From: Alphaproteobacteria bacterium
GTDB lineage: Bacteria > Pseudomonadota > Alphaproteobacteria > RF32 > CAG-239
Length of the DNA: 33,741 bases
Assembly: GCA_017621635.1 (NCBI GenBank)
Contig: JAGASU010000125.1
Span: 1-33,741 of the forward strand
Direction: 5' to 3'
Notes under the pieces: generated by a model
Databases searched by the model: none
What the model was told of the DNA's origin: nothing
The model's input: the letters and a program-made list of their open reading frames with translations, nothing else
Translations under genes and position numbers: made by a program
In this document: positions 1 through 33,741 of the stretch, piece by piece
Numbering within the stretch: the first letter of the stretch is position 1
How the letters are laid out: each line of letters opens with the position of its first letter

Positions 1-193
1 CGGCGAGCCTTTTACCGTTTTTATAGCAAAAATTAAGCCATAATTTATGATATTTATAAGAAAGTTCCATATACTTTCTGGGGTCTTGCTCAAATTCTGC
101 AACATCGCGCAAAAGACCGAGCGTCACAAACTTTTTTGACGCTTGATCTACAGCCTCACTCTGCTGCCTTTTATATTTCTTATTTTCCGGCAT
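1..193 (-). CDS. Partial hypothetical protein (N-terminal 64 residues)
   Basis: An open frame runs leftward from an ATG at 191-193 off the window edge and has no stop. It begins MPENKKYKRQQSEAVDQ and is lysine/glutamate-rich and hydrophilic, with no signal peptide or membrane segment. A GAGG-like ribosome binding site sits very close to the ATG (about 3 nt), so the start is uncertain. It is separated from the upstream lipoprotein gene by a clear terminator at 301-334, so it probably has its own promoter in the AT-rich 194-300 stretch. I recognise no family from the visible part. Confidence 0.55.
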   Translation of the reverse strand, partial: MPENKKYKRQQSEAVDQASKKFVTLGLLRDVAEFEQDPRKYMELSYKYHKLWLNFCYKNGKRLA

Positions 194-300
194 GACCTCA
201 AAGTTCTGTTAAACTAAATTCTGAATAGCATAAAAATATATTTAAATAAACAAAAAATCAACAAATATTTTTAACTTTTCGACAAAATAAAACAAGCACA

Positions 301-334
301 AAAAAAATCCCTCAAAACATAAAGTTTTAAGGGA
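301..334 (-). terminator. Rho-independent terminator after the 539-aa lipoprotein gene
   Basis: On the minus strand an 11-bp stem (334-324 with 318-308, one G-U pair) closes a 5-nt loop and is followed directly by a run of seven T (307-301). It begins 8 nt past the stop codon of the lipoprotein gene. Confidence 0.85.
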
Positions 335-341
335 AATTAAG

Positions 342-1961
342 TTAAGACGGGTTGGCGCTGAATGTCATTTTCACACCGTTTGGCGCAAAAACGTCAACTT
401 TAGAGCCGTCATCGGCTATAACCGCTCTGTAATCGGAAATAACCGAGGCAAGCCTGCCGTTAAGGTTATGTTTCCAATCATAAATCATCGCTGTTATGTC
501 ATCAATGCCTGAAATTTGCCGGTTGTTTTCTCCATACCACAAAAGAGTGGATTTGTTTTCAACAACTCGGGCCAATTCAAACTTTGCGCCGACACCGCTT
601 TTGGCGGCCGAATTAAATGCGCCGTAACGGCTTTCCTGAAACTTAAAGCTAGAGGGGAAGGCGTCCTGATAATCGCAAATTCCCCATTCATACCCTTTTT
701 CATACCGCACTAATACGCATTTTTTCGTGATGTTGTCGTTATGGCCGATAGCGTCCATATCAAACACCGCACTGACAAAAACACCGAGTATTTTGCCGCG
801 TTTCAGCTCAACCGCGGGAGGTGTGTCCGGCTTTTTCAAAAGCTTGGTCGAAACCGTCTTTTCAAACGTCTTGCCGGCAAAAGAAACATAGCCTGTCGTT
901 CTGTTTTCAAACTGATTGTCTTCAAGGCTTAACATAAGGTGTTCTTCCTTAAATTGTGCCTCTAAGTCAAATTCAAACCGTTTGCCGTCAATAAGAACAG
1001 AAGCCTCATACGCCGGATAAGAAAACACATCTTCAAAATAAGATGAACTGCTTGAAAACATCACTTTTTGCCGCACAATACCTTTTTTAACCTCAAACAT
1101 ACCGCCCTCGACCGGATTTCTGACTTCCTGTTCTAAAGAAACTCCGGTCGAAAAATCAATGCTTTCATACCAAACAGTCTTGTCCAATCCGGCATCTAAA
1201 GAAAATTCAAGGAAAGGCGAAGAAAATTTATAATTTTTTTCACCGTTAGTCCGCCAAATTTCTTTTTTGCTGACAAAAAGGCAAAAGTGCGTCTCGTCAG
1301 TCCACTCAATCCCGTGATCATAAGTGGTCGTCAAAAGTTTATCAACTTCTTTAACCTGCTTTTTGGCATAAAACACCTGAATGTTTTTTTTGCCGCTTTC
1401 TTTTAACGATTTAATTTCCCACGGCACGCTGAGCGTGATTTTGTTGAGAAAACACCCGTATCCGTTCAAGACTTCCGCTTTTTCAAACTTTAACCGCTCA
1501 AACGCCGCCGTTTCAAAAAAGATTTCCGACCCTTGGCTCATATACGAGTAAATGTCATAAGAAATCTCGGCGATAAGCGTTTGCCCGTCATCAAGGAAAA
1601 TTTCTTGCGAAATTATCCGTTTTCTGGGATTTGTACCCTGATAGCTTTGAAGCTCGCTCGTTTTTTGAAAAAAAGGAGTGGGATCATAGCCGGCGGCATA
1701 ATAAACCGTATCAAGTTTCGGATAAAGTTTGATGACTGCTTTCGGATAAAGAGTTTTGGTTTTTCCTTCTTCAATATAGCCGAGTGTCTGGTTAAGATAA
1801 AGAAAGGCCGTATCTTTAATAAGCGCGTCGTCCCAAACGTAAGTTAAGCTGGTTTTGATTTTTTCGCCGCCAAGCTCAAGCACATCTTCATGTGTTTCAC
1901 ACGAAAAGAGCAATAAGGCCGCTAAAAAAATAGCAAACCGGAAAAAAACAATTTTTTTCAT
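342..1961 (-). CDS. Large predicted lipoprotein of unknown function (539 aa)
   Basis: The N-terminus has basic residues, a hydrophobic stretch and a lipobox ending LLFSC with Cys21 as the lipidated residue. Signal peptidase II processing and membrane anchoring are therefore expected. Glu at +2 does not suggest inner-membrane retention by the E. coli Asp+2 rule. The rest is a soluble protein of about 520 residues, rich in aromatic residues and short beta-like stretches, without recognisable catalytic motifs. I do not recognise a named family. It is monocistronic: a terminator follows and the 510-bp gap containing a repeat precedes it. No convincing Shine-Dalgarno sequence lies before the ATG at 1959-1961. 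The lipoprotein call is firm and the function is unknown. Confidence 0.85.
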   Translation of the reverse strand: MKKIVFFRFAIFLAALLLFSCETHEDVLELGGEKIKTSLTYVWDDALIKDTAFLYLNQTLGYIEEGKTKTLYPKAVIKLYPKLDTVYYAAGYDPTPFFQKTSELQSYQGTNPRKRIISQEIFLDDGQTLIAEISYDIYSYMSQGSEIFFETAAFERLKFEKAEVLNGYGCFLNKITLSVPWEIKSLKESGKKNIQVFYAKKQVKEVDKLLTTTYDHGIEWTDETHFCLFVSKKEIWRTNGEKNYKFSSPFLEFSLDAGLDKTVWYESIDFSTGVSLEQEVRNPVEGGMFEVKKGIVRQKVMFSSSSSYFEDVFSYPAYEASVLIDGKRFEFDLEAQFKEEHLMLSLEDNQFENRTTGYVSFAGKTFEKTVSTKLLKKPDTPPAVELKRGKILGVFVSAVFDMDAIGHNDNITKKCVLVRYEKGYEWGICDYQDAFPSSFKFQESRYGAFNSAAKSGVGAKFELARVVENKSTLLWYGENNRQISGIDDITAMIYDWKHNLNGRLASVISDYRAVIADDGSKVDVFAPNGVKMTFSANPS

Positions 1962-2128
1962 ACGCTGAATTATTTAAGTAAAACATTTTATTTTAGATTA
2001 AATAAAGCCCGTCTTTTACAATAACTAACCTGATAAGAAGACAAAATAAGAGCTTTACACCTCAATCATACACAAAAAAAATAAAAAATCAAGCTCTTTT
2101 GTCTAAAATAAGAAAACTTTCCTTTCTC

Positions 2129-2332
2129 CGTCATTACGGCTCTCAGTTGTTGGGGTGTGACTTGCCGTAAAGCAACCAAAACAACCGCTACAACAGGCTT
2201 GTCCGAACTTAAGTGAGTAGCGCGTAAGCACAACCTATCCGAAGCAAACTTCTCTTAGCTTTGCGAGGTCGCCCTCTCCTCGAGTCATTGCGAGCGGGCG
2301 TAAGCCCACATGTGCGAAGCAATCCATAACTT
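2129..2332. repeat. Dispersed palindromic repeat, copy A
   Basis: It shares with 14268-14395 the opening CGTCATTACG, then GCCCTCTCC followed within a few bases by GTCATTGCGAG, and the closing CGAAGCAATCCATAACT. Between the last two blocks both copies have a short hairpin of different sequence (here GGGC-GTAA-GCCC). The GTCATTGCGAG / GCAATCCA pair resembles intergenic REP-like elements seen in several bacterial genomes. Both copies are strictly intergenic. Confidence 0.75.
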
Positions 2333-2410
2333 GTGCAAAGCACACCTTATCTGCTTGTAATTATATCTCCCATATTCCGTACCAAAACATAAACACCTCA
2401 TTTATAAGAG

Positions 2411-2438
2411 TTGACAATAATGCCCGTCCTGCTAAAGT
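2411..2438 (+). promoter_or_regulatory. Predicted sigma-70 promoter for the psd-heptose operon
   Basis: A perfect -35 TTGACA (2411-2416) is followed after 16 nt by TAAAGT (2433-2438, four of six matches). Transcription would begin near 2445, which makes the ATG at 2439 impossible as a start and supports the ATG at 2472. Confidence 0.6.
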
Positions 2439-2471
2439 ATGCAAAACTGTATGACTTTTAAGGAGAAAAAA

Positions 2472-3371
2472 ATGTCATCGCTTATAGACGATATAAAAGT
2501 AAAATCCCAGTATTTTCTGCCTAAAAAACTTATTTCCCGCGCGGCGGGCTTTCTGGCCTCCCGTGACTTGGGCAGTTTAACCGAAGGGCTGATTAACACC
2601 TTTATCGCTCATTATCAGGTCGATTTAAGCGAAGCGGAAATAACCGACCCCAAAGGCTATAAAACCTTTAATGCCTTTTTTACCCGTGCCTTAAAAAAAG
2701 GCGCCCGTCCGATAGCCGCCGCGGATACGGCTGTTGTTAACCCGGCAGACGGAACTATTAGCGAGTTTGGTGAAATTTATAAAGACGCCGTGTTGCAGGC
2801 CAAAGGCCATTATTATAGCTTAACCTCTCTTTTAGGCGGTGATGAAAAAGACGCCGAGCCGTTTTTATCCGGCGCATTTTATACCACCTATCTTTCACCG
2901 AAAGATTATCACCGTGTGCATATGCCTTTTGACGGCAAGTTGGAAAAAATGGTGTTTGTCCCCGGAACTCTGTTTTCGGTCAATCCTCTGACCGCGCAGA
3001 ATGTGGATAACCTTTTTGCCAAGAACGAACGGGTAATCTGCTTTTTTAAGAATGAAAAACTCGGCCGTTTTGCCGTTGTGCTGGTCGGCGCCACCATTGT
3101 TGCCAGCATAGAAACCGTTTTTCAAGGTGTCATTGCCCCCTCAGCCGGTCGTGAAAAGACGATTTATCACTATGAAAAAGACAATATAACCTTCAAAAAA
3201 GGTGCTGAACTCGGCCGCTTCCTTTTAGGCAGTACCACGGTTTGCGTGTTTGAAAACAAAAAAATAACCTTTGAAAAAGCCTTAAAAGCCGGACAAAGCG
3301 TGAAAATGGGGCAAAAAATGGCAACACTCGCCACCCAAGCGCCAAAAACAAAGAAAACCCCTGCAAAATAA
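2472..3371 (+). CDS. psd: Phosphatidylserine decarboxylase
   Basis: Psd converts phosphatidylserine to phosphatidylethanolamine at the inner membrane, using a pyruvoyl group made by self-cleavage. The protein (299 aa) carries the family motif YLSPKDYHRVHMP and, near the C-terminus, LGST with Gly253-Ser254 as the expected cleavage and pyruvoyl site. It matches the long (type I, E. coli-like) form in length. The start at 2472 is chosen over an in-frame ATG at 2439 because AAGGAGA precedes it at good spacing and the upstream ATG abuts the predicted -10 box. It heads a run of six same-strand genes, the rest of which concern heptose and glycosyl transfer. Confidence 0.95.
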   Translation: MSSLIDDIKVKSQYFLPKKLISRAAGFLASRDLGSLTEGLINTFIAHYQVDLSEAEITDPKGYKTFNAFFTRALKKGARPIAAADTAVVNPADGTISEFGEIYKDAVLQAKGHYYSLTSLLGGDEKDAEPFLSGAFYTTYLSPKDYHRVHMPFDGKLEKMVFVPGTLFSVNPLTAQNVDNLFAKNERVICFFKNEKLGRFAVVLVGATIVASIETVFQGVIAPSAGREKTIYHYEKDNITFKKGAELGRFLLGSTTVCVFENKKITFEKALKAGQSVKMGQKMATLATQAPKTKKTPAK

Positions 3372-3387
3372 CGCCAAAGGAGAAAAT

Positions 3388-4461
3388 ATGCCTCTAAGAA
3401 TAATCCATTGTGCAAATTTTAACCAAATCCGCCTCAAAGGTTGTTATCTGGCATCATTAGGCTATAAGTTAAATAATGGTTTAACCCGCTTAGGCCATCA
3501 AGTCGTCACATATAGTGATCGCGATATGTCCCGCGCTTTCGGCTTTTTAGGCAATAAAACTTTTTTCAGTGATAAAAAAAATAATGAAAATTTTTATCAG
3601 TTTTGCTTAAATATCAAACCTGACGCTCTCATTTTGGGACACGCGGACACCATAACCGCAGAAACGCTTTTAAAAATAAAAGACAAGCTGAAAAACATAA
3701 AAATTCTCCAGTGGAACGTTGACAGTATTAACCCCAAAGTCACCTCGGGCGGAGGGATGCACAATATCAATAATATCAAAGCAAAGCTTCCTGTCGTCGA
3801 TTATACTGTCATAACCACGGCCGATCGCAAGCTCTTAAGCACGTTTGACTTAACCAAAAACAAAGTGGGCTTTATCCCTAATCCGGTAGATAACTCAATT
3901 GAAACCGCGCGCGTGTTTGCAAACGAAACCCCTGAATATGACCTCTTTTTTGCAGCCCACCCTGAGGCTTTAAGGGACGTCTGCGGCAAAGATTACACAT
4001 CAAAAGAAGTTGCGGCTTTCTTAACTCGGGAATTTCCCAAGCAAACCTTGTGTTTTCCTAAAATGAACTGTCCGGCATTAAACGGCGCGGCTTATCTTGA
4101 CGCACTCAAAAAAAGCGCTATGGTCTTAAACCTCTCACGCGTTAATTCGGATTATCTTTATTCGTCAGACCGTATGGCGCACGCCATGGGCAATGGGTGT
4201 CTGGCTTTGGTTGACAGACATACCGGCTTTGCCGATTTCTTTTCCGATGATGAAATCGCGTTTTACAGCAGTAAAGACGAACTTTTGGAAAAAATAAAAT
4301 TTTATGCAAATTCCCCCCAAGAGCGGATGAAAACCGCCCAAAACGGCCATAAACGCTATTTTGAGCTGTTTAATGAAACACTTGTCGCCAAATACGTTGT
4401 TTCATTGTTAGAAGAAACGTATAACCCTCAAGACTATCCTTTCCCGACTATTATAGAGTAA
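3388..4461 (+). CDS. CgeB-like glycosyltransferase (GT-B fold), 357 aa
   Basis: The N-terminal half (about 1-170) looks like a Rossmann-type acceptor domain with ILQWNVDS and a conserved FIPNPVD-like linker. The C-terminal part has the pattern SSDRMAHAMGNGCLALVDRH followed by FFSDDEIAFYSSKDEL, typical of the spore-maturation CgeB / Glyco_trans_1_2 group, where an acidic residue binds the nucleotide sugar. AAGGAGA precedes the ATG. It lies 16 nt after psd and 6 nt before hldE, so it is almost certainly co-transcribed and probably adds a sugar to a lipopolysaccharide core or related glycan. The donor and acceptor are not deducible. Confidence 0.75.
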   Translation: MPLRIIHCANFNQIRLKGCYLASLGYKLNNGLTRLGHQVVTYSDRDMSRAFGFLGNKTFFSDKKNNENFYQFCLNIKPDALILGHADTITAETLLKIKDKLKNIKILQWNVDSINPKVTSGGGMHNINNIKAKLPVVDYTVITTADRKLLSTFDLTKNKVGFIPNPVDNSIETARVFANETPEYDLFFAAHPEALRDVCGKDYTSKEVAAFLTREFPKQTLCFPKMNCPALNGAAYLDALKKSAMVLNLSRVNSDYLYSSDRMAHAMGNGCLALVDRHTGFADFFSDDEIAFYSSKDELLEKIKFYANSPQERMKTAQNGHKRYFELFNETLVAKYVVSLLEETYNPQDYPFPTIIE

Positions 4462-4467
4462 AATAAA

Positions 4468-5943
4468 ATGTCAGACTTATCCGAATATATCAAAAATTTT
4501 CAAAACGTCCGTATGCTGATCATCGGCGATGTGATGTTAGATGAGTTTATTTATGGCAAGGTGGAACGGATTTCACCCGAAGCGCCGGTTCCCGTTATCC
4601 GCTTAAAGAGTGAAAAAAAGATGTTGGGCGGAGCCGGTAATGTTGCCTTAAATGCCGCCGCACTCAAGGTCAATACCTCTTTTATCGGCCTAATCGGCAA
4701 TGATGAGGCCGGGTTGACGGTAAACAAATTATTTGAAGAAACGTCAATCAATAAACATCTCTTTAAGCTCAAAGATTATCCGACCATCATCAAAAAACGC
4801 TATATTGCCGGCAATGCCCAGCTTTTGCGCGCGGATAAAGAAGAAAAATTTCCCGATGTCGCCGGTATCATCAACCGTTTGGAGAAAATCTTTGTAAAAT
4901 TCCTAAAAAAAGCCGATGTCATCTTGTTATCCGATTATAACAAAGGCACGCTGACTAAAGAAGTCTGCCAAATGATCATCAAAAATGCCAATCTTGCCGG
5001 CATAAAAGTCATTGTCGACCCCAAGGGGCAGGATTACACCAAATACAACGGAGCCTTTTTAGTTAAGCCGAACTTAAAAGAATTTTCCGAAAGTACCGGT
5101 GTTAAGTTTAATACCGAAAGCCCTCTGTTTAAAGAAGAACTTAAAGAAGCCGCCAAAATTTTCTTTGCCAGCTATCAGGTGCAAAATCTTGTCGTTACGT
5201 TGTCTGAAAAAGGTATGGCCTGTTTTTCAAGGGAAAATGCCGATAATATGGTGCATGTCCCGACCATAGCCAAAGAAGTGTTTGATGTTTCGGGTGCCGG
5301 AGATACCTCTCTTGCGGTGTTAGGAGCAACGTTTGCTCTCAATGCGCCGCAAATTACCGCTCTAACCCTGGCAAACGCGGCCTCCGGTATCGCCGTCAGC
5401 AAATTAGGTACGGCAAGCGTCACGCCGGAAGAATTAACCGAGGCGCTGAACGAAGAAGAAAAAAACACCCCGTCCTCAGGTGTAATAACCTTAGAACAAG
5501 CGGTTAACATCAGAGAAAAACTGCGCAAAGTTGGAAAAACCGCAGGCTTTACCAACGGCTGTTTTGACTGTCTGCACTTAGGACATCTCCATTCGTTTAA
5601 GGAAGCCAAAAAAGAATGTGATGTCCTCTTTGTCGGCATAAATTCGGACACTTCGGTTAAACGCCTTAAAGGTCCCGCGCGTCCTCTGCAGGATGAACAG
5701 ACCAGAGCAGGGCTGTTAAGCGCGCTTAAATTGATAGATTATGTCATCATCTTTGACGAAGACACGGCGTTGCCGCTCATCGAGGCCTTAAAGCCCGATG
5801 TTATCGCCAAAGAAGGCTACGAACTCAAAGACTGGCCCGAAGCCCGGCTTGTCATCAAACAAGGCGGCCGCGCCGTCACGCTCAAACGTTTGGAGGGCTA
5901 CTCCACCACCTCAATGGTTGAAAGGATAAAAAATCATGATTAA
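4468..5943 (+). CDS. hldE: Bifunctional heptose-7-phosphate kinase / heptose-1-phosphate adenylyltransferase, copy 1
   Basis: HldE phosphorylates D-glycero-D-manno-heptose 7-phosphate at C1 and, after GmhB removes the 7-phosphate, adds AMP to give ADP-heptose. Residues 1 to about 320 form a ribokinase-like (PfkB) domain with MLGGAGNVA near 52-60 and DVSGAGDT at 273-280, Asp279 being the expected catalytic base. Residues about 345-485 form the nucleotidyltransferase domain with TNGCFD and HLGH at 370-373. The length of 491 aa is normal for the fused enzyme. The stop overlaps the gmhA start by 8 nt. A second, diverged copy lies at 17339-18823. Confidence 0.95.
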   Translation: MSDLSEYIKNFQNVRMLIIGDVMLDEFIYGKVERISPEAPVPVIRLKSEKKMLGGAGNVALNAAALKVNTSFIGLIGNDEAGLTVNKLFEETSINKHLFKLKDYPTIIKKRYIAGNAQLLRADKEEKFPDVAGIINRLEKIFVKFLKKADVILLSDYNKGTLTKEVCQMIIKNANLAGIKVIVDPKGQDYTKYNGAFLVKPNLKEFSESTGVKFNTESPLFKEELKEAAKIFFASYQVQNLVVTLSEKGMACFSRENADNMVHVPTIAKEVFDVSGAGDTSLAVLGATFALNAPQITALTLANAASGIAVSKLGTASVTPEELTEALNEEEKNTPSSGVITLEQAVNIREKLRKVGKTAGFTNGCFDCLHLGHLHSFKEAKKECDVLFVGINSDTSVKRLKGPARPLQDEQTRAGLLSALKLIDYVIIFDEDTALPLIEALKPDVIAKEGYELKDWPEARLVIKQGGRAVTLKRLEGYSTTSMVERIKNHD

Positions 5944-6493
5944 AGATGAAATTTTGCAAATTGCCGAAAATTTTAAAGCACTTTCTTCGCAAGACGCCGT
6001 CATTGAAGACACTGTCAATTTGTGCGTAAACGCTTTGGAAAACGGCAATAAAATTATCTTCTGCGGCAATGGCGGTTCGGCTTCGCAAGCCCAGCATTTA
6101 ACCGCCGAGCTTGTCGGTCGCTATAAAATGGAAAGAAAAGCCTTAGACGCCATCTCGTTAACCGTGGATACCTCCAATTTAACCGCCATCGGCAATGATT
6201 ACGGTTTTGAAAATATCTTTTCCCGCCAGCTCGAAGGAGTAGGAAAAATGGGAGATGTTCTGTTCGGGCTATCAACCTCCGGCAATTCCGAAAATGTTGT
6301 CCGCGCCTTTAAGCTGGCCAAAGAAATGGGAATTTTTACGATTGCCCTCATCGGTGCTAAAGAATGTAAAATGGAACAACTCGCAGATTTAACCATAAAA
6401 GTTCCGGCTCAAACCAGCAATAATATTCAGGAAATGCACTTAGCCGTCGGTCACATCATCTGTGGTGAAATAGAAAAACGAATTTTTGCATAA
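5936..6493 (+). CDS. gmhA: Sedoheptulose-7-phosphate isomerase, copy 1
   Basis: GmhA makes D-glycero-D-manno-heptose 7-phosphate from sedoheptulose 7-phosphate, the first committed step of ADP-heptose synthesis. This 185-aa SIS-domain protein shows FCGNGGSASQAQHLTAELVGR, TVDTSNLTAIGNDYG and GLSTSGNSENV, the phosphosugar-binding segments, and a C-terminal QEMHLAVGHIICGEIE with the active-site Glu/His region. An AAAGGA sequence lies before the ATG inside the end of hldE, and translational coupling is likely. The paralogue at 16761-17342 is clearly related but diverged. Confidence 0.95.
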   Translation: MIKDEILQIAENFKALSSQDAVIEDTVNLCVNALENGNKIIFCGNGGSASQAQHLTAELVGRYKMERKALDAISLTVDTSNLTAIGNDYGFENIFSRQLEGVGKMGDVLFGLSTSGNSENVVRAFKLAKEMGIFTIALIGAKECKMEQLADLTIKVPAQTSNNIQEMHLAVGHIICGEIEKRIFA

Positions 6494-6508
6494 AAAAGGT
6501 TTAGCAAA

Positions 6509-7009
6509 ATGACAATCAAAACAAAAGCCCTGTTTTTAGACCGTGACGGCACCATAAACGTTGAAAAGCATTATCTTTATCAAATCAAAGATTTTGAATT
6601 TATGGACGGCATTTTGGAGCTATGCCGAAAAGCTCATCAAAAAGGTTATTTAATTATCGTCATCACCAACCAGTCAGGTATAGCCCGCGGTTATTACACC
6701 GTCAAAGACTATGAGATTTTAACCGCCTTTATGATAGGCGAGTTTAAAAAGCACGGTGTCCCGATAACCGATGTTTTCTATTGTCCGGATTTAGACGGTC
6801 CCGACCGTAAGCCGAACCCCGGAATGTTCTTAAAAGCCAAAGAAAAATACAACATCGATATGGCCAAATCCATAGCCTTGGGTGATAAAGAGCGGGATAG
6901 GGAGGCAGAAGCCGCCGCCGGTGTTAAAACCCTCTTGAAATTAGATGAACAAACCGATAAAGAAAAAAACAACATCGCCTCTCTAATCGAGGCAACCGCT
7001 TATTTATAG
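6509..7009 (+). CDS. gmhB: D-glycero-D-manno-heptose-1,7-bisphosphate 7-phosphatase
   Basis: This HAD-superfamily phosphatase of 166 aa lies directly after hldE-gmhA. The nucleophile motif is FLDRDGT (Asp11, Asp13), motif II is TNQSGIARGYY, and motif IV is GDKERDREAE. It should remove the 7-phosphate from heptose 1,7-bisphosphate between the two HldE reactions. The loop that in E. coli GmhB carries the Cys/His zinc ligands is shortened here to CPDLDGPDRKPNPGM, with only one Cys, so the zinc site appears to be absent. A histidinol-phosphatase-like role is possible from sequence alone, but the neighbours favour GmhB. Confidence 0.88.
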   Translation: MTIKTKALFLDRDGTINVEKHYLYQIKDFEFMDGILELCRKAHQKGYLIIVITNQSGIARGYYTVKDYEILTAFMIGEFKKHGVPITDVFYCPDLDGPDRKPNPGMFLKAKEKYNIDMAKSIALGDKERDREAEAAAGVKTLLKLDEQTDKEKNNIASLIEATAYL

Positions 7010-7017
7010 GAACGACT

Positions 7018-7962
7018 ATGCAAAAAATACTCATCATCAAACATGGCGCCTTTGGCGATTTTATCCACCAGTTAAGCTATATGAAGACGATTCGCGCTCA
7101 TCACCCCGAAGCCGAGATTACCCTCATCACCGCCACCTCGCAAAAGAGCCTGGCAACCACCACCGGTTATTTTGATAAAATTGTCATTGATGACAGAAAT
7201 TATAATCCCAAAGATTGGTATCGGATTATCAAAAAAACAATCGTCGATGGCTGTTATGATGTTATTTATAATCTTCAAGGCTCAACCCGTGTTATCAAAA
7301 AATATCTCCCCTTGGCGCGCCTTGCCTCATCACATAACCTGATTATCCGTTATCCCTCCAAGCCTGACGCCGCTGATAATATGACCGAAGAAACGATAAT
7401 CAAAAAATATCCCTGCACCTGGGGCAAAAAAGAAACGCGCACCTATCATCTGGACCTGATAAAAGAAGATATGTCATTTTGCCAACTAAGTAATGAGGTA
7501 AAACAAGCGTTGCCTAAAGAAAAATTTGTTTTGCTGATCCCCGGTTGCTCCAAAGGACATGACTTTAAGCGCTGGGCGCCTGAAAACTATGGCAGGCTTG
7601 CCGCCCTTTTAAGCGAGAAGGGGATAGCAAGCGTTATTATCGGTACGGCTTTTGAAAAAGAAAATATTGAAAAGATTATGGAATTTGCCCCCAAATCCGT
7701 TAATCTGATGAATAAAACCCAAATGACCGATATTCCGCCTTTAGGAAGCTTGGCTCTTGTCACAATCGGCAATGATACCGGTCCGATGCACTTTGTTGCC
7801 ACCTCCAAACATAAAACCATCGCTCTGTTCAGTCCGCAAACCGCCTACGCGCAGGACAAAAGCGACAATGTGATAAATTTTGTCGGTCAAAATTCAATTA
7901 ATGACATCAAAGTCGAAGATGTCTTGCAAACAGTCCTGTCACTAAACAACGCTAAAGATTAA
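7018..7962 (+). CDS. Glycosyltransferase family 9 (heptosyltransferase-like), 314 aa
   Basis: The N-terminus ILIIKHGAFGDFIHQLSYMKTIRAHHP is the classic GT9 start (a small-residue loop before a conserved GD). The C-terminal domain has LLIPGCS plus a KRWAPENYG segment and IGNDTGPMHFVATSKHKTIALF, the nucleotide-sugar binding region of the WaaC/WaaF/WaaQ group. It follows gmhB by 8 nt and would transfer heptose made by the preceding genes to lipid A-Kdo or an outer-core acceptor. Which WaaC/F/Q activity it has cannot be decided. Its stop overlaps the stop of the convergent GT2 gene by 4 nt. Confidence 0.9.
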   Translation: MQKILIIKHGAFGDFIHQLSYMKTIRAHHPEAEITLITATSQKSLATTTGYFDKIVIDDRNYNPKDWYRIIKKTIVDGCYDVIYNLQGSTRVIKKYLPLARLASSHNLIIRYPSKPDAADNMTEETIIKKYPCTWGKKETRTYHLDLIKEDMSFCQLSNEVKQALPKEKFVLLIPGCSKGHDFKRWAPENYGRLAALLSEKGIASVIIGTAFEKENIEKIMEFAPKSVNLMNKTQMTDIPPLGSLALVTIGNDTGPMHFVATSKHKTIALFSPQTAYAQDKSDNVINFVGQNSINDIKVEDVLQTVLSLNNAKD

Positions 7963-8900
7963 ATTTTGGTGCGTAACACGCCGCTTAAACTGTAAAACCG
8001 CTTTGCCGCTTTTTCTAAAAACGCAAAATCCGGCTTAACCATAAACAGCTTGGCTTGGATATAACGTTTGAAATCATCCGTCAAATACGGGTGTTTCATA
8101 TTCTTTTTAACATATTTCCAATTAGCTGAGAGCGCTTTTTCATAAATAGTCTTAAGTGTCTTATCATCCAAGCAATCGCAATAATCAAGCAACATGTTAT
8201 AATGCGCAAAAAAGCGGTCGTTATCAAGCTGCTTGGTATTTTTGCTTAAATTATTCGTTTCTTTCGGCACCAACACGACTTCTGAGAAAATCTTGATAAT
8301 CCCGTGTCCTATTCTTGCCGCGCGAAGGGGAATACTCTCATCTTGAATAAACACTCTCTCATCGGCTCCGCCGGATTTTTTCAATACTTCGCCTTTAATC
8401 AATTGCCCCATACGCGTAAAACGTCCGTGCAAAACGGCATCAAGCGCATCTTCTTTATAAACATAAGACGGCCCGCCGGGCATAGTCCAAGACACCAGCT
8501 CCATCGGCTCAAGTCCGGTCTTTTTGAATTGCCCGTAAACCATATCCGCCTTGTGAATATCGGCAAGCGCAATCATTTTATAAGTGGAATCAATCGGCAA
8601 AATATCATCTGAATCAAGCATTCTGACCCATTTGCCGCGGGAAAGCACTAACCCTTGGTTAATCGTAACCGAAATTCCTTCGTTAACTTCTTTGGCAACA
8701 ATGGTAACGTTTTTAATCCCTTTGGTCTTTTCTCGGATAATCTCGACCGAGCGGTCTTTGGACTTGTCATCAACAAAAATAAATTCCGGATTTTTAAGCC
8801 CCGTTTGGTTTAAGAGTGCCTCTAAAACGGCCGGCAGATAATATTCCTTATTATAAACCGTCATCACAAAGGAAACGTCAATCTCATTTTCCATAGTCAT
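7959..8900 (-). CDS. Glycosyltransferase family 2, 313 aa
   Basis: The GT-A fold is shown by VSFVMTVYNKEYYLPAVLEALLNQT at the start, FVDDKSKDRS around 42-52 and the metal-binding LDSDD at 95-99. A later QDESIPLRAAR segment may hold the catalytic acid. The first ATG is at 8900, but the ATG two codons later (8894) has AGAGA at better spacing and may be the true start. It is probably monocistronic on the minus strand, ending tail-to-tail with the GT9 gene. It likely builds part of the same surface glycan, but the sugar specificity is unknown. Confidence 0.88.
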   Translation of the reverse strand: MTMENEIDVSFVMTVYNKEYYLPAVLEALLNQTGLKNPEFIFVDDKSKDRSVEIIREKTKGIKNVTIVAKEVNEGISVTINQGLVLSRGKWVRMLDSDDILPIDSTYKMIALADIHKADMVYGQFKKTGLEPMELVSWTMPGGPSYVYKEDALDAVLHGRFTRMGQLIKGEVLKKSGGADERVFIQDESIPLRAARIGHGIIKIFSEVVLVPKETNNLSKNTKQLDNDRFFAHYNMLLDYCDCLDDKTLKTIYEKALSANWKYVKKNMKHPYLTDDFKRYIQAKLFMVKPDFAFLEKAAKRFYSLSGVLRTKI

Positions 8901-8963
8901 TCTCTAAATAAAGTTACATTAAAATAACCTTAAAAGAGCGACACGCAAAATGCAATCAAAAAA

Positions 8964-9707
8964 TCAAAATTTTACGCTATTGATTTCTTCACCGTTTTTA
9001 TATGTAACAATTTTGCGCAAATTTCCTTTTTTATCAAATTCTTTTGCTGTTCCGTTAAGTTTGTCGTTTTTGCGGTAAGCCAGCACTTTGGGCTTTTCGT
9101 TCTTATAATAAGAAAACGCCGCGCCCTCTCTCTTACCGTTAACATATTCTGTGTAAGAAAGCAGATGGTTGCCTTTTGAATAAAAGCGGGCAGGGCCGTG
9201 CAATTTGCCTTTTTTATAGGTAAGCGAGCTTTTAACCGCCCCGTTAGTAAAATATTCCTCAAACAAGCCGTTTTTCATCCCGTTTTTATAGCTTCCCTTA
9301 CTCATCAAATCCCCGTTCGGGTAATATTTAAGTTGAGCGGCTGTCAGCTTCCCTTTTTTATAATAAGACACCTCATAGGGCTTGCCGTTGTCATAAAAAG
9401 CCGTGGTTTTGCCATGTTCCAGCCCCTTTTTATAAGAAGCTTCTAAGACAACCTTACCGGAGTTGTTATACGCTTTATATAATCCGCTCAGTCTTCCGTT
9501 GACATAATGTGCTTCTTCTTTAAGCCGCATCGTCTTGTCATATTTCTGATAAATACCGGTAATCGGCTCATGCGCCGCGTCAACTCTTATCCCGTCTTCT
9601 TCAACCGAAGTCTTATCGTTATAAACCAAAGCAAGACTCCCGACCTGACAACAAGAAAGCCCCAAGCTCATCATCAAAAAATAAATCGTATAAACAAACT
9701 TCTTCAT
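8964..9707 (-). CDS. MORN-repeat lipoprotein, 247 aa
   Basis: The signal peptide ends in GLSC with Cys19 as the expected lipidated residue, so the protein should be anchored in a membrane on the periplasmic or outer face. From about residue 50 it consists of seven to eight MORN_2-type repeats of 22-23 residues, recognisable as G-x-Y/F-x-x-Y-x-x-x-G-x-x-x-x-x-x-x-Y-x-x-G (for example KNGLFEEYFTNGAVKSSLTY). Such repeats form beta-hairpin stacks, and related proteins are often named YwqK-like antitoxins without functional proof. AGGAT precedes the ATG. No partner toxin is visible. Confidence 0.85.
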   Translation of the reverse strand: MKKFVYTIYFLMMSLGLSCCQVGSLALVYNDKTSVEEDGIRVDAAHEPITGIYQKYDKTMRLKEEAHYVNGRLSGLYKAYNNSGKVVLEASYKKGLEHGKTTAFYDNGKPYEVSYYKKGKLTAAQLKYYPNGDLMSKGSYKNGMKNGLFEEYFTNGAVKSSLTYKKGKLHGPARFYSKGNHLLSYTEYVNGKREGAAFSYYKNEKPKVLAYRKNDKLNGTAKEFDKKGNLRKIVTYKNGEEINSVKF

Positions 9708-9751
9708 CTTAAATCCTAATCAACAATACCGCATTCATAAAACGCCCTTGT

Positions 9752-9780
9752 TTAATAATCCGTAAATAAAAGAAACTCAA
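9752..9780 (-). promoter_or_regulatory. Possible promoter of the MORN lipoprotein gene
   Basis: On the minus strand TTGAGT (9780-9775) is separated by 17 nt from TATTAA (9757-9752). Both are partial matches, in the divergent intergenic region, about 45 nt before the start codon. Confidence 0.4.
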
Positions 9781-9807
9781 GTGAAACAATTAAAAATATT
9801 AATTGAT

Positions 9808-9837
9808 TTGCCAAAATATCAATCCTCTTTTTAAGAT
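9808..9837 (+). promoter_or_regulatory. Possible promoter of the acyltransferase-glmS operon
   Basis: TTGCCA (9808-9813) and TAAGAT (9832-9837) are 18 nt apart, about 30 nt before the ATG. A moderate match only. Confidence 0.35.
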
Positions 9838-9866
9838 AAAACCATAAAAACAAACGGGACAAAGAG

Positions 9867-10391
9867 ATGAAAACAGGAAAAAATTTTACACTGGGACAAT
9901 ATGTCATCATCAAATCCGAAGACAGGCTTGAGGTTGGGGATAACGTGCGCATAGCAGATTTTTGCCGCATAACGTCCGCCTGCAAAATTGCCTCGGATTG
10001 TGAAATTGCCCCCGGCACCTATATCGCCGGCGGCGGTGACAAATACCATTTTGAAATGGGGCAGTATTCAAGCCTTGCCTCAGGAGTGAGAATTTGGCTT
10101 TCATCTAATGACTATGTCAACGAGCTTGTCACGCACAACGTCGCTTATGTTAAAGAAATCGAAGGTGATGTGATTATGGAAAAATACACCGCCGTTGGGT
10201 GCAATTCAGTCGTTATGCCGCAAAATCATATTCCCGAAGGAACGGTCATCGGCGCCTTAAGCTTTGTTCCGGCAAATTTCAAGTTTGAACCGTGGACGGT
10301 TTATGCCGGTCAGCCCATAAAAAAAATCAAACCCCGCAATCGGGAAAACATCTTAAAAACCCTGAAAAAAATACAAAAAGGAGAAAACTAA
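9867..10391 (+). CDS. Hexapeptide-repeat (left-handed beta-helix) acyltransferase, 174 aa
   Basis: Imperfect hexapeptide repeats (DNVRIADFCRITSACKIASDCEIAPG) and the family's late segment YTAVGCNSVVMPQNHIPEGTVIG ... YAGQPIKKI identify a WbbJ/maltose O-acetyltransferase-type enzyme. It would probably acetylate a sugar from acetyl-CoA. The usual catalytic His is not at the standard sugar-acetyltransferase position; THNVAY near 88-93 may contain it. AAAGAG precedes the ATG. The stop TAA shares its last base with the glmS ATG (TAATG), so the two are translationally coupled. Confidence 0.82.
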   Translation: MKTGKNFTLGQYVIIKSEDRLEVGDNVRIADFCRITSACKIASDCEIAPGTYIAGGGDKYHFEMGQYSSLASGVRIWLSSNDYVNELVTHNVAYVKEIEGDVIMEKYTAVGCNSVVMPQNHIPEGTVIGALSFVPANFKFEPWTVYAGQPIKKIKPRNRENILKTLKKIQKGEN

Positions 10392-12232
10392 TGTGTGGAA
10401 TAGTCGGTTACATCGGCACAGGCGCTGTGCAAAATATCTTATTAAACGGCCTAAAAAATCTTGAATACCGCGGTTACGATTCGGCAGGGCTGGCACTTAA
10501 TGACAACGCCGGTATAAAAGTCTACAAAGCCTCCGGCAAATTAAACAATCTTGTCGACTTGTTATCTCACAAAAACAACACCGCAAATACGTTCAAGGGA
10601 ATCGGCCATATCCGTTGGGCGACACACGGCAAACCGACAGTCGAAAACGCCCATCCGCACCTCTCCAATGATGAAAAAATCGTTTTGGTACACAACGGTA
10701 TAATTGAAAATTATCAAGAACTTAAAGATAAATTACAAGCCAAAGGTTATACTTTTCATTCCAAAACCGATACAGAAACCGCTGTATTGCTGATTGAAGA
10801 CGAATATAAGCAAACCAAAAATCTCGAACAAGCCGTCATCAATGCCGTCAAACAGCTCAAAGGCGCGTTTGCTTTTTGTATTATGCATCAGGACGAACCC
10901 GATAAAATCATTGCCGTCAGAAACCACGCACCGCTGATTTTAGGGCAGGGGCATAGCGGCAATTTTATCGCGAGCGACATCCCCGCGCTTATAGGTCAGG
11001 CCTCGCAAAGTATTTATCTGGATGACAGGGAACTTGCCATCGTCACTCAAAACAATATCACAATCAAAACCTTTGAAGGTGCCGTAAAAATCAAGCCGAT
11101 GACTTTAATTGATATGAAAGCCGAGAGTATCAGCCGTCGTGGCTATCCGCATTTTATGTTAAAAGAAATTATGGAACAGCCTGATATTATGCGAAATCTC
11201 TTATCTTCATCATTAAGCGCCAAAGACGCACCGATAACGTTTTCGGGCTTAGACGCTGACAAGCTTTTTAGCCACGTCACCAAGCTTGAAATCATCGCCT
11301 GCGGTACCTCCTTAAACGCGGCGCGTGTAGCCAAAGCCTTGTTTGAGCGTTTGTGCCGCCTTCCGGTAGAAGTAACCGCCGCTAGCGAATATATCTATAA
11401 AACCAATCTAACCGATGAAAATACCCTTTGTATCGGTATATCGCAATCAGGCGAAACCGCCGACACCATAACCGCCGTCCGTCAGGCCAAAGAAGCCGGC
11501 GCCAAAGTCTTGGTGTTAACCAACCGTGCCAATTCAAGCATAATCCGCTATGCGGACGCCTCTTTGCCCTTGATGGCCGGAATAGAAATCAGCGTTGCTG
11601 CCACCAAATCTTATACGGCACAATTAATGGTTTTATACTTACTTGCGGTTATGTTGGCTGAAAAATCAAATAAAATAACTCCGGCTTATGCCGAAACGAT
11701 TAAAAATACGCTCTTAACGCTTCCGGCCTTAACCGAGCAGGTCTTGGATTTAAGCGAACAGGCCAAAGCCTTAGCCGCCAAATATAAAAACGCTACGGAT
11801 TTTATTTATATGGCCCGCGGTATAAACCTTGCAACCGCTGCCGAAGGCGCTCTGAAATTAAAAGAAATCAGCTACATTAATGCAGTTGACTATGCCGCAG
11901 GCGAATTAAAACACGGTCCTATCGCTTTATTAGATGAAAATATGCCGGTTTTAGCCGTTTTACCTAAAGACAGCGTCGTCTTTTCCAAAGTTCTCTCCAA
12001 TTGCGAGGAAGCTAAAGCCCGCCGCGCCCCGCTGATTGCTTTAACCACCGAAAGCGCCGTCTTGCCTGAAAACATCTTTGATGATATTATCAGACTGCCT
12101 GACGCTCCCGAACTTGTAACCCCTATGTTATGCGCTCCGTTCCTGCAGTTGTTTGCATACGAAACCGCCTGCGCGTTAGGTCGTGAGGTAGACCAGCCGC
12201 GCAACCTTGCTAAATCCGTCACGGTGGAATAA
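10391..12232 (+). CDS. glmS: Glutamine-fructose-6-phosphate aminotransferase
   Basis: GlmS makes glucosamine 6-phosphate from fructose 6-phosphate and glutamine, the entry to UDP-GlcNAc for peptidoglycan and lipid A. The 613-aa protein starts MCGIVGYIG, leaving Cys as the N-terminal nucleophile after Met removal, and has the glutaminase motifs YRGYDSAG and HIRWATHG. Two SIS domains follow, with CGTSLNAARVAK, ISQSGETADT and AAEGALKLKEISY, and the C-terminus is the conserved NLAKSVTVE. The ATG at 10391 is certain because Cys must follow it; a longer frame upstream overlaps the acyltransferase gene. AAGGAGAA precedes the start. No glmS ribozyme is present upstream. Confidence 0.98.
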   Translation: MCGIVGYIGTGAVQNILLNGLKNLEYRGYDSAGLALNDNAGIKVYKASGKLNNLVDLLSHKNNTANTFKGIGHIRWATHGKPTVENAHPHLSNDEKIVLVHNGIIENYQELKDKLQAKGYTFHSKTDTETAVLLIEDEYKQTKNLEQAVINAVKQLKGAFAFCIMHQDEPDKIIAVRNHAPLILGQGHSGNFIASDIPALIGQASQSIYLDDRELAIVTQNNITIKTFEGAVKIKPMTLIDMKAESISRRGYPHFMLKEIMEQPDIMRNLLSSSLSAKDAPITFSGLDADKLFSHVTKLEIIACGTSLNAARVAKALFERLCRLPVEVTAASEYIYKTNLTDENTLCIGISQSGETADTITAVRQAKEAGAKVLVLTNRANSSIIRYADASLPLMAGIEISVAATKSYTAQLMVLYLLAVMLAEKSNKITPAYAETIKNTLLTLPALTEQVLDLSEQAKALAAKYKNATDFIYMARGINLATAAEGALKLKEISYINAVDYAAGELKHGPIALLDENMPVLAVLPKDSVVFSKVLSNCEEAKARRAPLIALTTESAVLPENIFDDIIRLPDAPELVTPMLCAPFLQLFAYETACALGREVDQPRNLAKSVTVE

Positions 12233-12284
12233 AAAACTGAGTTAAAAGCATTTTTAAAGGTTGTTAAAGGCTCAAAATAAAAAC

Positions 12285-12313
12285 TTGAAATTAACTTTCA
12301 AGCAGGCTATATC
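12285..12313 (+). promoter_or_regulatory. Sigma-70 promoter before the GT2-RgpF pair
   Basis: TTGAAA (12285-12290) and TATATC (12308-12313) with the ideal 17-nt spacer, about 34 nt before the ATG. The same -10 hexamer occurs before the initiator tRNA and the 15357 lipoprotein. Confidence 0.7.
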
Positions 12314-12346
12314 ATCTATAACCTATTTAAAACAAAAGGGATAGAG

Positions 12347-13372
12347 ATGAAAACGACGCCAAAAGTTTCAGTTTTAATGCCAATCTATAAAACCCGTCCG
12401 GAACACTTAAAAGCCGCACTGGAAAGTATTTTAAGCCAAACATTTAAAGACTTTGAATTTGTCATCTTAAATGACAGTCCCGAAGAGACGACGTTAAAAG
12501 ACATCGTTCTTGCTTATGAAGACCCTCGTATCCGTTATGTCGAAAATAAACAAAATCTTGGTGTCGCTGCCAGTTATAATCGTTTGATAGAGCTGGCCCA
12601 AGCTCCGCTTTTGGCTATGATGAACCATGACGACATAGCTTTTCCCCATCGGCTTGAAAAACAGGTTGCGTTTTTATCATCTCATCAAGAAACAGGGCTT
12701 CTCGGTACCGGATATAAAAAGTTTGGTGAACTTAACCGCTTTAAAAATGTCTTAAATCCGCAAAATGACAAAACGATTCGCTCAAGCCTGCTGTTTAAGT
12801 CATCTATTCATCACCCGACGATTATGTTTAGAAAAAACATCGTCACCGCGCATAATATCCGCTATAATGAAAACTATGTCAGCCTAAACGATCGTGATTT
12901 TTACTATGAGATGAGCAAACATACCAAACTGGCTAACCTAAACGAGGTTTTATACAAATATCGTTTTCATAAAGATATGGTCTCAAAACGTCACCGAGCC
13001 AAGATTTTTAATGAGCAATGCCTGTTTCATGACAAATATTTTAAAGATAACGGGATAGAATTAACCATTGATGAAAAATTTGTTTTTGATAATTACGCAG
13101 CTCTTGGTCGCTGTAAAATCAAATATCCCGAGATGTTAAAAGCCGTGGCTTCGGTTTTGGAAAAAATCGCCAAGGCAAACCAAACCGGCGGTTTTATGCC
13201 CGAGCCGGAGTTTTCGGCTCTTTGCGCACGCTATCTCTTAAAGCGTTGTTTAAATGCGGCTGTCTTTGGCAAAATAAATTCTACCGCACTTTTAGCGCAA
13301 ACTCAAATGCCCGTCACCCCGAACCATTTGCTTAATTTCTTAAATTTTGCCTACGCCCGCAAAGGACTGTGA
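12347..13372 (+). CDS. Glycosyltransferase family 2, 341 aa
   Basis: The N-terminal GT-A domain shows VSVLMPIYKTRPEHLKAALESILSQT, a LNDSPEE segment, NLGVAASYNRLIELA and a metal-binding NHDD at 93-96. HHPTIMFRK and NDRDFYYEMSKHTKLANLNEVLYKYRFH later in the protein are usual for EpsE/WcaA-like enzymes. The C-terminal 100 residues are less conserved. AAGGGATAGAG precedes the ATG. The stop TGA overlaps the next ATG (TGATG). It is probably involved in surface polysaccharide assembly; the donor is unknown. Confidence 0.9.
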   Translation: MKTTPKVSVLMPIYKTRPEHLKAALESILSQTFKDFEFVILNDSPEETTLKDIVLAYEDPRIRYVENKQNLGVAASYNRLIELAQAPLLAMMNHDDIAFPHRLEKQVAFLSSHQETGLLGTGYKKFGELNRFKNVLNPQNDKTIRSSLLFKSSIHHPTIMFRKNIVTAHNIRYNENYVSLNDRDFYYEMSKHTKLANLNEVLYKYRFHKDMVSKRHRAKIFNEQCLFHDKYFKDNGIELTIDEKFVFDNYAALGRCKIKYPEMLKAVASVLEKIAKANQTGGFMPEPEFSALCARYLLKRCLNAAVFGKINSTALLAQTQMPVTPNHLLNFLNFAYARKGL

Positions 13373-14232
13373 TGAAAAAACTTGCCGTCTGTCTCCACCT
13401 CTACGACTTAAGCCAAACCGAAGATTTTCTTGAAAAAATTAATCACATCAAAGAGGCTGATATTCCTTTTGATTTATTTATTTCGGTCTCAAATGCCGCC
13501 GCTTTTCAAAAAAAGCAAATATCGGTTGTTTCAAAAATAACTCAGCTTTACCCTGATGCGGTTATCATTCCAACCCCGAACGCCGGCTATGACATCGGCC
13601 CGTTTATAGAAATTCTGCACCATATAGACTTAAACCAATACAGCTACATTTTAAAGCTACATACCAAGCGCCGTGAAAAAATAAGTTATGCCAAACTTAA
13701 CCGAAAACGCTATGATACCGCTCTATGGCGTAAAATTTTGTTAAATGAGTTAATCGGCTCCAAAGAAATAGTTTTAAGCAATATAGAAGAGTTAAATAAA
13801 AACGATACTATCGGGATGATAGGCCCGACACCGCTGATTGTTGAAGAAAAAAACGAATTAACAGAGTTTGCCCAATGCGCTGCTTCGTTAGGCTTAAGCT
13901 TAACAGAACCGCTAACCTTCGTTGCCGGCACAATGTTTTTCATAAAATCAAGCCTTTTAAAGCCGTTTTTAAACTATCAGATATCAGATTTTGCTCCAAC
14001 AGAGGCCGCTATTCATGATAAGACACTGGCACACACAATGGAGCGGATGTTCGGCCTTGCCGTCACCGCTCAAAAACATCAAATAAAAGGGGTAAGCTAT
14101 CATAACTATCAATTAGAGAGCCTGAGAGCTTCCATAAGGCGTTTCTTTATTCAAAAAAGACATACCTCCAAAGGTAAACTAATAATAAAAGTCTTTATGA
14201 TCCCCGTTTATATCAAAAAAGCCTCAAAATAG
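13372..14232 (+). CDS. Rhamnan synthesis protein F (RgpF)-like glycosyltransferase, 286 aa
   Basis: The segments PNAGYDIGPFIEIL (from about residue 69), YILKLHTKRR and FVAGTMFFIKSSLL are characteristic of the RgpF family, which acts in rhamnose-containing cell-wall polysaccharide synthesis in streptococci and is common in O-antigen clusters. I chose the ATG at 13372, which overlaps the preceding stop as TGATG, rather than the GTG one codon earlier. Family membership is well supported. Whether rhamnose is the substrate here cannot be said, since no rhamnose pathway gene is in the window. Confidence 0.82.
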   Translation: MKKLAVCLHLYDLSQTEDFLEKINHIKEADIPFDLFISVSNAAAFQKKQISVVSKITQLYPDAVIIPTPNAGYDIGPFIEILHHIDLNQYSYILKLHTKRREKISYAKLNRKRYDTALWRKILLNELIGSKEIVLSNIEELNKNDTIGMIGPTPLIVEEKNELTEFAQCAASLGLSLTEPLTFVAGTMFFIKSSLLKPFLNYQISDFAPTEAAIHDKTLAHTMERMFGLAVTAQKHQIKGVSYHNYQLESLRASIRRFFIQKRHTSKGKLIIKVFMIPVYIKKASK

Positions 14233-14267
14233 GGCAGGGAACATTTCTCTTAAAATCAGTTCCGCTC

Positions 14268-14395
14268 GTCATTACGACCCCCGCGACGTAGGAGTACAAA
14301 GGCGGTATTAGCATTGCAAGGAAGAACGACAGCCCTCTCCCTGCGTCATTGCGAGGTCGGCGCGCAGCCGCAACCTACCGAAGCAATCCATAACT
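14268..14395. repeat. Dispersed palindromic repeat, copy B
   Basis: The second copy of the element at 2129-2332, shorter by about 76 nt. The conserved blocks are CGTCATTACG, GCCCTCTCC, GTCATTGCGAG and CGAAGCAATCCATAACT. The internal hairpin here is CGGC-GCGCA-GCCG, different in sequence from copy A but in the same place. It lies between the RgpF-like gene and the SDR-like gene, in a 276-bp gap that holds nothing else apart from a TTGACA at 14450 without a convincing -10. Confidence 0.75.
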
Positions 14396-14508
14396 AGTGA
14401 CGCTAGTCACGCAATTTTTTCAAAATCAGCCCACAAATAAAGATATTCCTTGACAACATCAAACAAACACGCCACCATATTCTTATAAAAAAACAATGGA
14501 GAAGGCAG

Positions 14509-15171
14509 ATGGCAACACAAAAAGTAACGATTCTTACCGGCATATCGCAGAAATCAGGCAATGAAATATTAAAAAAATTAGTCAAATCAAACCGTAAAGT
14601 CATCGTTTTAGGCGATATTGCCGAAAACTTTTCATTTGCAGACAAAGAAACAAACGCCTTCAAAGTCACAACCGAACTTCCGGTAACTGCCGCCACGTTT
14701 CAAGACAACGATGTGCAGTTCTCCTTTGGCGATATGAGCGATATTTCTTTTTTGGCAGCCGTCTTCACTCAGGCGCGTAAAAACGGCTTGGAAATAGAAC
14801 TGGTCTGCCATATCTCGGACATAACAGCCGAGTCGTTCGCACACTTTTCTTTCGGCGATACCATTAATCTGTTAGAAATCGTTAAAGCCTACTGGCAATC
14901 AAACCAAGACACATTTAAATGCTTCTTTTATGCCGCCAGTGCGGAAAATTCCGCCGCGCCGAAAATCGAAAAACTCTTAAATTCCGCTATCAAAAAAGAG
15001 CATTTTCCTGCCAAAATTTATATTAAAAGAAAGCCACTCAAAGCCGCTTCCGCGCTCTATCGTCTGTTTTCGCCTTTAACATTGCCCAAAGTGGCAGACA
15101 CGCAACCCGATACCACCTTAACTCTCTCCCAAGCATTTGGCAACCTTCTTGCCGAAATTGATGAAAACTGA
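14509..15171 (+). CDS. Degenerate SDR / sugar-epimerase-like Rossmann protein, 220 aa
   Basis: The layout matches extended SDR enzymes such as GalE. VTILTGISQKSG is at the place of the TGxxGxxG dinucleotide loop. SFGDMSDISFLAAVFTQARKNGLE resembles the GDxxD segment, CHISDITAESF the HxAA segment, and NLLEIVKAYWQSNQDTFKCFFYAASAEN the strand carrying the catalytic Ser. The YxxxK catalytic pair is missing and the protein is about 100 residues shorter than GalE, so enzymatic activity is doubtful. GGAGAAGG precedes the ATG. It may bind a nucleotide or simply be a remnant. The SDR assignment is by pattern only. Confidence 0.55.
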   Translation: MATQKVTILTGISQKSGNEILKKLVKSNRKVIVLGDIAENFSFADKETNAFKVTTELPVTAATFQDNDVQFSFGDMSDISFLAAVFTQARKNGLEIELVCHISDITAESFAHFSFGDTINLLEIVKAYWQSNQDTFKCFFYAASAENSAAPKIEKLLNSAIKKEHFPAKIYIKRKPLKAASALYRLFSPLTLPKVADTQPDTTLTLSQAFGNLLAEIDEN

Positions 15172-15285
15172 TTTTTCTGCTCTTAAATTTGACAAAATAT
15201 ATTTACTCCGGCTTGTTTTGTTTTATTAGATACAACAAGTTACTCCACATAATCTTATACTGTTTTCTGTAATGACAAAAAAATA

Positions 15286-15314
15286 TTGACAAATATCTTT
15301 CACTGTGCTATATC
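15286..15314 (+). promoter_or_regulatory. Strong sigma-70 promoter before the 244-aa lipoprotein gene
   Basis: Perfect TTGACA (15286-15291), 17-nt spacer, TATATC (15309-15314). The predicted leader of about 35 nt lacks a Shine-Dalgarno sequence and is an A/T-only stretch before the ATG. Confidence 0.8.
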
Positions 15315-15356
15315 TATCCATAGTCAAAATATTATTAACCAAATTATTTAAAAAAA

Positions 15357-16091
15357 ATGAAAAAATTTCTTTTCGTTGCAGCGTTCGCGATAGCAATGGC
15401 TGCAGTAGTAACATCGTGTGGTAACAAGAAAGCAGAAGAGCCTAAAGGTCCGGTCGGCGAAAAAATGGGCGAGATGACAATTGTCAAGAAGGACAACGGT
15501 CGTTTCACCATCTATGACAAAGACAACTATGATCTCAACACAGACTACATCAAAGTTGTGGATCAGGGAAAGTTTGTCGCCGCCTATGACAGTTCCGTCA
15601 TCGTCTTGATGAGCTATCATAGTGGCGATTTTTGTCATTGTGATTCCTTCGCCGTTAAGCCGCTCTATCCTGTCAAAGCCGGTGAGAAGTCATCAAAGCA
15701 GTTTATCCTCGCCTCGGTAATGGGAGGCTCTGTTGCTTTTGATATTGACACCAGAACCTCGGTTTGTCAGATTGACGGCAAAAAGCAGGAAGTATATCCT
15801 CTGGCAAACGGCGCCGTGATTTACAAAATGCAAAATGGTTACGGTATCGCCGAGCAGGGTAAGTCTGAAGCCTTTATGGGTGCTGAATGCACGGACATCG
15901 TGGTTGTCAATGCTTCAGGGACGGTATATTACCTGATTAAAACCCCTGATTGGGCAGGTTATCTTGATACCACCGGCAAGGACGTCAAACCTTTAACTCC
16001 GGCCCAGTTCAACGCCGCTAAAAAAGCAGGTACCGAACTCTGGTCTGAGGCAAACGGCAAAGTATCCGCCCGCACTGTTACAAAAATCTGA
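15357..16091 (+). CDS. Lipoprotein with WG-like repeats, 244 aa
   Basis: The signal peptide runs MKKFLFVAAFAIAMAAVV to TSC with Cys21 as the lipidated residue. The following GNKKAEEPKGP linker is charged and flexible. Two or three stretches resemble WG-type beta repeats (NGYGIAEQGKSEAF; WAGYLDTTGKDVKPLTP). It has its own strong promoter and a very strong terminator, and codon choice leans to AAC, GAC, TAC, ATC and AAG more than its neighbours do. Both point to a highly expressed, independently regulated gene. No Shine-Dalgarno sequence precedes the ATG. The look is reminiscent of Bacteroidota lipoproteins, but the promoter is of the ordinary sigma-70 type. Function unknown. Confidence 0.85.
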   Translation: MKKFLFVAAFAIAMAAVVTSCGNKKAEEPKGPVGEKMGEMTIVKKDNGRFTIYDKDNYDLNTDYIKVVDQGKFVAAYDSSVIVLMSYHSGDFCHCDSFAVKPLYPVKAGEKSSKQFILASVMGGSVAFDIDTRTSVCQIDGKKQEVYPLANGAVIYKMQNGYGIAEQGKSEAFMGAECTDIVVVNASGTVYYLIKTPDWAGYLDTTGKDVKPLTPAQFNAAKKAGTELWSEANGKVSARTVTKI

Positions 16092-16094
16092 CTT

Positions 16095-16133
16095 AAGCTC
16101 TCTCGTTAATCAAACGAGAGAGCTTTTTTTTTT
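16095..16133 (+). terminator. Strong Rho-independent terminator
   Basis: A perfect 13-bp stem (16095-16107 with 16113-16125), 5-nt loop, and a T tract reaching 16133, starting 4 nt after the lipoprotein stop codon. Confidence 0.95.
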
Positions 16134-16208
16134 ATAAGATTCAATTAAAGAAGGTAAGCCATAACTTCTGCACTGCAAGCCTTTTTAGAAACCACATAAA
16201 AATTTAAC

Positions 16209-16236
16209 TTGACAAAACAAACGGTTCTTTTATCAT
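16209..16236 (+). promoter_or_regulatory. Sigma-70 promoter before the 139-aa gene
   Basis: Perfect TTGACA (16209-16214), 16-nt spacer, TATCAT (16231-16236, five of six matches). The leader to the ATG is about 30 nt, nearly all A/T, with no Shine-Dalgarno sequence, as in the preceding gene. Confidence 0.65.
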
Positions 16237-16273
16237 ACTCTCGTAAAACAATTATTAATTAAAATTAAATATT

Positions 16274-16693
16274 ATGGAAAAAATAATTAAAAAAATCAAT
16301 TCCGGTGCAGAATTGACCGAAGTTGAACAGCTATTGATGTTAACCGGCAATCAGGCTGTGGATTTGCTTAAAACCTACATTAAAAACCATAGGCTCACGC
16401 CGTTTGTTGAGGCTGATATGCTTTTGCTGCCCGACGCCCCCGCATTGCTAGAGGTTTATGCTCAAAAATATCCGCTGCACCCGCGTGCGGAAAATGAGCT
16501 GGTCAAATCCGAGCATATTTACGATCTGGCTGAAATTTATATCAAAAACGGCCATAAGTTTTGGGACAAAGCAGAACTCGAGTTCTTAAAACACCCTTAC
16601 AACAAACCGCTGATAACGCTCTATATCGAGCAAAACAAAAACATCCTCTCTGATGACGCCCTCGACATCATCGAAAAACATTATTTCAACTAA
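16274..16693 (+). CDS. Small helical-repeat protein, 139 aa
   Basis: No signal peptide or membrane segment is visible. The sequence contains an internal repeat of 27-28 residues, with Glu18, Glu46, Glu73 and Glu101 at equivalent positions. Each is followed by a hydrophobic helix of the form E-x-x-L ... LL-x-x-YI-K-N (for example AELEFLKHPYNKPLITLYIEQ). This is a helical hairpin repeat of TPR/ankyrin-like length, suggesting a protein-binding scaffold. It has its own promoter and a terminator 5 nt after the stop. I do not recognise a named family. The coding call is supported by the flanking signals and the repeat periodicity. Confidence 0.75.
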   Translation: MEKIIKKINSGAELTEVEQLLMLTGNQAVDLLKTYIKNHRLTPFVEADMLLLPDAPALLEVYAQKYPLHPRAENELVKSEHIYDLAEIYIKNGHKFWDKAELEFLKHPYNKPLITLYIEQNKNILSDDALDIIEKHYFN

Positions 16694-16697
16694 TCAA

Positions 16698-16724
16698 AAA
16701 CTCCGGCAAAACCGGAGTTTTTTT
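16698..16724. terminator. Bidirectional terminator between the 139-aa gene and gmhA copy 2
   Basis: A 9-bp stem (16698-16706 with 16712-16720) around a 5-nt loop has T runs on the plus side and A runs before it. It can therefore end the plus-strand gene and also the leftward six-gene operon whose last stop is at 16761. Confidence 0.85.
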
Positions 16725-16760
16725 ATCTTTAAAGAAACAAACGTCAATATTCTTTTTCTA

Positions 16761-17342
16761 TCATTTATTTAAATTTCCATAAAACTCCCGCTCAATCAAA
16801 TCGCACACCAAATGTCCGACCGTGATATGCATTTCCTGAATATGCGCAGAGGTAGTCGCCGGCACACATAATGAATAATCAGCCAGCTCTTTCATCAATC
16901 CGCCTTTGGCGCCGACAAGCGCAATAGTCGTTATGCCCGTCTTTTTCGCTTGTTCAAATGCCAACACCACATTTTTGGAGTTACCGGAGGTGGAAAGGCC
17001 GACCAACACATCGCCTTTTTGTCCCACACCTTCAAGCTGGCGGGAAAAGACAACATCATAGCCGTAATCGTTGCCGATAGCCGTTAAATTTGACGTATCA
17101 ACCGTTAAAGAAAGGGAGTTCATCGCCGGTCGGTTGATTTTATACCGTCCGACCAACTCTGCCGCCAAATGTTGCGCTTGCGCTGCTGAGCCGCCATTAC
17201 CGCACCAGATAACCTTATGCCCGTTTTTAATCGCCTCAATGCAGATATCTGCAATTCTGACCACTTGCTCGGACATCAGCTTAAGTTCCTTGAGCTGACC
17301 GGCTAATTCTTCAATTTGTGCATAAACATATTCTTTCATCAT
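16761..17342 (-). CDS. gmhA: Sedoheptulose-7-phosphate isomerase, copy 2
   Basis: A second SIS-domain phosphoheptose isomerase (193 aa) with WCGNGGSAAQAQHLAAELVGR, TVDTSNLTAIGNDYG, GLSTSGNSKNV and QEMHITVGHLVCDLIE. It has all the active-site segments of copy 1 but by eye only about 60 % identity to it, so it is not a recent duplicate. The ATG at 17342 overlaps the hldE stop (ATGA). An alternative ATG lies one codon later. It is the last gene of the leftward operon and presumably supplies heptose 7-phosphate to the HldE encoded just upstream. Confidence 0.95.
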   Translation of the reverse strand: MMKEYVYAQIEELAGQLKELKLMSEQVVRIADICIEAIKNGHKVIWCGNGGSAAQAQHLAAELVGRYKINRPAMNSLSLTVDTSNLTAIGNDYGYDVVFSRQLEGVGQKGDVLVGLSTSGNSKNVVLAFEQAKKTGITTIALVGAKGGLMKELADYSLCVPATTSAHIQEMHITVGHLVCDLIEREFYGNLNK

Positions 17343-18823
17343 AATCCTTTCATTTTGTTAACTAAACTTGAGGTCGAATATCCCTCAATCCGTTTGAGAA
17401 TAATCGCTTTACCGCCATAACTTTCAGCCAGTCTGCCTTCCGGCCAATGTGCCAAATCGTATCCCTCTTTGGCAACAACATCGGGTTTTAATGCCTCAAC
17501 AATAAAAAGCGGGCTGTCCTCATCAAACACAATCACATAATCAATAAATTCTAAAGACGCCAAAAGTAACGCCCGCGTTTTTTCATCTTGAACAGGACGG
17601 CTGTCGCCTTTATAACGCTTGACTGATTGATCGGAGTTAACCGCCACGATTAACACGTCGCAGAGCTTTTTCGCTTCAATAAAAGAACTCAAATGTCCCA
17701 AATGACAGCAATCAAAACACCCGTTAGTGAAACCGACGGTTTTGTGTTCGTCTTTTAATCGTTTAACAATCTCAACAGCTTGGGGCAGGGTGATGATTTT
17801 CTTTTTTTGCTTCCACCCGTCTAAAGGAGTTTCTTTTTGCGAAAGGGCGGCTTTAAGCTCATCGGCCTGCACTGTTGCCGTGCCGAGTTTGCCCACCACA
17901 ATCCCCGAGGCTAGGTTGGCAAGCTTCATCGCTTCTTTAATACTGACACCGCACCCGAGCGCTGCACCCAGAGTTGCCAACACAGTATCTCCCGCCCCCG
18001 AAACATCAAAAACTTCTTTGGCAATAGTCGGAATTTGCAGCAAATCTTCCGGATTTTCCCCCGGAATATACATCATTCCATACTCAGACAAGGTAACAAG
18101 CAAATTTTTAATCTGATATTTCTCAAACAAAAAACGCGCGCCTTCTTTGGCTTTATCATGAAAATCCGCACTTAAAGGCTGATAACGCCGTCCGCTGGCC
18201 TCGCTGAATTCTTTTAAATTCGGCTTGACTAAAGTTGCGCCCGCATATTTGGAATAATCCGCTCCTTTCGGATCAACCAAAACCGGCTTATGAAATTGTC
18301 CGCAAATCTCAATCACTAACTGAGCGGTAACCGGTGTAAACATTCCTTTGTTATAATCAGACAATAAAACAATATCCGCGTTTTTAACCGCCTGTGTCAC
18401 TATTTTCTGAAACTTAGGCAAAAGTTCGCTCACCACCGGAATAATCTCTTCCTGATCGGCTCTGAGCAAATGGTTGTTGCCGGCAATCAATCTCGTTTTA
18501 ACAATCGTCGGAAAGTCAGACAACTTTAAAAGGTGGTTGTGTACGCCAATCTTGGCAAGCAATCTTTGCACTCTGTCCCCATTCTCATCTTTGCCGACAA
18601 TACCGATAAAACAAGACTTGGCGCCAAGGGCAGCCAAATTAGCCGCAACATTTCCGGCTCCGCCCAGCATAACCTTTTCTCTCTCCCATTTAAACACCGG
18701 CACCGGCGCCTCTGGCGAAATCCGCTCCACTTTGCCATAAATAAACCGATCCAGCATAATATCGCCGACAATCAGCACCTTAACATTCTTAAAACTATCA
18801 ATCACCGAACTCAACAGCTCCAT
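17339..18823 (-). CDS. hldE: Bifunctional heptose-7-phosphate kinase / heptose-1-phosphate adenylyltransferase, copy 2
   Basis: This 494-aa HldE has the PfkB-type kinase domain (MLGGAGNVA near 52-60; DVSGAGDT around 275) and the C-terminal nucleotidyltransferase domain (TNGCFDCCHLGH around 370-380). By eye it is roughly 55 % identical to copy 1. The ATG at 18823 is preferred over GTG codons just upstream because AAAGGAGAGG lies 8 nt before it. It sits 13 nt after the AT-rich GT9-like gene and overlaps gmhA by 4 nt. No gmhB accompanies this copy, so it depends on the gmhB at 6509 or another phosphatase. Confidence 0.95.
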   Translation of the reverse strand: MELLSSVIDSFKNVKVLIVGDIMLDRFIYGKVERISPEAPVPVFKWEREKVMLGGAGNVAANLAALGAKSCFIGIVGKDENGDRVQRLLAKIGVHNHLLKLSDFPTIVKTRLIAGNNHLLRADQEEIIPVVSELLPKFQKIVTQAVKNADIVLLSDYNKGMFTPVTAQLVIEICGQFHKPVLVDPKGADYSKYAGATLVKPNLKEFSEASGRRYQPLSADFHDKAKEGARFLFEKYQIKNLLVTLSEYGMMYIPGENPEDLLQIPTIAKEVFDVSGAGDTVLATLGAALGCGVSIKEAMKLANLASGIVVGKLGTATVQADELKAALSQKETPLDGWKQKKKIITLPQAVEIVKRLKDEHKTVGFTNGCFDCCHLGHLSSFIEAKKLCDVLIVAVNSDQSVKRYKGDSRPVQDEKTRALLLASLEFIDYVIVFDEDSPLFIVEALKPDVVAKEGYDLAHWPEGRLAESYGGKAIILKRIEGYSTSSLVNKMKGL

Positions 18824-18836
18824 CACCACCTCTCCT

Positions 18837-20051
18837 TTAATTCTTTTGTGTAAGAGATAAAATATTTTTCATTTCACAGAAACATTTCCAAACAAATTCA
18901 GGTTTATAAGTAAATCGGTCAGCTTCATAATCAGCCTTCATTTCATTTTGGGGACAAAGGAATTGTCGATCTGATGGTATTTTACTGTAATTCTTATTTG
19001 CGATAATAAACATATTTGAAAAATAAACAGAATGCAGACAAACATCATAAAAATGATGCAGAACTAAATTTGGGATACCCATTGCCGCAGAAATGGATGC
19101 AAAGCAGCTAATAACAGTAATAAAAGATAAATCAACCCCTTTATTTTTTATTAATTGTAGCAACGATATTGTTTCTGTAATAAGCAAATCTTTTATATTT
19201 AGCTTCAGTAATTTATTATGGTGAAGTTTTGTTTTTTCAACAGTAATTACAAAGAATCCTGCATTTAATAATTTTGTTATAATTTCATCAACATATTCAT
19301 AAGTATAATGGCTAGATCGAGCCGTTAATTGAACAAAAACGACCTTATCCATATAATTTTTATATTTTTCAAATATATTTAATATCTTAACACTTGCCTG
19401 ATAATCATAAATAATTGGTGGCAGATTAATGTAGGGTACATCTAGTTTATATGTCTCACACAAGGTTTGGTTCCTAGATATCACAGAAGCATTATGTTGA
19501 TATATGACCGGTAAGAGCAGGACATCATCTTTTTTTATTTTATAACATTCTATATAATCATAATTTTTCCAATTATTTTTATTAGGTTTGCCATTATAAT
19601 AAAATACATTTTCAAAATTAGGATTTTTCTTTAGACAATCAGCAACTAAAGGGGAATTGTTTCCATCAAAATTTTTTGATACATATGCATCAAAAGACAA
19701 CTGGGGGTATTTAATTTTCAATGCTTCAAAAAATCGTGTTGTATAAAAATAATCTCCAATACCCATAAAAAATATAAAACCTATTTTTTTTATTTTCGGA
19801 TTTAACTTTAACGCCATATTTATATCAAATATAATATGTTGATTTACGTCTATATGAGGTATTCTAAAAGCATCAATATATTTCTTAAAAAAATAAGAAA
19901 CATCTAAACTATTATCTTCAATAACTAAACACCATGAAGTGTATTTTGTTTCTTTCGTTTTGATTTTTTTATATTTTGTTTTATAATGTTGCTTAGTTTT
20001 ACCAAAAGTAATATTCTTTAATATTTTATACTTTAATGATTTTAAACTCAT
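18837..20051 (-). CDS. Divergent GT9-like glycosyltransferase, 404 aa, AT-rich
   Basis: The segment IGFIFFMGIGDYFYTTRFFEALKIKYPQLSFDAYVS (about 90-125) matches the GT9 N-terminal pattern with its conserved GD and a following receptor-sugar helix. VVFVQLTARSSHYTYEYVDEIITKLL and TVISCFASISAAMGIPNLVLHH resemble the C-terminal domain, although the usual D-S/T-G-P-x-H is lost. A basic N-terminal extension of about 85 residues is present. The gene is far richer in A/T than hldE next to it, suggesting acquisition by transfer. It starts 1 nt after the preceding stop, with GGAGAG as binding site. Probable heptose or hexose transfer to a surface glycan; catalytic competence is uncertain. Confidence 0.65.
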   Translation of the reverse strand: MSLKSLKYKILKNITFGKTKQHYKTKYKKIKTKETKYTSWCLVIEDNSLDVSYFFKKYIDAFRIPHIDVNQHIIFDINMALKLNPKIKKIGFIFFMGIGDYFYTTRFFEALKIKYPQLSFDAYVSKNFDGNNSPLVADCLKKNPNFENVFYYNGKPNKNNWKNYDYIECYKIKKDDVLLLPVIYQHNASVISRNQTLCETYKLDVPYINLPPIIYDYQASVKILNIFEKYKNYMDKVVFVQLTARSSHYTYEYVDEIITKLLNAGFFVITVEKTKLHHNKLLKLNIKDLLITETISLLQLIKNKGVDLSFITVISCFASISAAMGIPNLVLHHFYDVCLHSVYFSNMFIIANKNYSKIPSDRQFLCPQNEMKADYEADRFTYKPEFVWKCFCEMKNILSLTQKN

Positions 20052-20052
20052 T

Positions 20053-21225
20053 TTATCTCTCCGATAATTGTTCTATTGCGTTTTCTACATCATCAACTGT
20101 TACAGCATTGATCGAGTAAAATGAACTTTGGTGCTTAGTTTTATAGTTTTGATGCACAAGCTTCATGAAGACATCATTTACTATGATTTTATATTTTTCA
20201 GATTCAGGATATTTAATAAATCTGGGATATGAACCGCCAGATGAAATACATATCGCTTTAGTTCGCAAAGCTACTGCTACATGAAAGAAACCGCTATCAT
20301 TTCCAATATATAAAGAAGCATTATTTATAAGATTAAATAAAGTTTTATAATCTAGTCCGGCTAAAATCTCAGCTTTCTCTCCTGATAATTGGTTTACAAT
20401 TTGCATATCACCAGCTTCTGATTTTGTTCCAATCAAATAAACTTTTAATTTTCTGTTATTTTGCAAATAAGAAACTATTTGTGCATAATTTTTTAAGTGC
20501 CATTTTCTAAAGTTATCTTGAGCACCAACACAAATTACAGCATATTTTTCACTGCTTTTTGTTTTAGCTAATTTTATAGTTGGAATATCTGTATCAATTT
20601 TTTGATCTAAAAGCTTTTCAAAGAAATTTCTATTTAGCTTATATTCAAAATCAACAAATTCAACAGGCAAAACCTGAGTGTATTGAAGAAAGTGCTGGTT
20701 ATCACTAAATTCTAAATCACCTGTTGTCCCTATAATTTCTTTAGCTTGTATTTTGGATATTAAAATATCTTGAATATAGCGAAAGACATTAACATTATGC
20801 GATGGAAACAATATAAGGTCATAAGTATTCTTTAATCCATTTGAAAATAATTTATTGACTTCTTTATATTGCTCATAGAAAGGTTTTTCAAAGAGCCTAT
20901 GTGGAATATATAAAACGTGATCAATAACATCTGCATCCAAATATTCTGGAATACTTTTAACAGTGGCAGAAGCAATTAATGTTAACTTTGCATTTTTATA
21001 TTTTTTAGAGGTTTTTATTGCTGAATAGAAGTTTCTCATCAAAATATAATCACCAATAGAATCAGCCGCAAAAATAAGAATACTCTTAGGTGTTCCATCA
21101 GGTGTATATTCAATTTTAGGATCAATATGATAATCTAAACAAACAAGTTTCTTTTTTCTAATTCTAATACCACAAAAATATAGCATTTCTTTATTATTTT
21201 TTAAAACTTTTTTAATGATTTTCAT
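20053..21225 (-). CDS. Glycosyltransferase family 9 (heptosyltransferase-like), 390 aa, AT-rich
   Basis: SILIFAADSIGDYILMRNFYSAIK (about 48-71) is the GT9 N-terminal loop. YAVICVGAQDNFRKWHLKNYAQIVSYL corresponds to the P/A-x-x-x-x-KxW segment, and IGNDSGFFHVAVALRTKAICIS is the nucleotide-sugar binding motif with the conserved His. A 45-residue N-terminal extension precedes the domain. Its start overlaps the preceding gene by 14 nt, with AAAGGA 9 nt upstream. Base composition is low in G+C like the next gene and unlike the flanking hldE and the fusion gene. A transferase using the ADP-heptose made by this operon is the simplest reading. Confidence 0.85.
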   Translation of the reverse strand: MKIIKKVLKNNKEMLYFCGIRIRKKKLVCLDYHIDPKIEYTPDGTPKSILIFAADSIGDYILMRNFYSAIKTSKKYKNAKLTLIASATVKSIPEYLDADVIDHVLYIPHRLFEKPFYEQYKEVNKLFSNGLKNTYDLILFPSHNVNVFRYIQDILISKIQAKEIIGTTGDLEFSDNQHFLQYTQVLPVEFVDFEYKLNRNFFEKLLDQKIDTDIPTIKLAKTKSSEKYAVICVGAQDNFRKWHLKNYAQIVSYLQNNRKLKVYLIGTKSEAGDMQIVNQLSGEKAEILAGLDYKTLFNLINNASLYIGNDSGFFHVAVALRTKAICISSGGSYPRFIKYPESEKYKIIVNDVFMKLVHQNYKTKHQSSFYSINAVTVDDVENAIEQLSER

Positions 21226-23197
21226 AAGAATATCCTTTCCTAATCGTTTTCAAAACATCCTCTGCCGTCACTTGATTAAGGCAGCAGGCGTTATCATTAG
21301 ACCTTAAACAAACTGTCCGCCATTCTCTTGCAACCCATTCGCAACCGGGGCAAAGGGTAGGTCGGATATTGATGTTTTCATCATAGCCGTAAAAAGCCTC
21401 ATTCGTCGGCCCGAACAGCACAACAGACGGTTTGGCACTCAAAAAATGCCTTAAATGAACCATACCGCACTCGCCGTCAATATGAAGCTGCGCTTCGTCA
21501 AGCAAAACCAACAATTCATTAAAATCAGTTTTCCCCGCAAGGCAAACGTCAACCCCTTTAATAATCTCCGAAGATAAATCGCCAACCTGAACCAGCAAAA
21601 CCTCGGGATATTCTTTTTTCAAAAACGTTACTAATTTTTCATACTGAGCTAAATTCCAAAGTCTGGTTGATTTATTGCGCTCCTTGCCATCAGCAATTCC
21701 CACGCCGCGATGAAGAGTGATAAACTTTTTAGTAAGCTGAAATTTTTTCAAAACCGCCAACTTGTCACAATGCAAATGAATCTTAAACCGGTCTTTAATT
21801 GAAAGCAGTCCCTCAATATCCGCTTCGCCAATTCGCCGCCTGTTTTGTAAAAGGCTGTAACGTTCTAACAAAAAATCTCCCTCGGTTCCGGCAGAAAACA
21901 TCAAGGGATGAGCCTTATTAAATAAAATAATCTTCTCTAAAAAAGCCTCTAACTCCGGCGCAAGCGCACACTTGGCCTTGTCAATAAATTCAACCTTAGG
22001 CGCCCGAACCAGCGAAATCACCACATCATATCCCGCCTCGCTCCCTTCAGCCGATACCCCTAAAATCTTATAATGCCCCGCCAGAAGCTCTGAAACTTCT
22101 TTGCGAAATATCTCGTCAACCGAAATCGAGACATCAATCTTATCAAAGCAATCCCGAAACTGCTCAATGTAATTAAGCGCGATTAGAATATCGCCCAATC
22201 CGCCGCCAAGCTTAAATAAAATATGGCAGGTACCATCATCAGCACCACGCAAACACCTTTTCTTCAAATGCCGCAAATACTCGTTCACAGCCTTAAAAAC
22301 AATCTTGCCCAAAACCTTAAGCGAATAATCATTTCCCTGTAAATATTGCTCAACTTTTCTGGTAATCCGCCACGAGCTGGAAAAATTGCGATAAAACCGA
22401 AATCTTTCAATAAACAATAAAAACTTCTTGTTCTTATAATCAAAATCAATCAGCTTTTTGTCGCAATAAACCGGATAAATAAACGGGCTGTCCGGATAAA
22501 CCCGTTTATATTTGCTAAAACTGAGCCAAAACCTCGGCCACACCGGCAAAGAAAAATGAAATTTCCTTTTATACCTTTCTTCCCAACTGGCCTCAAAGTG
22601 ATGCACGGCAAAACTCTCTTGATTATCCACACAAAAATAGCCGGTAGGATAAATAAAAGCCTTGTCAGTTATCTTAATAATTTCATTATCCGAATATACT
22701 TTACCGGCGCCGAACTGCCGCAAAACCGGCACCAGCCTTAAGGTGTTAACTAAAAGATCATACGTCCCGTCATTTTTCACAAAATGAATATCCTGATACA
22801 GCTTAAGCATTTCTTTAATAATAACATTTCCCTTAACTGCACCGATAACCGCCGTACCGATGCTTTCAAAAGCCCCGTGCTTTTCCGAGCCGATGAAAAA
22901 ATCATGCTTCAAAAACGCATCAAACGGCCGCCTTATCTCTACATCTGTGTCTAAATAAATTCCTCCTTCGCAAAACAAGGCATAGAGTCTGAACACGTCT
23001 GAAACAAACGCCCATTTTTTAGCCTTATAAGCCTCCATCACATAAGCGTTGTCAAAAAACAAATATAAATCTTTTTCCGACCACTCCCGAATTTCATAAT
23101 CAGGAAAAAACTTTTTCCAACTTTCCATACAAAAACGGATTTTCTCGCTTTTTTGCCCGCCGCCAAACCAGCAATAATGAATAATTTTAGGTATCAT
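21212..23197 (-). CDS. GT32-GT9 fusion glycosyltransferase, 661 aa
   Basis: Residues 1-250 form a GT32 (Gly_transf_sug, OCH1/capsule-type) domain: IPKIIHYCWFGGG at the start, WAFVSDVFRLYALFCEGGIYLDTDVE with the DXD motif at 83-85, and later AVHHFEASW. From about residue 322 a complete GT9 domain follows: LFKLGGGLGDILIALNYIEQF, FITLHRGVG with KSTRLWNLAQYEKLV, and HIDGECGMVHLRHFLSAKPSVVLFGPT. A Cys-rich C-terminal tail (CPGCEW, CLR, CCLNQ) may bind metal or form disulfides. One protein could thus add two successive sugars. It begins 21 nt after the recombinase-like gene and overlaps the next gene. Confidence 0.88.
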   Translation of the reverse strand: MIPKIIHYCWFGGGQKSEKIRFCMESWKKFFPDYEIREWSEKDLYLFFDNAYVMEAYKAKKWAFVSDVFRLYALFCEGGIYLDTDVEIRRPFDAFLKHDFFIGSEKHGAFESIGTAVIGAVKGNVIIKEMLKLYQDIHFVKNDGTYDLLVNTLRLVPVLRQFGAGKVYSDNEIIKITDKAFIYPTGYFCVDNQESFAVHHFEASWEERYKRKFHFSLPVWPRFWLSFSKYKRVYPDSPFIYPVYCDKKLIDFDYKNKKFLLFIERFRFYRNFSSSWRITRKVEQYLQGNDYSLKVLGKIVFKAVNEYLRHLKKRCLRGADDGTCHILFKLGGGLGDILIALNYIEQFRDCFDKIDVSISVDEIFRKEVSELLAGHYKILGVSAEGSEAGYDVVISLVRAPKVEFIDKAKCALAPELEAFLEKIILFNKAHPLMFSAGTEGDFLLERYSLLQNRRRIGEADIEGLLSIKDRFKIHLHCDKLAVLKKFQLTKKFITLHRGVGIADGKERNKSTRLWNLAQYEKLVTFLKKEYPEVLLVQVGDLSSEIIKGVDVCLAGKTDFNELLVLLDEAQLHIDGECGMVHLRHFLSAKPSVVLFGPTNEAFYGYDENINIRPTLCPGCEWVAREWRTVCLRSNDNACCLNQVTAEDVLKTIRKGYSYENH

Positions 23198-23218
23198 CGC
23201 CGCCTCGTTGAAAAAATA

Positions 23219-23815
23219 CTAAGCTTCATTTTTCTCCCCTTTTTTTCTAAATTCGGGGTGTTCTCTGTAAAAACCATAAAGCGTCGGTGTGCTGACGTTA
23301 AGCGCTTTGGCAATCATCGCATTGGTTGCGCCTTGCTGCTTTAGCAAAAGAATTTGTTCTTCTTTATCATCGAGAAGATGCGTTTTATTGCGCGATCTGC
23401 GGCCTAAAATCACCCCGTCGGCTTTTCGTTCTGCAAGCGCTTTCTTTGTCACAACCGAAACTAAACTGTTTCTGATATCAATAGCTAAATGCAGTCCTTT
23501 AAGAAGTGTTTTACTGCTCCGATTAGGGGGGAAGATAAAATCTTCAGCCGCCAGAATAACCGTAATATTCTTGCTCAAAGCAAGTTCCAAGGTCTTAACC
23601 ACTAAAGGAAGACTGGCCCCAAGGCAAACCACATTAGCCGCAATCACAACACAATCTTTACGGCAAATCTCTTGTAAAAACGCGGCGAAATCATTGTTTT
23701 TGACCACCAAATCAATAGAATACTCAGAATGATCTGCCATAAAACCGGAGACAATCTCGGCCTGCTTCTCTTGATCAACGTTCTTTGGATTCGTATCTAA
23801 ATAATGTAAAAACAT
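23219..23815 (-). CDS. Catalytically dead serine-recombinase-like DNA-binding protein, 198 aa
   Basis: The whole length aligns by eye with resolvases/invertases (gamma-delta, Hin). HYLDTNPKNVDQEKQ stands where YARVSTxxQ should be. VVCLGAS (63-68) replaces DRLGRD. KKALAERKADGVILGRRSRNK (to residue 144) matches the AxxxG-xxxGR arm, and a C-terminal helix-turn-helix follows (about 162-183, TNAMIAKALNVSTPTLYGFY). The nucleophilic Ser and its Arg/Asp partners are all replaced, so recombination is not expected while DNA binding is. The start is set at the ATG 23815, where homology begins; a TTG at 23851 would add 12 residues. It is the first gene of the glycan operon and probably its regulator. Confidence 0.75.
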   Translation of the reverse strand: MFLHYLDTNPKNVDQEKQAEIVSGFMADHSEYSIDLVVKNNDFAAFLQEICRKDCVVIAANVVCLGASLPLVVKTLELALSKNITVILAAEDFIFPPNRSSKTLLKGLHLAIDIRNSLVSVVTKKALAERKADGVILGRRSRNKTHLLDDKEEQILLLKQQGATNAMIAKALNVSTPTLYGFYREHPEFRKKGEKNEA

Positions 23816-23860
23816 ATCTTCACTTTCCGGCTGAATAACTGATTTTACCAATATTAATTA

Positions 23861-23982
23861 TTTAATGGACGATAGAATCTTATAGCCTAATAGTCAAGCG
23901 CTATTTTCGGAAATCATTGAAAGTTTTAAAAAAATATTAAAAAACAAAGTTTTTTTAATGTGCGTATCTATCGTCCCTTAAA
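23861..23982. repeat. Inverted repeat bracketing the glycan-operon promoter
   Basis: The left arm 23861-23876 reads TTTAATGGACGATAGA. The right arm 23967-23982, read on the other strand, is TTTAAGGGACGATAGA. They agree at 15 of 16 positions and are 90 bp apart. The left arm overlaps the -10 box of the leftward promoter. Because transcription should start near 23862, the right arm is outside the transcript, so this is a DNA-level element rather than an RNA hairpin. Confidence 0.8.
23869..23897 (-). promoter_or_regulatory. Predicted promoter of the six-gene glycan operon
   Basis: On the minus strand TTGACT (23897-23892) is followed after exactly 17 nt by TATCGT (23874-23869). The start would fall near 23862, about 46 nt before the ATG at 23815. 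A weaker TATAAG at 23884-23879 has no -35 at suitable distance. The -10 lies inside an arm of the inverted repeat. Confidence 0.6.
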
Positions 23983-24184
23983 CAAACTCTCCCCAAAAAC
24001 ATACATTTTTCACGTCAAAACAATAGACTAAGAAGCGCACAGCTTGATACAAAATAAAAAAATCCCGCTAAAAAACAAGCCTCGGAATTTACTTAAATTT
24101 TTCTGCTTTCCTGTTAATAACCGGTTGCGAAATAAAAAAAATCAATAATTAAAAGTTGTAAAAACAATCACGAAACCCTAAAAC

Positions 24185-24214
24185 AAAAAAAGGCACCATA
24201 AAGGCACCTTTTTT
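24185..24214 (-). terminator. Probable terminator on the minus strand
   Basis: In minus-strand RNA the two GGUGCC hexamers pair with each other (two central G-U pairs). They are extended by A6/U6 to a 12-bp stem around UUUAU and followed by U7. In plus-strand RNA the same positions give C-A mismatches. It lies just beyond the broken tRNA copy. Confidence 0.6.
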
Positions 24215-24221
24215 CTTTTAC

Positions 24222-24349
24222 TGGTTGCGGGGGAAGGATTTGACGTCGTTTCACTCCGCCGCACGGGCGCTCATCGGCTTTCAGCCGACCGGCGTTCTTC
24301 CGTCCGCCTTTCGCTGACAGTCGAACCAACTTCTTCGTTGGTTCAAATC
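24222..24349 (-). pseudogene. Broken copy of the initiator-tRNA 3' end with a GC-rich insertion
   Basis: Positions 24222-24243 are identical over 22 nt to 24404-24425, the CCA end, acceptor strand and T-arm of the intact tRNA. The tRNA match then stops in the T-loop and resumes with ACCAAC at 24325. The 81 nt between (24244-24324) are G+C-rich and contain a 6-bp hairpin TCGGCT-TTC-AGCCGA (24274-24288). Just after it, GAACCAAC-TTCTTC-GTTGGTTC (24323-24344) forms an inverted repeat built from the T-arm sequence. No 5' half of a tRNA is present. It could be an attachment-site scar or a palindromic-element insertion. Confidence 0.65.
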
Positions 24350-24370
24350 TATTCTCATATCTAAAAATAT

Positions 24371-24394
24371 AAAAACCAGTCACAAGGACTGGCT
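24371..24394 (-). terminator. Terminator of the initiator tRNA
   Basis: On the minus strand AGCCAGTC (24394-24387) pairs with GACTGGTT (24381-24374, one G-U pair) around a 5-nt loop, followed by T residues to 24371. It lies 10 nt beyond the tRNA CCA end. Confidence 0.7.
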
Positions 24395-24403
24395 ACTCAT
24401 TTT

Positions 24404-24480
<77 letters not shown>

Positions 24481-24512
24481 ATAAATAAGCTGTTCTCAAA
24501 AACAACAAAGAT

Positions 24513-24541
24513 GATATAACCTTAAAAAAAATAGTTGTCAA
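24513..24541 (-). promoter_or_regulatory. Promoter of the initiator tRNA
   Basis: On the minus strand perfect TTGACA (24541-24536), a 17-nt spacer, and TATATC (24518-24513). The start would be near 24506, 26 nt before the tRNA. Confidence 0.8.
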
Positions 24542-24620
24542 TAATATTTTTTAATATTTTGCATATTTTTTTTCTCCTGTTATCTTAAAAACAACTGTTA
24601 ATGCTTTCAAAGGTATGTAA

Positions 24621-25502
24621 ATGAAAGAAAAATCCTTAAATAACGAGTCGACAATCACTCATAATCCTGAGCGCAAGCTGGGAATTGTCGCCGGAGGCGG
24701 CGAACTTCCTTTTAAGCTCATCAGCTGGTGTGAAAAAAATGCCCGCCCGTATTTTGTTTTAGCTATAAAAGGCAACGCTGCCGAAAATCTCTGCACCGGC
24801 AATATCCCGCATGAAGAAATAAGAATAGGCCAAGCCGGCACCGGTTTTAAGCGTTTCAAACAAGAAGGCGTTAAAGAAATCGTTTTAATCGGCACCATCA
24901 AACGCCCGAGCTTCAAAGAACTCGTTCCGGATTTAAAAACCGCCGCTTTTTTTGCCAAAATCGGCTCCAAAGCCTTAGGCGATGACGGTATTTTGCGCGC
25001 ACTGATTAAAGAAATCGAAGCCGAGGGGATGAAAGTTGTCGGCATACAAGAAGTTATGCCTGATATCTTGGTCAAAATCGGCACTTTAACCGCCAAGGCG
25101 CCCGACAAAGAAGATGAAATAGATATCCGCCGCGGCGTTGCCGTAGCCACCTCCTTGGGCGCGCTGGATGTCGGACAGTCCGTCGTCGTCCAGCAGGGCT
25201 TGGTTTTAGGCGTTGAGGGCATCGAGGGAACAGATAAGCTGATAACGCGTTGCGGCGAATACAAACGCCAAGGCAAAGCCCCGGTTTTAATCAAACTGCG
25301 CAAACCCTCGCAAGACTTGCGGGTAGATTTGCCGACAATCGGGCTTAAAACCGTCGAAAACGCCCACGCACAAGGCTTTAAAGGCATAGCCGTTCACGCC
25401 GGTAACGCCCTGATTGTCAATGAGCCGGAAGTGATAGCGCTTGCCAATAAATATAAAATGTTTATCAAAGGGATAAATCCAGCGGAGTATGAAGAATGTT
25501 AG
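24621..25502 (+). CDS. lpxI: UDP-2,3-diacylglucosamine pyrophosphatase LpxI
   Basis: LpxI hydrolyses UDP-2,3-diacylglucosamine to lipid X and UMP on the cytoplasmic side of the inner membrane. It is the alphaproteobacterial replacement for LpxH. The 293-aa protein (former DUF1009) has LGIVAGGGELPFKLI at 20-34, GDDGILRALIKEIEAEG, GQSVVVQQGLVLGVEGIEGTD and the C-terminal RVDLPTIGLKTVENA region expected to hold the catalytic Asp. AAAGG precedes the ATG. Its last 7 nt overlap lpxB, whose product uses lipid X, so the pair encodes successive steps. A 19-residue polar N-terminal extension is slightly unusual. Confidence 0.95.
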   Translation: MKEKSLNNESTITHNPERKLGIVAGGGELPFKLISWCEKNARPYFVLAIKGNAAENLCTGNIPHEEIRIGQAGTGFKRFKQEGVKEIVLIGTIKRPSFKELVPDLKTAAFFAKIGSKALGDDGILRALIKEIEAEGMKVVGIQEVMPDILVKIGTLTAKAPDKEDEIDIRRGVAVATSLGALDVGQSVVVQQGLVLGVEGIEGTDKLITRCGEYKRQGKAPVLIKLRKPSQDLRVDLPTIGLKTVENAHAQGFKGIAVHAGNALIVNEPEVIALANKYKMFIKGINPAEYEEC

Positions 25503-26632
25503 TTTATTTGATAGCCGGAGAACCGTCGGGAGATACCTTGGGTGCAAAACTTATGCGTGCCTTAAAAAAAGCCGACCCCAAAATTGAATTTGCCGGTCTT
25601 GGCGGTGAAAATATGCAAAAAGAAGGCTTAAACTCGCTTTTTGATATAACAGACCTGGCCATAATGGGCTTGGCCGAGGTTATCCCGAGCATACCCAAGG
25701 TCTTAAAGCGCTTAAAACAAACCGTTGCAGACATTAAAGCCAAACAGCCTGCCGCCGTCATCACGATAGACAGTTGGAGCTTTTCTTCCCGTGTGCATAA
25801 AGCGTTGCGCAAAGATAAAATAGATACCTTGCAAATCCATTACGTCGCGCCGCAAGTCTGGGCCTGGAAAAAGGGCAGGGCGAAAACCATGTATAAATAC
25901 ATTGACCATCTTTTAACCCTGTTTCCGAACGAACCGGCTTATTTCACCCCTTATCGCTTAACGGCAGATTGTGTCGGCCATCCGGCTATTGAGGATATAA
26001 AACAAACCGAAACCAAAACAAAAGAAAATAACCTCATTCTGCTTCTCCCCGGCTCAAGACATAATGAGGTGACGCGCCTACTGCCGGTATTTTTACAAAC
26101 CGCCGCGCTCTTAAAACAACAAAATCCGGCGCTCGAATTTGCCCTCCCGACCGTCAAGACGGTGGAAACCTCTGTCCGTCAAATCCTGAAAGCAAGCCAA
26201 ATGAAAGATATCAAAATTATCAATGACCCATTGGCAAAAAAGCAGGCTTTTGCCGACGCTCACGCCGCCATTGCCGCCTCTGGCACCGTGTCGTTGGAAT
26301 TGGCACTCTTAAAAATCCCGCACATCATCGCTTACAAAGTCGCCCCGTTAACCGCGTTCATTGCCCGCCATTTCTTAAAAATATGGTCGGTCAACCTGCC
26401 AAATATTATCTTAAATGAACGTGTCATCAAAGAGATGTTGCAAGAATCCTGCACCCCCGCCGCCTTGGCGGAAGCCATAACCCCTTATCTTGATAATAAA
26501 GGCAAAGCAAGAGAAAACTTCTTGCAAAAGATGACCGAGCTTCATCAAAAACTTGGCGTCGGCAAAGAAACGCCGAGCCAAAAAGCCGCATCAATTATTT
26601 TAAATAAAATAAAAGAAAGACACCAAAAGTGA
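25496..26632 (+). CDS. lpxB: Lipid-A-disaccharide synthase
   Basis: LpxB (GT19) joins lipid X to UDP-2,3-diacylglucosamine to give the tetra-acyl disaccharide 1-phosphate. The 378-aa protein shows IAGEPSGDTLGAKLM at the N-terminus, HYVAPQVWAWKKGRAKTM in the middle, LLPGSRHNEVTRLLPVFL, and the late AAIAASGTVSLELALLKIPHIIAYK segment. It overlaps lpxI at its start and comEC at its end (GTGA), so the three genes form one translationally coupled unit. Length is normal for the family. Confidence 0.96.
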   Translation: MLVYLIAGEPSGDTLGAKLMRALKKADPKIEFAGLGGENMQKEGLNSLFDITDLAIMGLAEVIPSIPKVLKRLKQTVADIKAKQPAAVITIDSWSFSSRVHKALRKDKIDTLQIHYVAPQVWAWKKGRAKTMYKYIDHLLTLFPNEPAYFTPYRLTADCVGHPAIEDIKQTETKTKENNLILLLPGSRHNEVTRLLPVFLQTAALLKQQNPALEFALPTVKTVETSVRQILKASQMKDIKIINDPLAKKQAFADAHAAIAASGTVSLELALLKIPHIIAYKVAPLTAFIARHFLKIWSVNLPNIILNERVIKEMLQESCTPAALAEAITPYLDNKGKARENFLQKMTELHQKLGVGKETPSQKAASIILNKIKERHQK

Positions 26633-28587
26633 TAGAATTTCTAAAAAAGCAAGGACTGCGCCTCAAGCTTTACGCTTATGAAAATTATCAAAATGAAGCG
26701 GAAAGTCTGCTGGTCTGGTATGCCGTCGCTTACGCTCTGGGGGCGGCTTTTTATTTCGCTTTTCCCTATGAATTGCCGGTATGGCTCTTGGTAGTCTTTC
26801 TTGAAGCCGTTCTTTTATTGCTTTACCTGAACAACCGCCGTGAAGGAACATTTAAGTTCTTAACCTATCTGGCGGTGTTCTCTTTAGGCCTCTGCATTGC
26901 CAAGGCAAACGCCCTTTATCAAAACCAGAGTATAGAAAAAAATATTGAAGAAACAACCTATATATCCGGACAAGTTAAAGTAACGGATTATAATTCAGCC
27001 GGTCGCCGGCGAATAGAACTCATCAATGCCGATAACTTTGAAAAGCCCTTAAAAGGCAGTTATAAAATCAGTTTAAATCAAAACCTTCCTTGGCTCAAAT
27101 CAGGCGTTTGTGTTGAGTTAATTGCTAAATTTCCGCAAAACTATACGCCAAATCCGTTAAGCAATTATAATATGGACAGGGCAAATTTTTATCAGGGCGT
27201 CAGCGCCTCCGGCTATGCTATAAGTCCGGTATTTCAAAAAGAATGCGAACACTCTCCCTCTGTGATAGCCAACCTGATAACCGCAATGCGCCAAGCCGTC
27301 CTCAAAGCGTTATCTCCCGCTAATCCTGAAACACAAGGGATAATAAAAGCCTTAACCATCGGAGATAAAAGTACCATTTCGCAATCACAGGCCGCTGATT
27401 ATCGCACCTCCGGCCTCGCCCACTTTTTAGCTATTTCCGGAATGCATATGGGGATGATTGCACTACTGGCGTTTTTCCTCATCAGGCTCCTTTTCTTTAA
27501 CTTGGGCGAGGGGAGGTATGATCTGCGCAAACCTGCAGCACTCATTGCTCTGGCTGTCACCTTTGTTTATTTTCTGATTTCAGGCCAGAGCATATCCTGC
27601 ATCAGAGCATTCATTATGACCTCCATCATTCTCTTGGCCGTACTCTTAAACCGTCGAGCTATCTCTTTAAGGTTATGGGCGTTTGCCGTGATAATTGTCG
27701 TAAGCATAATGCCCGAAGCCGTCATCTCCCCTGGCTTCTTAATGTCTTTTGCCGCCGTTTTGGGCTTAACCGCATTTTATGAGAAAAATGCCGCCAAGCT
27801 GCACCATTGGTTTGCGCAAAAATCGCTCTTGGGCAAAATCTTAACCTACATCACCGGCGTGTTAATTACGGATTTTGTCGCCAGCCTGATGACAACACCA
27901 TATAGTCTTTATTACTTCCGTCAGTTTTCACTATACACCAGCTTAGGCAATCTCTTGGCCGCGCCCGTCATCGCCTTTGTCATTATGCCGGCCTTATTGG
28001 CTTTTTTAATCACGGTGCCGTTCGGCGGCTCAACCTTGTGCTTAAAGCTGTTAAGCGCCGGAGTAGGGCTGTTAAATGACATCACCGCTTATGTCGCCTC
28101 ACTACCAAACGCCAAAAACGGCGAAGGCTTGTCGCAAATGCCCGATTGGGGGATATTCCTCATAACGCTGGGGCTGTTATGGTTCTGTATATGGCAGGAA
28201 AAATGGCGTTTTTGGGGTATCGTTGCTATCGTTTTGGGGCTTTCAAGCCTTCTCACCGCGCCAAAACCGGATTTTGTTTTTGACGCAACCGGCCAAACCT
28301 ACGCCTGTCGTGATGAAAAAGGCAAACTTACCCCGACCCCGTGGCATAAAAACAAGTTCTTAATCCGAAGCTGGACCGGCCAAACCCCGCAAAAAGGCAA
28401 ACTGATACCTAACCCAAATCTCTCCTGCACCAAAGAGGACTGCACCTGCCAAAAGCGTATCACTTTCAGCAAAGGTGAGGTTAAACTGGATAACCGCCCC
28501 GTAGAACTCAAATCCGGCGGCTTCATCAACTTGGATAAAGGGATATATTATACACCGCACCGTTCCCCGCGGATATGGGATAAATAA
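26629..28587 (+). CDS. comEC: ComEC/Rec2-family membrane protein without metallo-beta-lactamase domain, 652 aa
   Basis: ComEC forms the inner-membrane channel for single-stranded DNA uptake in competent bacteria. The N-terminal 200 residues contain two to three membrane helices and an OB-like DUF4131 domain (ISGQVKVTDYNSAGRRRIEL). The Competence domain (about 220-500) includes IKALTIGDKSTISQSQAADYRTSGLAHFLAISGMH split over several helices. After about residue 530 the usual metallo-beta-lactamase nuclease domain is replaced by a short Cys-containing tail. This shortened form is, to my knowledge, common in alphaproteobacteria. The GTG start overlaps the lpxB stop. No other competence genes are visible. 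Confidence 0.9.
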   Translation: MIEFLKKQGLRLKLYAYENYQNEAESLLVWYAVAYALGAAFYFAFPYELPVWLLVVFLEAVLLLLYLNNRREGTFKFLTYLAVFSLGLCIAKANALYQNQSIEKNIEETTYISGQVKVTDYNSAGRRRIELINADNFEKPLKGSYKISLNQNLPWLKSGVCVELIAKFPQNYTPNPLSNYNMDRANFYQGVSASGYAISPVFQKECEHSPSVIANLITAMRQAVLKALSPANPETQGIIKALTIGDKSTISQSQAADYRTSGLAHFLAISGMHMGMIALLAFFLIRLLFFNLGEGRYDLRKPAALIALAVTFVYFLISGQSISCIRAFIMTSIILLAVLLNRRAISLRLWAFAVIIVVSIMPEAVISPGFLMSFAAVLGLTAFYEKNAAKLHHWFAQKSLLGKILTYITGVLITDFVASLMTTPYSLYYFRQFSLYTSLGNLLAAPVIAFVIMPALLAFLITVPFGGSTLCLKLLSAGVGLLNDITAYVASLPNAKNGEGLSQMPDWGIFLITLGLLWFCIWQEKWRFWGIVAIVLGLSSLLTAPKPDFVFDATGQTYACRDEKGKLTPTPWHKNKFLIRSWTGQTPQKGKLIPNPNLSCTKEDCTCQKRITFSKGEVKLDNRPVELKSGGFINLDKGIYYTPHRSPRIWDK

Positions 28588-28592
28588 AAAAC

Positions 28593-29435
28593 TTATTGCT
28601 GTTCTGTAACAGGGCTTTCAATCGCAACAGCTTTGCTGATTTCTCTCAAAATATCATCTTGGCTCACCGTCTTTCCTTGCCAAGCTTTAAGAGATTGCTT
28701 CATTAATGCTTTAGCTTGTTCAATCTGCTGAGAATTCAGACCGGCCGTAGCGCCTTGTTCGGCAACCTGATCCATAATCGTTTCAATCGCCGCCTTTTGC
28801 ACGGCCTGCCTGGTCCAGTCATCAAAACGTGCCCAACTGACAACAATTCCTGCACACAAAAGAACGAAAAAAATAAACCTGAACTTAGCAATAATCCGGT
28901 CATTATCAGCCCCGTAAATTTGATCATCACTGTCATCAGCTTCGCCGAAAAGCCCTTCTTCATTATCGGTAGGCAAACAAAAGAGTCTGACTAAAAATAA
29001 GAACCATAACAAAAGAACAATAGCGACATATCCGCTGATGAAAAAGGCTCCGGCCGCCAATACGGCAAAAACACCCAAATACATGCCTGCCTTTTTATTA
29101 ATATCATGTAACCTTCTGGCCGCAACCGCCGCACTTGGGATAAGCGTCGCTAAGAGATAATAGTAAGCCAGCATAGTTTCTTCAATCACATTACCCACAA
29201 CATAAAGCACCGCCAAAACAATCATTTCAGCCGCCATAAAGCCCCAAAACTCAAGCCGGCTCGCTCTGCCGTGAAACGAAAGATATTTTTGCGTAATCCC
29301 TCTTAAATAATAATCAAACGCGTCTCCCCAGGCATGGTGCATATTTTCTTTTGTTACACGTTTAAGCTCTTTATCCGTCTTAGCCGCCGGTAAAGGTGTT
29401 TCTTCGCTTAAAATATCTTTATCTTTAATCAGCAT
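28593..29435 (-). CDS. DUF805-domain inner-membrane protein, 280 aa
   Basis: Residues about 45-160 carry a DUF805 domain (YLSFHGRASRLEFWGF ... SAAVAARRLHDINKKAGMY) with four predicted membrane helices. An acidic loop (EEGLFGEADDSDDQIYG), a fifth helix near 185-205, and a soluble Gln/Ala-rich helical tail follow. DUF805 proteins have no firmly assigned function. AGGAGAG precedes the ATG. It is the last gene of the accB-accC-membrane protein series (25-nt gap) and ends 5 nt from the convergent comEC gene with no obvious terminator. Confidence 0.85.
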   Translation of the reverse strand: MLIKDKDILSEETPLPAAKTDKELKRVTKENMHHAWGDAFDYYLRGITQKYLSFHGRASRLEFWGFMAAEMIVLAVLYVVGNVIEETMLAYYYLLATLIPSAAVAARRLHDINKKAGMYLGVFAVLAAGAFFISGYVAIVLLLWFLFLVRLFCLPTDNEEGLFGEADDSDDQIYGADNDRIIAKFRFIFFVLLCAGIVVSWARFDDWTRQAVQKAAIETIMDQVAEQGATAGLNSQQIEQAKALMKQSLKAWQGKTVSQDDILREISKAVAIESPVTEQQ

Positions 29436-29460
29436 TGCAATTCTCTCCTAAATTTGCAGA

Positions 29461-30279
29461 TCAGACAGCGTCATTTTCAACCGCTTTTTTCTTTTTTGTC
29501 GCCTTTTTGATTTCTTGATTGCCTTCTATGGGGTCTTTTTGAACCTCGGAAACGGCAACACTATCTTTTTTGTTTCGCTTGCCAAACGGTATATTATAAA
29601 AGAAATCATACATCTTAAAATACACAATAGAGATAAAAGCCAAAATACCGGACCGGACCATCTCCGCCACAATCGGATTAACAAAATTAAGCGCAATCAT
29701 CATACACAACAAGATAATAAACGCCACGGCTGCCGTCATCCCGATACGGATAAAATTCCCCTTAGTTTTGGCGTAGGCGTTCAAAAGCGAACGGCTTTTG
29801 CCGGTAATTTCCGAAACAAACGTAAACGAAGGTACGATAAAAAACACCACAAACAGCATAAAGATAAACAAATATTTGCCCACCAGCCAAAAAACGCTGC
29901 CAAGAATGAGCGAGACAAGAACTTCACCCCCCGTCGGTAACGCTTCTTTAACAAAATAAAGCAAAAAGTTAATCACAACCGTGCTTGCCAAAATGGCGCT
30001 TAAAAACATCACCACAGCCGTCAAAAACCTTAACCCCGCGGCAATGAAAACCTCTTTGTCTTTCAAAATTTGCTGTTTATAATAAAATCCCGCGGCAAAA
30101 TAAAAGAACAAATAGATATATACAAGAAAAACCACCCTAAAAGAAGTGGCGCCGATAAACATCGGAGCCAAACTTCCCAAGAAATAAAAAATACTCAAAA
30201 AAACATATGCAAACAAATGACTGGTAACGTATCTGTAAGCGTTTCTGTAAACCTTTTTTACTGATAGTTTTTCTTGCAT
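29461..30279 (-). CDS. Polytopic membrane protein of unknown function, 272 aa
   Basis: At least six hydrophobic helices are visible (for example LFAYVFLSIFYFLGSLAPMF, VVFLVYIYLFFYFAAGFYY, YLFIFMLFVVFFIVPSFTFV, MTAAVAFIILLCMMIALNFV). They are followed by a short helix and a cytosolic Lys/Glu-rich tail ending KKATKKKKAVENDAV. I recognise no conserved catalytic motif or family name. AAAGG precedes the ATG, which lies only 9 nt after accC, so it is co-transcribed with the acetyl-CoA carboxylase genes. Its presence there is unexplained. Confidence 0.8.
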   Translation of the reverse strand: MQEKLSVKKVYRNAYRYVTSHLFAYVFLSIFYFLGSLAPMFIGATSFRVVFLVYIYLFFYFAAGFYYKQQILKDKEVFIAAGLRFLTAVVMFLSAILASTVVINFLLYFVKEALPTGGEVLVSLILGSVFWLVGKYLFIFMLFVVFFIVPSFTFVSEITGKSRSLLNAYAKTKGNFIRIGMTAAVAFIILLCMMIALNFVNPIVAEMVRSGILAFISIVYFKMYDFFYNIPFGKRNKKDSVAVSEVQKDPIEGNQEIKKATKKKKAVENDAV

Positions 30280-30288
30280 TTCAAACCT

Positions 30289-31629
30289 TTATTTCCTTTT
30301 ATTCATATATTCCGTTAACCAGTGAATATTATATTGCCCGTCAATAAATTCATTTTGGGAAATAATATCCTGATGCAACGGAATCGTCGTCTTAACGCCC
30401 ATGATGATAAACTCTTCCAAAGCCCGACGCAAACGCATCAAAGCGGCGTTTCTTGTTTTGGCATGAACAATGAGTTTAGCAATCATGCTGTCATAAAACG
30501 GCGGAATGGAGTATCCCGAATAAATCTCGGAATCAACGCGGATTCCCAAGCCGCCCGGAGCGTGCCACTCGGTAATTTTTCCGGGGCAGGGCGCAAACGT
30601 TTCCGGATCTTCAGCGTTAATACGACACTCAATCGCGTGTCCCTTAAACTGAATATCATCTTGTGTATAGCCCAAAGCCGCGCCGGAGGCAATGCGGATC
30701 TGCTCACGCACAATATCAATTCCTGAAACCGCTTCCGTAATCGGATGCTCAACTTGAAGGCGGGTGTTCATCTCTAAGAAATAAAACTTGCCGTCTTCAT
30801 ACATAAATTCCAGCGTTCCGGCGTTTTGATAGCCGATTTTCTTAATCGCGTTGCAGACAATCTCGCCGATTTCTTTACGCTGTGTGTCATTCAAAGCCGG
30901 TGACGGGCATTCTTCAATCACTTTTTGATGATTACGTTGAATAGAGCAGTCACGTTCGCCCAAATGAACCACATTGCCGTATTTATCCGCTAAAATCTGC
31001 ATTTCAATATGCCGCGGGTGCTGTAAATATTTTTCCATATACACGACGTCAGACGGAAAAGCCGCTTTAGCTTCCGCTTTGGCCATAGTGTAAGCTTCAC
31101 CGATATCGTCATCGGAATAAGCCACTTTCATTCCTTTGCCGCCGCCGCCGTCTTTGGCTTTAATAATCACCGGATAACCGATTTTATTAGCCCACTCTTT
31201 AGCGTCTTCAACACTCTCAAGAGCCGTTGACCCCGGGGTAATCGGAAGACCTGCTTCAATAGCCGCTTTTCTTGCCGTAATTTTATCACCCAATAAGCGC
31301 ATTTGCTCAGCGGTCGGACCGATAAACGTAATGCCGTGCAATTCAACCATCTCGGCAAAATCTGCATTTTCAGATAAAAAGCCGAAACCGGGGTGAATAG
31401 CGTCCGCACCCGTAATTAACGCCGCGGAAATAATCGCCTGTTTGTTCAGATACGATTCGGAAGACCTTGCAGGGCCTATACAAACCGCTTCATCAGCCAA
31501 ACGGACATGCATGGCGTTAGCATCGGCCTCAGAGTGAACCGCCACCGTGCGAATACCCATTTCTCGGCAGGCTCTGTGGATTCGAAGCGCAACTTCGCCG
31601 CGGTTTGCAATTAAAACTTTCTCAAACAT
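30289..31629 (-). CDS. accC: Acetyl-CoA carboxylase, biotin carboxylase subunit
   Basis: AccC carboxylates the biotin on AccB with bicarbonate and ATP, starting malonyl-CoA synthesis. The 446-aa length is normal. Visible motifs are KVLIANRGEVALRIHRACREMGI at the N-terminus (split by normal spacing), the ATP-grasp glycine loop KAKDGGGGKGMKV, GERDCSIQRNHQKVIEECPSP, and EMNTRLQVEHPITEAVSGIDIV with the catalytic Arg/Glu region. It lies 21 nt after accB. In this window accBC is not followed by the usual aminoacyl-protein transferase or other known partner but by two membrane-protein genes. Confidence 0.97.
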   Translation of the reverse strand: MFEKVLIANRGEVALRIHRACREMGIRTVAVHSEADANAMHVRLADEAVCIGPARSSESYLNKQAIISAALITGADAIHPGFGFLSENADFAEMVELHGITFIGPTAEQMRLLGDKITARKAAIEAGLPITPGSTALESVEDAKEWANKIGYPVIIKAKDGGGGKGMKVAYSDDDIGEAYTMAKAEAKAAFPSDVVYMEKYLQHPRHIEMQILADKYGNVVHLGERDCSIQRNHQKVIEECPSPALNDTQRKEIGEIVCNAIKKIGYQNAGTLEFMYEDGKFYFLEMNTRLQVEHPITEAVSGIDIVREQIRIASGAALGYTQDDIQFKGHAIECRINAEDPETFAPCPGKITEWHAPGGLGIRVDSEIYSGYSIPPFYDSMIAKLIVHAKTRNAALMRLRRALEEFIIMGVKTTIPLHQDIISQNEFIDGQYNIHWLTEYMNKRK

Positions 31630-31650
31630 CTAAAAATTCCCAAAAAAAGT

Positions 31651-32136
31651 TTATTCAATCACAACCAAAGGCTCGCCGTATTCAACCGGATCGCCGCTTT
31701 CAACCAAAATTTTAACCACTTTGCCGCCTTTGTGCGCTTTAACCGGATTAAAGGTTTTCATAGCTTCAACCAAGCAAACCGTGTCACCTTCAGCCACCGT
31801 GTCACCCGGTTTAACATAATCCGGAGATTTCGGATCAGCAGACAAATAAACCACACCAACCATCGGCGATTTAACCGCGTTCGGGCTGTTCGTATAGTCA
31901 ACCTCGGCGCTTTCAGCCGGAGCAGTGGCTATTGCAACCGGTGCCGCAGCCGGAGAAACCGGAGCAGGGGCAACCGCTGGAGCCTGTGCAAACGCACCTG
32001 TTACGGCAACGCCGGCCGGTTGTCTTGATAGGGAGATTCGGCAGCTTTCATCCTCGTATTCTAATTCGGTTAAATTTGTTTTATCTAAGATTTCTGCCAG
32101 TCTGCTTATAATTTTTGTATCCAAGGGATTAGACAT
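31651..32136 (-). CDS. accB: Acetyl-CoA carboxylase, biotin carboxyl carrier protein
   Basis: The 161-aa protein has an N-terminal helical domain, an Ala/Pro-rich flexible linker (about 58-85) and a C-terminal biotinyl domain with VEAMKTFNPV, where Lys127 is expected to be biotinylated. The thumb region PSPDY before the target is normal for AccB. The ATG at 32136 with GAGAGG upstream is chosen. A longer frame starting at 32175 would add 13 residues without homology. It is the first gene of a four-gene operon. I could not place a convincing promoter in the 202-bp divergent region shared with the ftsK-like gene. Confidence 0.95.
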   Translation of the reverse strand: MSNPLDTKIISRLAEILDKTNLTELEYEDESCRISLSRQPAGVAVTGAFAQAPAVAPAPVSPAAAPVAIATAPAESAEVDYTNSPNAVKSPMVGVVYLSADPKSPDYVKPGDTVAEGDTVCLVEAMKTFNPVKAHKGGKVVKILVESGDPVEYGEPLVVIE

Positions 32137-32338
32137 AATTATCCTCTCAATTAAAATTAAATTCTTTCCATTCATAAGCCGACATTCAAAAAATTACAAG
32201 CATTTTCTTCCATCTCTCCCCAAACAATGCACAAAAAGCGCAAAAACAGAGCGTTAAAATATAAACTCAAACAAAAGATGTTATCCTATTTTTAATAAAT
32301 AGTGCTTATATTACAAAAAAACATAAAGGAAGATAAAA

Positions 32339-33574
32339 ATGCGCGATTTAACCGAAGTTTTGCTAAACTATGACATCAACGGCACCGTTAAAACCATCAC
32401 CCAAGGTCCGCTGTTGCAAATAATCGAGTTTGAACCCAAAGCCGGTACAAAATTAAAAAACATACTGGCAGTGGAAGAGGATATTCGCCGTGAACTTGGC
32501 GTTTCCTCGCTCAGAATTGAGCCTTCACACACCAACAACAGCATTTTATTTCAAATTCCTTTAGACGAGTTTGACACTATTGATTTTAAAACACTTCTGG
32601 AGTCGCCCCAATTTCTTACCGCCAAAGCAAAACAAACCTTGCCGCTCATCTTAGGCGCGGATATAACAGGAACTCCCGTTATTGCGGATTTATCAAAAAT
32701 GCCGCACCTCTTAATCGGCGGCACCACCGGCTCCGGCAAATCCGTCGGTTTGAATACGTTTATCTTATCGTTAATGGCGGCTCTTCCGCCTCAAGAGCTC
32801 AAATTTGTCTTGATAGATCCCAAAAAGATAGAATTCAGTATCTATAATAACCAAAAATATCTCTTAACACCCGTCATTACCGAAACCACGGAAGCTATCG
32901 CTATTCTCAAATATTTAACCGAAGAAATGGACCGCCGTTATGAGCTTTTGAGCGAAAAGATGAGCAAAAATCTTGCCGAATATAACGCCTCAGGGCAGGG
33001 GAAGCTTCCTTATATTGTCTGCGTCATAGATGAGTTTGCCGACCTGATGGCGCTTGATAAAAATGTGGAAAAAGACGTTATGCGTTTAGCACAAAAAGCC
33101 CGCGCCGCCGGCATACACTTAATCCTTGCTACACAGCGCCCTTCGGTTGATGTTGTCACCGGCGTCCTAAAAGCCAATTTTCCGACCAGACTTTCCTATA
33201 AAGTCGCAAGTTCGGCAGATTCGCGCACGATACTAGACACAACCGGCGCTCAAAACCTGCTCGGTCGCGGCGATTCGCTGTTCTTGGCGGCAAACGGCAG
33301 CTTAATCCGTCTGCACGGCGCTTATGTCACAGATTCGGAAATAGCAGCTATGCTCAAACCTTATCGTGCAGAAATTCGCCCGTTGAAGTTATCTGAAAAA
33401 ACAGAAATACAAACCAAAACCACTCCCGAAAAACCCAAACAACCGTTTTATAAAAGAATCTTTCACTTTTGGGGAAATCTGCGCCAAAAGGACAGGGATA
33501 TGATTATCAAAGTCGCTAAATACGCCTTTGCTTATCTGGCCGGTTTCTTTAGCAACAGGAAAAATAAAAAATAG
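32339..33574 (+). CDS. Short FtsK/SpoIIIE-type DNA translocase, 411 aa
   Basis: The protein begins directly in the FtsK alpha domain (LLNYDINGTVKTITQGPLLQIIEFEP). The RecA-like motor follows: Walker A GGTTGSGKSVGLN near 130-142, Walker B YIVCVIDEFADLM, and ATQRPSVDVVTGVLKANFPTR with LDTTGAQNLLGRGDSLFL. The four-helix membrane anchor and linker of normal FtsK (700-900 aa) are absent. After YVTDSEIAAML the DNA-reading gamma winged-helix is replaced by a basic tail with a short hydrophobic stretch (IIKVAKYAFAYLAGFF). AAGGAAG precedes the ATG. It is probably a paralogue rather than the essential divisome FtsK. Confidence 0.88.
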   Translation: MRDLTEVLLNYDINGTVKTITQGPLLQIIEFEPKAGTKLKNILAVEEDIRRELGVSSLRIEPSHTNNSILFQIPLDEFDTIDFKTLLESPQFLTAKAKQTLPLILGADITGTPVIADLSKMPHLLIGGTTGSGKSVGLNTFILSLMAALPPQELKFVLIDPKKIEFSIYNNQKYLLTPVITETTEAIAILKYLTEEMDRRYELLSEKMSKNLAEYNASGQGKLPYIVCVIDEFADLMALDKNVEKDVMRLAQKARAAGIHLILATQRPSVDVVTGVLKANFPTRLSYKVASSADSRTILDTTGAQNLLGRGDSLFLAANGSLIRLHGAYVTDSEIAAMLKPYRAEIRPLKLSEKTEIQTKTTPEKPKQPFYKRIFHFWGNLRQKDRDMIIKVAKYAFAYLAGFFSNRKNKK

Positions 33575-33601
33575 CGCCAAAACAAACAATTGATAACATA
33601 T

Positions 33602-33663
33602 TACTTTCCGAAAGTAGGTTGTCGGGCTTCATAGGGCCAGTCCCTCCGCCACTCTTGATAAGC
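33602..33663 (-). ncRNA. 5' half of a SAM-I (S-box) riboswitch
   Basis: Read on the minus strand, CTTATCAAGAG (33662-33652) leads into GGCGGAGGGACTGGCCC, ATGAAGCCCGACAACC and then a 6-bp hairpin TACTTTCGGAAAGTA. The first three parts match the highly conserved P1/P2 kink-turn half of the S-box almost base for base. The 3' core (GGTGCTAATTCC and the closing GATAAG strand) is not found at the expected place. A promoter lies just upstream. No methionine-related gene follows: downstream is the 3' end of the ftsK-like gene on the other strand. Confidence 0.65.
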
Positions 33664-33684
33664 GTATTAAATTTTACAAGAGAT

Positions 33685-33713
33685 ATTATAGCATATATAC
33701 ATAAGAAAATCAA
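33685..33713 (-). promoter_or_regulatory. Sigma-70 promoter of the S-box RNA
   Basis: On the minus strand TTGATT (33713-33708), a 17-nt spacer, and a perfect TATAAT (33690-33685). Transcription would start near 33678, about 15 nt before the conserved S-box sequence. Confidence 0.75.
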
Positions 33714-33741
33714 GAGCTTTGATAAATTTTTTCGTTTTTTC

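Follow-up and report, generated by a model that had tools for sequence, protein, structure and literature searches.

Gene and feature organization of the locus

The window, by which we mean the whole stretch of 33,741 nucleotides that was analyzed, carries on its minus strand an operon whose first gene encodes a relative of the serine invertases. The five genes that follow on the same strand encode, in order, a glycosyltransferase, a GT9 protein, a 404-residue protein, HldE, and GmhA (Table 1). The heptose pair hldE and gmhA is present twice in the window, once in this operon (16761–18829) and once in a plus-strand locus with further glycan genes (4468–6493). An inverted repeat lies between the first gene and its upstream terminator; its extended arms are 19 nt long and match at 89%.

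Table 1 Features of the putatively switched operon and its upstream region, in window coordinates
Feature	Position	Strand	Remarks
Mpi-type serine invertase paralog, predicted to be catalytically dead; operon gene 1	23219–23815	−	Open frame of 198 aa from ATG at 23815 to the stop at 23219; possible alternative start codon TTG at 23851
Glycosyltransferase (Gly_transf_sug/Caps_synth plus GT9 domain)	21212–23197	−	
GT9 heptosyltransferase-like protein	20053–21225	−	
404-aa operon protein	18837–20051	−	No Pfam match; glycosyltransferase-like by context only
HldE-type bifunctional protein (PfkB plus cytidylyltransferase)	17339–18829	−	Second copy in the window
GmhA-type SIS-domain isomerase	16761–17342	−	Second copy in the window
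Arm of the inverted repeat nearer to gene 1, TTTAATGGACGATAGA	23861–23876		Extended match 23858–23876
Arm of the inverted repeat farther from gene 1, TCTATCGTCCCTTAAA	23967–23982		Extended match 23967–23985
Segment of 90 bp enclosed by the arms, predicted to be invertible	23877–23966		Homologous-type segment inverted in L045 relative to L048
Promoter-like element toward gene 1 (putative ON)	23879–23897	−	TTGACT 23897–23892, TATAAG 23884–23879; alternative −10 TATCGT 23874–23869

Two features elsewhere in the window were also recorded. The 3′ end of a tRNA-Met gene (24404–24480, minus strand) is copied at 24222–24243, with a G+C-rich stretch of ~100 nt between the two. In related genomes, comparable stretches are found behind the genes for tRNA-Pro, Ser, Ala, and Lys, and several include a copy of the 3′ end of the tRNA in question; the arrangement resembles a tRNA fragment whose T-loop holds a small element. 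A SAM riboswitch lies at 33529–33664 on the minus strand.

A resolvase-type protein without the catalytic residues

The earlier note had described the product of the first gene as a resolvase-like protein that keeps its DNA-binding parts but has lost its active site, and both the alignment and the predicted structure bear this out. An AlphaFold2 model, built from an alignment of 12 relatives, has a pLDDT of 83 and shows a long E-helix followed by a helix-turn-helix (HTH). The structural comparison proposed in that note was carried out: γδ and Tn3 resolvases are the best matches of the predicted fold in the PDB by Foldseek (E values of 2e-7 to 5e-7; 2e-7 for 2gm4), and they also rank first by VIA (Z of 12.0 for 1gdt). 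For the window protein, Pfam returns nothing beyond weak HTH matches, but PF00239 (Resolvase) is recognized in half of the 12 members of that alignment. In NCBIfam, the window protein matches best the model for the Mpi master DNA invertase (NF009949), at 69.2 bits compared with a cutoff of 272; other members of the dead group reach 48–78 bits, also below this curated cutoff.

In an alignment with γδ resolvase and Hin, the window protein retains Tyr6, whereas Arg8, Ser10, Asp67, Arg68, Arg71, Arg119, and Arg125 are replaced by Asp, Asn, Val, Cys, Ala, Asn, and Val, respectively, and about five residues of the 36–50 region are deleted. The GR(R) minor-groove segment and the HTH are still present. 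The active-site serine, arginine, and aspartate residues are required for serine recombinase catalysis; judged by these residues, the protein should be unable to carry out serine recombinase chemistry. With respect to NF009949, it thus has the resolvase-type fold and C-terminal HTH but neither the required bit score nor the catalytic Ser10, Arg8, Arg68, and Arg71. The γδ and Tn3 resolvases (1gdt and 5cy1), which share its overall fold, E-helix, and HTH but differ in the catalytic Ser and Arg residues and the deleted region, also repress transcription from their own sites.

A matching repeat and an intact invertase in the same genome

Inverted repeats flank the promoter region of the operon, a feature that the earlier note had not recorded. 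The pattern GGACGATA-N70..130-TATCGTCC occurs in this genome at exactly two places, both directly upstream of a dead invertase gene, and at none in 37 other genomes; a control pattern gave no match in this genome. A looser 7-mer core adds a single third place (C1:32275–32367). GGACGATAGA itself is present at three more sites of this genome, none of which has a matching inverted copy nearby. The second full-core place, C47:10098–10232, is a perfect 25-nt repeat. It stands between an intact invertase (C47:9456–10052) and a second dead paralog (C47:10286–10876), which heads an operon whose first following gene encodes a nucleotidyltransferase. The intact invertase retains all catalytic residues, scores 306 bits with NF009949 and so exceeds the cutoff, and is the sole invertase in the genome to adjoin a repeat that shares the core of the window repeat. 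Further intact Mpi-type invertases, with no dead neighbor, are found on contigs C30, C79, and C123; no strong inverted repeat was detected within 2.5 kb of these three.

We propose that the repeat-bounded promoter segment of ~90 bp would be flipped in trans by an intact serine invertase of the Mpi family, the candidate enzyme being G000:C47:9456–10052 of this genome. The TTGACT element points toward the dead gene in the window and away from it at C47 and in G017, which suggests that the promoter faces the operon (ON) in this assembly. Its −35 and −10 boxes are separated by a 7-bp spacer in the window compared with 17–18 bp in related segments, so the strength of the window promoter is uncertain; it may be weak or may use the alternative TATCGT. 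The window segment is known in one orientation only, from a single MAG contig, and no strain-level copy of the locus in the opposite orientation was found in the genome contigs or viral contigs searched. By the same element, this genome has one ON and one OFF locus; elsewhere, promoter scores are too uncertain to judge mutual exclusion between loci.

Inactive homologs across the bacterial family

An alignment of the dead proteins was searched against 152 genomes of the same bacterial family, and many matches, intact and dead together, were obtained in 15 of the 16 genera searched. The neighborhoods of ~60 matches were taken and 103 family ORFs sorted. The complete Y-R-S-R-R-R-R set is present in 47 of them; another 47 lack the full set, and these are always shorter in the 36–50 region. 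The dead genes examined span nine genera (g1, g2, g4, g5, g22, g23, g24, g28, and g30). In a maximum likelihood tree they fall on one side of a branch with an SH-aLRT of 94, several rows being long branches. The catalytic loss claimed in the earlier note extends to the ~47 dead homologs, which form one clade without the Ser and key Arg residues in any member.

Between pairs of dead genes, dN/dS ranges from 0.07 to 0.19 overall (ω ≈ 0.1), which indicates purifying selection on these sequences, and column conservation is highest in the DNA-binding part of the protein. These data bear directly on the reading that the dead gene is a decaying, functionless duplicate carried along with the switch. 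Some members are indeed truncated or interrupted by stops. The frame is open in most of the ~47, however, and a single old clade under such selection, with its DNA-binding residues the most conserved, makes the pseudogene reading very improbable.

Dead homologs in other orders and classes were sought in 240 genomes sampled from the class and 299 sampled from the phylum; at E ≤ 1e-42 none turned up outside the genome of the window. A phage or plasmid origin of the dead gene was considered and rejected, the matches being generic invertases only. Just upstream of the dead gene of G017, a fragment of an invertase-like C terminus (L036 9952–10137) suggests a decayed neighboring copy.

Invertible segments upstream of the dead genes

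Inverted repeats are strongly enriched upstream of the dead genes. At a score of 10, they are found for 24 of 41 dead genes compared with 7 of 178 other genes of the same loci, and at a score of 13, for 18 of 41 compared with 1 of 178 (p = 6e-12). The arms lie roughly 160–215 and 15–80 bases before the start codon. A few dead genes have no clear repeat. Upstream sequence of at least 300 bases was available for 40 dead genes; an intact invertase lies 50–260 bp upstream of 19 of these and a truncated one upstream of 1 more. With the truncated one included, 9 of these invertases share the strand of the dead gene and 11 are divergent. The inner segments of two relatives, L045 and L048, are 95.4% identical when one is flipped and 33.6% identical when it is not, with a gene-side flank at 94%. 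Because these segments stand in opposite orientation between conserved flanks, segments of this kind do invert. The pairs L110/L115, L110/L117, and L117/L118 also align in opposite orientation, if less clearly.

The earlier note had read the protein as a domesticated recombinase that regulates its operon. The loss of catalysis and the link to glycan genes stand, but the protein is not simply such a regulator: the repeats that bound the operon promoter region, the intact Mpi-family invertases near many dead genes (also absent from that note), and the homologous segments in both orientations place it within an inversion switch and leave the original reading incomplete.

Such a setting raises the possibility that the dead protein is a brake. 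Made only in the ON state, it would compete for the crossover sites or poison mixed tetramers and so lock the switch ON, a dominant-negative feedback. It shares the fold and family of the invertase, heads the switched operon, and adjoins an intact invertase in 19 loci, and at divergent loci in the OFF state the promoter-like element faces the active gene. The dead proteins of L108 and L110, however, have identical recognition helices, yet the crossover cores at their loci differ (AACGAACG and TATATCACCGTTTAT) and the active partners of the two switches belong to different clades. In these examples the crossover core varies with the active partner rather than with the recognition helix of the dead protein, which argues against dead proteins simply reading repeats such as the one at 23861–23982. 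Since competition for sites would require the dead protein to read them, this favors a regulator that acts at another site. About half of the dead genes, moreover, have no adjacent active invertase. We regard the brake as a possibility, if a fairly unlikely one.

Glycan genes behind the dead genes

The association of dead homologs with glycan operons, which the earlier note had proposed to check, holds across genomes. A glycan gene is the first downstream gene in most of the 41 loci. By Pfam, these first genes encode GT2 (11), nucleotidyltransferase (5), DegT (3), epimerase (3), GT8 (3), and RgpF (3) proteins, in addition to the glycosyltransferase of the window itself; the remaining proteins, read by eye and not by profile search, add UDP-sugar enzymes and glycosyltransferases. 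Seven loci depart from this pattern: the first gene encodes a tandem-HTH protein in three, a large HAD-like protein in two, a short protein of no known type in one, and a Cas1-like protein in one, all assigned by eye except the HTH proteins. The tandem-HTH proteins, ~332 residues long and matching dozens of HTH families, stand directly behind the dead invertase in L108 (4381–5376), L109 (4309–5316), and L112 (639–1634), all of one genus.

The place of the dead gene, first in its operon and often overlapping the next gene or ending within a few bases of it, would suit a protein that promotes expression of the operon, as an activator or antiterminator working near the promoter. In Bacteroides capsule loci, UpxY genes are likewise positioned downstream of Mpi-type switches (PMC12632263). 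The dead protein, however, has no NusG-like fold, and a search of five dead-gene relatives with the same HTH for a shared upstream or leader motif gave nothing above shuffles and no DNA site for the protein. We therefore consider a positive factor of this kind unlikely.

Proposed role and relation to known systems

We think it likely that the window carries a phase-variable glycan operon whose first gene encodes a catalytically dead invertase, probably a DNA-binding regulator. The architecture is well supported. As for the exact role, since the resolvase fold and the DNA-binding parts have been kept under selection, we infer that a DNA-binding regulator is the most likely function. With the promoter ON, the first product would be the dead paralog and the other products would build a heptose-containing surface glycan, such that the putative regulator would be made in ON cells only. 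Its site of action, reached in trans, would lie elsewhere than at the crossover core and might be a second glycan locus. A broader reading, slightly less likely than not, is that the dead-invertase clade, which the searches located in one alphaproteobacterial family only, provides ON-state regulators of invertase-switched surface glycan operons: the fold of the switch enzyme would have been copied, stripped of its catalytic function, and placed at the head of the operon that the enzyme switches, to coordinate which glycan is displayed.

Several known systems share parts of this design. In Salmonella Hin-fljBA, an invertible promoter drives an operon that includes the DNA-binding regulator FljA. 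The locus described here likewise joins an invertible promoter, as predicted, to a candidate DNA-binding regulator in the switched operon; FljA, however, is no relative of a recombinase, whereas the candidate here descends from the family of the switch enzyme itself. In Bacteroides fragilis, a single Mpi invertase serves more than one invertible promoter of capsule operons (Coyne 2003, as cited in PMC12632263). Common to both are a serine invertase of the same family, represented here by the C47 enzyme, repeats around surface polysaccharide promoters, and, as proposed here, one invertase for more than one promoter. The present system differs in its alphaproteobacterial host, in repeat cores that vary between loci, and in a first gene that is an invertase relative without catalytic residues (65–70 bits for the window and G017 members compared with the cutoff of 272). 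The regulators UpxY and UpxZ are also encoded first in Bacteroides capsule loci, behind Mpi-flipped promoters (PMC12632263), as the dead gene is first in its operon. No relation in sequence or fold to the NusG-like UpxY or to UpxZ was found, Pfam and NCBIfam returning only HTH and Mpi matches and the fold being that of a resolvase.

The open-access literature on inactive invertases and serine recombinases and on alphaproteobacterial phase variation yielded no report of such a protein, and the layout with a dead invertase first, repeated across the bacterial family, is apparently undescribed. A design like that of Mpi and Upx, an invertible promoter with a regulator as first gene, would have had an independent origin here, in alphaproteobacteria so far represented by uncultured MAGs, and its regulator would come from the same family as the invertase. 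Some 40 such natural switches, in which active and dead proteins can be compared as matched sets, allow direct tests of how a recombinase evolves into a regulator and how phase-variable glycan loci are coordinated.
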